This document shows, piece by piece, positions 1-41,554 of a stretch of DNA of 41,554 nt. Location: contig DUBH01000079.1 in the NCBI GenBank assembly GCA_012960415.1, positions 13,530 through 55,083 on the forward strand. Reading direction: 5' to 3'. Position numbers and translations under genes: made by a program. The DNA comes from Henriciella sp. GTDB lineage: Bacteria > Pseudomonadota > Alphaproteobacteria > Caulobacterales > Hyphomonadaceae. Below the pieces are notes generated by a model. The model ran no database searches and was not told the origin of the DNA. It saw only the letters and a list, made by a program, of their open reading frames with translations. Every line of letters begins with the position of its first letter. Within the stretch, counting starts at the first letter, position 1.

Positions 1-317
1 ACGAGATCATTCAGCAGTTGCACTGCCTCGCCGGTATGCTCATCCTCGGTTTCGCGAAGTCGGCGGAAGCGTGGCACAAGGTCAGTATGGACTGCCTCAC
101 GGCGCAACAGGGCATTCACCGATACCCCATAATGGTTCGCAAGCGCCTGAAGCTCCTGAATGCGTACCCGCCTATCCCCCTTTTCAATCGAAACGAGAGT
201 GGGGCGAGACATGCCAATTACCTTGGCTGCTTCGTCCTGACGGATTTTTGCGCTTTCGCGGGCAAGGCGAAGGCGGCGACCAATCTCCTGTGCGGTCAGC
301 TCGTTTAGATCAGCCAT
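1..317 (-). CDS. XRE-family regulator, probably fused to ImmA/IrrE peptidase (3' end cut by window)
   Basis: The visible 105 residues read in from an ATG at 317 and run off the left edge. Residues about 10-65 are a Cro/C1-type helix-turn-helix (RQDEAAKVIGMSRPTLVSIE), followed by the usual NHYGVSVNALL tail. The following segment (LVPRFRRLRE, EAVQLLND) resembles the linker that precedes the ImmA/IrrE metallopeptidase domain in XRE-ImmA fusions. The HExxH site itself would lie outside the window, so that part is inference. The start is supported by GGGAGG at 323-328. The ATG overlaps the stop of the QueC-like gene by 8 bases, so the two are translationally coupled. It probably autoregulates the operon through the palindromes near 2294-2304. 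Confidence 0.75.
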   Translation of the reverse strand, partial: MADLNELTAQEIGRRLRLARESAKIRQDEAAKVIGMSRPTLVSIEKGDRRVRIQELQALANHYGVSVNALLRREAVHTDLVPRFRRLRETEDEHTGEAVQLLNDL

Positions 318-1692
318 GGCGACCTCCCTTCGTCCATATTTGCAGAAAACTCTCTTCGCCCTGGTCCTGCTCGAATGCTGCCCATTCTTTCGAATGTTGC
401 ACGAGCATGTCCCGAAGCTGGCTCGTCACGTCATCTACTGACGATCCCAGGGCTTCAGCGATTTGGAATGCGTGAGGCTTTAGCGCGGCATCTGGCGCAC
501 TGGCGAAATCGGCCAGTTGGTGCAGGTGCCGCGCGCCCATATAGCCGTAATCGTAAAGGGTGTTGGTGGCCCTGAAACTGTTTTGCTTCGACAGGGCATC
601 ACTAAATCGCGCGGCCCGCAAATCGGCAATGGCATACTTCTCGGGCGGCTCTTCAACGCCGGCGGCGTGCAAGCTCATCCGGCGCAATAGGCACGCCGCA
701 CATACGCCGCATTGGCGCAGTTCGCCCGCGACGCGAACATTGAACCGTTGTTGCCAGCAGGAGCGGGTATCAATCACCTGCTGGGGCCTTACCCCTGGCT
801 TTGCCAGAAACGCTGCGATGGTCTGGCCCTTGGTATGCCAGAGGTGCGGTTGTTCATAGGTCAGGTCGATACCAAGCAACGCCTTTATGAAGCGCTCCAT
901 CTTTCTGAAGAAAGTCGGGTGGTTCCGATAATCTGGATAGATGTTGAGCAGGGGAAGCAATACAGGCCCCAAAGCGCCCTGACCACTTTCTGGCACAATG
1001 ATCCGGCTGACATTTGACAGTTGCGAGGCGATTGCAGTCACCGCCGCAAATTTGAAACCGCGCGAACGGGCGCTGTTCTCGGCATTCGGCTTCACCTTTA
1101 CATCAAAGGGAAGGCGGTCGAACGGCCGCTCATCCTCGCGGAGGCGTTGTTTGAATTTCGAAACCCGCACGCTCACGGCATTGTCGTTCTCATTGTAGAG
1201 ACCGGAGACACTTAGCGAGTCCAAGCCTTCACTGTACGCAATGGCGAACGCCTTTTGCTGTTTCGGGAAGAGCGGGCCTTGTCGTGGCTTACTTGTTGCC
1301 GCGCCCTGATGGCGCACAAAGCTAAAGCGCCACGCGTCACCAGTCAGGTGGCTCAGGGTATCGGAAAGACTTTGCTTAACAGCTGCATCTTGCCAGGTCG
1401 CGAGCTCAATCACGGGCACAGTCACATGAAAGTGCCGTGCCCAATGTGCATTGCCGCGTCCCCACCGACGATCGGCAAATTCGACGGCCGCGCAGACAAT
1501 CAGCAGGTCGTGGTGGATATTGCTCCAGCCCTCATGACAGTAGCTGTCAAAGATGTCCTTATCGCACTTAATCTCTGAGCCGATGGTCGCATAAATGCGC
1601 CCCTTAGCGCCTCGACGCGGAGTCGCTTGCCCCGCTTCAAGAATTGTTAGGTCACGCTCAGAAATCTTAGAAAAATCACTCATTACAATCAC
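310..1692 (-). CDS. QueC-like / QatC-like ATP-dependent enzyme
   Basis: This 460-aa protein belongs to the QueC (7-cyano-7-deazaguanine synthase) superfamily, in the form found in defence loci such as QatC. A PP-loop-like motif AIAYSEGLDSL lies at residues 150-160, with Glu155 where SGGxDS has its second Gly. IIVPESGQGALG (231-242) and NHP (257-259) resemble the PENG and THP motifs of that subgroup. C312 (TRSCW) with C328, C331 and C334 (QCGVCAACLLR) gives the Cys4 zinc site of QueC. It is about twice the length of housekeeping QueC (about 230 aa), because of a roughly 145-residue N-terminal extension. No queD, queE or queF is nearby, which argues against queuosine synthesis. The start is GTG at 1692, giving a 4-base overlap with the upstream stop, or ATG at 1683. 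Nucleotide, substrate and product are unknown. Confidence 0.8.
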   Translation of the reverse strand: MIVMSDFSKISERDLTILEAGQATPRRGAKGRIYATIGSEIKCDKDIFDSYCHEGWSNIHHDLLIVCAAVEFADRRWGRGNAHWARHFHVTVPVIELATWQDAAVKQSLSDTLSHLTGDAWRFSFVRHQGAATSKPRQGPLFPKQQKAFAIAYSEGLDSLSVSGLYNENDNAVSVRVSKFKQRLREDERPFDRLPFDVKVKPNAENSARSRGFKFAAVTAIASQLSNVSRIIVPESGQGALGPVLLPLLNIYPDYRNHPTFFRKMERFIKALLGIDLTYEQPHLWHTKGQTIAAFLAKPGVRPQQVIDTRSCWQQRFNVRVAGELRQCGVCAACLLRRMSLHAAGVEEPPEKYAIADLRAARFSDALSKQNSFRATNTLYDYGYMGARHLHQLADFASAPDAALKPHAFQIAEALGSSVDDVTSQLRDMLVQHSKEWAAFEQDQGEESFLQIWTKGGRHG

Positions 1693-2258
1693 AGTATTGG
1701 GTCATCGAGACCGGTTCTTTTTTTGGCGTCCTTCTTGAACGCATTTTTGTCGCAGCTTTTCACAGCATCCTGAATGCGCGCACGGTCGAGGCTCTTGATT
1801 ACTTGGTTCGAGCCTTCAATGAGTCGTTCGAGCTGGTCTTTATGCATCGGGCCTTCCCGGTGCGCCTCATAGCCAGCTTCCTGAATACGGGTGAGCGTCT
1901 TGCCGATATTGGTTTCGACACATGCGTCCAAGGCCTTGTCGATAGCATCGCGAGAGCTATCGCCCTCGTGCAGCCTCATGGCGACTTCACGGTGGAGGTC
2001 ATCCGAAAATTCCGACTTGTCGTACTTTTCGAAGATGCCCTTGATCGATCCCTTCGGGTCAAGATCGAGCTGCCCGTCATCACCATAGCTTTGCAGGTCG
2101 CGGATCAGTCCTTCGTTTTCTGACAGGATGCCGTTTACGATGGCATGGCTGCCAAGAGCGCAACGAGTGTCATGATCTTCAGCCTCATTCTGCACAGCTT
2201 CCGCAAACCGCCTTGAGCGGCTGTCGAGCTTCAAATTTTTGAATGGGCCATCGGTCAT
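1689..2258 (-). CDS. Hypothetical protein, first gene of QueC-like operon
   Basis: I do not recognise this 189-aa protein. It is soluble, charged and apparently helical, with no signal peptide or membrane segment. Its N-terminus is MTDGPFKNLKLDSRSRRF and its C-terminus is lysine-rich (NAFKKDAKKR). It has two cysteines in the middle and C-terminal thirds (DACVET, KSCDKN). The start is secure: a strong AAGGAGG lies just upstream of the ATG at 2258. It is the promoter-proximal gene of the operon and its stop overlaps the QueC-like start by 4 bases. That coupling suggests the two proteins work together, for example as enzyme and protein partner or substrate, but nothing in the sequence proves it. 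It does not look like QatA, QatB or QatD. Confidence 0.75.
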   Translation of the reverse strand: MTDGPFKNLKLDSRSRRFAEAVQNEAEDHDTRCALGSHAIVNGILSENEGLIRDLQSYGDDGQLDLDPKGSIKGIFEKYDKSEFSDDLHREVAMRLHEGDSSRDAIDKALDACVETNIGKTLTRIQEAGYEAHREGPMHKDQLERLIEGSNQVIKSLDRARIQDAVKSCDKNAFKKDAKKRTGLDDPIL

Positions 2259-2293
2259 TTTAACCTCCTTGATGCCACATTCTCACAAAAAGC

Positions 2294-2336
2294 TGACATT
2301 GTCAATAAATATAAGTCCAAAACTGACATATTGTTA
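2294..2336. promoter_or_regulatory. Candidate operators upstream of QueC-like operon
   Basis: TGACATTGTCA at 2294-2304 is a perfect 5-bp-arm palindrome. A weaker copy, TGACATATTGTTA, starts at 2324. CTGACAT recurs 30 bp apart (2293 and 2323). The AT-rich stretch between them could hold the minus-strand promoter, for example TATATTTAT. Placement just ahead of an operon encoding an XRE regulator suggests autorepression, which is inference. Confidence 0.45.
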
Positions 2337-2438
2337 TGCGCAGCCTTTGCCCTTTAAAAAGTTTAAGAAAGCTCCGTTGAAAACGGATATTTTCGCTTAT
2401 TTTTAAAGAGAGGACTGGAGTAATCTTTGAATTTTATC

Positions 2439-2469
2439 TATAATATCCGTTATGAGCGGAGATAACGGA
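2439..2469 (+). promoter_or_regulatory. abiE promoter -10 and inverted repeat over the start codon
   Basis: A consensus TATAAT lies at 2439-2444, only 7 bases before the abiEi ATG at 2452. Transcription would therefore begin at or next to the start codon, giving a leaderless or nearly leaderless mRNA. The inverted repeat TCCGTTAT (2446-2453) and ATAACGGA (2462-2469), with an 8-base spacer, covers the start. AbiEi antitoxins are known to repress their own operon by binding inverted repeats, so this is the likely operator. No good -35 box or Shine-Dalgarno is seen. Confidence 0.5.
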
Positions 2470-3273
2470 CATAAGATAAAGAGCGTGCTTGATGCTATTC
2501 CGCCTGGGGCGCTCGTGGATTCCAAGTGGATGAGTAGGCATCAAATAGCAGACTCACTGTACCATGACTACGTACAACGTGGCTGGTTTGTCCGTCTAGC
2601 TCATGGGCTTCTTTTGAGACCTAATACCGAGTTTGATGCGAGCAAGCCGCTTGATTGGCAAGTTGTCGTTGCTTCTATGAATATGATCATGGAGATCAAT
2701 TTCCATGTAGGTGGCATAACGGCCCTAAATCAAAGTAGTCACGGACATTATCTGCCTTTGGGCGGCACGGAGCATGTGGCGCTATACGCCGAAAAGCTTC
2801 CAGGCTGGTTGTCCAAAATCAATGCAAACGCCAAATTTGAGTCACGATCACTAAAGCTTTTCAACGATCCGTATCTGGGCGTTGAGCCACTGAAGAGCAG
2901 TGGCCTCAGTTTCGGTGGAGAGGCATCCTTTCCGGTATCAAGCCCGGAGCGCGCGATCTTGGAGGCGCTCGATGAATTGCCGGAAGGTGCAGGATTTGAT
3001 CAGCTCGATATGGTGTTCCAGGGGCTTGCGAGCCTGAGTCCGCGCAAGCTCATGGCTCTTCTATCAAACTGCCGGAAGGTGAAGGTTATCCGCTTGTTCT
3101 TCGTGTTCGCGGATCGCCATGGCCATGCTTGGCTGAAACATCTCGACAAGAGCAAACTTGATTTCGGCAAAGGCGATCGTCAGTTGGTTAAAGGCGGCAA
3201 AATACACCCAACCTATCGGATAACGGTGCCGACCGAGTTTGTGACCACTGGGCAAGAGAGTGATGATGCGTGA
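2452..3273 (+). CDS. abiEi: AbiEi-family antitoxin / transcriptional repressor (type IV TA)
   Basis: This 273-aa protein resembles AbiEi antitoxins. It has an N-terminal winged-helix-like region with WMSRHQIADSLYHDYVQRGW and a VRLAHGLLLRP segment (residues about 25-62). The larger C-terminal domain has the family-like SSPERAILEALDELP (about 163-177). In type IV systems AbiEi represses the operon and counteracts AbiEii without a stable complex. The neighbour is AbiEii, overlapping by 8-14 bases, which is the standard arrangement. The start at 2452 is the first ATG after the TATAAT box; no ribosome-binding site precedes it. Base composition is lower in GC than the core genes to the right, consistent with acquisition by transfer. 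Confidence 0.85.
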   Translation: MSGDNGHKIKSVLDAIPPGALVDSKWMSRHQIADSLYHDYVQRGWFVRLAHGLLLRPNTEFDASKPLDWQVVVASMNMIMEINFHVGGITALNQSSHGHYLPLGGTEHVALYAEKLPGWLSKINANAKFESRSLKLFNDPYLGVEPLKSSGLSFGGEASFPVSSPERAILEALDELPEGAGFDQLDMVFQGLASLSPRKLMALLSNCRKVKVIRLFFVFADRHGHAWLKHLDKSKLDFGKGDRQLVKGGKIHPTYRITVPTEFVTTGQESDDA

Positions 3274-4180
3274 ACGCTACGCCGCCCAGGTCCGGTTATT
3301 GGTTCGCCTCATCCCCTTTGTGGCGGAAGAAGTAGATTTCGCCCTTAAGGGCGGTACGGCGATCAACCTCTTTTATCGCGAACTACCGCGCTATTCCGTC
3401 GATATTGATCTCATTTATCTACCGATCGAAGACCGTGCTAGGAGCCTAGCGACAATCGCATCTGGGTTGGGGCGGTTAGCGAAGAAGATCGAAAAGAGCG
3501 TTGCTGGTGCCCGCGCAACCATCGTGTCTGGCGGCGGCAATCAGGAAACGCGTATCATTGTGCAGACTCCAGAAGCTCAGGTGAAGATCGAGGTATCACC
3601 TGTCATGCGCGGCACATTGTTTCCACCAAAGCCGATGATGGTACATGCGTCAGTCGAAGAAGCGTTTGGATTTGCAGAAATGCCTGTAATCGATTTCGAA
3701 GAGCTGTTCGCAGGTAAGATCATTGCGGCACTTGATCGCTCTCACCCCCGCGATCTTTTTGACGTCCATCATCTTCTTCATGGCGAGGGAATATCAGACG
3801 CGCTCTTTCAAGCAACGCTGATCTATCTAATCAGCTCGAACAGGCCTATTCATGAATTACTCGATCCTGGTCAGATTGATCTCGGTGATATCTACGCCCG
3901 AGAATTCGAAGGGATGACCGCCAAGCCGCTGCCGTTAGAAACTCTCTATGAGGCACGCGATAGGTTGGTTTCTGAGCTACGCCGCAAATTGACTGGCGAT
4001 GCGGCCGCCTTTCTTGAAAGCGTTCACAATTGCGAACCAGATTTTGAGCTTATCGGCCTGTCCCAAGCCGCTGACTTGCCAGCCGTGCGCTGGAAGCTGC
4101 TCAATCTGGAGAAGTTCAAAACAAATGATCCAGAGCGCCATGCTGAACAGCTTCAGGAGTTGAAAGCGTTATTCTCATAG
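3266..4180 (+). CDS. abiEii: AbiEii/AbiGii-family nucleotidyltransferase toxin
   Basis: This is a DNA polymerase beta-like nucleotidyltransferase toxin of the type IV AbiE system. Numbered from the ATG at 3266, FALKGGTAINLF (residues about 26-37) is the GG-containing motif. RYSVDIDLIYLP (about 42-53) supplies the metal-binding Asp46 and Asp48. VKIEVSPVMRG and LFAGKIIAALDRSHPRDLFD are the conserved later motifs; the second contains the invariant K and the RDxxD-like segment. About 304 aa is the usual length and no domain is missing, so the toxin looks intact. GTG 3260 and ATG 3263 are alternative starts. I prefer 3266 because family members begin MRExY and AGAGAG lies just upstream. It overlaps the abiEi stop. 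Confidence 0.9.
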   Translation: MRERYAAQVRLLVRLIPFVAEEVDFALKGGTAINLFYRELPRYSVDIDLIYLPIEDRARSLATIASGLGRLAKKIEKSVAGARATIVSGGGNQETRIIVQTPEAQVKIEVSPVMRGTLFPPKPMMVHASVEEAFGFAEMPVIDFEELFAGKIIAALDRSHPRDLFDVHHLLHGEGISDALFQATLIYLISSNRPIHELLDPGQIDLGDIYAREFEGMTAKPLPLETLYEARDRLVSELRRKLTGDAAAFLESVHNCEPDFELIGLSQAADLPAVRWKLLNLEKFKTNDPERHAEQLQELKALFS

Positions 4181-4189
4181 GCGCACTGA

Positions 4190-5455
4190 TTACCGTTCCC
4201 GTTCCAGATTTCGCGACGATCGTGATTTCGCAGAGCGTTGTAGATGCTTGCGCATTTGCTCGTATCTGCGCTGCTCATCAGTAAGAGTAAGTTTCAAATC
4301 GGCCTGACGTCGATGCTGTTGCTTCTGTTCGTGGTTCAGTTCGCGGCGTTGGTCCAAGTGCTCAAAGATAAGCGCATCCAATTCGGAACGGTCGCGAACC
4401 CGGCATTGCCAAGCCTCAAATTCATTTTGCTTTTTAAGCCTACGCGTTTCGCCCCGCAGCATGTCCCAAATACCAGCGATGCCGGAGCGATAGCGGTCTT
4501 GCCGCCTTTTGGCTTCAATCAACGTGCGCTTGCGGTGCTGCTCTTGCAGCGCCTTCCTCTCCGCACTCTGCAAGCGGACAAGCTCTTTCCGTTGTTTGTC
4601 CAGAGCTTTACGTTCCAATCTCGCTTTGGCGCGCCGTTCAGCTTCCAGGCGTTGCATAGCCGGTGTCATGGCCAATGCGATCTCTGCTTTAGCCGCTTCG
4701 ACGCTCTTTAGAGGGGCAGAAGGTCCGACCTTTTCGCGAACGGCTTTCGTTTTGATACCAAGCCACTTGGGAAGTGAATAAATCTCGCACTCCCGATCTA
4801 GGACAACAACGCCGCGTCGGTCGCCCTTGGCGAGGGTGAAACCCCTTTCTTCGAGCGCTTGCACCAATGCCGACTTGGAGTCGGAAATTGCCCAGGCATC
4901 TTGCAGCGCTGATTTTATCGCTCGCGGGTCCTTCCCAATGCGCCGAGCCTGTTGCCATTCGGCGAGTGAGAAATTCTTCGGATCACGGGCGTCGCGATCA
5001 ATGAGGCCGGTGGGCAACTCCCAACCATGCTCTCTGTAGATTTCGCGGGATACGTCTCGCAGCTTTCTGTGCGAATGAGAAAGCTGGATCGCTTTCATGT
5101 TGATTGTATCGATCCGGCTCCACACAGCATGAGCATGACGACGCCCATTCTTTTCATGAAAGACGATGGCGCGAGGCTGGCCTTCCAGCCCAAGCTTTTT
5201 CTCGACTTTATCGATCGCGGCCTCAAACTCAGAAACCGCCACCAATTCCTTGTCGGGTGGATTCAGGCTCAGCGAAAACAAGAACTGTTTGCAACGCGTG
5301 CCCTTACTGATCGCCTGTGCTTCTCCAAAAGCGCCCATCAGGTCATCGGCGACGAAACCACGAAGCTCATAAAGCTCAATGTGATCGTTTTCTTCTTTCA
5401 TGAGGTGTACGGCCAGGTCTTTCGCGCCGCCGCGTTGATTGCCATTGAGGATCAT
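4190..5455 (-). CDS. Relaxase / mobilization nuclease (VirD2/MobA-like)
   Basis: This 421-aa protein is predicted to nick oriT and pilot the transferred strand. The N-terminal half is the relaxase domain. Its three-histidine metal site is seen as H100-x6-H107-x-H109 (IVFHEKNGRRHAHAVWSRID). Y29 is a candidate active-site tyrosine. From about residue 265 to the end the protein is highly charged, rich in Arg, Lys, Glu and Gln, and likely coiled-coil (for example RLEAERRAKARLERK). Its ATG overlaps the mobC stop by 4 bases (ATGA), so the pair is an operon. No coupling protein or type IV secretion gene is in the window, so the element would be mobilizable rather than self-transmissible. It is convergent with abiEii, 9 bases apart. 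Confidence 0.85.
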   Translation of the reverse strand: MILNGNQRGGAKDLAVHLMKEENDHIELYELRGFVADDLMGAFGEAQAISKGTRCKQFLFSLSLNPPDKELVAVSEFEAAIDKVEKKLGLEGQPRAIVFHEKNGRRHAHAVWSRIDTINMKAIQLSHSHRKLRDVSREIYREHGWELPTGLIDRDARDPKNFSLAEWQQARRIGKDPRAIKSALQDAWAISDSKSALVQALEERGFTLAKGDRRGVVVLDRECEIYSLPKWLGIKTKAVREKVGPSAPLKSVEAAKAEIALAMTPAMQRLEAERRAKARLERKALDKQRKELVRLQSAERKALQEQHRKRTLIEAKRRQDRYRSGIAGIWDMLRGETRRLKKQNEFEAWQCRVRDRSELDALIFEHLDQRRELNHEQKQQHRRQADLKLTLTDEQRRYEQMRKHLQRSAKSRSSRNLERER

Positions 5456-5895
5456 GACGGCCCCTCAGTGCCCGTCCGAAGCGCCCTCATGAGTTCGTCG
5501 CGCATGGTCTGTATATCAGCGCATGCGCCTGCCAGTTCAGCTTCAAGGTCAGGCCCCAAAGGCAGGGTCCCGTTGTTGATGCCTTTTGCAATCTGGTTGA
5601 GGTTGGAGGCGAGCCGTGAATTGCCCAAGATGCTCAGCGCTCTGGCTAGAGCTATACGGTCAACAGTCGGCCTACGTTGGCGTGACATTCGCGGCTCTGC
5701 ATCATCACCGAACAGGCGCTTTCTGATGTACGCACCGAGCGACTTGCCATTGGCCATGTGTTCCAGCTTTGCGCGCTCTCCAACGGTCAAACGCAGGGAG
5801 AATGGCGGTGCGGGCTTGGATTTGTCTTGTTGCGCCGCAGCGGTCTTGAAATGGGCGCTAACGCCCATCTTTGCTGCTTTCTCAAGGCCGCTCAT
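5452..5895 (-). CDS. mobC: MobC-like relaxosome accessory protein
   Basis: This 147-aa protein has the MobC layout. A basic DNA-binding N-terminal half includes a ribbon-helix-helix-like stretch (PFSLRLTVGERAKLEHMA, about 31-48) and SLGAYIRKRLFG. It is followed by the family signature LGNSRLASNLNQIAKGIN (about 90-107). MobC proteins help open oriT for the relaxase. It precedes and overlaps the relaxase gene. Its own ATG overlaps the stop of a short upstream reading frame in the same ATGA manner. Almost no space remains on its upstream side before resident genes, so the usual oriT/promoter region is missing here. Confidence 0.8.
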   Translation of the reverse strand: MSGLEKAAKMGVSAHFKTAAAQQDKSKPAPPFSLRLTVGERAKLEHMANGKSLGAYIRKRLFGDDAEPRMSRQRRPTVDRIALARALSILGNSRLASNLNQIAKGINNGTLPLGPDLEAELAGACADIQTMRDELMRALRTGTEGPS

Positions 5896-6020
5896 AACTG
5901 CGGCCCCTTTGGCTTTTGAGAGATAGCCTTGAAGTCTATCTCAGAGTGTTTGAGTTGGTGCTCCCAGTCCTGTAATGTTTCAAATAGCGCGTTCGAAGAA
6001 TTTCCTTCAAGGCGCGCCAT
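5892..6020 (-). CDS. Short 42-aa ORF or C-terminal stub upstream of mobC
   Basis: A 42-codon frame starts at ATG 6020 (MARLEGNSSNALF) and ends KAISQKPKGPQL. Its TGA overlaps the mobC ATG, an arrangement typical of coupled mob genes, so the frame is probably meaningful. No Shine-Dalgarno is visible. An in-frame stop lies 9 bases upstream of the ATG, and the next resident gene ends at 6037. It may be the truncated C-terminus of a longer mob-operon protein cut at the island junction, or a genuine small protein. I do not recognise its family. Confidence 0.4.
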   Translation of the reverse strand: MARLEGNSSNALFETLQDWEHQLKHSEIDFKAISQKPKGPQL

Positions 6021-6036
6021 TCCATTTCAGACAAGA

Positions 6037-6561
6037 CTACCGCGTGACGGTGTCCCGCTTCATGGGCGCCAGTTTCGCGAGGAAGCGGTTCTGCATGCGG
6101 AAGGGCACGCCTTCCTCATTCATCGCGGCCTGGAGGATCTCCACCACCGCAGCAAACTCGGCCGTGGTGACGCCATGGTCACGGTGAACGTCTTTCATGT
6201 CCCGGCCGGTATAGTCGCAGCCGCCACCGAGAATATAGCAGAACTGCTCATTCAGGGTGCGGGTCAGGCGGACCCAGTCGGACGCGGCAAAGATTCTCTC
6301 TGTGCGAGGATCGGTGCGCACGCCCTCAACAAAGCTGTCGACAATGCGCGCGATGCCTTCGCGTCCATTGAACGCGGCGAGCACGCTCGGGTCTGAAATC
6401 GGGTCTGCGCCGGCATTCTCATTGGAGATTTCATAAGGGTCTACATAAAGCTCGCCTTCACGCATGTGCGGCGGCACTGAGTCTCCCTCATTGAGGGGCT
6501 GGGCGACTGCAGGACCAGCCAGAAGGATGATGAGTGCGACGGAGGCTGAGAAATTACGCAT
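6037..6561 (-). CDS. Secreted group I truncated haemoglobin
   Basis: This 174-aa protein has a signal peptide (residues 1-20, cleavage near AVA-QP), so the haem domain should act in the periplasm. Residues about 64-165 are a 2/2 (truncated) globin: FNGREGIARIVDSFVEG, then EQFCYILGGG (105-114), then YTGRDMKDVH with His126 as the likely proximal ligand. Truncated haemoglobins bind O2 or NO or deliver haem; a sequence cannot tell which. It lies 3 bases downstream of the DUF3034 gene on the same strand, forming an operon. Its stop is close to the island junction, so the element may have inserted just beyond this gene. Confidence 0.85.
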   Translation of the reverse strand: MRNFSASVALIILLAGPAVAQPLNEGDSVPPHMREGELYVDPYEISNENAGADPISDPSVLAAFNGREGIARIVDSFVEGVRTDPRTERIFAASDWVRLTRTLNEQFCYILGGGCDYTGRDMKDVHRDHGVTTAEFAAVVEILQAAMNEEGVPFRMQNRFLAKLAPMKRDTVTR

Positions 6562-6564
6562 GGG

Positions 6565-7470
6565 CTAGAATCCCAGTTGAAGTGAAAGATAGAGGCCGCG
6601 CTGGTCTTCAAAGGTCGCGATCGACCCGAGGTCGGCATAGGCCGCGGTGAGGGTGACATTCTTGTTCAGTGCATAGGCTGCGAAGACATCAAACCAGTCA
6701 TCTTCCTGCGCAAAGGCGAGATTGTCCGGTTTCATACGGTATTCCCCGCCAATGACGAGGCGCCGCGAAAGCATGTATGCCACAGAGACTTCAGGCTGGA
6801 GCTGATGGTCCTCCTGGCCGCCAAAGCCCAGAAGGCCATTCTGGTTGGCGTCGGTATAACGCAGCGTCGCGTTCAGAAGCAGGCTTTGCGCCAGCAGAAG
6901 CTTCGTCGCGCTGGCATAGACTTCGACGCCTTCATCATCCTCGGCGCCGAGCGCTCCAAGAAGCGGGCCGTGATCGGCAGACTTGTAGAGCGCGCCCACA
7001 GCGATCTGCGGCAGCCATTTGTCCTGGTCATAGACCGCATCGCCAGCAACGCGCAGCTTTGCGCCGACAATGTCCTGATTGAACGTGAACCCGTCGCCGA
7101 TGCCGAGCGCCGCGCCGGTACTGCCAGTATCGAATTCCTGGCGCGAATAGCTGATCTCGAGCCGGTTATAGAAGCCAGCCGCGGCGCCGTAAGACTGAAA
7201 GTTGTAATCGGGCAGATCGAGATAGGTATAGTGGGCTGTGCCACCCATGCCGCGATCGGTGGAATTGCCGGCAATGACCGCCCAGGGCGTGATGCCGCCA
7301 CCTGCGGCGCCGTCGACGCTGGTCACACCGCGGGTGAGCAGCAGCTTTCCGCCTGTTTCGAAATCCAGAATGTCAGCGTGTGCTGCTGAAACTGGAATCC
7401 CGAGGAAAACGCCCGCTGCCAAGGCCGCGCGAAGCGGCATGATTACGCTTTTGCGAAGTCGTGAAAGCAT
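6565..7470 (-). CDS. DUF3034-family outer-membrane beta-barrel protein
   Basis: From the ATG at 7470 the protein is 301 aa, with a signal peptide of about 30 residues ending in AAHA. The rest is typical of an outer-membrane barrel: alternating short beta-strand-like segments, many aromatic girdle residues, and a terminal aromatic (LYLSLQLGF). It matches the DUF3034 pattern I know, including the N-terminal GGKLLLTRGVTSVDGAAGGG region. I prefer 7470 over 7488 because AGGGA lies 8 bases upstream of 7470 and none precedes 7488. It is first in an operon with the truncated haemoglobin and divergent from the cupredoxin-EAL pair. Function is unknown; a pore or sensor partner is possible. Confidence 0.8.
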   Translation of the reverse strand: MLSRLRKSVIMPLRAALAAGVFLGIPVSAAHADILDFETGGKLLLTRGVTSVDGAAGGGITPWAVIAGNSTDRGMGGTAHYTYLDLPDYNFQSYGAAAGFYNRLEISYSRQEFDTGSTGAALGIGDGFTFNQDIVGAKLRVAGDAVYDQDKWLPQIAVGALYKSADHGPLLGALGAEDDEGVEVYASATKLLLAQSLLLNATLRYTDANQNGLLGFGGQEDHQLQPEVSVAYMLSRRLVIGGEYRMKPDNLAFAQEDDWFDVFAAYALNKNVTLTAAYADLGSIATFEDQRGLYLSLQLGF

Positions 7471-7559
7471 AAACTTGTCCCTGATCATTTTTTGTCGGTG
7501 ACAAGAAATAGCGGCCGATAATTAATAGATGTGTAAATAACATTGTATAGAAAATACGA

Positions 7560-8165
7560 ATGAGACTGATTTCGCTATTTCTGTTGCTGGTATCGTGTTC
7601 ATCGCCATCCTTTGCGCGTCCGATAGTTGTGGTTGACTCGTCCGGCGCGCCCGTGGCTCACGCTGTCGTCAGTTTCGATACGGGCGGCGCGACGCCTTCG
7701 TCCTACGGCCAGCCGCTCGCGCTCAGTCAGCAAAACATCCGCTTCAAGCCTTATGTGCTGGCCGTTCCGACCGGCGCGGATGTGACCTTTCCGAACCTCG
7801 ACCGTGTGCGTCACCACGTTTACTCGTTTTCGCGCGGCAACAGGTTCGAGCTCGAATTGTATGGCCGCGAAGAGCAGCGTTTCGTCACCTTCGATACGCC
7901 GGGTATTGTGGCGATCGGCTGCAACATCCACGACCTCATGCTCGCCTATATCCATGTCAGTGACGCTGCCTATGCCGGTGTCAGCGATGCAGATGGCCGC
8001 GTCGAGATTGAAGGCCTCCCGGCCGACGCTGGCATTGCGCAAGTCTGGCAGCCTGACATGTCCGGGGGGCAGACGGTTGATGTCACGCCTGTGCTCGAAG
8101 GCGACTTAATGAAGCTGACGCTTCCTGCCCGCTATTCGCCGCCGCCACCAGGCGCTGCCGAATAG
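7560..8165 (+). CDS. Cupredoxin-like periplasmic protein (annotated elsewhere as methylamine utilization protein)
   Basis: This 201-aa exported protein has an N-terminal signal peptide (residues 1-19, SFA-RP). The cupredoxin-like fold shows TFPNLDRVRHHVYSF (76-90) and IVAIGCNIHDLMLAYI (116-131). His85 or His86, Cys121, His124 and Met127 form a plausible type 1 copper site (H-C-H-M). Homologues are often named methylamine utilization protein, but no methylamine genes are nearby. The EAL-domain gene follows 10 bases downstream. This suggests a periplasmic redox or metal input to the membrane-bound c-di-GMP protein, which is inference. Confidence 0.8.
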   Translation: MRLISLFLLLVSCSSPSFARPIVVVDSSGAPVAHAVVSFDTGGATPSSYGQPLALSQQNIRFKPYVLAVPTGADVTFPNLDRVRHHVYSFSRGNRFELELYGREEQRFVTFDTPGIVAIGCNIHDLMLAYIHVSDAAYAGVSDADGRVEIEGLPADAGIAQVWQPDMSGGQTVDVTPVLEGDLMKLTLPARYSPPPPGAAE

Positions 8166-8175
8166 GGTGCGGCGC

Positions 8176-10413
8176 ATGGCCTTCCGGCACCTTAAAACTA
8201 AACTTGTTGTTGCGTATGGCGGGCTTCTGGGTCTGATCCTGGCGGTCAACGTGCTGACAAGCTACTTCGCGATCGAGGCAGCGGCGCGCGAAAAAATCGA
8301 TGACGAAATGGCCGCAACCGAAGCGGTCTCAAACCGGCTGTGGCAGATGCGGGCCGACAAGCTCGAGGAGGCGGCCGGTGTCGTCTCGCGTGACTTCGGT
8401 TTCCGCGAAGCGGTGGCGACTGACGATGTCGCGACCATGTCGTCGGCGCTCGAAAACTTTCTCAACAGGCTGGATGCTGAAGCTGCCTATATTGTGACCT
8501 CTGACGGGCGGGGCCTCATGGCTGGCGCCACGCAGACCGAAACGGTCGAAGCAGAGCTTCTTGCAGCCCTGAATGCGAATGGGCAGGAAACCGGCGTGGC
8601 TGCGCTGGATGCGGCTGTACATCAGATCGTTTCACGTCCGATCATGGCCCCGACGCTTCTCGGCTGGGTGCTCTTTGCTGAAAGGCTCGATGAGGCCGAA
8701 CTGAGCGAACTTGAGACCCTGTCGGCCATTCCGCTGACCGCGCAGATCCTCATCGACGGGCAAAATGGCGATGATGCAGGGAGCAAACCCGGTTTTGTGA
8801 CCCGTTCCAGCCCGATCAAGGGCTTTGGGCATTTGCCTGATGCGGTTCTCAAGCTTGAGTATCCGCTGGCCGGGGCCATGGCGCCTTTCAGAAGCATGCT
8901 GCTCATCATCGCGCTCATGGCTGCTGGCGGCATTGTCGCCTTGCTGGTCTGCACATGGTTCATTTCTCGCACGGTAACCGGCCCGATCATGAAGCTGGAT
9001 GAAGCGGCGCAGGCGATTGCAGATGGCAAGAAGGCTGGTCTCGACGTGAAAGCAGACGATGAGATCGGGCGGCTCGCGAACAGCTTTTCCCACATGGTCA
9101 AAGAGGTGCAGGCGCGTGAGGACAATATCCTCAAACTCTCCCTGACAGACCCTGAAACAGAGCTGCCGAACCGCCGGGCAATGGAGATGTTCCTCAGCGG
9201 GACGGACCGCGCGGATGTCTACTGCGCTGCGGTCAGCCCTGAGCGGTTTGCGAATATCACTTCAGTCATCGGTCAGGCGGCGAGCAACGAACTGGTTGCC
9301 CTGCTTGGGCAGCGTCTCCAGGACATGCCCGATATCCTCGCCCTTGGCCGCCTCGGCGGGGAGGTCATCGGGATTGCGATAGGCGCGGCGAGCGATGAGG
9401 AGGCGCATGCGCTTCTGGGCGCTATTCTGGAGGGGGCCGGTCGTCCGGTCCGGGTGCGCGGTGAGCTTGTTGATGTGCAGCTTTCGGCAGGTTTCGCACC
9501 GCTCGGCTCAGACGGAAAGCTCTCACCGCTCGATCAGTCGGTCATCGGCCTTCATCAGGCCAGGCAGCGCCGCCTGCCTATCTTTGCGTTCGACAAGGTC
9601 GCCTATGGCGATCCGAGTGGCACGCTCTCACTGATGAGCGAGATGGTGGCAGGCATGGAGGATGGCAGCCTCTACCTAACCTACCAGCCAAAGGTAGACC
9701 TTCGCAGCCAGACCGTCTGCAGCGCGGAGGCCCTGCTTCGCTGGGAGCATCCAGAGCGCGGTTTCGTCTCGCCCGAGGATTTCGTCCGCGCCGCCGAGGA
9801 GACTGGCCACATCCGCCCCTTGAGCGAATGGGTGTTCAGGCAGGTCAAGGATGAGCGGGCCCGCTTTCTCGATGCGGGACATGACATCAAGATCGCCGTG
9901 AACCTTTCAGGCCGGCTTCTGACCGATACTGACTTTCTGCGCTGGAGCATTGGCTTCCTTGGCGCAGAGGCAGATCGCTATTGCCTGGAAGTGACCGAAA
10001 CGGCCGTCATCGATGACCCGACCCTGGCGCTCGCCAACATCCAGTTGCTGCGCGAAGCAGGCTTTGAGATTTCCATCGACGATTATGGTTCAGGCCTGTC
10101 GTCGCTTTCCTATCTGAAACAGATCCCGGCGCATGAGCTCAAGATCGACAAGAGCTTCGTGCTTCCTCTGAAAGTTGGCTCCTCAGATGCGCTTCTGATC
10201 AAGTCGACGATCGACCTGGCTCACAGTCTCGGCATGAAAGTCACGGCTGAAGGCGTAGAGACGCGTGAGATCATGTCCATGTTGTCGGTCATGGGCGCCG
10301 ACCGCGCCCAGGGGTACTACATCTCGCGCCCTGTCCGGTCCGAAAGCTTGATCGCTTTCCTCAACAGCTTCACAGTCGAAGCTGACGACGAGAAATCGCT
10401 GAAGTCGGGATGA
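8176..10413 (+). CDS. Membrane HAMP-GGDEF(degenerate)-EAL c-di-GMP protein
   Basis: This protein of about 745 aa has a transmembrane helix near residues 10-30 and a periplasmic sensor of about 200 residues with coiled-coil edges. A second helix (SMLLIIALMAAGGIVALLVC) is followed by a HAMP linker. The GGDEF-like domain is probably catalytically dead, since RLGGEVIGIAIG replaces GGDEF. The EAL domain (about 500-740) looks complete, with AEALLRWEHPERG, KIAVNLSG, EVTETAVIDD, DDYGSGLSSL, KIDKSF and VTAEGVET. It is predicted to hydrolyse c-di-GMP. ATG 8176 is preferred to GTG 8167 because AGGG lies 8 bases upstream. It is cotranscribed with the cupredoxin gene, its likely periplasmic partner. Confidence 0.88.
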   Translation: MAFRHLKTKLVVAYGGLLGLILAVNVLTSYFAIEAAAREKIDDEMAATEAVSNRLWQMRADKLEEAAGVVSRDFGFREAVATDDVATMSSALENFLNRLDAEAAYIVTSDGRGLMAGATQTETVEAELLAALNANGQETGVAALDAAVHQIVSRPIMAPTLLGWVLFAERLDEAELSELETLSAIPLTAQILIDGQNGDDAGSKPGFVTRSSPIKGFGHLPDAVLKLEYPLAGAMAPFRSMLLIIALMAAGGIVALLVCTWFISRTVTGPIMKLDEAAQAIADGKKAGLDVKADDEIGRLANSFSHMVKEVQAREDNILKLSLTDPETELPNRRAMEMFLSGTDRADVYCAAVSPERFANITSVIGQAASNELVALLGQRLQDMPDILALGRLGGEVIGIAIGAASDEEAHALLGAILEGAGRPVRVRGELVDVQLSAGFAPLGSDGKLSPLDQSVIGLHQARQRRLPIFAFDKVAYGDPSGTLSLMSEMVAGMEDGSLYLTYQPKVDLRSQTVCSAEALLRWEHPERGFVSPEDFVRAAEETGHIRPLSEWVFRQVKDERARFLDAGHDIKIAVNLSGRLLTDTDFLRWSIGFLGAEADRYCLEVTETAVIDDPTLALANIQLLREAGFEISIDDYGSGLSSLSYLKQIPAHELKIDKSFVLPLKVGSSDALLIKSTIDLAHSLGMKVTAEGVETREIMSMLSVMGADRAQGYYISRPVRSESLIAFLNSFTVEADDEKSLKSG

Positions 10414-10421
10414 GGCTGGCC

Positions 10422-10495
10422 TGGAGCGGATAGCGGGAATCGAACCCGCATCCTCAGCTTGGAAGGCTGCTGCACTACCATTGTGCTATATCCGC
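10422..10495 (-). tRNA. tRNA-Gly (TCC)
   Basis: On the minus strand the sequence folds as a tRNA: acceptor GCGGATA with TATCCGC, D-arm AGCACAATGGTAGTGC, anticodon loop CTTCCAA giving TCC, T-arm GCGGGTTCGATTCCCGC, discriminator T, and encoded CCA. The length is 74 nt with CCA. Confidence 0.95.
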
Positions 10496-10667
10496 GCGCC
10501 AGAGGGCCACGAGATACTTCGGGGCGCGGCGCGATGCAAGGGAAGAGGCACGCTGATGGCAGTCGGCGCGATTGCGACTCAAGGTGACTTCGGGGGAGAA
10601 TGCTAAAATCGCAGCCCTGAGCGCGATCCATCGCGAAACGCAGTGAAGCGGGGATCAATTAAGCAAA

Positions 10668-10752
10668 TGGTGGAGGGGACAGGATTCGAACCTGTGTACG
10701 CTATGCGGGCAGATTTACAGTCTGCTGCCTTTAACCACTCGGCCACCCCTCC
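10668..10752 (-). tRNA. tRNA-Tyr (GTA)
   Basis: The minus strand gives an 85-nt class II tRNA: acceptor GGAGGGG with CCCCTCC, GGCCGAGTGGTTAAAGGC D-arm, anticodon loop CTGTAAA giving GTA, a long variable arm, T-arm ACAGGTTCGAATCCTGT, discriminator A and encoded CCA. Confidence 0.95.
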
Positions 10753-10850
10753 AGGGATTGCCTTGCAGCGCCGGTAATTGACGCTGCCACATCGGAACGT
10801 CAAAAGGCTGTCATCAACAACCCGGTCGCTCCGAAGCGCGCTTTATAGGG

Positions 10851-11621
10851 ATGAAGCCCATTCCACGCAACCATGAGAAACGGCGATTTGCAGCGCGATC
10901 TGCACCGGACCCGAATGAGCCGCTCTGGCTCTGGGGTCAGCATGCTGTCGAAGCCGCAATTTCCAACAAGAACAGGGTGATCCTGCGTTGGGTCGCGACA
11001 GAAAATGCGGCCAAGCGCACCGGCCTTGAGGGCTTTGAGGTCATGGACCAGAAAGCGCTCAGCAAGTTGCTGCCGCCCGGCGCGGTTCACCAAGGCATCG
11101 CCATCAAGGTCGAACCGGCCGAGCCGTCCGCTCTGGAAGACGTGATCAACCGTCCTGATGCGCCGGACACGCTGTGCATTCTCGACCAGATTTCGGACCC
11201 CCATAATCTCGGCGCCATTTTCAGGTCGGCAGCCGCGTTTGGTGTGGGCGGCCTCGTCCTTCAGACGCGGCATACGCCGCCGCTAACCGGCGTCGTTGCC
11301 AAGTCTGCGGCAGGCGCCATCGAGACGGTCGAGGAAATCCGCGTCGTGAACATTGCCCGCGCGCTCGATGCGCTGGGGGCGGCGGGCTATCATACGGTGG
11401 GGCTTGCCGGCGAAGGCCAGGAACATCTCTCTGATTCCGTCAGCGGCGCACGCAAGATCGCTTTCGTCATGGGGGCCGAAGGTTCAGGCCTTCGTCCGGC
11501 GGTGGCAAAGGCGTGCGCGACGCTGGCCCGCATCCCGATGGTGCCCGGCATGGAAAGTCTCAACGTTTCCAACGCGGCAGCCATTGCCTTCTATGAAGCG
11601 ATGCGGTCAAAACGGCTCTGA
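10851..11621 (+). CDS. rlmB: 23S rRNA (guanosine-2'-O-)-methyltransferase RlmB
   Basis: This 256-aa SpoU/TrmH-family (SPOUT) enzyme methylates a guanosine ribose in 23S rRNA using S-adenosylmethionine. The N-terminal substrate-binding domain begins LWLWGQHAVEAAISN. The SPOUT motifs are clear: LDQISDPHNLGAIFRSAAAF (motif 1), FVMGAEGSGLR (motif 2) and MESLNVSNAAAIAFYE (motif 3, knot and SAM pocket). Length and order match RlmB. The ATG directly follows TATAGGG with no normal Shine-Dalgarno, so its start is less certain than its identity. The downstream hydrolase start overlaps its stop by one base (TGATG). Confidence 0.93.
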   Translation: MKPIPRNHEKRRFAARSAPDPNEPLWLWGQHAVEAAISNKNRVILRWVATENAAKRTGLEGFEVMDQKALSKLLPPGAVHQGIAIKVEPAEPSALEDVINRPDAPDTLCILDQISDPHNLGAIFRSAAAFGVGGLVLQTRHTPPLTGVVAKSAAGAIETVEEIRVVNIARALDALGAAGYHTVGLAGEGQEHLSDSVSGARKIAFVMGAEGSGLRPAVAKACATLARIPMVPGMESLNVSNAAAIAFYEAMRSKRL

Positions 11622-12490
11622 TGACACTTCTCGGACCGACTTCGCACACCTATTTCTCGCAGCGTCTCAAGCTGCACTATGCCGATTGGGGCAATGAAGA
11701 CGCACCGCCGCTCCTTCTGGTACATGGCGGGCGCGACCATTGCCGCAGCTGGGACTGGACGGCAGAAGCCTTGCGCAAGGACTGGCACGTCATCGCGCCA
11801 GATCTTCGTGGCCATGGTGACAGCGCCTGGTCGCCTGAAGGCAATTACAACATGCAGGCGTATATCTATGACCTGGCCCAGCTCATCCACCAGCTGAAGC
11901 TTGCGCCTGTCACCATCGTATCCCATTCGCTCGGCGGGAATATCTGCCTGCGTTATACAGGGCTTTATCCAGAGAATGTCCGCAAGATCGTTGCGATCGA
12001 AGGGTTGGGGCCGAGCCCCAGCCGTCTGGAAGAACGCCGCAAAACGCCGTGGCAGGATCATTTCCGCAAGATGATCGATGACAAGCGCGGCCTCGCCGGC
12101 CGCCAGCCGAAGCGCTACGACTCGCTGGAGCAGGCCTATGCCCGCATGAAGGAGGAAAACAGCTTCCTGACGGCCGAGCAGGCGCGCCACCTCACCATCA
12201 ATGGTATCGCCCGAAATGAGGATGGCACCTATTCGTGGAAGTTCGACAATTACCTCCGCGTCTGGGAGTCAGTCGACATCACGCATGAACAGGTTGCCGA
12301 GCTCTGGTCGAATATCAGCTGTCCAACCTTGCTGCTCTATGGCGAGAAAAGCTGGGCCTCTAACCCGGCCGAAGATGGCCGGATCCAGCATTTCAAACAT
12401 GCCGATGTGAAGATGTTCCCCGAAGCAGGCCACTGGCTGCACCATGACCAGTTCGACCTTTTCATCGAGACGCTCGGGGATTTTCTCTAG
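11621..12490 (+). CDS. Alpha/beta-fold hydrolase
   Basis: This 289-aa protein is a typical alpha/beta hydrolase. The oxyanion region is LLLVHGGRDHCRSWD (31-45), the next strand is IAPDLRGHGDS, and the nucleophile elbow is SHSLGG with Ser as nucleophile. A late aspartate after LLYGEKSW and the histidine of AGHWLHHD complete the triad. It has no signal peptide and is presumably cytoplasmic. Its ATG overlaps the rlmB stop, so it is translationally coupled, though no functional link is obvious. The substrate cannot be named; epoxide-hydrolase-like or esterase roles are both possible. It converges on and overlaps the next gene by 4 bases. Confidence 0.88.
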   Translation: MTLLGPTSHTYFSQRLKLHYADWGNEDAPPLLLVHGGRDHCRSWDWTAEALRKDWHVIAPDLRGHGDSAWSPEGNYNMQAYIYDLAQLIHQLKLAPVTIVSHSLGGNICLRYTGLYPENVRKIVAIEGLGPSPSRLEERRKTPWQDHFRKMIDDKRGLAGRQPKRYDSLEQAYARMKEENSFLTAEQARHLTINGIARNEDGTYSWKFDNYLRVWESVDITHEQVAELWSNISCPTLLLYGEKSWASNPAEDGRIQHFKHADVKMFPEAGHWLHHDQFDLFIETLGDFL

Positions 12491-13524
12491 CCAGACACCT
12501 CTTTCAGGAACTGCGCGATGCTGGCCGCTGTCTGGCGGCTGATGTCGGGGCACATATGCGCGGCGATTTCAGTGCCGTGGCTGGTGCCCATGACATTGCG
12601 GCATTGGGCAGCCTGTCCGGCACGTAGCAGCAGGCGGTAAAACTCGATGCCTTCATCGCGAAGCGGGTCGCACTCATTTACGCTGATCATGACGGGCGGC
12701 AGGCCCTTCACATCTTCTTCGCTAGCAAAGAGCGGCCAGGCGAGCGGATCCTTCGCCTCATAGGCGTCGATGCCGTAGGCGATTGCCGCGCCCATGCCCT
12801 CAAGATGGAGCAGAATGCCATTGTTCTCGGTGCTCGACGGCAGGCGGTCATCGGGCCACTTGCCAGCGATATAGGGACACAGCGCATAGAGGCCTTTGAC
12901 GAGGCCGATATCGCCATCCCGGTTAAGCTTGAGGCCCGTAGCAAGCGTTAGATTGCCCCCGCCGCTTTCGCCCGCGACGATAATCTTGTCTTTGTCGATG
13001 CCGAGCTTGCCGGCATTCTCGCTGACCCATCGTACGCCAGACACACAATCATTAAGGCCTGCTGGGAACGGTTCGATCTCTGGTGCGGACGAGGCGCGCA
13101 GGCTGTTGCGGAAATCGACCATGGCGATCGCCATGCCCTGATGCGCCAGCAACCTGCCCCATGTCCTGTACATCGCGTCGAAGCAGGAAAAATCCTGCAT
13201 GCCGCCGCCATGGATGTAATAGACACAAGGCAGCGCGCCTGAGCCTTCAGGCTTGATGAGCTGGATCTTCACCGTGTTGCCATCGGGCTGCGAGGTGAAC
13301 TCATGAGTCGAGATATCGAGGCCCTTTGTCGGCGCGAGCGGCTCGGTATCGATCTGGGAGAAGAGCTTCTGCACCATGGCGGCGCGCTCATTGGCTTCGG
13401 GCGAATTGGCGCGTGCGACCATCTCCTCGCGGGTCGTCGCCGGGTTCGGTGCTGGCTGCGGCATGTTTGAAAGCATCGCGCGGATGCGCGGGTCCAGTCT
13501 CGGATCGTCTGCGCCCTTTGCCAT
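12487..13524 (-). CDS. HSL-type alpha/beta hydrolase (esterase/lipase)
   Basis: From ATG 13524 the protein is 345 aa. It belongs to the hormone-sensitive-lipase group: YYIHGGGM is the HGGG oxyanion motif, GESGGGN the nucleophile motif, and later NECDPLRDEG and a GTSHGTE histidine segment supply Asp and His. It has no signal peptide. The start is fixed by GGGAGGA upstream; a longer frame to 13749 lacks family similarity and is not used. It likely hydrolyses short-chain esters; the substrate is unknown. It faces the preceding hydrolase tail to tail. Confidence 0.88.
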   Translation of the reverse strand: MAKGADDPRLDPRIRAMLSNMPQPAPNPATTREEMVARANSPEANERAAMVQKLFSQIDTEPLAPTKGLDISTHEFTSQPDGNTVKIQLIKPEGSGALPCVYYIHGGGMQDFSCFDAMYRTWGRLLAHQGMAIAMVDFRNSLRASSAPEIEPFPAGLNDCVSGVRWVSENAGKLGIDKDKIIVAGESGGGNLTLATGLKLNRDGDIGLVKGLYALCPYIAGKWPDDRLPSSTENNGILLHLEGMGAAIAYGIDAYEAKDPLAWPLFASEEDVKGLPPVMISVNECDPLRDEGIEFYRLLLRAGQAAQCRNVMGTSHGTEIAAHMCPDISRQTAASIAQFLKEVSG

Positions 13525-13600
13525 TCTTATCCTCCCTTTGGCTTTTCTTGTTCGCTGAGCCTTAGCACGCGAAGGGCGGCTGAGGCAGGGGCTCGCAGGG

Positions 13601-14212
13601 TCAACCTTTGGCGCGTGGCAGCTTGATGCCGAAGATGATGCCCATGGCGCGCGAGATGAATGCCGTCGCCATGCCCGCAGCGAAGGCGATGGCTTCAGGC
13701 GCGCCAAGTGAGACCGCCCCGAAATAGACGCCGGACCCGGCCAGCGCACAGGTGGCGTAAAGCTCGCCTTCTTTCAGCACGAGCGGTTCTTCATTGGCGA
13801 TTACGTCGCGAAGCAGGCCGCCTGCGCTCGCCGTGATGGCGCCCATGATCACAACGACGAGAAAGCCATGGCCGAGTGACATGGCCTTGGCTGCGCCCGT
13901 GACGGCGAAGAGGGACATGCCGACCGCGTCTGGCCAGCGAAGGGCACGGAACTGGCTGACATAGCGATAGAACAGGAAGGCTGTCAGCCCGCCCGCAATC
14001 GCCAGGACCAGTGTCAGCGTGTCAGACAGCCAGAAGACGGGCGCGCCAAGCAGCAAGTCGCGCAGGGTGCCTCCGCCAATGGCGGGCAGGAAGGCAAGCA
14101 CGATAACGCCGAGCAGGTCCATCTCCTTGCGCACGGCAAGCACCCCGCCAGAGATGGCGAAGACGAAAACACCGAACCGGTCGGCAAAGGCGATGAGAAG
14201 GTCTGGGCTCAT
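13601..14212 (-). CDS. TRIC/YadS-type (UPF0126) membrane channel protein
   Basis: This 203-aa protein has seven hydrophobic helices and the duplicated signature of bacterial TRIC homologues. The first repeat has FVFAISGGVLAVRKEMDLLG and IGGGTLRDLLLG. The second repeat has FAVTGAAKAMSLGHG and ASAGGLLRDVIANEEP. The GGGxxRD elements line the cation path in solved TRIC structures. Bacterial members conduct monovalent cations; physiological role here is open. It is a single gene, on the same strand as the upstream-lying HSL hydrolase but separated from it by 76 bases. Confidence 0.9.
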   Translation of the reverse strand: MSPDLLIAFADRFGVFVFAISGGVLAVRKEMDLLGVIVLAFLPAIGGGTLRDLLLGAPVFWLSDTLTLVLAIAGGLTAFLFYRYVSQFRALRWPDAVGMSLFAVTGAAKAMSLGHGFLVVVIMGAITASAGGLLRDVIANEEPLVLKEGELYATCALAGSGVYFGAVSLGAPEAIAFAAGMATAFISRAMGIIFGIKLPRAKG

Positions 14213-14467
14213 GGGCAGCCTTTTGGATGAGAAGCCTTCAGGCGTCCAGCGCTTCGCCTGTTTGCGCTACACCCCAGCCGGTTGCATGCCTCCGCCAGTG
14301 CGTCTGCATAACCTCAATTAAGATAAGGATTATTAGCGGAATTTTCTTGCAACCTATGAGTGTGGCCTTGCGTAGGTGCGGCCAGATGGGCGGCTTGAGC
14401 TGCCATCGCAAACCAAATTTCGGCGCAGAAAGCGCCCGCAAAACCAAGAGGATCAGAACGATTAGCC

Positions 14468-15394
14468 ATGCAACAGTTGCAAGAGGACAGATACACCACC
14501 CGGCTGCAGAGCCAGCCTGAACAGATCGCCCGCCGCGACCGCGTCATCCATGGAGATGGCGAAGCGAGCCCACCGATCTGCCCATCACTGATCGAGGATT
14601 TCGAGCGCGACGGCTTCATTGTGCTTGAGGACGTGTTCTCCCCTGAGGAAGTCGCCCGCATGCGCGGCACCGCGAATGAAATGCGCGACTATCCAGACAG
14701 CCTCGCCGATGAAACCGTCATTTCAGAGCGCGATAGCGGCGCGGTCCGCTCCGTGTTCGCGATCCACCGGCAGACGAGCGATTTCGATGTCGTCGCCCGT
14801 GATCCGCGTCTCGCTGATGTCGCCCGATATATCCTCGACGATGAGGTCTACATCCATCAGTCGCGCCTGAACTACAAACCAGCCTTCAAGGGCAAGGAGT
14901 TCTACTGGCACTCCGACTTTGAGACCTGGCACGCAGAAGACGGCATGCCCGACATGCGCGCCCTGTCCATGTCCGTGATGCTGACAGACAACCATCCGCA
15001 GGCTGGCCCTGTCATGTTCGTTCCGGGCAGCCATGAGACCTTCATCTCCTGCGTCGGTGAAACGCCTGACGACAATTACAAGTCATCGCTCAAGCGTCAG
15101 GAGACCGGCATTCCGGATGCAGACTCCATTGCCCAGCTGGTCGATGAAGGTGGCATTGTTGCACCTGCGCCGAAGGCGGGCTCAGTCGTGATCTTCGACT
15201 GCAATACGCTTCACGCCTCGAACGGCAACATCACCCCGTTCGAGCGGATGAATGCCTTCTTTGTCTTCAATGCGTGGTCAAACCGCCTGAAGGCCCCGTT
15301 TGCGGCGAATTCGGAGCGCCCTGAGCACATCGCTCACCGCCGCGTCGAGAAGCCGCTTGCGCCGCTTTCAAAAGTGACGGGAAGGCTATCCTAG
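14468..15394 (+). CDS. ectD: Ectoine hydroxylase
   Basis: This 308-aa 2-oxoglutarate/Fe(II) dioxygenase converts ectoine to 5-hydroxyectoine, an osmo- and thermoprotectant. The EctD signature is nearly complete: FKGKEFYWHSDFETWHAEDG carries iron ligands His148 and Asp150, FDCNTLHASNGNITPFER carries His249 and the 2-oxoglutarate Arg, and VPGSHETFISCVGETP is typical. The N-terminus EDRYTTRLQ also fits the family. No ectABC genes are in the window, so it is either an orphan acting on imported ectoine or the biosynthetic cluster is elsewhere. No clear Shine-Dalgarno is present; GAGGA lies rather far upstream. A general phytanoyl-CoA dioxygenase label would be less specific. Confidence 0.9.
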   Translation: MQQLQEDRYTTRLQSQPEQIARRDRVIHGDGEASPPICPSLIEDFERDGFIVLEDVFSPEEVARMRGTANEMRDYPDSLADETVISERDSGAVRSVFAIHRQTSDFDVVARDPRLADVARYILDDEVYIHQSRLNYKPAFKGKEFYWHSDFETWHAEDGMPDMRALSMSVMLTDNHPQAGPVMFVPGSHETFISCVGETPDDNYKSSLKRQETGIPDADSIAQLVDEGGIVAPAPKAGSVVIFDCNTLHASNGNITPFERMNAFFVFNAWSNRLKAPFAANSERPEHIAHRRVEKPLAPLSKVTGRLS

Positions 15395-15435
15395 GACCGG
15401 CATCCAAATAGAACCGCCTGCCACGACAGGCAAAC

Positions 15436-16512
15436 TCAGGCCCGCAATGCCCCGGTCAGCATGACCCGGTGGTATTTGCGGGCGAACTTTGCCGGGATAT
15501 CCAGAAGTCGGTGGCGCCCTTCTATCTGGGCCGCAAGGCTTGAGGCCGATGTGTCGATCTTCTGCGGCGTCGCCAGCGCCAGCGCGCCTGCCCGCACCGG
15601 TGCCATATACGTTGCCAGCTGGCGCTTGTACTGCATGCCCCCGAGGCCGAGATGAAGCTCCTTGATGCCTTCTGCCGCGCTCCACTGCGCCAGGCTGAAG
15701 AGCAGCGCGAGCCCCGGTTTTCGCTTGGAAAACTTGTCCTCATAGGCCGGGAACCAGTAATGCATCACGCTCTCTGACCGCATGCAGTAGGAAATGGCTG
15801 CCAGCTCGCCCTCAATGTGAAGCGTCGAAACCACGCCGCGCGCGTCAGCGGCCTTGCGCTCCGCCAGCGTTTCCAGAAGGCGGCGCGGCCAGTCCATGGA
15901 GAAGAGCGGGAAGTGACCTGACTGGTGATAGGCGACCTGTTTCAGCTCCAGCAGTCGGTCAAAGGCTGCTGGATCGGTCACATCGTGTGCCACAACCGTG
16001 CCCGGCGCTGCCAGAAGCGCTTCGACCTTGCGGTGCTCACGCCTGAAATTTGACGAGGCTGCCTGTCGCTCTGCAAGCCATGCATCATAGCCAGCCGACA
16101 GCTCCATGACCTGATTGCCGTCGCCGATATGGCCGGTGAGGCCGTGGCGCTGCTGATTGTATGGCGTTGCAGAGAATGCATATCCCCCGACATGGCGCGC
16201 AACGCCTCGCTGGCTCAGATCCAGTTCGGTGTCTGGGGCTGCAACAATGCCATGAAGGTCATCCATCGGTCCACCGACGGGTCTTGCCGTGCCAAGAGGC
16301 CCCGGTCTTACAGGCCAATAGGCAATAGGTTGGCCATCCTCGGTGAACTTCAGGACTTTGACGCCCGGCCGGGCAGCTTCAGCAGCAGCGACATAGGAAT
16401 AGGAGAAATAAGGGCTCCAGAGGCAAGGGTCGCTGGCCTGCAGGGCAGCCCATGCTTCCCGATCAGCCCCGGTCAGGTCTGAAAAATCGACATAGTCCGC
16501 GTGCGTGCCCAT
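15436..16512 (-). CDS. GNAT-type (BioF2-like / CelD-like) acyltransferase
   Basis: This 358-aa protein has the doubled GNAT fold of FemAB/BioF2-like proteins. The features are ASDPCLWSPYFSYSYVAAA near the N-terminus, SSNFRREHRKVEALLA mid-protein, and a C-terminal acyltransferase half with IEGELAAISYCMRSESVMHYWFP (two consecutive strands) and KELHLGLGGMQYK. Relatives are annotated as cellulose biosynthesis protein CelD or as GNAT acetyltransferases in exopolysaccharide loci. No polysaccharide genes are near, so the acceptor is unknown. The start at 16512 lacks a clear ribosome-binding site but gives the family N-terminus. Confidence 0.75.
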   Translation of the reverse strand: MGTHADYVDFSDLTGADREAWAALQASDPCLWSPYFSYSYVAAAEAARPGVKVLKFTEDGQPIAYWPVRPGPLGTARPVGGPMDDLHGIVAAPDTELDLSQRGVARHVGGYAFSATPYNQQRHGLTGHIGDGNQVMELSAGYDAWLAERQAASSNFRREHRKVEALLAAPGTVVAHDVTDPAAFDRLLELKQVAYHQSGHFPLFSMDWPRRLLETLAERKAADARGVVSTLHIEGELAAISYCMRSESVMHYWFPAYEDKFSKRKPGLALLFSLAQWSAAEGIKELHLGLGGMQYKRQLATYMAPVRAGALALATPQKIDTSASSLAAQIEGRHRLLDIPAKFARKYHRVMLTGALRA

Positions 16513-16606
16513 GCCGGATGCTTAACAGAAAACCGGTTAAGGCGATCAAAACCGAAGCGAGGAATTTGCCGCATCGGGGGGAATTCGGCTGGTAGATGAG
16601 GGGGAT

Positions 16607-16680
16607 TGGAGCGGGTGAAGGGAATCGAACCCTCGTCTTAAGCTTGGGAAGCTTCTGCTCTACCATTGAGCTACACCCGC
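16607..16680 (-). tRNA. tRNA-Gly (CCC)
   Basis: On the minus strand: acceptor GCGGGTG with CACCCGC, D-arm AGCTCAATGGTAGAGC, anticodon loop TTCCCAA giving CCC, T-arm GAGGGTTCGATTCCCTT with one weak pair, discriminator T and encoded CCA; 74 nt. Confidence 0.94.
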
Positions 16681-16829
16681 GCGCTGGCTGGTTGGGCTGA
16701 ATAGCTTTTCTGGCAGGAAACGCCAGCGATTTGTCAGCCTAGCCTCGTTGGGAAGCCGACTTCACATCTGAGCGAGTGCATGAAAACGGCTGCTTGTCAT
16801 GCTGGTGTGCAAGACTAAGGTCTAGGCCC

Positions 16830-17777
16830 ATGGCGCATACGACATTGTTAGAGCAGAAGTTTCGCGACCCCTTCATCACGGCAAAGAGAGAGACCCGTGG
16901 GTCTGTAGACTGGCGCGGCCTGAAGACCCTGTGGCTGAACACGGGAACGCTCTGCAACATCGAGTGCCGCAACTGCTACATCAAAAGCTCTCCGACCAAT
17001 GATGACCTCGTCTATCTGACGCTTGGCGACGTGGTGCCGTTTCTCGATGAGATCGACGCCCTGGCTGAGGGCACAAAGGAGATCGGCATTACCGGCGGTG
17101 AGCCCTTCATGTGCCCGGACATCCTGGCGATCATGGAAGAGGTGCTGACACGCGGCCACACGCTGCTCGTCCTGACCAATGCAATGCGCCCGATGATGCG
17201 CCCCAAAATCCGCGAGGGCCTGCTCGCTCTCAATGAGCGGTATGGCGACAGGATCACGATGCGCGTCTCGATGGACCACCATTCGCAGCCACTTCACGAT
17301 GCTGAGCGCGGCACTGGAAGTTTCGAAATTGCTGGTGAAGGCCTCGCCTGGCTCGCCTCGAATGGCTTCTCAGTCGCCATTGCCGGACGACAGGATCTTG
17401 CCGAGAGCGAGGAAGACGCCCGTCTTGGCTATGGGGCGCTGATCGAAAGGCTCGGTCTTCGCATCGACCCGGCTAACACGAAGGCGCTCGTCCTCTTTCC
17501 TGAAATGATCGAGGGCGACAGCCCGCCAGAAATTACCACGGCCTGCTGGGGCATTCTCGATGTCGATCCGGGGGACATGATGTGCGCCAGCCAGCGCATG
17601 GTTATCCGGCGCAAAGGTGCAGACCGCGCCACTGTGACAGCCTGCACCCTGCTCGCTTATTCGCCGGAGTTTGAGCTCGGCGACACACTGTCCGCCGCAA
17701 CTCAAGACCCTGTTCAGCTGAACCACCCGTGGTGCGCGACTTTCTGCGTACTGGGCGGGGCAAGCTGTTCAGCCTGA
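16830..17777 (+). CDS. Radical SAM protein with C-terminal cysteine cluster, function unknown
   Basis: From ATG 16830 the protein is 315 aa. GTLCNIECRNCYIKSSPTND carries the CxxxCxxC that binds the radical SAM [4Fe-4S] cluster (Cys42, Cys46, Cys49). GITGGEPFMCPDI is the GGEP SAM-binding motif. The C-terminal third has seven more cysteines (TACWGILD, MMCASQ, TACTLL, PWCATFCVLGG, SCSA), suggesting a SPASM/twitch-like auxiliary cluster. Such proteins often modify peptides or small metabolites, but no precursor peptide or partner is seen nearby. The start is supported by the AGG-rich upstream region; the 18 codons before it are not typical. It ends 5 bases from the convergent regulator gene. Confidence 0.82.
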   Translation: MAHTTLLEQKFRDPFITAKRETRGSVDWRGLKTLWLNTGTLCNIECRNCYIKSSPTNDDLVYLTLGDVVPFLDEIDALAEGTKEIGITGGEPFMCPDILAIMEEVLTRGHTLLVLTNAMRPMMRPKIREGLLALNERYGDRITMRVSMDHHSQPLHDAERGTGSFEIAGEGLAWLASNGFSVAIAGRQDLAESEEDARLGYGALIERLGLRIDPANTKALVLFPEMIEGDSPPEITTACWGILDVDPGDMMCASQRMVIRRKGADRATVTACTLLAYSPEFELGDTLSAATQDPVQLNHPWCATFCVLGGASCSA

Positions 17778-17782
17778 GCGGC

Positions 17783-18001
17783 CTATTCAGCCGCCTTTGA
17801 GGCTGGCGCGGCCGGGTCCTGAAAGACCTCCTCGATCGACTTGCCGAACAGGCGGGCAATCGCGAAGGCCAGCGGAAGGGACGGGTCATACTTGCCCGTC
17901 TCGATGGCGTTCACCGACTGGCGGGAAACGTCGAGCTGTTCGGCCAGCGCGGCCTGGCTCCAGCCCTGCTCGGCACGAAGGGTGCGGATGATGTTCTCCA
18001 T
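17783..18001 (-). CDS. Small XRE-family transcriptional regulator
   Basis: This 72-aa single-domain Cro/C1-type helix-turn-helix protein begins MENIIRTLRAEQGWSQAALA, with recognition helix VSRQSVNAIETGKYDPS. This compact type is common as the last gene of operons for small membrane proteins. The start is ATG 18001, with AAGGGG upstream; a longer frame to 18118 has no support. It lies 11 bases after a four-helix membrane protein gene and is probably cotranscribed with it. It likely controls the operon and perhaps the divergent MFS gene through the TTGACA/TGTCAA cluster at 18911-18970. Confidence 0.88.
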   Translation of the reverse strand: MENIIRTLRAEQGWSQAALAEQLDVSRQSVNAIETGKYDPSLPLAFAIARLFGKSIEEVFQDPAAPASKAAE

Positions 18002-18012
18002 CGACCGCCCCT

Positions 18013-18423
18013 TCAGACCGTCTTGCCGAAGAGATTGTCCGCGCAGTAGTTGAGTCCATAGACCAGTAGAAAGAACGGGCCGAACCAGAAGACGTTGACG
18101 CCGGGAACCACATCCCAAAGCTGGAAACTACCGACGATCCATATTGCGCTGAGCGTGATGCACGCGCTGCGGGCGAATGCCTTCAGCTGGCGCAGGCGTG
18201 TATACTCGTCCGTCTCCTCTGAATGGCGCAGCATTAGCCACATCATGAAAACGAGTGGCGCGGCCGTTAGCACCGAAAAGGTACCTGTCAGCCAGATTGG
18301 TGAGGTGTCCTTATCGACGATGACGGCACCGCCAAGGCAGACGGCGACATAAGCCGCAACAGCTGGCCAGTAGAGGCGCTGATAACGTTTCTTTGCGGTA
18401 TTGAATCCAAGTTGCTGGGCCAT
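18013..18423 (-). CDS. Four-helix membrane protein, function unknown
   Basis: This 136-aa inner-membrane protein has four predicted helices (about 18-38, 47-66, 84-103 and 112-129). A charged cytoplasmic loop between helices 2 and 3 reads RHSEETDEYTRLRQLKAFAR. The upstream gene encodes a protein of the same layout with a matching RRGDEFDRAIDRV loop, so the two look like diverged paralogues and may form a hetero-oligomer. It sits between that gene and the XRE regulator. The set resembles the DUF2178-like protein plus regulator pairs seen in many bacteria. No activity can be assigned. Confidence 0.7.
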   Translation of the reverse strand: MAQQLGFNTAKKRYQRLYWPAVAAYVAVCLGGAVIVDKDTSPIWLTGTFSVLTAAPLVFMMWLMLRHSEETDEYTRLRQLKAFARSACITLSAIWIVGSFQLWDVVPGVNVFWFGPFFLLVYGLNYCADNLFGKTV

Positions 18424-18462
18424 GGGTGGCCTCCAATTCTAATCGGTGTCGTCTGTGAGTGA

Positions 18463-18897
18463 TCAGGCGCGAAGCGCGAGAATGCCGGAAGAGTCCTTGC
18501 CTTCGGCGAGTGAGGCGCGAAGCAGCTGCGCCGTCATCGTCTTGTAGAGGATGAAGAAGCCCGGCATCGCATAGACAGGGATCGCTTCAGACGGGATCCA
18601 GCCCATCTGTGCGATTAGGTTCTGGAAAATGATCATGCCGATAGTGAAAAGGCCGGCCTGAACGCTCGTTACCCTATCGATGGCTCTGTCGAACTCATCG
18701 CCGCGGCGGTATTTCCTGAGCATGAATGCGAAGGCGACAAGCGTGCCAGTGAGCATGCCGACGCCGCCCCATTGCACGGTCAGTGTGTCGCTTTCAATGG
18801 CTCGTGCGGCGATGGCGCCCGTGGCGCACAGGCCCAGCCCGCCAAAGATGCGTGCCCAGAATTTTCCGAGTTCGAGGTCCTGTTTTTCTTCCTGCAT
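18463..18897 (-). CDS. Four-helix membrane protein, first gene of the XRE operon
   Basis: This 144-aa protein has four hydrophobic helices (about 15-32, 42-60, 78-98 and 106-122). The helix 2-3 loop is LRKYRRGDEFDRAIDRV, like the loop in the next gene's product. A short hydrophilic N-terminus (MQEEKQDLELGKFW) has no signal peptide. The upstream region carries several TTGACA/TGTCAA elements that probably bind the XRE protein encoded two genes downstream. Function is unknown; the arrangement suggests a membrane stress or envelope sensor unit, which is inference. Confidence 0.7.
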   Translation of the reverse strand: MQEEKQDLELGKFWARIFGGLGLCATGAIAARAIESDTLTVQWGGVGMLTGTLVAFAFMLRKYRRGDEFDRAIDRVTSVQAGLFTIGMIIFQNLIAQMGWIPSEAIPVYAMPGFFILYKTMTAQLLRASLAEGKDSSGILALRA

Positions 18898-18910
18898 TTC
18901 AAATTCCCGT

Positions 18911-18970
18911 CTTGTCGTGTTTCCTTGACACTATGACAAGGAAACTTGTCAGTCAAGTGTCCTTGACAAA
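18911..18970. promoter_or_regulatory. Operator cluster between XRE membrane operon and MFS gene
   Basis: CCTTGACA occurs at 18923-18930 and 18961-18968, 38 bp apart. The inverted copy TGACAAGG is at 18934-18941 and CTTGTCA is at 18945-18951. The arms CCTTG (18923-18927) and CAAGG (18937-18941) form an interrupted palindrome. On the minus strand, TTGACT followed 17 bases later by TAGTGT could be a promoter covered by these sites. They are probable binding sites of the small XRE regulator. Confidence 0.5.
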
Positions 18971-19016
18971 ATTCCGTCTTTCCCAATGGCGGCGCAGGGT
19001 ATAGGACAGCCCACCC

Positions 19017-20324
19017 ATGGCGCTTGCTCCTTCCCTCCACGTTTTCAGGCATCGCGCATACCTGCACTTCTGGCTGATGCGGGTATCGATCGCGGCGGCG
19101 CGCCAGATGGAAGCGATCACGATCGGGTATCAGGTCTATGACCTCGCCCGCAGGCCCGCGGAAACCGGCGGGCTTGGCTGGAGCATCGAGGAATCGGCCT
19201 TCCTTCTTGGGCTTGTCGGCCTCGCGCAATTCGTGCCCGTGCTCCTTCTCTCGCTTGTCGGGGGACAGGCCGCAGACCGGCTCAACAGGAAGATGATCCT
19301 CATCGTGTCGAACACGGTGCGGGTGCTGCTCTCCTTCGGTTTGCTCGCTTCGGTCTTCCTCCCTGCTTCGAACGCGCTGCCGATCATTTTTGGGGTTGCG
19401 ATCCTGCTGGGCTGCGTCAACGCGTTTACGCCCGCCGCGGCCAACTCTCTTTTCCCGCGCCTTGTGCCGCGCAAGGAACTGCCAAACGCGATCGCCTGGA
19501 ATTCACTTGGCTTCCAGACCGCCGTGATCGTGGGCCCTGCTATCGGCGGACTGATTTACGGCTTCTTTGGTGCAGCCACGGTGTACACGGTCGCCATCAT
19601 CCTCGCTTCATTCGCCATTCTCGCTATCGCGACGGCAAAGACCCCGCCGCATGAGAAAGTCCTGAATGTGCGCGGCTGGTCCATGGTGTTTGAGGGGCTT
19701 GGCTATATCCGCCGCAACAAGATCGTTCTCGGCGCGATCTCGCTGGATCTGGTCGTTGTCTTTTTCGGTGGGGCGAAGGCGCTGCTGCCGGTCTTTGCGC
19801 GCGACATCCTCCATGTCAGGCAGGAAGGCCTCGGCATCCTCGCCGCATCGCCCGCAATCGGGGCGGCGACGGTGGCCTTCATCCTTGCGACACGGCCCCT
19901 GACCAGAAATACCGGCCCGTGGATGATGTGGGCGGTCGGCGTTTACGGCGTCGCGACGCTGGTCTTTGGCCTTTCGCCTTACTTCTTCCTCTCCATGGCG
20001 GCGCTTATCGTGACGGGCGCAGCCGATGAGATTTCCGTCTATGTCCGCGCGTCGCTGATCCAGCTTGCGACACCAGATGAAATGAAGGGCCGTGTGTCCT
20101 CGGTCTCCTTCATTTTCATCTCGGCCTCGAATGAGCTTGGAGAGTTCGAGAGCGGTGTCGCCGCAAGGCTTCTCGGTCCTGTCGGCGCAGTTGTGTTCGG
20201 CGGCTGCGCAGCGATTACCACCGCGCTTTTGTGGACGCGGCTTTTCCCCGACCTCGCCCGCGCGGACCGGTTCGAGAATATCGAGGAACAGGCCGTCAGC
20301 GAAAAACCGCCAGCCAGCGCCTGA
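19017..20324 (+). CDS. MFS transporter (EntS-like)
   Basis: This 435-aa major facilitator protein resembles the MFS_3/EntS group. Conserved landmarks are FWLMRVSIAAARQMEAITIG at the first helix, GGQAADRLNRKMI as the helix 2-3 motif A, SLFPRLVPRKELPNAIAWNS, and a GRVSS element in the C-terminal half (TPDEMKGRVSSVSFIF). About 11-12 hydrophobic helices are present. EntS-type members export siderophores or hydrophobic compounds; no siderophore genes are near, so the substrate is unknown. It is divergent from the XRE operon across the operator cluster and ends 3 bases from the convergent deacylase gene. Confidence 0.88.
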   Translation: MALAPSLHVFRHRAYLHFWLMRVSIAAARQMEAITIGYQVYDLARRPAETGGLGWSIEESAFLLGLVGLAQFVPVLLLSLVGGQAADRLNRKMILIVSNTVRVLLSFGLLASVFLPASNALPIIFGVAILLGCVNAFTPAAANSLFPRLVPRKELPNAIAWNSLGFQTAVIVGPAIGGLIYGFFGAATVYTVAIILASFAILAIATAKTPPHEKVLNVRGWSMVFEGLGYIRRNKIVLGAISLDLVVVFFGGAKALLPVFARDILHVRQEGLGILAASPAIGAATVAFILATRPLTRNTGPWMMWAVGVYGVATLVFGLSPYFFLSMAALIVTGAADEISVYVRASLIQLATPDEMKGRVSSVSFIFISASNELGEFESGVAARLLGPVGAVVFGGCAAITTALLWTRLFPDLARADRFENIEEQAVSEKPPASA

Positions 20325-20327
20325 GCG

Positions 20328-22067
20328 CTACTCGGCTGCCACCTTCGCCTGTGCCGGGACGCTCTGCGCGCCGCGCACCAGCCGCCCTGGCTTGGCCCCT
20401 GTCGGGTCACCGTCGCGGTAGATCGTCTGACCGGCTACGATGGTCGCGGTATAGCCGCTAGCCCGCTGCATCAGGCGGCGGCCATTGGCGGGCAGATCGC
20501 GCAGAATGACCGGGCGGTGCAGGGTCAGACTGTCATAATCGATGACATTGAGGTCTGCGCGGTAGCCCGGCGCGATCAGCCCGCGATCATGCAGACCTAT
20601 CCAGTGGGCCGTGTCCGCCGTCTGGCGTTTCACCGTCCATTCAAGTGAGAATTTCGGACCTCGAGAGCGGTCACGCGTCCAGTGGGTCAGCATGCTGGTC
20701 GGGAAAGAGCCGTCGCAGATCATGCCGACATGCGCGCCGCCATCTGAAAGGCCTGGAATGGTCGCCTTGCTGCTCAGCATTTCATAGGACGGGTCGAGCG
20801 AGCCGTTCGCATAGTTCAGGAAAGGCAGATACAGCATGCCTCGCCCGTCATCCTCGAGCAGGATATCGAGCGCGGCTTCCTCATTCGTGACGCCGCGCGC
20901 CTTGGCGATGGCCTCAACCGTGCGGTCAGCTTCGGGCTCATAGTCCGGCACAGCATCAAGGGTGAAGAGCTTGCCGAAATTGCGCAGCAGGCTTTTCACG
21001 AACGGATTGTTCGGGTCCGGCTTCGAGGACAGCAGGCGCGCGCGGAAGTCGGGGTCGCGCAGGGCAGCGACCTTCTCCTGAAGCGTCTTGTCTTTGATCT
21101 CCTGATAGACCGGATGCGCGGTGAACGGGTTCATGGTGAGGTCGAGACCCAGAAGCACGCCAACAGGGCGGCCGCAGACCTGCGCCCGCATTGGCAGGCC
21201 GTCATCGACCGCCTCCTCAATGGCACCGAGCAGCACCCGCCAGCCTTCCGGCGCGACATCGGACTGGGCCAGCGAGACAGAAAGCGGGCGGCCTGTCCGC
21301 TCCACGATCCGGCGCAGCATCGCCGCTTCCTTTTTCGGGTCATCAAAGTCCGACACGAATTGCAGTACGCCTTTGCCGGCTTCCTTCAGCGCCATGCCGA
21401 TGCCGGTCAGCTCTTCTTCGCTGGCGGTCAGTGTCGGGGTCGGCTGGCCGTCAGAGGTGCGGTGGCTCAGCGTGCGGGACGTCGAAAAGCCAAGTGCGCC
21501 CGCCTCAACGGCTTCGCGGGCAAGCTTTGCCATGGCAGCAATATCTTCCGCCGTCGCTTCCTCGCGATTGGCGCCGCGCTCACCCATCACGAAGACGCGA
21601 AGCGCCGCGTGAGGCAGCTGCGCCCCGAAGTCGATGTCGTAAGTCTTGTCTGACAGGCTTTCGAGATATTGAGGGAAGCTCTCCCAGTCCCAGGGGAGTC
21701 CGGTGGAGAGGACGGGGAACGGAATGTCCTCAACGCCTTCCATCAGGCGGATCAGCCGGTCGTGATCCTGTTCGCGGCAAGGCGCGAAGCCGACGCCGCA
21801 ATTGCCCATGATTGCAGTGGTCACGCCGTGGATGGAGGATGGCGTTAGCGTGTCGCCCCAGGTGACCTGCCCGTCATAATGGGTGTGCACATCGACAAAG
21901 CCGGGGGTGACGATTTCGCCCTTCGCGTAGATCTCTTCGCGGCCTTTGGCGGGGACGTTCCCGACGCTGGTGATGCGGCCAGCATCGATGGCGATGTCGG
22001 CTTCCCGGCCGGGCGCTCCCGTTCCGTCGACGACGAAACCATTGCGAATGACGAGATCATGGGTCAT
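20328..22067 (-). CDS. N-acyl-D-amino-acid deacylase family amidohydrolase
   Basis: This 579-aa metal-dependent hydrolase belongs to the D-aminoacylase/amidohydrolase 3 group. The metal-binding HxH is in GFVDVHTHYDGQVTW (His61, His63). TTAIMGNCGVGFAPC (83-97) contains the cysteine that bridges metal in D-aminoacylases. LSDGGAHVGMICDG holds the late Asp/His segment, and the beta-sandwich is completed by the C-terminal GYRADLNVIDYD. It is longer than classical D-aminoacylase (about 480 aa), so the true substrate may differ from N-acyl-D-amino acids. It is cytoplasmic, stands alone, and is convergent with the MFS gene. Confidence 0.87.
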   Translation of the reverse strand: MTHDLVIRNGFVVDGTGAPGREADIAIDAGRITSVGNVPAKGREEIYAKGEIVTPGFVDVHTHYDGQVTWGDTLTPSSIHGVTTAIMGNCGVGFAPCREQDHDRLIRLMEGVEDIPFPVLSTGLPWDWESFPQYLESLSDKTYDIDFGAQLPHAALRVFVMGERGANREEATAEDIAAMAKLAREAVEAGALGFSTSRTLSHRTSDGQPTPTLTASEEELTGIGMALKEAGKGVLQFVSDFDDPKKEAAMLRRIVERTGRPLSVSLAQSDVAPEGWRVLLGAIEEAVDDGLPMRAQVCGRPVGVLLGLDLTMNPFTAHPVYQEIKDKTLQEKVAALRDPDFRARLLSSKPDPNNPFVKSLLRNFGKLFTLDAVPDYEPEADRTVEAIAKARGVTNEEAALDILLEDDGRGMLYLPFLNYANGSLDPSYEMLSSKATIPGLSDGGAHVGMICDGSFPTSMLTHWTRDRSRGPKFSLEWTVKRQTADTAHWIGLHDRGLIAPGYRADLNVIDYDSLTLHRPVILRDLPANGRRLMQRASGYTATIVAGQTIYRDGDPTGAKPGRLVRGAQSVPAQAKVAAE

Positions 22068-22171
22068 GGGCGTTCCTCCGTTCAGCCTGCTCTGATGGCA
22101 GGCCTGTCTGGCTAGAGAGAAACGCCCCTGACGCTTGGTAAGTCAATCGGGACTGCAGTCCCGGAATCCGC

Positions 22172-22678
22172 CTAGGCGGCTGGGCAGGTGCCCGTGTCTT
22201 CCATGCTGTTATCGATGCGGTCGATCACGTCACCGATCATGCGGACACCAGCCGTGGTGGCCTGGGCCGTTTCGCTTTCCATATCGGTCATGGCGGCGCT
22301 CATCATACGGCTGACGACCTCTTCGGCGCCTTCACCGCTGGCTTCCATCCCGTCGGTCACTTCTTCGAGCGTGATGAGCATCTGCGCACGTTCTTCTTCC
22401 GGGCTGTTGTCGATGACATCCACGAAGCACGCACAGAAGCCTTCCGTGTCGGTGCCCATATCGACGAAGCTTTCCTGCGCTTCCGGATCGCTTGCGAGGA
22501 TCAGGCAGTCGGCTTCAAGCTCTGCGACCTCGTCGACTTCGGCTTCCTGAGCTTCCTCGGCTGCCTCGATCACGGCTTCGTCTGCGGTTTCAGCGCTGTC
22601 GACAGGGTCAGTCTCGCCGCCGCCGCAAGCTGCAAGCGCCAGACCGGCAACGGCCGCGCTAAGGATTTGGAATTTCAT
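22172..22678 (-). CDS. Acidic putative lipoprotein
   Basis: This 168-aa protein has a lipoprotein signal peptide (residues 1-17, LALAAC with Cys18 as the lipidated residue). An extremely acidic, alanine/glutamate-rich linker follows (about 20-55). The C-terminal domain of about 110 residues has conserved-looking cysteines (ADCLILAS, FCACFVDVI, TGTCPAA). It resembles small alphaproteobacterial lipoproteins of unknown role. It is a single gene between the deacylase and dCTP deaminase genes. No function can be assigned. Confidence 0.72.
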   Translation of the reverse strand: MKFQILSAAVAGLALAACGGGETDPVDSAETADEAVIEAAEEAQEAEVDEVAELEADCLILASDPEAQESFVDMGTDTEGFCACFVDVIDNSPEEERAQMLITLEEVTDGMEASGEGAEEVVSRMMSAAMTDMESETAQATTAGVRMIGDVIDRIDNSMEDTGTCPAA

Positions 22679-22753
22679 GGCTTAAGCCCCAAAGTTGCAA
22701 AGATGCGGCAATCCAAAAGGCTGCTTGAGGCATTGTCCAGCGATTTAAGGACA

Positions 22754-23770
22754 TCAGGCAAAATGCTTGGAAAGTTTGAGCCGCTGGCCCTGATAATTGC
22801 TCGACTTCCCGCCATAGAGTGCGGCCGGTTCGCCTGCCATGTCCTCATAGACGAGCTTTGCGACTGGCTGGCCATGCTCGAGGATGAAGGGCACATCGCG
22901 TGAGCGGACCTCGAGAACGGCGCGCGAGCCGCCCGCATTCGTGCCAAAGCCCGGATCGAAGAAACCGGCATAGTGCGCGCGAAACTCGCCCAGTTCTGGC
23001 GCGACCGGTGCCATTTCGGCGGCTTGTCCCGGTGCCACGCTGACGCTTTCGCGCGAGGCGAGGATGTAGAAATCCTCCGGGTTCAGCACGAACCGCCCCT
23101 TATGCGGGAAAAGCGGCTCCCAATAGTCGGCGACTTCATGGCCGCCAATGGCACGAATGTCGATCAGCCCGGCATGATGCTTGGCGCGCCAGCCAACCGG
23201 CTTGCCATCTGCTGCTTCCATATCGATGGAGACAATCAGATCGCTGACATTCTGCGGCTTGCCGCGGCGAAGGCGCAGCTGGGCGAGCCGGTCACCGGGC
23301 CGCGCGAGGATGGAATAGGTGCGCGGGCTGATTTCCAGCCAGAGCGGGCCGTCATAGCCTTCCTGGATGTCGTCGAATGCACTCGCGCGGTCGGTGACAA
23401 GCCGCGTGAAAACATCAATCCGCCCGGTAGAACTTTTCGGGTTCGCGCGCCCTGAAATGCCGTCCGGCAGGCGAACGGTTTCCATCAGCGGGACGAGATA
23501 GACGCAGCCTGTCTCCAGCACGGCGCCCGCGTCGGTGAGCGGGATTTCATGCAGCGCCAGGCCCGGCTCTTCCAGAACGTCGCTGACCCGGCGGCGGTCC
23601 CCCGGCAGGAAACTTGCCCGGATACGATAGGCGACGGTGCCAAGCCGAAGGTCAAGGCTGGCAGGCTGGATCTGATCGGCGTCCAGCGGCCGGTCAGCCC
23701 TGATCGAGCCTTTCTCGAACAGCTCTTTCAATTCCCCGTCGGGCAGGACGCCCTGTCTTGGCTCAACCAT
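22754..23770 (-). CDS. dcd: 2'-deoxycytidine 5'-triphosphate deaminase, two-domain form
   Basis: This 338-aa enzyme converts dCTP to dUTP for dTMP synthesis. It is the long alphaproteobacterial form with two tandem dUTPase-like jelly-roll domains. The first has QIQPASLDLRLG and SGRANPKSSTGRIDVFTRLV. The second has GRFVLNPEDFYILASRE and EFRAHYAGFFDPGFG followed by AVLEVRSRDVPF. The standard Dcd is about 190 aa. ATG 23770 is chosen because AAGGA lies just upstream; a TTG at 23791 is the only alternative. It is divergent from metZ. Confidence 0.9.
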   Translation of the reverse strand: MVEPRQGVLPDGELKELFEKGSIRADRPLDADQIQPASLDLRLGTVAYRIRASFLPGDRRRVSDVLEEPGLALHEIPLTDAGAVLETGCVYLVPLMETVRLPDGISGRANPKSSTGRIDVFTRLVTDRASAFDDIQEGYDGPLWLEISPRTYSILARPGDRLAQLRLRRGKPQNVSDLIVSIDMEAADGKPVGWRAKHHAGLIDIRAIGGHEVADYWEPLFPHKGRFVLNPEDFYILASRESVSVAPGQAAEMAPVAPELGEFRAHYAGFFDPGFGTNAGGSRAVLEVRSRDVPFILEHGQPVAKLVYEDMAGEPAALYGGKSSNYQGQRLKLSKHFA

Positions 23771-23833
23771 GCCTTGATCCTTTTCCGACAAGAGGCTTAA
23801 GACGGACCGCTCATGTTTGGAAGGATGAAGTCC

Positions 23834-25030
23834 ATGGCGGCTGAAGATGGCAAGGACTGGAAACCAGCGACGAAACTCGTGCGTGGTGGCACCATGCGGT
23901 CGCAGTTCGGAGAGACCTCCGAAGCGATCTACCTGACCTCTGGCTATGCGTATGACAGCGCCGAGCAGGCGGCCCGCCGCATGTCCGGTGATGAAGAGGG
24001 CTATGTCTATTCGCGCTATGCCAATCCAACAGTCCGCATGCTGGAAAACCGGCTCGCCATGCTGGAAGGGGCAGAGACCTGCCGCGTCACAGCATCTGGC
24101 ATGGGCGCCATCTCGTCTGCGCTGATTGCCCCCGTCGGACAGGGTGACCGTGTGGTTGCCGCGAGCGCGCTCTTCGGGTCCTGCCGGGTCATCTGCCAGA
24201 CCATATTGCCGCGCTACGGGGTCGAGACTGAATTCGTTCAGGGCGACGAGCTCGATGCCTGGAAGGCCGCGCTTTCGCGCCCGGCAAACTATGTGCTCAT
24301 CGAGTCGCCGTCGAACCCACTGCTTGAGGCGGTCGATATCGCAGCGGTCGCCGAGCTAGCCCACAAGGCGGGCGCCAAGCTCATCGTTGACAATGTGTTT
24401 GCAACGCCGATCCTTCAACGCCCGCTGGAGCTCGGCGCTGACATCTCGGTCTATTCGGCAACCAAGCATATGGATGGGCAGGGCCGCGTTCTTGCCGGGG
24501 CCATTCTTGGCGCATCGGACTGGATGGAAGAGTTTATCGACCCGTGGCTGCGCCATACGGGCCCCGCGCCCTCGCCGTTCAATGCCTGGGTCGTCCTGAA
24601 AGGGCTCGAAACGCTGGACCTGCGTGTGCGTCAGGCGAGCCGCAATGCGGCCCATCTTGCCGATGCGATTGCAGGCCATGAGAATGTGAGAGCGGTGCGT
24701 TATCCCGGCCGCAGCGATCACCCGCATCACGCTGTGCACGCAAAGCAGATGGACGAGGGCGGCACTTTGATCGCCTTTTCGGTGAAGGGCGCACGGCCCG
24801 AAGCCTTCCGGGTGCTGAATGCGCTCAATCTGGTCGATATCTCGAACAATCTCGGCGACACGAAATCGCTGGCCTGCCACCCGGCTTCGACGACGCACCG
24901 GGCGCTCAACGAAGAAGAGCGCGCTTCCATGGGCCTTGATGAGAGCTGGATCCGTCTCTCGGTTGGCCTTGAGGATGTCAGCGATCTTGAAGCCGACATC
25001 CTGTCGGCGCTTTCGGCGATGGCCGGTTAG
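23834..25030 (+). CDS. metZ: O-succinylhomoserine sulfhydrylase
   Basis: This Cys/Met-metabolism PLP enzyme makes homocysteine from O-succinylhomoserine and sulfide. The numbers here start at ATG 23834 (398 aa). EEGYVYSRYANPTVRMLENR is the substrate-site loop. VTASGMGAISSAL is the PLP phosphate-binding segment. SVYSATKHMDGQGRVLAG carries the Schiff-base lysine. Late motifs are LGDTKSLACHPASTTH and IRLSVGLEDVSDLEADI. Close relatives are MetB and MetY; the overall pattern is nearest to MetZ. GGAAGG at 23819-23824 favours 23834 over ATG 23813 or 23825. apaG follows 12 bases downstream. Confidence 0.88.
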   Translation: MAAEDGKDWKPATKLVRGGTMRSQFGETSEAIYLTSGYAYDSAEQAARRMSGDEEGYVYSRYANPTVRMLENRLAMLEGAETCRVTASGMGAISSALIAPVGQGDRVVAASALFGSCRVICQTILPRYGVETEFVQGDELDAWKAALSRPANYVLIESPSNPLLEAVDIAAVAELAHKAGAKLIVDNVFATPILQRPLELGADISVYSATKHMDGQGRVLAGAILGASDWMEEFIDPWLRHTGPAPSPFNAWVVLKGLETLDLRVRQASRNAAHLADAIAGHENVRAVRYPGRSDHPHHAVHAKQMDEGGTLIAFSVKGARPEAFRVLNALNLVDISNNLGDTKSLACHPASTTHRALNEEERASMGLDESWIRLSVGLEDVSDLEADILSALSAMAG

Positions 25031-25042
25031 AGGAGGCAGGTC

Positions 25043-25459
25043 ATGGCAGAAAGCAACAAGACCGCCCGGTACGAAGCCAATACAGACGGCATGGTGATCG
25101 CGGTCACGCCCAAGTTTCTCGAAGACGAGTCTGCGCCGTCCAAGAGCCGGTTCGTCTGGGCCTATACGGTCGAGATGGAAAACGGCTCGGAGACGACCTG
25201 GACGCTGACGCTTCGCCACTGGGACATCATCGACAGTCTTGGGCGTCGCCAGACCGTTGACGGCGAAGGGGTCGTCGGCCAGACGCCGCGCCTGGAGCCA
25301 GGTGATACGTTCCGCTACTCATCCGGCGCGCCTCTCTCTGCGCCGTCCGGCATGATGAGCGGCAGCTATACGTTCGTCTCCGATGACGGACAGGAGCTGA
25401 GCGCGCGCGTGCCAGCCTTCTCGCTCGACAGCCCCTATGACCGGGTTCGCCCCAGCTAG
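25043..25459 (+). CDS. apaG: ApaG family protein
   Basis: This 138-aa protein is a single ApaG (fibronectin type III-like) domain. YTVEMENGSETTWTLTLRHW, GEGVVGQTPRLEPGDTFRYS and APSGMMSGSYTFV are hallmark segments. ApaG has been linked to cobalt and magnesium resistance, but its biochemical role is unsettled. The start has GAGGAGG upstream. It follows metZ by 12 bases and is likely cotranscribed with it, an order I associate with alphaproteobacteria. Confidence 0.92.
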   Translation: MAESNKTARYEANTDGMVIAVTPKFLEDESAPSKSRFVWAYTVEMENGSETTWTLTLRHWDIIDSLGRRQTVDGEGVVGQTPRLEPGDTFRYSSGAPLSAPSGMMSGSYTFVSDDGQELSARVPAFSLDSPYDRVRPS

Positions 25460-25516
25460 GCTTTCCGCGCCGAAAGGCGGTGACGGCGCCAACAAAACAC
25501 TGCTACAGCCCGTCCC

Positions 25517-26416
25517 ATGGGTTTCCGTGATTTCATTCTTCTTTTCGGCGTCTGCTTTGTCTGGGGGCTGAACCTTGTGGTGACCCGCTGGGTCGTCGCA
25601 GATGCCGCCGTGCCGCCCGTTTTCTTTGCGGCGGTGCGCTTTGCTGGCATCGCGCTTGTTCTCCTCCCCTTCCTGTTTCCCGCGCCGAAGCAGATGCTGA
25701 CCCTGTTCGCGATTTCGATGTGTATGGGCGCGGTTCACTTCGCGCTTCTGTTCATTGGCCTCGCCAATGCAGACGCCAGCGCGGTGTCGGTCACCGGCCA
25801 GCTTGGCGTGCCATTCGCGACACTGATGAGCATGGCGTTCCTTGGAGAGACTGTCGGCTGGCGGCGCGGCCTTGGCATCATGCTGGCCTTTGCGGGGGTG
25901 ACGCTGATTGCGTTTGATCCCGAAAGCTTCTCGGTCAGTTTCGGCCTCATCTATGTGATCATCTCGGCCTTTGTCGGGGCGGCGGGCGGCATCCTGATGA
26001 AGAAGATGGCGCCGATCAGTGCGCTGCAGCTTCAGGCCTGGCTCGGCATGTTCAGCTTCACGCCATTGCTGGCCTTTTCCTTTCTGACCGAAAGCGGGCA
26101 GGTCGACGCCTTTGTCGGTGGTGGCTGGATGGTCTGGACAGCGACAGCGTTCGCAGTCCTTGGCGTCAGCGTCTTTGGGCACGGGGCGTATTATACGCTG
26201 ATCAAGAAGTACGACATCTCGCTCCTCTCGCCGCTCACGCTCATGACACCGATCTGGGGCGTTATCCTTGCCGTTAGCCTGCTTGGTGAGCCGCTGACCC
26301 TGCGCCTGATCGTCGGGGCTGCCATATCGCTGAGCGGTGTCTTCGTGATCGCGATCCGCCGCAACAAGTCGCTGCCGGAGGCCGCCCTGCCAGAGAAAGC
26401 GCGCGTGGCACGATGA
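25517..26416 (+). CDS. EamA-family (DMT) transporter
   Basis: This 299-aa membrane protein has ten hydrophobic helices in two EamA repeats. The first starts FILLFGVCFVWGLNLVVTRW and ends with FLGETVGWRRGLGIMLAFAG. The second ends with LGEPLTLRLIVGAAISLSGV. Both LGE plus following helix signatures of the drug/metabolite transporter superfamily are present. The substrate is unknown; amino acid or metabolite export is common. Its stop overlaps the amidase start by four bases (ATGA). Confidence 0.9.
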   Translation: MGFRDFILLFGVCFVWGLNLVVTRWVVADAAVPPVFFAAVRFAGIALVLLPFLFPAPKQMLTLFAISMCMGAVHFALLFIGLANADASAVSVTGQLGVPFATLMSMAFLGETVGWRRGLGIMLAFAGVTLIAFDPESFSVSFGLIYVIISAFVGAAGGILMKKMAPISALQLQAWLGMFSFTPLLAFSFLTESGQVDAFVGGGWMVWTATAFAVLGVSVFGHGAYYTLIKKYDISLLSPLTLMTPIWGVILAVSLLGEPLTLRLIVGAAISLSGVFVIAIRRNKSLPEAALPEKARVAR

Positions 26417-27096
26417 AGATCACTCTGCGACCCAGCCCGAACTTCAATGAGCGCAAGGGACCGCTCGATATGCTGGTCCTGCACTATACCGGCATGGAAA
26501 CCGGCGACGCGGCCATTGAGAGGCTCTGCGATCCGGAAGCTGGCGTGTCGGCACATTATGTCGTCCGCGAGAATGGCGACATCCTGAAGCTGGTCGATGA
26601 AGACAAACGCGCCTGGCATGCCGGTGTGGCGAGCTGGCAGGGCGACGAGGACCTGAACTCACGCTCGGTCGGCATCGAGATCGTCAATGGTGGGCATGAC
26701 TGGCCCGCAGCTGATGGCAGCCTGCCGGCCTATCCAGACGCCCAGATCGAAGCGGTTACCGAATTGGCGCTCGGTATCATCGAACGTTGGTCCATCCCGC
26801 AGACGAGGGTGGTCGGCCATAGCGATGTTGCCCCTGCCCGAAAGGCCGATCCGGGGGAGCATTTCCCGTGGCAGCAGCTTGCCGCATCGCACATCGGTCT
26901 CTGGCCGCATGAGGCAGGCGACGCATCTCAGCCGGTCCCCACGTCGCTGAAGACGATCGGTTACGACATCGGTGACCTAAAAGCTGCGATCACGGCATTT
27001 CAGCGCCGCTGGCTACAGCATCGCACAGACGGGCTGGACGATGGCGAGGTGCGGGCGCGCGCATCAGCTGTCGCAAAACTCTACTCGGCGGGCTGA
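26413..27096 (+). CDS. N-acetylmuramoyl-L-alanine amidase (AmpD/AmiD-like)
   Basis: This 227-aa zinc amidase cleaves the bond between N-acetylmuramic acid and the peptide of peptidoglycan. The Amidase_2 fold shows zinc ligands His24 (LVLHYTGM), His136 (GHSDVAP) and Asp146 (RKADPG). Lys144 and Glu89 match the catalytic Lys and Glu of AmpD. A C-terminal segment of about 60 residues (VPTSLKTIGYDIGD onward) resembles a peptidoglycan-binding domain. No signal peptide is seen, so a cytoplasmic AmpD-like recycling role is favoured over a periplasmic AmiD one. It is coupled to the EamA gene by a 4-base overlap and overlaps the convergent YihY gene by 16 bases. Confidence 0.9.
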   Translation: MKITLRPSPNFNERKGPLDMLVLHYTGMETGDAAIERLCDPEAGVSAHYVVRENGDILKLVDEDKRAWHAGVASWQGDEDLNSRSVGIEIVNGGHDWPAADGSLPAYPDAQIEAVTELALGIIERWSIPQTRVVGHSDVAPARKADPGEHFPWQQLAASHIGLWPHEAGDASQPVPTSLKTIGYDIGDLKAAITAFQRRWLQHRTDGLDDGEVRARASAVAKLYSAG

Positions 27097-28022
27097 TCGC
27101 TCTGCGGCGCCGCGCCGGTATCTGCCGCTTTTTCCTTTTGCCGATTTGATCTCGCAATCAGGGTTGACCATTCGACGGTCAGGGCTGCGCCGAGCAGCAG
27201 CGAAGACACCGATACGAGCAGCCAGATGAAGCCGAGGATCACCGAGGCGAGCGCGCCGTAGAATGTGTCGAGGACCGAGACCTGCAGATAGATATGATAG
27301 GCCCAGGTCGCGACACTCCAGCAAAGCGCCCCGGCGGCGGCCCCCATCGTCATGGACCGGCCTGAATTGATCCGGCCGTACAGCGAGAGCGATATGATCA
27401 GGTAGAAGATAACAAAGCAGGCGATGAACTTGCCGAGCCAGAGCTGGGAGGCGAAATCTGAAATGTCGCGCGCAAGGTCAAACGCGATGAAGCCTTGGCG
27501 TTCTGTCGCAAACGACATGAGAAGCTGAAGCGCACCAAGCAGCCAGACGATCAGGATGAGCAGCGTCGTCATCAGAAGCGACACACCCTGAAACCGGATG
27601 ATGTTTGAGCGTCTCTCGCTGCCTGCCACCATGCGGATGCCCGTAATCGCGGCCTTCGCTCCAGAACTGGCCGTGTAGAGAACGATAAGAACCGCCGCCA
27701 CGGCGCGAATGGTGAGGCCTTGCGGGGTCGAGTCCCTGATTGTCGTGAGATCGGCCTGCCGTAACGGCGCAACCGCAGAAGTCAGAACTTGGTCGACCGT
27801 ATTTGAAAGCGATTGCGACAGATCATGCGGCAAAAGTGAGAAGAGCAGGGTCAGCGTCAGGTAGATCAGCGGGAAAATGGAAAATAGCGCGTAGAAGCTG
27901 ATCCCGCCCGTGACGATCCTTACTTCAGGCCGCGACAGCCGCACGATCGCGCGCCATAGCGGAAGGAGGATCCACTCCCGCATGAATTGCGGCATTGGCA
28001 GTTTTGTCAGCCAGGCCTCCAT
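27081..28022 (-). CDS. YihY/BrkB-family inner-membrane protein
   Basis: This protein of about 313 aa has six hydrophobic helices and the family motifs: ISFYALFSIFPLIYLTLTL (helix 1), a central TASSGAKAAITGIRMVAG region, YGRINSGRSMTMGAAAGAL, and YGALASVILGFIWLLVS. The family was once named ribonuclease BN in error; it is an inner-membrane protein of unknown function. ATG 28022 is preferred because AGGGGAG lies just upstream; ATGs at 28037 and 28061 are alternatives. Its last 16 bases overlap the convergent amidase gene. Confidence 0.9.
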   Translation of the reverse strand: MEAWLTKLPMPQFMREWILLPLWRAIVRLSRPEVRIVTGGISFYALFSIFPLIYLTLTLLFSLLPHDLSQSLSNTVDQVLTSAVAPLRQADLTTIRDSTPQGLTIRAVAAVLIVLYTASSGAKAAITGIRMVAGSERRSNIIRFQGVSLLMTTLLILIVWLLGALQLLMSFATERQGFIAFDLARDISDFASQLWLGKFIACFVIFYLIISLSLYGRINSGRSMTMGAAAGALCWSVATWAYHIYLQVSVLDTFYGALASVILGFIWLLVSVSSLLLGAALTVEWSTLIARSNRQKEKAADTGAAPQSDQPAE

Positions 28023-28207
28023 CGGGCTCCCCTGCATAGGCTGCATCAATCGGGGCAGCATGAAGCAGCCCGGCGCGCGACGCCATAGCTTCCTGCCACC
28101 AAACTCGATTTCCTTGCCTCGTGCTCAAGCAAAGGCTATGCGCCCGCCCCAGAAGTCCTCGTATTGCCGCGGCTGCTGACCCGACTGGCAAAACGCTGAG
28201 GAAGACA

Positions 28208-28750
28208 ATGTCCCACCCTAACTCGCGTGCCGAGCGCCGCGCCCTTGCGCGCAAGCTCCATGGACGCATCAATCATCGCGAACACTCCTTCCGCCGCTTT
28301 GGCATCGAGAAGGACTGGAAGAAGATCTACTGGCGCAAGAACAAGCTTCACCGCGCGCGTAAGATCGGCAAGATCTGGCCCCATAATGAATGGGAAAAGA
28401 TCATGGCGGACGCTGAGCCTGTAAAAATTCTGTTCGTCTGCTCGCAGAACCGCCTTCGCAGCCCCACGGGCGAGAAGGTGTTCAACGGCGTGGCAGGCGT
28501 GGAAGCAAGGTCAGCAGGCACAGCGCGAGATGCGGCTCATGCCGTCCAGATGGAGGACATCCGCTGGGCTGACATGCTCGTCTGCATGGAGGATAAGCAT
28601 GCGCGCCGCCTGCAGGCTGATTTCCGTCAGGCGGTCGCGTTCAAGCCGATCCATGTGCTCGGCATTCCGGACGATTTCAAATTCATGCAGACGGAACTGG
28701 TGGAGCTGCTGATCGAAACTGTGACACCGCTGCTTGAGGATATCGAGTAG
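28208..28750 (+). CDS. Low-molecular-weight protein tyrosine phosphatase-like protein with basic N-terminal fusion
   Basis: From ATG 28208 the protein is 180 aa. Residues about 70-180 are a low-molecular-weight phosphatase-like domain: ILFVCSQNRLRSPTGEKVF carries the C(X)5R loop (Cys78, Arg84), and IPDDFKFMQ holds the likely general-acid Asp. Most relatives of this short type are only about 107 aa and begin just before that loop. Here an in-frame, very basic 60-residue segment (NSRAERRALARKLHGRI) precedes it and resembles free-standing small RAERR proteins. GAGGAAG supports the 28208 start. ATG 28403 would give the ordinary phosphatase alone. Confidence 0.78.
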   Translation: MSHPNSRAERRALARKLHGRINHREHSFRRFGIEKDWKKIYWRKNKLHRARKIGKIWPHNEWEKIMADAEPVKILFVCSQNRLRSPTGEKVFNGVAGVEARSAGTARDAAHAVQMEDIRWADMLVCMEDKHARRLQADFRQAVAFKPIHVLGIPDDFKFMQTELVELLIETVTPLLEDIE

Positions 28751-28753
28751 CGG

Positions 28754-29350
28754 CTACGGCCCGCAGACCCATTCGCCGTCGAAGCTGCGGGTTGGGCCGT
28801 CGGCGCGGTTGACTGTCATGGTCGCGGCTTGGTTGGTCTGCTCGGTTTGCGGTCCATCGAGGACGGCATCGCCGAGCTCTACCACGATGACCATGCCTTC
28901 ACCGGCAAAGGTTCCGCCATCTTCTTCAAGCCCGCTGAAGCCGCCAAGCTGTTCGCCATAGAGCTCGAGGTCAGCGCCATCATTATTGATCGCAGCCGTT
29001 GCCCGGCCGTCTGGATCAACATCGGCGGCGGCAACTAGAAGTGGCTCCTGGGTGTCGGCTGCCTGGAACGAGCAGCGCAGCTCTCCATCCAGAAAGTCAG
29101 CGCCTTGCATCGAAACCGGCTGCAGGTCTGTCAGCGTTGCATCGCTGCCTGTGACGCCAATATCGGTTTCCGCAGTATCGTCGGGGAGCATGCTGTCGCT
29201 TGAGGTGACCTCGCTGCTTTCCTGCGCATTGACGATCGGCGCTTCGCCCATCTGGGTTTCTGCGTCAGGGGCGTCGGTATCAGAGGGCGAGCAGGCCACG
29301 ATGATCAGTCCGGCGGAAAGGGCGGCGATGGATGTGAATGTCTTTTTCAT
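28754..29350 (-). CDS. Putative lipoprotein
   Basis: This 198-aa protein has a lipoprotein signal (residues 1-19, LIIVAC, Cys20). A Thr/Ser/Asp-rich linker of about 60 residues leads to a compact C-terminal domain containing GELRCSFQA and ending FDGEWVCGP. The two cysteines could form a disulfide. It is predicted to be membrane-anchored in the periplasm. I recognise no family and assign no function. It is a single gene, convergent with the phosphatase gene. Confidence 0.72.
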   Translation of the reverse strand: MKKTFTSIAALSAGLIIVACSPSDTDAPDAETQMGEAPIVNAQESSEVTSSDSMLPDDTAETDIGVTGSDATLTDLQPVSMQGADFLDGELRCSFQAADTQEPLLVAAADVDPDGRATAAINNDGADLELYGEQLGGFSGLEEDGGTFAGEGMVIVVELGDAVLDGPQTEQTNQAATMTVNRADGPTRSFDGEWVCGP

Positions 29351-29448
29351 GTTTCAGCCAACGAATGTTGGGTCCCAATGTTCCGCAACTTCAGCCCGAT
29401 CATAGTTGCAATCTGGCGGGTGGGGACATTCTGGCGTATAGGGGCGCC

Positions 29449-29828
29449 CTGACCAGACGGCCGGGCAGTCGCTGGCATGGCTCACAAGGCTGTGCTGGAG
29501 GAAAGTCCGGGCTCCATGGAAACAGGGCGGCGGATAATGTCCGCCCGGCGTGAGCCGAGGGAAAGTGCCACAGAGAGCAGACCGCCCCAGATCTGATCTG
29601 GGGTAAGGGTGAAAGGGTGGGGTAAGAGCCCACCGCGGGGGCGGTAACGTCCCTGGCATGGTAAACCCCGCCTGGAGCAAGACCGAATAGGGGGTGCGCA
29701 TGGGCCGTTTCCAGCCCGCGCCCCGGGTGTGTCGCGTGAGGGTCCTGGCGACAGGGCTCCCAGAGGAATGACTGCACAGGCGCCGCAAGGCGCTGGACAG
29801 AACCCGGCTTACAGGCCGTCTGGTCAGC
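29449..29828 (+). ncRNA. rnpB: RNase P RNA, bacterial type A
   Basis: This is the catalytic RNA of RNase P. The P1 helix is formed by CTGACCAGACGGCC (29449 on) with GGCCGTCTGGTCAG (29814-29827). The universal core elements are present in order: GAGGAAAGTCCGGGCTCC, AGGGTGAAAGGGTG with GGTAAGAGCCCACCG, and ACAGAACCCGGCTTA near the 3' end. The length of about 380 nt is normal. The next minus-strand gene stops immediately beyond it. Confidence 0.96.
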
Positions 29829-30326
29829 CTACTTCCAGCGTTTCCAGAAGCGCACCTTCGGGCGTGCCACCGGACGGGCCCGCTGCAGAACATCTGTGCG
29901 CACACGGATCATGGCGGCGGCGAGGTGAATCTCCCAGAGGAAGCTCCCCGTCGCGGTAATGAGTGCGCCCATCGTCATGATGAAAAGAATGGAGACGGGT
30001 ATCCCGACACTCAGCCGGAAAAGCTGGCCGGTAAATAGCGTCACGATGACGAGACAGACGAGCAGCATCGCCAGCGTCGAAAGGACGATGGCGCGGTTGA
30101 TCCACGAAATACGCTGGTCCAGCAGGATAATTTCAGAGCGCCAGCGCGGATGGTTCTCCATCGCGCCCTCGACCATCAACTCCATCTCGAGCGAGCGAGA
30201 GCGGTCAACCGTGCGGCCAAGCCGGTTGGTCAGCACGGTCAGGAGTGCGCCGATACCCGCAATCAGGAAGACCGGCGCAACGGCCAGCTCGATGCTGTGA
30301 ACGATATCAACGTCGACGGTTTCCAT
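29829..30326 (-). CDS. DUF2721-family membrane protein
   Basis: From ATG 30326 the protein is 165 aa. It starts with a short periplasmic or amphipathic segment, then a helix (LAVAPVFLIAGIGALLTVLT). A charged region RLGRTVDRSRSLE and LLDQRISWINRAIVLST follow, then two or three more helices. This is the DUF2721 pattern, a membrane family of unknown function. The long frame to 30419 is not used because METVDVD is the family-like start. It follows kdsD by 34 bases on the same strand and probably shares its transcript. Confidence 0.82.
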   Translation of the reverse strand: METVDVDIVHSIELAVAPVFLIAGIGALLTVLTNRLGRTVDRSRSLEMELMVEGAMENHPRWRSEIILLDQRISWINRAIVLSTLAMLLVCLVIVTLFTGQLFRLSVGIPVSILFIMTMGALITATGSFLWEIHLAAAMIRVRTDVLQRARPVARPKVRFWKRWK

Positions 30327-30360
30327 GACGAACCTGAGATGGGCCGGGCGCGGCCGATTG

Positions 30361-31329
30361 CTAGATGTAGCCTTCTTCGAGAAGGTCCTTGGTGTGAATG
30401 ATCCCGACTGGCTTGCCATCCTCGAGGACGAAGCCGTTCGAAATACGAAGCTTGGTCATCACATCGACGACGAGCGCGATGCGGTCACCCTTGGCGAAGG
30501 TCTTGCCGCCGCGCGTCATCATTTCGCGCGCTGTGCCCGCTTCACGGCCTTCCTGCATATAGCGGCGAAGGTCGCCATCCGTGACGATGCCGATATAGCG
30601 CCCGTCGCCATCGACAACGGCGACGCAGCCCTGACGGCCTTCGGCGATTGCCTGAATGACGTCTCGCAGGCCTGCATCCTGGCTGACCATGGGCGGGCTG
30701 CCATCGCGAGACATGAGATAGTCAGCAACCGTATGCAGCGCCTTGCCGAGTTTTCCGCCCGGATGGCGCGCGCCGAAATCTTCTGGGCTGAAACCGCGCC
30801 GGGCCATGAGGGCGACCGCCAGCGCATCACCCATGACAAGCGTCATCGTAGTCGATGAGGTCGGCGCGAGCCCGTTTGGACAGGCCTCTTCATGTTCAGG
30901 CAGGGCCAGCAGGATGTCGGCATTGCGTCCAAGCAAGCTGTCAGCCGAGCGTGTCATCGCGATAAGCTTTACAGCATGCGAGCGGCAGTAGCGCAGGAGA
31001 TCGATCAGCTCGCGCGTCTCGCCGGAATAGGAAATGGCGAGGACCACGCTGTCAGGGCGCACCATGCCAAGGTCGCCATGGCTGGCTTCGGTCGGGTGAA
31101 GGAAGAAGGATGGCGTGCCGGTCGAGGCCATCGTCGCGGCGATCTTCTGGCCGATATGGCCGGATTTTCCGACGCCGGCGACGATGAGATAGCCCTCGCA
31201 GCCAACGATCGCATCGACGGCGGCAGCGAAGTTCGCATCAAGGCTGCTGGAGAGTGCGTCCAGCGCCTCGCGTTCGATCTGCATCACGCGGCGGGCGGTT
31301 TCGAGGTCTTTTTCCGGTCCAGATGACAT
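30361..31329 (-). CDS. kdsD: D-arabinose-5-phosphate isomerase (KdsD/KpsF/GutQ family)
   Basis: This 322-aa enzyme interconverts ribulose-5-phosphate and arabinose-5-phosphate, the first step toward Kdo for lipopolysaccharide. The N-terminal SIS domain has VAGVGKSGHIGQKIAATMAS, HPTEASHGDLGMV, ISYSGETRELI and LAPTSSTTMTLVMGDALAVA. Two C-terminal CBS domains follow (VVDGDGRYIGIVTDGDLRRY and EDGKPVGIIHTKDLLEEG). GGAGA upstream supports ATG 31329. DUF2721 is downstream; no other Kdo gene is in view. Confidence 0.92.
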   Translation of the reverse strand: MSSGPEKDLETARRVMQIEREALDALSSSLDANFAAAVDAIVGCEGYLIVAGVGKSGHIGQKIAATMASTGTPSFFLHPTEASHGDLGMVRPDSVVLAISYSGETRELIDLLRYCRSHAVKLIAMTRSADSLLGRNADILLALPEHEEACPNGLAPTSSTTMTLVMGDALAVALMARRGFSPEDFGARHPGGKLGKALHTVADYLMSRDGSPPMVSQDAGLRDVIQAIAEGRQGCVAVVDGDGRYIGIVTDGDLRRYMQEGREAGTAREMMTRGGKTFAKGDRIALVVDVMTKLRISNGFVLEDGKPVGIIHTKDLLEEGYI

Positions 31330-31378
31330 GTGCCGTCTCTCCAATTTCCGCGCGCGCCCCATTGATCAGGGTCAGCGA

Positions 31379-31723
31379 CTATTCCGGTTCAGCGAAGCCC
31401 CAGCCATCTGGCTTGTAGCCACGGGCCAGCGCCATCTTGGTCGTGCGTTCCTCATGCAGCCAGATGTCCTGGGGTGTAAAGGGGATCGGTCCGATTGAGG
31501 CGGCGACTTCGTGCTCGTTCTCGGCTTCCCCGGGCTGGTAGCCAAAGGTTTCGAGTGCCTTTTCAAAGGCCTCGCGCCGGGATTCCTCGCCCTCGATCGG
31601 CACGAAGAAGAGGTCCAGCATGATCTCGCTATGCGGTTTGACGCCTTTGGTGTCGCGCAGCTGCTCGCACGTATAGACCGTCTCGGCCTGCTGCTCGGTG
31701 AAGTTCCAGTCTGCTTCGTCCAT
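31379..31723 (-). CDS. RraB-like (ribonuclease E inhibitor family) protein
   Basis: This 114-aa acidic protein fits the RraB family layout: an N-terminal helix, LDLFFVPIEGEESRREAFEK, a GYQPGEAE segment, and a C-terminal GYKPDGWGFAEPE (the conserved DGW). RraB in E. coli binds RNase E and alters its activity; whether this alphaproteobacterial member does so is unproven. It has no signal peptide. It lies upstream of kdsD on the same strand, 49 bases apart, so cotranscription is possible. Confidence 0.7.
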   Translation of the reverse strand: MDEADWNFTEQQAETVYTCEQLRDTKGVKPHSEIMLDLFFVPIEGEESRREAFEKALETFGYQPGEAENEHEVAASIGPIPFTPQDIWLHEERTTKMALARGYKPDGWGFAEPE

Positions 31724-31872
31724 TCTAGTACCCTCGAATTTTATGCGCGCCTTATGGCAGAAACCTGCTCTTCAGCGAAGCCGGGCAACCCAGCGGCAAC
31801 AGCTGCGTTACTAGATGGCGAAGTACACTCGCCACCAGGAAGCAGAAGGCAGACGACGGGGAAGCCGCAGAC

Positions 31873-33339
31873 ATGGCTGTTGAGAATTTGCTGGCTCCGG
31901 GAAAGACCTGCCAACGTATCGAAACCGCCGACCAGCTGCGCATCATTCTGGAAGGCCGGGACTATTTCCGGGCCGTGAAGGAAGCGATGCTGAATGCCGA
32001 AAAGACGATCATGATGATCGGCTGGGATTTCGACACGCGTATCGAGTTTGAACCCGACGAACAGACACTGGACGGGCCCAACCAGCTGGGCGAATTTCTC
32101 TCTTGGGTCACGAATGAACGCGAGCAGCTTCAGCTTTACATGCTGAAGTGGAATGTTGGCGCGATGCAGTCGGTCCTGCGCGGTATGGTGCCTATCGGCA
32201 TCCGGCCTATGCGGTTTAACAGCAACTTCCATTTCCATCTCGACTCGACCCATCCCGTCGGCGCGGCCCACCATTCCAAGATCATTGTGATCGACGACCA
32301 GATGGCCTTTTGCGGCGGTATCGACATGACGGCAGGCCGCTGGGACACATGCGAACACCTCGATGACCAGCCCTGCCGGACGCTGCCGGGCGAGAGCGAA
32401 ATGCCGAAGCCCTGGCATGACGCGACCGTGGCCGTTTCCGGTGATATTGCCTGCGCGCTTGGTGATGTCGCGCGCGAGCGCTGGTTGCGGGCGACCGGGG
32501 AAAAGCTCCCCCCGCCCCAATGCGACAACGACCCTGTCTGGCCGGACCTCGATCTCACCTGGAGCGATGTACCGGTCGCCCTGGCTCGGACCTTTCCGGG
32601 CTTCTCCGACTTTGAGGAAGTCCGCGAGATCGAGGCGCTATATCTGGAGGCCATCGCGCGGGCGAAGGACACGCTTTACATCGAGAGCCAGTATCTCGCC
32701 TCGGCCAAACTCGTGCACGCCATGGCAGAACGCCTTCAGGAAAAGGACGGACCAGAGATCGTCCTTGTCCTGCCGCGAAACGCTGAAGGATGGCTGCGCC
32801 AGAAAGCGATGGATGGGGCGCGCGTGCGCATGCTCGAACATCTCTGGGCGCATGACCCCCACGATCGGTTTGCCGCCTATTATCCGGTGACGGAGAGCGA
32901 ATCCCCGATCTATGTGCACGCCAAGATCCTGATCCTCGATGATGAGTTGATCCGCGTCGGCTCCTCTAATCTCAATAACCGCTCCATGGGATTCGACACC
33001 GAAACCGATCTTGCCGTTGAAGCTTCCCAGTGCGGTGATCCCGACCAGATGCGCGCCGATATCAGCGACCTTCGCGCGGGCCTTGTCAGCGAGCATCTCG
33101 GCGTCAGCAAGGAAGAGCTTGCCGAAGCGCTGGAGACATCTGGCGGATCGTTGATCGGCGCAATCACCGCCCTAAAGGGGGATGGACGTTCGCTTCGTCT
33201 TTTCGAGGAAGCCGAAGTGAACGGCGAAGCCAACATCCTCGCGGAGAATGAATTCGCCGACCCGGAAGAGGTGGGCGACGGTTTAGCCGAACGCCTCGTC
33301 AACGGTGTGCGCGACCTTGTGGGGAACGCTTCGGAGTAG
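31873..33339 (+). CDS. Phospholipase D-like / cardiolipin synthase-like protein
   Basis: This 488-aa protein has two HKD motifs: His134-Lys136-Asp141 (HHSKIIVIDD) and His349-Lys351-Asp356 (HAKILILDD). Each is followed by its usual glycine/asparagine segment (FCGGIDMTAGRWDT and VGSSNLNNRSMGFDTE). Both active-site halves are therefore intact. No signal peptide or membrane segment is seen. Members cleave or transfer phospholipid head groups; some act in cardiolipin synthesis or on other phosphodiesters. The C-terminal 110 residues are acidic and lack a known motif. The start has a distant GGGGAAG. It is a single gene. Confidence 0.85.
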   Translation: MAVENLLAPGKTCQRIETADQLRIILEGRDYFRAVKEAMLNAEKTIMMIGWDFDTRIEFEPDEQTLDGPNQLGEFLSWVTNEREQLQLYMLKWNVGAMQSVLRGMVPIGIRPMRFNSNFHFHLDSTHPVGAAHHSKIIVIDDQMAFCGGIDMTAGRWDTCEHLDDQPCRTLPGESEMPKPWHDATVAVSGDIACALGDVARERWLRATGEKLPPPQCDNDPVWPDLDLTWSDVPVALARTFPGFSDFEEVREIEALYLEAIARAKDTLYIESQYLASAKLVHAMAERLQEKDGPEIVLVLPRNAEGWLRQKAMDGARVRMLEHLWAHDPHDRFAAYYPVTESESPIYVHAKILILDDELIRVGSSNLNNRSMGFDTETDLAVEASQCGDPDQMRADISDLRAGLVSEHLGVSKEELAEALETSGGSLIGAITALKGDGRSLRLFEEAEVNGEANILAENEFADPEEVGDGLAERLVNGVRDLVGNASE

Positions 33340-33412
33340 AGGTTTCCTTTTAGTTTGCTCCCGTATCGGCGCTGGCGCGCCTCACATGGAGCGGGCTCAG
33401 GGCTGTTTCGCT

Positions 33413-33434
33413 CCCTTCTCCTTGGGGAGAAGGG
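33413..33434. repeat. Interspersed palindrome 1
   Basis: CCCTTCTCC (33413-33421), a four-base loop, then GGAGAAGGG (33426-33434) form a perfect 9-bp hairpin. It resembles the CTCCTT/GGGAGAAGG repeats scattered through many proteobacterial genomes. Confidence 0.6.
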
Positions 33435-33534
33435 CCGGGGATGAGGGGATACGATCTTTCAACAGGCGCTAAGCTTTGCAGTGATGAGCGGAGGCGCGTC
33501 ACTGACGATGGTTTGCCGAGCCTCGATGTGGCTC

Positions 33535-33570
33535 CCCCTCACCCCTGACCCCTCTCCCAAGGGAGAGGGG
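33535..33570. repeat. Interspersed palindrome 2 (CCCCTCTCCC type)
   Basis: CCCCTCTCCC (33549-33558), AA, GGGAGAGGGG (33561-33570) form a perfect 10-bp stem, preceded by the usual CCCCTCACCCCTGA leader. Such elements are abundant intergenic repeats in several proteobacteria. Confidence 0.65.
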
Positions 33571-33599
33571 AATAGTTTCTACAAACACCAGTATCGCCA

Positions 33600-33741
33600 T
33601 ACGGGGCTTCCCGCTGGCGGTGCGCATGCAGTCTCGCCCTCATGTGACAGGGCCGGGCGCGTCCAGGGTGGACGCTATAGATAATGCCAGCCTTTCGGCG
33701 TGGCTGTAGAGCGTGCGCCATGGACGCGCCCTTGCGAAGGG
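33600..33741 (+). ncRNA. Candidate structured RNA, five tandem hairpins
   Basis: Five stem-loops follow one another: CGGG/CCCG (33602-33605, 33610-33613), GCCCT/AGGGC (33636-33640, 33649-33653), GCGTCC/GGACGC (33659-33664, 33670-33675), GCCAGCC/GGC-TGGC with one bulge (33686-33692, 33697-33704), and CCCTT/AAGGG (33729-33733, 33737-33741). None is part of a believable gene. The block faintly recalls the C4 antisense RNA/icd-like immunity region of P4-type phages, but that is from memory and unproven. The strand is a guess. Confidence 0.35.
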
Positions 33742-34084
33742 TATCGGCCGTTCGGATGTCTCACTCCCGGCCCGTCTCGGAAACATTTTCGTACGCAGGA
33801 CAGCCTGCGCAGCACTGATTACCCCACATGACGCCGACCACATGGCAGGGCGTTACACCCCGCCGGCAGCACCGGTCACCTTCGCACTCCGCTCAGCGCG
33901 CACCATTGCTGGCACGCATGAGCCCTCCCGTTTCAGCTTGCGTGCACCGGGGTCTGTACCGGCTCGGGCAGCGTCAACGAGAACCGCCACCTTCCGGTCG
34001 GTCCGGACCGCCCTGTCTGGTGATGGGAGGCGTATAGTATGGGAGTGGTTCGATAGGGTGGGGATGGGTTTGTTTTGTCCGACA

Positions 34085-34130
34085 CCCCCTTCGACCCGCT
34101 TTGCGGGCTACTTCACCCGCGAGCGGGGGA
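34085..34130. repeat. Interspersed repeat with two small palindromes
   Basis: CCCGC-TTT-GCGGG (34095-34107) and CCCGC-GA-GCGGG (34116-34127) sit side by side within an ACCCCCTTCGACCCGC context. I have seen similar strings as dispersed repeats in marine alphaproteobacteria. Confidence 0.5.
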
Positions 34131-34187
34131 AGAAGAAGCCACGCTGGAGTCACGCTTTCCTGCCCCGTAAACGGTGGAGGTGCGCGG

Positions 34188-34211
34188 TCCTTCGACAGGC
34201 TCAGGATGAGG
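34188..34211. repeat. TCCTTCGACAGGCTCAGGAT-type dispersed repeat
   Basis: The string starting TCCTTCGACAGGCTCAGGAT and continuing GAGG matches a very common dispersed element of alphaproteobacterial genomes, with TCCT and AGGA as short arms. Confidence 0.65.
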
Positions 34212-34374
34212 GGCAGGTATCCATGGCGAGACCTCGCTTCGGGAGGTTTCAGCTGAGGGGATAGGCAGGTTCGGGCCACCAAACTTCGGAGCGCCGTGCT
34301 ATGAGCAACACTTGTGTTTTGCTCAGTCAGGGGGTGGTTTATCGACCGACTACAGAGAGAGAGGGGTGCCTGAA

Positions 34375-34989
34375 ATGAACGTACGCGATTGCTTTCTAAG
34401 TCCTCCGGATGAGGCTTTTATCGCATCTGATATGCTCGCGAGGGCGGCAGACCACTTTTCCCGCAACGAGATGGAGCTTGCACGAGACTGCATACGTTCA
34501 GCGGATATGCCAGAGATATTGAAATGGCGGCGTGAAGTGATGGCTGGCTACAAACCAGCGATTCACGGTCCTGGATCGAAGCCGCCAGTGCCCAGTGTGC
34601 CCAAATCTGAGCGACATCCACGATACATTAGCGCAGACCTAAAAAGGCGGCTGCTTGAGCGCGACGGATATATCTGCCGGTTCTGTGGAATGCGACTGAT
34701 GCATCAGATCACATGCAAGCGAATTGAGACAAGCTTCCCTGACGCAACAAAAGCATCGCTTCCTAACTGGGAGAGGCACGCGCTGATTGGTGGAATGGTC
34801 GCGAACTACGATCACGTGCTGCCTTGGAGCAAAGGCGGTGAAACGACGTTGGGGAACATGGTCATTACGTGCCCGCCTTGCAATTATGGTCGGGGTGAAT
34901 GGACGCTCGCCGAGGCTCACCTCAATGATCCTCGGCTCCGTCCGATATCATCCACGGACTGGATGGGGCTCGACGGCGCATTCCAATAG
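34375..34989 (+). CDS. HNH endonuclease-domain protein
   Basis: From ATG 34375 the protein is 204 aa. The N-terminal half has no recognisable domain. The C-terminal half is an HNH nuclease: ERDGYICRFCGMRL gives the first CxxC, NYDHVLPWSKGGETTLGN carries the DH and N of the motif, and VITCPPCNYGRGEW gives the second CxxC and the final zinc/HNH segment. It probably nicks or cuts DNA with one metal ion. AGAGGGG lies upstream; the longer frame from 34312 is less likely. Base composition is lower in GC than the flanking core genes. It sits after the repeat-rich gap, so it is probably an accessory gene. Restriction-like defence or a mobile-element role are both possible. Confidence 0.8.
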   Translation: MNVRDCFLSPPDEAFIASDMLARAADHFSRNEMELARDCIRSADMPEILKWRREVMAGYKPAIHGPGSKPPVPSVPKSERHPRYISADLKRRLLERDGYICRFCGMRLMHQITCKRIETSFPDATKASLPNWERHALIGGMVANYDHVLPWSKGGETTLGNMVITCPPCNYGRGEWTLAEAHLNDPRLRPISSTDWMGLDGAFQ

Positions 34990-34998
34990 AGAAACTCT

Positions 34999-36684
34999 CT
35001 AGTTCCCGCCTTCAACCAGACGACGCGCAATCACCATGGCCTGCACTTCGCCGGCGCCCTCGAAGATGTTGAGGATGCGGGCGTCCTGGAGGACGCGGCT
35101 GACCGGGTATTCGAGGGCAAAGCCGTTGCCGCCGTGGATCTGGACGGCGTTGTCGGCCGCAGCCCAGGCGGCGCGGGCGCCGAGGAGTTTGGCCATGCCG
35201 GCTTCGAGGTCGCAGCGTTTGCCGCTGTCCTTCTGGCGGGCTGAATAATAGGTGAGCTGGCGCACGCCGAGGAGTTCGGCGGCCATCATGACAAGCTTGT
35301 TGGCGACGCGTGGAAACTCAAAGATGGAGCGGCCGAACTGTTCGCGGTCGATGGCGTATTTGAGACCAAGCTCGAACGCGTTCTGTGCGACGCCAATGGC
35401 GCGGGCGGCGGTCTGGATGCGGGCGCTTTCGAAGGTTGCCATCAGGTGGCGGAAGCCCATGCCTTCTGTTTCGCCCAGCAGGTTTGCAGCAGGCACTTCA
35501 AAGCCGTCAAAGCTGATCTCATACTCTTTCATGCCGCGATAACCGAGCACTTCGATCTCGCCGCCGGTCATGCCGTCGGCGGGGAAGGGGTTGGCATCGT
35601 CGCCGCGCGGCTTTTCAGCCAGGAACATGGAGAGGCCGGAGAAATTATTCGTCGCCGGATCGGTGCGCGCGAGCACGGTCATCATGTCGGCGCGGACCGG
35701 GTGGGTGATCCAGGTCTTGTTGCCGGTGATGGTGTAGGTGTCGCCATCCTTGACGGCGCGGGTCTTCAGCGCGCCGAGGTCAGAGCCGGTATTCGGTTCG
35801 GTGAAAACGGCGGTCGGCAGGATGTCGCCGGAGGCGATGGACGGCAGGAATTTCTGTTTCTGCGCGTCGGTGCCGCCGATCAGGATGAGCTCTGCTGCAA
35901 TCTCGGAGCGTGTGCCAAGCGAGCCGGTACCGATATAGCCGCGGCTGAGTTCTTCCGAGACGACGCACATGGCCGTCTTGTCCATGCCGAGGCCGCCAAA
36001 TTCTTCAGGAATGGTGAGGCCGAATACGCCGAGCTCTGCCATCTCTTCCACGATTGGCATCGGGATATAGGCGTTCCCGAGGTGCCACTCATGGGCGTGC
36101 GGCACGATCCGGTCGGTGGCAAACCGGCGGAACTGGTCACGGATCATGTTGAGGGTTTCGTCGAGACCGGTCTCTTCGACCGTGGCGCGGCTGAGCGCAT
36201 CGGGAAGATGGCGCGCGGCGGCGGCCATGACGTCAGTGGTCTTGCCTTCGGTCAGGAAGCGCTGGACGGCCGGCTCAAAGAGGCGCTGCATGCCCTCCTT
36301 GGAGACGCCAATGTCTGCCGGGCGGATGATCTCGCCCTGGTTCATCGGAATGCCGCCAATCAGCTGGGCGCAATATTCCGAGAAGAGGATTTGCGATAGG
36401 AGCTGTTCGATCTCACCGAACTTGCCCTCTGCCGTCATGCGGTCGGCCCAGTCGGCCGTCTCGCGCAGCGTTTCGACATAGGTGATGACCCAGGCAAGGC
36501 CGTGAGCAGAATGCTGGTGATGGTCGAGCAGCTTGCGGTCGATCTTGCCTTCCGGGGCGAGGCGGGCGCGCATCGCGGCCTTTGCATCCTCACCAAAGGC
36601 TTCGAGGCTGACCACGGCTTCCTTCATCGCAGGAAGCAGGCCGTCCATCACAGGTGACATCTTGTCTGCGGCTGTACCGTCCAT
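34999..36684 (-). CDS. mcd: (2S)-methylsuccinyl-CoA dehydrogenase
   Basis: This 561-aa acyl-CoA dehydrogenase has the N-terminal extension of about 160 residues typical of Mcd, including GKIDRKLLDHHQHSAHGLAW and QLIGGIPMNQGEIIRP. The rest is a standard ACAD fold: AVFTEPNTGSDLGALKTRAV, FESARIQTAARAIGVAQNAF, YAIDREQFGRSIFEFPRVAN, IHGGNGFALEYPVSRVLQDA, then LNIFEGAGEVQAM, whose Glu542 matches the catalytic base. Mcd oxidises (2S)-methylsuccinyl-CoA to mesaconyl-CoA in the ethylmalonyl-CoA pathway, used to assimilate acetyl-CoA. GGAGGG precedes the ATG. Other pathway genes are not in view. Confidence 0.9.
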   Translation of the reverse strand: MDGTAADKMSPVMDGLLPAMKEAVVSLEAFGEDAKAAMRARLAPEGKIDRKLLDHHQHSAHGLAWVITYVETLRETADWADRMTAEGKFGEIEQLLSQILFSEYCAQLIGGIPMNQGEIIRPADIGVSKEGMQRLFEPAVQRFLTEGKTTDVMAAAARHLPDALSRATVEETGLDETLNMIRDQFRRFATDRIVPHAHEWHLGNAYIPMPIVEEMAELGVFGLTIPEEFGGLGMDKTAMCVVSEELSRGYIGTGSLGTRSEIAAELILIGGTDAQKQKFLPSIASGDILPTAVFTEPNTGSDLGALKTRAVKDGDTYTITGNKTWITHPVRADMMTVLARTDPATNNFSGLSMFLAEKPRGDDANPFPADGMTGGEIEVLGYRGMKEYEISFDGFEVPAANLLGETEGMGFRHLMATFESARIQTAARAIGVAQNAFELGLKYAIDREQFGRSIFEFPRVANKLVMMAAELLGVRQLTYYSARQKDSGKRCDLEAGMAKLLGARAAWAAADNAVQIHGGNGFALEYPVSRVLQDARILNIFEGAGEVQAMVIARRLVEGGN

Positions 36685-36796
36685 TTTATCCCTCCGGGCG
36701 TCTCTTGCGCCATGTATCTATCGCACCGGGGCGCATTTGACACAAATTTTGCTGCGGCGCAGCGACATTTATTGCCGCAGGGGCAGCTTATGCCTT

Positions 36797-38011
36797 TTAG
36801 GCGGAAGGTTCAAAAGTGATGTCCAGCGCCTCACGGGCCGCATCAATGTCGACAAGTGTCTGTTCGAACAGGCTCCAGTCATCAGCATCGGCAATCGGGG
36901 CCCAGATCGCCTCGACCTCATCATAGAGGAGAGAGACGGGTTTCTCCCGCTGCCAATAGGAATGTGACAGGCGTTCGGGGCGATCGGCTGCGCGGGCGAA
37001 GAGCCCCTCTCTCACGGGGGCGAAGCCTGCGCCTTTATACATGTCTGCGATCGGGCTGCTTGCGGCACGTGGCTCGCTCTCCTTGCCGCAGAACCAGTCG
37101 AAGAAGACTTGCGGCCAGGGCGCACGCGTTTCGGACATCCAGGTATAGAGCGCCTGCAGCCAGACGAGGTCGTCATGAAGCTCGCCCGAGGACTGAAGTC
37201 CGAAGAGTTTGAGGTTATGGGCCGCAAGCGCGGCCTGATAGGCAGGCTCATAGGCCTGAAGGGCTTCGCCTAGTGGGTCGTTGTCGCAGACCGGCGTCAT
37301 GGCGATGGCAAGTTGCTGCAGCGCCCATAGCCCCTGCGTTGGCTGGCGGCCGAACCGGTAAAGGCCTTGGCTGTCGAAATAGGCGGCGGTGAAGTTCGGA
37401 TCAGACTCCGGCAGGAAGCGCCAAGGGCCGTAATCGAAGCTCTCACCGGTGATGTTGAAGTTGTCGGTGTTCATCACGCCGTGGACAAAGCCGGTCGCCA
37501 TCCACTGGGCGACCATGCGGGCGGTCTGCTCTGTGATCCGGTGCAGGAGGGCGGGCGCCATGACGGAGATGTCTTCGTCGAGGGCGTCGGGGTAATAGAC
37601 CTCGCAGCAATAGCGGATGAGGCGGGCAAGGTTCTCCGTTTCCCCCATCGAGGCGGCGCGCTGGAAGGTGCCGAACCGGATATGGCTGTGCGAGAGGCGG
37701 GTGAGCACGGCGCTGCGGGCAGGGGAAGGCTCATCATTGCGGGCGAGCTCCTCACCTGTCTCGATCAGGCTGAAGGGTTTGGACGTTTTTACGCCGTGCG
37801 CTTCGAGGTATTGCGCGGCGATCACTTCGCGCACGCCGCCCTTGAGTGTGAGGCGGCCATCGCCCTGACGCGACCAGCGGGTCTGGCCAGAGCCTTTGGT
37901 GCCAAGATCGAGGAGCCGGCCCTGATCATCACGCAGCTGCGCGAACAGGAAGCCGCGGCCATCGCCAAGCTCAGGATTGTATACGCCGAACTGGTGGCCG
38001 TGATAGCGCAT
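36797..38011 (-). CDS. selO: Protein adenylyltransferase SelO, main part of a frameshifted gene
   Basis: SelO is a pseudokinase-fold enzyme that transfers AMP to protein Ser, Thr or Tyr in redox control. The frame contains MRYHGHQFGVYNPELGDGRG, LLDLGTKGSGQTRWSR, GDGRLTLKGGVREVIAAQYL, RLSHSHIRFGTFQ, GFVHGVMNTDNFNITGESFD and YGPWRFLPE. These are the ATP-binding and HGVxNTDN active-site regions. The frame lacks the normal N-terminal 60 or so residues. They are found just upstream in another frame (38086-38214), with frame loss at a GGG run at 38083-38085 (plus-strand CCC). Without repair, any protein would start at the internal ATG 38011 and miss part of the fold. Confidence 0.88.
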   Translation of the reverse strand: MRYHGHQFGVYNPELGDGRGFLFAQLRDDQGRLLDLGTKGSGQTRWSRQGDGRLTLKGGVREVIAAQYLEAHGVKTSKPFSLIETGEELARNDEPSPARSAVLTRLSHSHIRFGTFQRAASMGETENLARLIRYCCEVYYPDALDEDISVMAPALLHRITEQTARMVAQWMATGFVHGVMNTDNFNITGESFDYGPWRFLPESDPNFTAAYFDSQGLYRFGRQPTQGLWALQQLAIAMTPVCDNDPLGEALQAYEPAYQAALAAHNLKLFGLQSSGELHDDLVWLQALYTWMSETRAPWPQVFFDWFCGKESEPRAASSPIADMYKGAGFAPVREGLFARAADRPERLSHSYWQREKPVSLLYDEVEAIWAPIADADDWSLFEQTLVDIDAAREALDITFEPSA

Positions 38012-38083
38012 GGCGAGAGGCGTCTCGATATTGTCCGCAAGCGGAGCGAATTTTGCGAAGTGGCGGGTCCACTCGTCAGCTGC

Positions 38084-38214
38084 CCTAATCCGACGCGCTC
38101 ATCCCATCGAGTGTTGCGAAATCGCAACACGGACATGCGAAAATGCGCGGGTTCTGCTGCGTCTGCGAAGGCGTCAGCCAAGGCAAGGAATGCGGGCGCG
38201 GGCTGATAATTCAT
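38084..38214 (-). pseudogene. selO: N-terminal fragment of selO in a shifted frame
   Basis: From ATG 38214 the minus strand reads MNYQPAPAFLALADAFADAA and on to RFRNTRWDERVGL, the usual N-terminus of short SelO proteins. It then loses similarity. In the frame two bases on, the expected continuation resumes at ADEWTRHFAKFAPLADN and runs into the main part. Adding one G to the GGG run at 38083-38085 (to GGGG) would give GLGAADEW and rejoin both parts. This indicates a single-base deletion in a homopolymer or a sequencing error. Confidence 0.8.
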
Positions 38215-38332
38215 GGCGGGCTGATGACAGTTTTTGTCGAAGGCAGCAAGAAGCAGAGGCAAAAATGCCCCTAGGGAAGCCCAAACCGCGAAAGTGAATT
38301 CCCGTAGGCTTTATCTATAGAAGGCTATTAGT

Positions 38333-38348
38333 TTCGATAGCTATCGAA
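38333..38348. promoter_or_regulatory. Perfect 16-bp palindrome upstream of TonB receptor
   Basis: TTCGATAGCTATCGAA is self-complementary over 16 bp, 128 bases before the receptor ATG. It is a likely site for a dimeric regulator controlling the receptor, by position only. The regulator is not in the window. Confidence 0.45.
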
Positions 38349-38475
38349 GCGCTCAGGGTTTTATGACGCGCCGCAGCACCGAATTGCGATTGAATTCGAA
38401 TTCCAAATCAGCAGACATCGACGGGAATCCGCCGCTTAAAGAGCGGATCGTCCAGTATTTGGGAGGAAACACTTC

Positions 38476-41382
38476 ATGAGAAATGCCAACAAATGGCTGC
38501 TTGCGACGTCGGTTCTTGCGCTCAGCGCAGCCGGCGCTGCACATGCACAGAATGACGAGGGTGAAGATACACTCCGTCAGCAAACCGTTACTGTAACGGG
38601 TTCGGCAATTGCCGGTACGCCAGAAGACGCAGCCCTGCCTGTCGACGTCCTGTCAGCAGGCGACCTGCAGCTGGAAGGTAGCCCTTCCATTACTGAACTG
38701 ATCCGCAACCTTGGCGTATCGACCGGTGTCGACGGCCAGACGAACCAGTTCTCCTCGAACGGCCTCGAAGGCACGTCGAACATCAACCTGCGGGGCCTTG
38801 GCCCAGGCCGGACGCTGGTCCTGCTGAATGGCAAGCGCCAGACCTTCGCGCCTTATGGTGTGGGTGAGCAGGCGCAGCTCTTCGTCGATACGAACGTCAT
38901 TCCTTCCGCCGCCATCGGCCGGATCGAAGTCCTGAAAGACGGCGCCGCAGCGGTCTATGGTTCTGACGCCATTGCAGGTGTTGTGAACTTCATCACGCGA
39001 GACGATCTCGAGGGCTTTGAAATTTCCGCCCAGTACGAGACGTTTGAAGGCAGCGACGGTGAGTATGATATCTCTGCCGCCTATGGCCTCCAGGGCGACA
39101 ACTGGAACTGGGTAACCTCGGCAGGCTACCAGTTCCGCAGCGAAGTCGGCCTGATCGAAAAAGACTGGGCTGTCCGTCCATATAATGAAAACCCGGTCGG
39201 CGGCTGGTCGTCGCTCTCCAATCCGGGCCGCTATGTGCCGCTCGGTATCGTTGGCGGCGCTGTGCGTCCGCTGGCAGCAAACGTGAACGATGTCGGCTGT
39301 GACGATGTCGGCGGCTTCCAGAATCCGAACGTGGCTGCAGTGAACCAGTGCTACTTCCAGTTCACCCAGTTCGACAATCTGGTGGAAGAAGAAGAGCGCT
39401 ACCAGATCTTCTCCGAGTACAATCACACTTTCGGAAACGGCATCAACTTCCACCTGGAAGGCCTCTATGCCCACACCGATGTGCCTGAGTGGAAGACCTC
39501 CCCATCCTATCCACCACAGGAAGTGGCCAACCAGGTCATCCCGGGCAACAGCCCAGGTTTCCTGCAGTATCGTGCTGATAATCCAGGCCTCTTCCCGGCC
39601 AATACGATTGCCGCGCTCTTTATCGGCCGTTCCTTCGCCTGGGGCGGTTTCCCGGCTACGGGCGGCGCACAGGAAGGCTTCCGGACCTATGACAGCTACC
39701 GCCTCGCCGGCAGCTTCGATGGTGAATTCGAGAATGGCGTGACCTGGAATGCCGGTCTCACCTTCCACGAAACCGAAGGCGAGCGCATCACCAATGATAC
39801 CTATATCCGTGGCTTCACCGCTGCGCTGAACGGTTTCGGTGTCTGTACTGATCCGGCCACGGGCTTCGACCCGGCAACCGGCACGCAGCCATGGGGCAAC
39901 CCGGCCTATACCGGTAGCCTCGTCCAGGGGCAGGGAAGCTGTGAATGGTATAACCCATTCTCGAACGGTATCGCCGCGAACGCGATCACCGGTCAGGCCA
40001 ACCCGACTTATGTGCCGGGTCTTGAGAACTCCGTCACGCTGGCTGACTGGCTGACCGAAGGCGTCGGCACCGTCGTGACCTCCAACCTGCTCGTCTTCGA
40101 TGCAGCCATGAGCGGTCAGAGCAACGTCGTTGCACAGGGCGGTCCGGTCAGCTGGGCTGTCGGTGCGCAGGTCCGCCGCGAAGGCTTCGAAGTCGAGCCA
40201 AACGACGTGACAAACCTCGCGGTCAGCCCGGGACCGGGCGGCACGGGTCCGTTCTCGTTCCTTGCTGGTACGAATGCATCCGATCGTGACCAGACGATCT
40301 ATGCAATCTTCGGCGAGCTCCAGATCCCGCTCTATGACAACCTCAACGTGCAGGTCGCGACCCGCTATGAGGATTATGGCGGCGAGATCGGTTCTACTTT
40401 CGACCCGAAAGTGGCTGTGAAGTGGCAGGCGACAGACAACTTCGCCCTGCGCGGTTCGGCTCAAACCTCGTTCAAGGGGCCAACGCTGAACCAGATCGAT
40501 GGCCAGGTCACCACGCTGCAATTCGTCGCTCCGGCGTCTGCCTTCAAGGCGGTCGACCAGTTCGGCAACCCGCAGCTGAACCCGGAATCGGCATTCAGCT
40601 TCAACCTCGGTGCGCTGTTCGACAACAATAACGGCTTCACGGCCTCGGTCGATTATTACAATTTCGACTTCTCTGATCCGATTATTGTTGAAGACCAGTC
40701 TGAAATCGTGCCGGCAGCGCTCGCTGCTCTGGCAGCAGGCAACAATGATGCAGCGATCCTGTCGCGCATCACGTTCACCGATGCCAACAATGACGGTATC
40801 AACCAGGCGAACGAAGTTTCCCGCGTGCGGACGAACGTAGTCAACGGTCCAGATATCAAGACCTCGGGCGTCGACTTCCGCGCAGAGCAGGTCTGGGATC
40901 TTGGCCCGAACGAGTTCTCGCTGGGTCTCGAAGCCACCTATATCATCGAGTACGATGTAGATGACTTCGCGGTCGAGGATGTGATCATTCCAGGCGGTGA
41001 CCGCGTGGGTCAGTTCAACCGTTCGAACTTCTCCCGCTCGCTGCCACAGTGGAAAGCCAACATCACGGCGAACTATGCCTTCGGCAATCACAACCTTCGC
41101 GGTGTGATCCGTCACGTCGACTCCTATGATGACGAGCGTGGCACGCCGAACCTGCAGGGCGCCTTCGTGGGTGGTCCTTCGGAGATCGACTCCATGACCA
41201 CGCTGGATGCCTTCTACACCTGGCGTTCGGACTATGACCTCGATCTTGGTCTGTCGGTTGTGAACGTGTTCGACGAAGATCCGCCGCTGGCTTACTTCGA
41301 CGTCAGCTATGACCCGTACACGCACAATCCGTTTGGCCGGACTTTCAAGATCAGCCTGACGAAGCGTTTCGGCGGCAACTAG
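38476..41382 (+). CDS. TonB-dependent outer-membrane receptor
   Basis: This 968-aa receptor has a signal peptide (residues 1-24, AAHA-QN). The TonB-box-like QQTVTVTGSAI (34-44) leads into the plug domain: SNINLRGLGPGRTLVLLNGK, IGRIEVLKDGAAAVYGSDAI and AGVVNFITRDDLEGFE. The rest is a 22-stranded barrel. It includes DNLNVQVATRYEDYG, NFALRGSAQTSFKGPTLNQI and a C-terminal NPFGRTFKISLTKRFGGN. Family and length match receptors for large substrates such as oligosaccharides, siderophores or lipids; the ligand is unknown. GGGAGG precedes the ATG. The palindrome upstream may regulate it, and a terminator follows. Confidence 0.92.
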   Translation: MRNANKWLLATSVLALSAAGAAHAQNDEGEDTLRQQTVTVTGSAIAGTPEDAALPVDVLSAGDLQLEGSPSITELIRNLGVSTGVDGQTNQFSSNGLEGTSNINLRGLGPGRTLVLLNGKRQTFAPYGVGEQAQLFVDTNVIPSAAIGRIEVLKDGAAAVYGSDAIAGVVNFITRDDLEGFEISAQYETFEGSDGEYDISAAYGLQGDNWNWVTSAGYQFRSEVGLIEKDWAVRPYNENPVGGWSSLSNPGRYVPLGIVGGAVRPLAANVNDVGCDDVGGFQNPNVAAVNQCYFQFTQFDNLVEEEERYQIFSEYNHTFGNGINFHLEGLYAHTDVPEWKTSPSYPPQEVANQVIPGNSPGFLQYRADNPGLFPANTIAALFIGRSFAWGGFPATGGAQEGFRTYDSYRLAGSFDGEFENGVTWNAGLTFHETEGERITNDTYIRGFTAALNGFGVCTDPATGFDPATGTQPWGNPAYTGSLVQGQGSCEWYNPFSNGIAANAITGQANPTYVPGLENSVTLADWLTEGVGTVVTSNLLVFDAAMSGQSNVVAQGGPVSWAVGAQVRREGFEVEPNDVTNLAVSPGPGGTGPFSFLAGTNASDRDQTIYAIFGELQIPLYDNLNVQVATRYEDYGGEIGSTFDPKVAVKWQATDNFALRGSAQTSFKGPTLNQIDGQVTTLQFVAPASAFKAVDQFGNPQLNPESAFSFNLGALFDNNNGFTASVDYYNFDFSDPIIVEDQSEIVPAALAALAAGNNDAAILSRITFTDANNDGINQANEVSRVRTNVVNGPDIKTSGVDFRAEQVWDLGPNEFSLGLEATYIIEYDVDDFAVEDVIIPGGDRVGQFNRSNFSRSLPQWKANITANYAFGNHNLRGVIRHVDSYDDERGTPNLQGAFVGGPSEIDSMTTLDAFYTWRSDYDLDLGLSVVNVFDEDPPLAYFDVSYDPYTHNPFGRTFKISLTKRFGGN

Positions 41383-41411
41383 GTCTCTGAGACTACCCTG
41401 AGCAAAAGGAG

Positions 41412-41437
41412 AAGGCGGCGCTTCGGTGCCGCCTTTT
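41412..41437 (+). terminator. Rho-independent terminator after TonB receptor gene
   Basis: AAGGCGGC (41412-41419), an eight-base loop with TTCG, then GCCGCCTT (41428-41435) and a T-rich tail form a strong hairpin 30 bases after the receptor stop. Confidence 0.85.
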
Positions 41438-41523
41438 CTGCATTCGGGTTTGAGGTTTGAATTCTGGTTGAGAGGCGCTAGGCCTTTCGCTGGAACTGGT
41501 GATCAGGTGAAGGGAAAGCGCGA

Positions 41524-41554
41524 ATGTCAAAAACCGTGCTTGTGACTGGCGGGG
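41524..41554 (+). CDS. Start of a short-chain dehydrogenase/reductase (3' part cut by window)
   Basis: Only ten codons are visible: MSKTVLVTGG. The TGG ending is the start of the TGxxxGIG NAD(P)-binding motif of SDR enzymes. AAGGGA lies 11 bases upstream of the ATG. A sugar epimerase of the same fold is the alternative. Confidence 0.6.
   Translation, partial: MSKTVLVTGG

Follow-up and report, generated by a model that had tools for sequence, protein, structure and literature searches.

What does a QueC-like enzyme do when its gene overlaps that of a small unrecognised protein on one side and that of a regulator on the other? The question is raised by the first 2.3 kb of a stretch of 41,554 nt (the window; positions 13530-55083 of contig DUBH01000079.1, here C79, in a genome of 3.5 Mb), where three overlapping minus-strand ORFs are found, in agreement with a preliminary description of this DNA (Table 1). 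From our genome comparisons, we conclude that the three genes are real and belong to a unit of four, qatB'-qatC'-xre/m78-pin, whose PIN-like gene lies outside the window. It is a conserved system found on plasmids, here in a mobile island, and mainly in Proteobacteria genomes. The cassette was not recognised among the papers listed in searches of the open-licence PMC literature, most of them with capped listings, and may be in print elsewhere.

Table 1. Features of the cassette and its surroundings. Positions are those of the window unless contig C79 is named; window position equals contig position minus 13529.
Feature	Position	Strand	Evidence or remark
qatB', 189 aa	1689..2258	-	ORF; helical partner, N-terminus M-T-D-G-P; proposed QatC' substrate
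qatC', 460 aa, GTG start	310..1692	-	ORF; QatC-fold PP-loop enzyme
XRE-M78 fusion, front part, at least 105 aa	ORF 3-317 (feature 1..317)	-	HTH_3 2.5e-13; open at left edge
M78 (ImmA/IrrE) part, left of window	contig C79 12525-13436	-	M78 2e-15
PIN-like gene, left of window	contig C79 11900-12571	-	PADLOC PDC-S70 1.1e-11; overlaps M78 gene
Ribosome-binding site AAGGAGG	2264..2270	-	precedes qatB' start codon (sequence)
Palindrome TGACATTGTCA on TTGACA-like -35 box	2294..2304		probable operator of XRE part
AbiEi/AbiEii	2452-4180		adjoin cassette; Pfam, PADLOC
Relaxase and NikA-like gene	4190-5895		near cassette; Pfam, PADLOC

The ORFs of qatB' and qatC' overlap by 4 nt and those of qatC' and the XRE protein by 8 nt. 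An assembly gap of 10 N (contig C79 13520-13529) lies immediately left of window base 1 and breaks the window's copy of the regulator gene; in the relatives one fused gene encodes both XRE and ImmA/IrrE, as in locus L031, where both domains stand in a single uninterrupted frame of 394 aa. With HTH_3 in the window and M78 beyond the gap, the regulator is the XRE-ImmA/IrrE protein that had been proposed. The left edge had also been suspected of hiding further genes, and beyond the gap the minus-strand series does continue, with the M78 peptidase, the PIN-like gene, a DrmD-like helicase, the methyltransferase and the restriction enzyme of a type III system, KwaA and KwaB (Kiwa), and, from conjugation, a VirD4/TraG coupling protein. 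Directly after the cassette (flank L004 2990-11781, contig C79) come type III restriction-modification, the DrmD-like SNF2 helicase and KwaA/KwaB. AbiE and mobilization genes adjoin the cassette, as previously described, and the surroundings look like a mobile defence island. Its description as AT-rich holds only relatively: G+C is lower in the first 6 kb (47-57%) than in later 1-kb segments (57-64%). The 16 proteins scanned around the locus gave no QatA, TatD, CD-NTase or TGT-like Pfam match, and the nine scanned in the left flank included neither queuosine genes nor a known Qat or CBASS set, so that, as far as scanned, the earlier view that the genes fit neither qatABCD nor type IV CBASS stands.

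A scan of a genome collection with QatC' returned 214 relatives, of which 80 loci were kept and analysed. The gene order QatB'-QatC'-XRE/M78-PIN is nearly constant among them. Conservation of the neighbourhood had been named as a check on the locus, and QatB' and QatC' occur together in 80/80 loci, which exceeds chance; XRE/M78 was matched in all 80 as well (truncated where the L029 contig ends, in pieces in L068) and the PIN gene in 78 (unmatched in L029 and L068, truncated in L051). The locus profiles were built from plasmid cassettes of the same architecture and may favour it, while the loci themselves were found with QatC' alone. Canonical QatA or QatD was found in none of the 80 loci, covering up to 7 kb on each side. 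Among plasmids, relatives of the XRE/M78 protein fall into 25 records at 46% identity or more and 18 records below 30%, and the 25 close ones are exactly the 25 records that carry QatC' (20 of these were opened; the other five share identities with opened ones). Plasmid homologues of the PIN protein are confined to the same 25 records and one orphan. Across 76 loci, the four proteins have pairwise distances that correlate at 0.909-0.977. The nearly constant order, the co-occurrence on plasmids and the correlated distances together argue that the four genes are one unit.

By record title, the hosts are mainly Alphaproteobacteria, together with Paraburkholderia, Thauera, Polaromonas, Hydrocarboniphaga and Pseudomonas, and MAGs labelled Geobacter, Cyanobacteria and Latescibacterota. 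A QatC' 100% identical to that of the window was seen on a short contig (L029) in a MAG labelled Candidatus Latescibacterota; this contig is probably mis-binned. In 385 sampled genomes of the class, where loci extend only about 1 kb beyond QatC, QatB'-QatC'-XRE/M78 was found in three (the window genome included) and canonical qat genes in seven. No relatives were found in viral contigs.

The catalytic motif HExGH is present in 71/79 rows of the XRE/M78 family. The first acidic motif of the PIN-like proteins (D-x-S-x-x-I-N-like) was found in 77/78 and DDGE in 59/78; Pfam PIN scored above its cut-off in one of the six members tested and below it in two more, and the protein of the window genome itself had no Pfam match. 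The best PADLOC models were RmrA for the M78 part (9.2e-17) and PDC-S70 for the PIN-like gene. One paper names RmrA together with RmrT. The orphan PIN homologue lies at L142 5031-5675, on a plasmid of Microvirga sp. VF16 (210 bits), and the other three cassette genes are absent from the 10.6 kb around it. COG2856-Xre fusions, each with a PIN or RelE gene, are among the predicted three-component toxin-antitoxins of Makarova et al. 2009 (PMC2701414).

The name QueC-like for the enzyme is borne out by Pfam QueC (25 bits, cut-off 22), although QatC-fold protein is the better term. The window protein matches PADLOC QatC at E 1.9e-35 and NCBIfam QatC at 130.2 bits, under the cut-off of 280, and reaches 12.7 bits with canonical QueC TIGR00364, under its cut-off of 150.3. 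It has the QatC-type build, a QueC core extended at both termini and provided with Zn cysteines, and is more than merely QueC-like. Its closest relatives, among the 80 of 214 analysed, come from Erythrobacteraceae and Sphingomonadaceae. In the tree, the twelve canonical QatC rows make up a separate clade (100/92), with QatC' across a weaker branch (65/85). A Tyr-x-Asp (YxD) motif is present in 80/81 QatC' rows where canonical QatC has threonines; the rows shown read YxDYRN at the invariant Thr278/Thr280. Profile alignment set this motif on YPDCR, the substrate motif of QueC, with a probability of 96.5%; without the two-residue gap of that alignment Asp254/Arg256, and not Tyr252/Asp254, would lie opposite the Tyr/Asp of QueC. 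The second residue of the PP-loop is not Gly in 13 seed rows. QatC' is broken or split in L007 and L081. L119 (G391) and L120 (G195) have QatC-like frames, of 620 and 639 aa respectively, that group with canonical QatC; the flank of about 1 kb covered there gave no match to canonical QatB.

The 189-aa protein remains unrecognised, as first described: Pfam gave no match below E 0.05, and neither PADLOC nor NCBIfam gave any up to E 1. It is probably the partner and substrate of the enzyme, in line with the earlier suggestion: its relatives stand directly upstream of QatC' in 80/80 genome loci and keep a conserved N-terminus, while diverging down to 14-19% identity with the window protein. M1, D3, G4 and P5 are invariant across 73 distinct aligned rows. 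M[S/T]DGP begins 97 of 101 rows (MSDGP 51, MTDGP 46, MVDGP 1, MRDGI 1, start missing 2), a set that includes near-copies (L029 repeats the window and L009 is close to L010; L005 was omitted as a copy). The MVDGP row belongs to a decaying cassette (L068) and the two startless rows to broken genes (L030, L045); L025 likewise has a broken or split QatB'. The MRDGI row, with Arg2, comes from L017, which also has the sole QatC' without YxD. A Shine-Dalgarno-like core precedes the start in 93/95 relatives, and since codons 3-5 of qatB' vary synonymously, the constraint acts on the protein. The most informative columns are 15 (Trp; Ser in the window protein), 1, 5, 3 and 4. An AlphaFold2 model (pLDDT 89.9) has a helical core at 13-179 and loose ends. 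A second conserved tail, [DN]xG[PVM] followed by 1-4 residues, was observed at the C-terminus in 68/77 relatives; in the window (1689-1715) this tail reads LDDPIL.

Canonical QatB begins with MGTS and has L[VIL]PSW near position 20 in 8/10 rows, seven of the ten having had their reading frame cut at MGTS by hand. According to PMC13279940, G2D and deletion of residues 16-22 of QatB each abolish defence. Profile comparison of QatB' with QatB (hhalign) gave a probability of 0.4%, NCBIfam QatB did not match QatB' up to E 1, and QatB is not among the fold matches listed for the QatB' model, which excludes nothing. The likeness between the two proteins is one of design, a loose conserved N-terminus with a helical core; neither profiles nor folds connect that core with QatB.

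The palindrome upstream of qatB' is the sole match in the window, with 0.52 expected by chance. TGACNNNGTCA is present in 73/90 distinct upstream regions, in 72 of them as TTGACNNNGTCA, and stands 47-48 nt before the start codon in 58/79 sites; shuffles that preserve base composition only gave a mean of 0.19 and a maximum of 2. Most of the 17 regions that lack it contain near-palindromes. A generic promoter scan of the window did not list the -35 box at the palindrome. The operon encodes an HTH protein and carries a palindrome at its -35 box, which argues for self-repression, and we are fairly confident that XRE/M78 represses its own operon.

From these features a working model can be drawn. 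The XRE/M78 fusion would bind TGAC-N3-GTCA at the -35 box, a site marked by its conservation, and keep the operon low. DNA damage linked to infection may then activate the M78 protease to cut the repressor, by analogy with CapH/CapP, in which CapP is activated by ssDNA and cleaves the repressor CapH (PMC13373217). QatC' would bind QatB' and use ATP to attach a carboxylated, nucleobase-like group to the N-terminus Ser/Thr-Asp-Gly-Pro, presumably freed by removal of Met1. This step builds on the QatC fold and the N-terminal conservation. Published work on QueC-like defence enzymes that modify proteins, mentioned in the preliminary description, does exist (PMC11996544, PMC13279940), and the present enzyme may act likewise. 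The QatB'C' complex, directly or by freeing the PIN nuclease from the XRE/M78 protein, would stop phage growth, probably via RNA cleavage. Taken as a whole, our best reading is a Qat-like cassette in which the N-terminus of QatB' is modified and which also contains a repressor-protease and, as effector, PIN; we give it about an even chance. Its parts differ: that the QatB' N-terminus is the substrate of QatC' seems quite probable and an anti-phage role likely, and PIN as the effector is only slightly favoured. The acceptor residue in the proposed reaction would be Ser/Thr, not Gly, which counts against this reading, as do the Arg2 of L017, the failure of profiles and folds to tie QatB' to QatB, the thin Pfam support for PIN, the cassette hosts that lack QueC and the absence of relatives from viral contigs. 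AbiE, Lit, Shedu or restriction genes lie close to the cassette in several plasmid loci, but PADLOC matches (E 1e-10) were found in only 5/30 nearest large neighbours at 15 genome loci, a figure that lacks a background rate and also counts against the reading.

The queuosine genes of the hosts bear on whether the attached group could be made from CDG. In the window genome queC, queE and a queD-like gene adjoin one another, and the separate QueC encoded there scores 204 bits. In a census of 49 loci picked by hand, mostly from isolates, QueC was above cut-off in 38 cassette hosts and not in 11 (genome completeness is not given for these); one of two further cassette hosts also lacked it. By TIGR04508, QueE was found in 0/11 QueC-lacking hosts vs 8/9 QueC-positive hosts; by TIGR03365, two of the 11 matched weakly (39.5 and 21.1 bits, beside 389.7, 41.2 and 21.1 bits in three controls), and one of the 11, Martelella, may have a QueE. 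All 11 QueC-lacking hosts keep YxD in QatC'. These hosts imply either that the group is not host-made CDG or that cassettes are often carried where they are unable to work. Among canonical qatABCD hosts, QueC was not above cut-off in 3/7, in genomes that are 96-100% complete (G065, G389 and G252, with loci L115, L116 and L117), an observation relevant to the CDG chemistry proposed for QatC as such.

A CDG-based deazaguanylation as in Cap9 would be compatible with our best reading and concerns its chemistry only; it presumes that QatC' has kept the Tyr-x-Asp pocket of QueC and Cap9, lost in canonical QatC. The nearly universal YxD, its placement on YPDCR and the clustered queuosine genes of the window genome speak for it, but the hosts without QueC or TIGR04508 QueE that retain YxD, and the dependence of the Tyr/Asp placement on an alignment gap, make it a tentative possibility, rated below even. 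The N-terminal mark could also be the trigger of a toxin-antitoxin: QatC' would keep QatB' charged with a base-like group other than host-made CDG, QatB'C' in this state would silence XRE/M78-PIN, and a phage that disturbs the mark or the precursor of the mark would free PIN. This version we consider unlikely. That the locus is a degraded qatABCD that lost qatA and qatD deserves hardly any credence; the QatC fold and the matching position of a partner gene would agree with it, whereas the cassette recurs with its own architecture, canonical QatA/QatD are absent throughout the 80 loci, and canonical QatC branches apart from QatC'.

In another alternative, QatB'C' might be a minimal Qat module, with XRE/M78-PIN acting as an addiction unit that keeps the cassette stable and controls how strongly it is expressed, outside the mechanism. 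Defence by QatBC alone is described as possible in PMC13279940, COG2856-Xre with PIN was already predicted to stand alone as a toxin-antitoxin (PMC2701414), and the Microvirga homologue occurs without the other genes; since no plasmid record was found to have this XRE/M78 subfamily without QatC' and the four genes have a common history, we judge this division rather improbable, if somewhat less so than the trigger version. A stress-response or regulatory operon, in which QatC' marks QatB' and XRE/M78-PIN slows growth after DNA damage, would accord with the role of IrrE-type proteins in governing DNA-damage responses (PMC2701414), with the weak enrichment of defence genes among the nearest neighbours and with the lack of relatives in the viral contigs. 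The QatC fold, the location on plasmids and islands and the patchy occurrence (3/385 genomes of the class) weigh against it, and it appears distinctly less probable than the addiction unit.

If the best reading, a Qat-like cassette that marks QatB', is true, Qat gains a second, compact operon type beside the known one. The cassette is then a natural experiment on the reaction catalysed by QatC, the open question of Qat, and the contrast is useful for QatC chemistry: a Ser/Thr-Asp-Gly-Pro vs a Gly-Thr-Ser start, a QueC-like Tyr-x-Asp, and QueC-lacking hosts on both sides (11/49 cassette, 3/7 canonical). It also points to a way of linking a protease-repressor and a nuclease with a Qat-type module. 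If instead the toxin-antitoxin with an N-terminal trigger were true, it would be an immune system coupling protein N-terminal modification to a PIN toxin.

Among known systems, type IV CBASS shares with the cassette a QueC-fold enzyme (Cap9) beside a partner with a conserved N-terminus (the CD-NTase) and the Y-x-D motif, but the 16 proteins scanned had no Pfam match to CD-NTase or Cap10 (TGT family). CapH and CapP likewise combine an HTH and an M78-type protease (HExxH motif) in an operon with a conserved operator on the promoter; here the two domains are in one fused protein, encoded by the third gene of the operon and not at its head. The COG2856-Xre/PIN toxin-antitoxins of PMC2701414 resemble the cassette in having a fusion gene followed by an overlapping PIN-like gene (78/80 loci), whereas the XRE/M78 subfamily described here is tied to QatB'C' on plasmids (25/25 records). 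The PADLOC candidates RmrA, PDC-M69A/B and PDC-S70, which the M78 part and the PIN-like gene match, are not joined with QatC in PADLOC and are models without description. The locus is not qatABCD, because four defining features tested are absent: a score above the NCBIfam QatC cut-off, QatA (KAP ATPase) together with QatD (TatD nuclease), the MGTS start and Thr278/Thr280. QatB' begins with M[ST]DGP and lacks the long Pro/Gly-rich spacer, the second PP-loop residue of QatC' is not Gly in the seed rows, YxD replaces the Thr stretch, and XRE/M78 and PIN genes stand in place of qatA and qatD. In the neighbourhoods of QatC clusters reported in PMC13329287, qatA occurs in 34.3% and qatD in 33.6%, so that contexts of QatC other than qatABCD exist there. 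Like qatABCD, the cassette has a QatC fold with both extensions and, directly upstream, a small partner gene whose product joins a helical core to a loose, strongly conserved N-terminus (M[ST]DGP here, the essential MGTS in QatB), and the family's Trp at position 15 is comparable to Trp18 of QatB. The QatB'C' core looks built to work like Qat.
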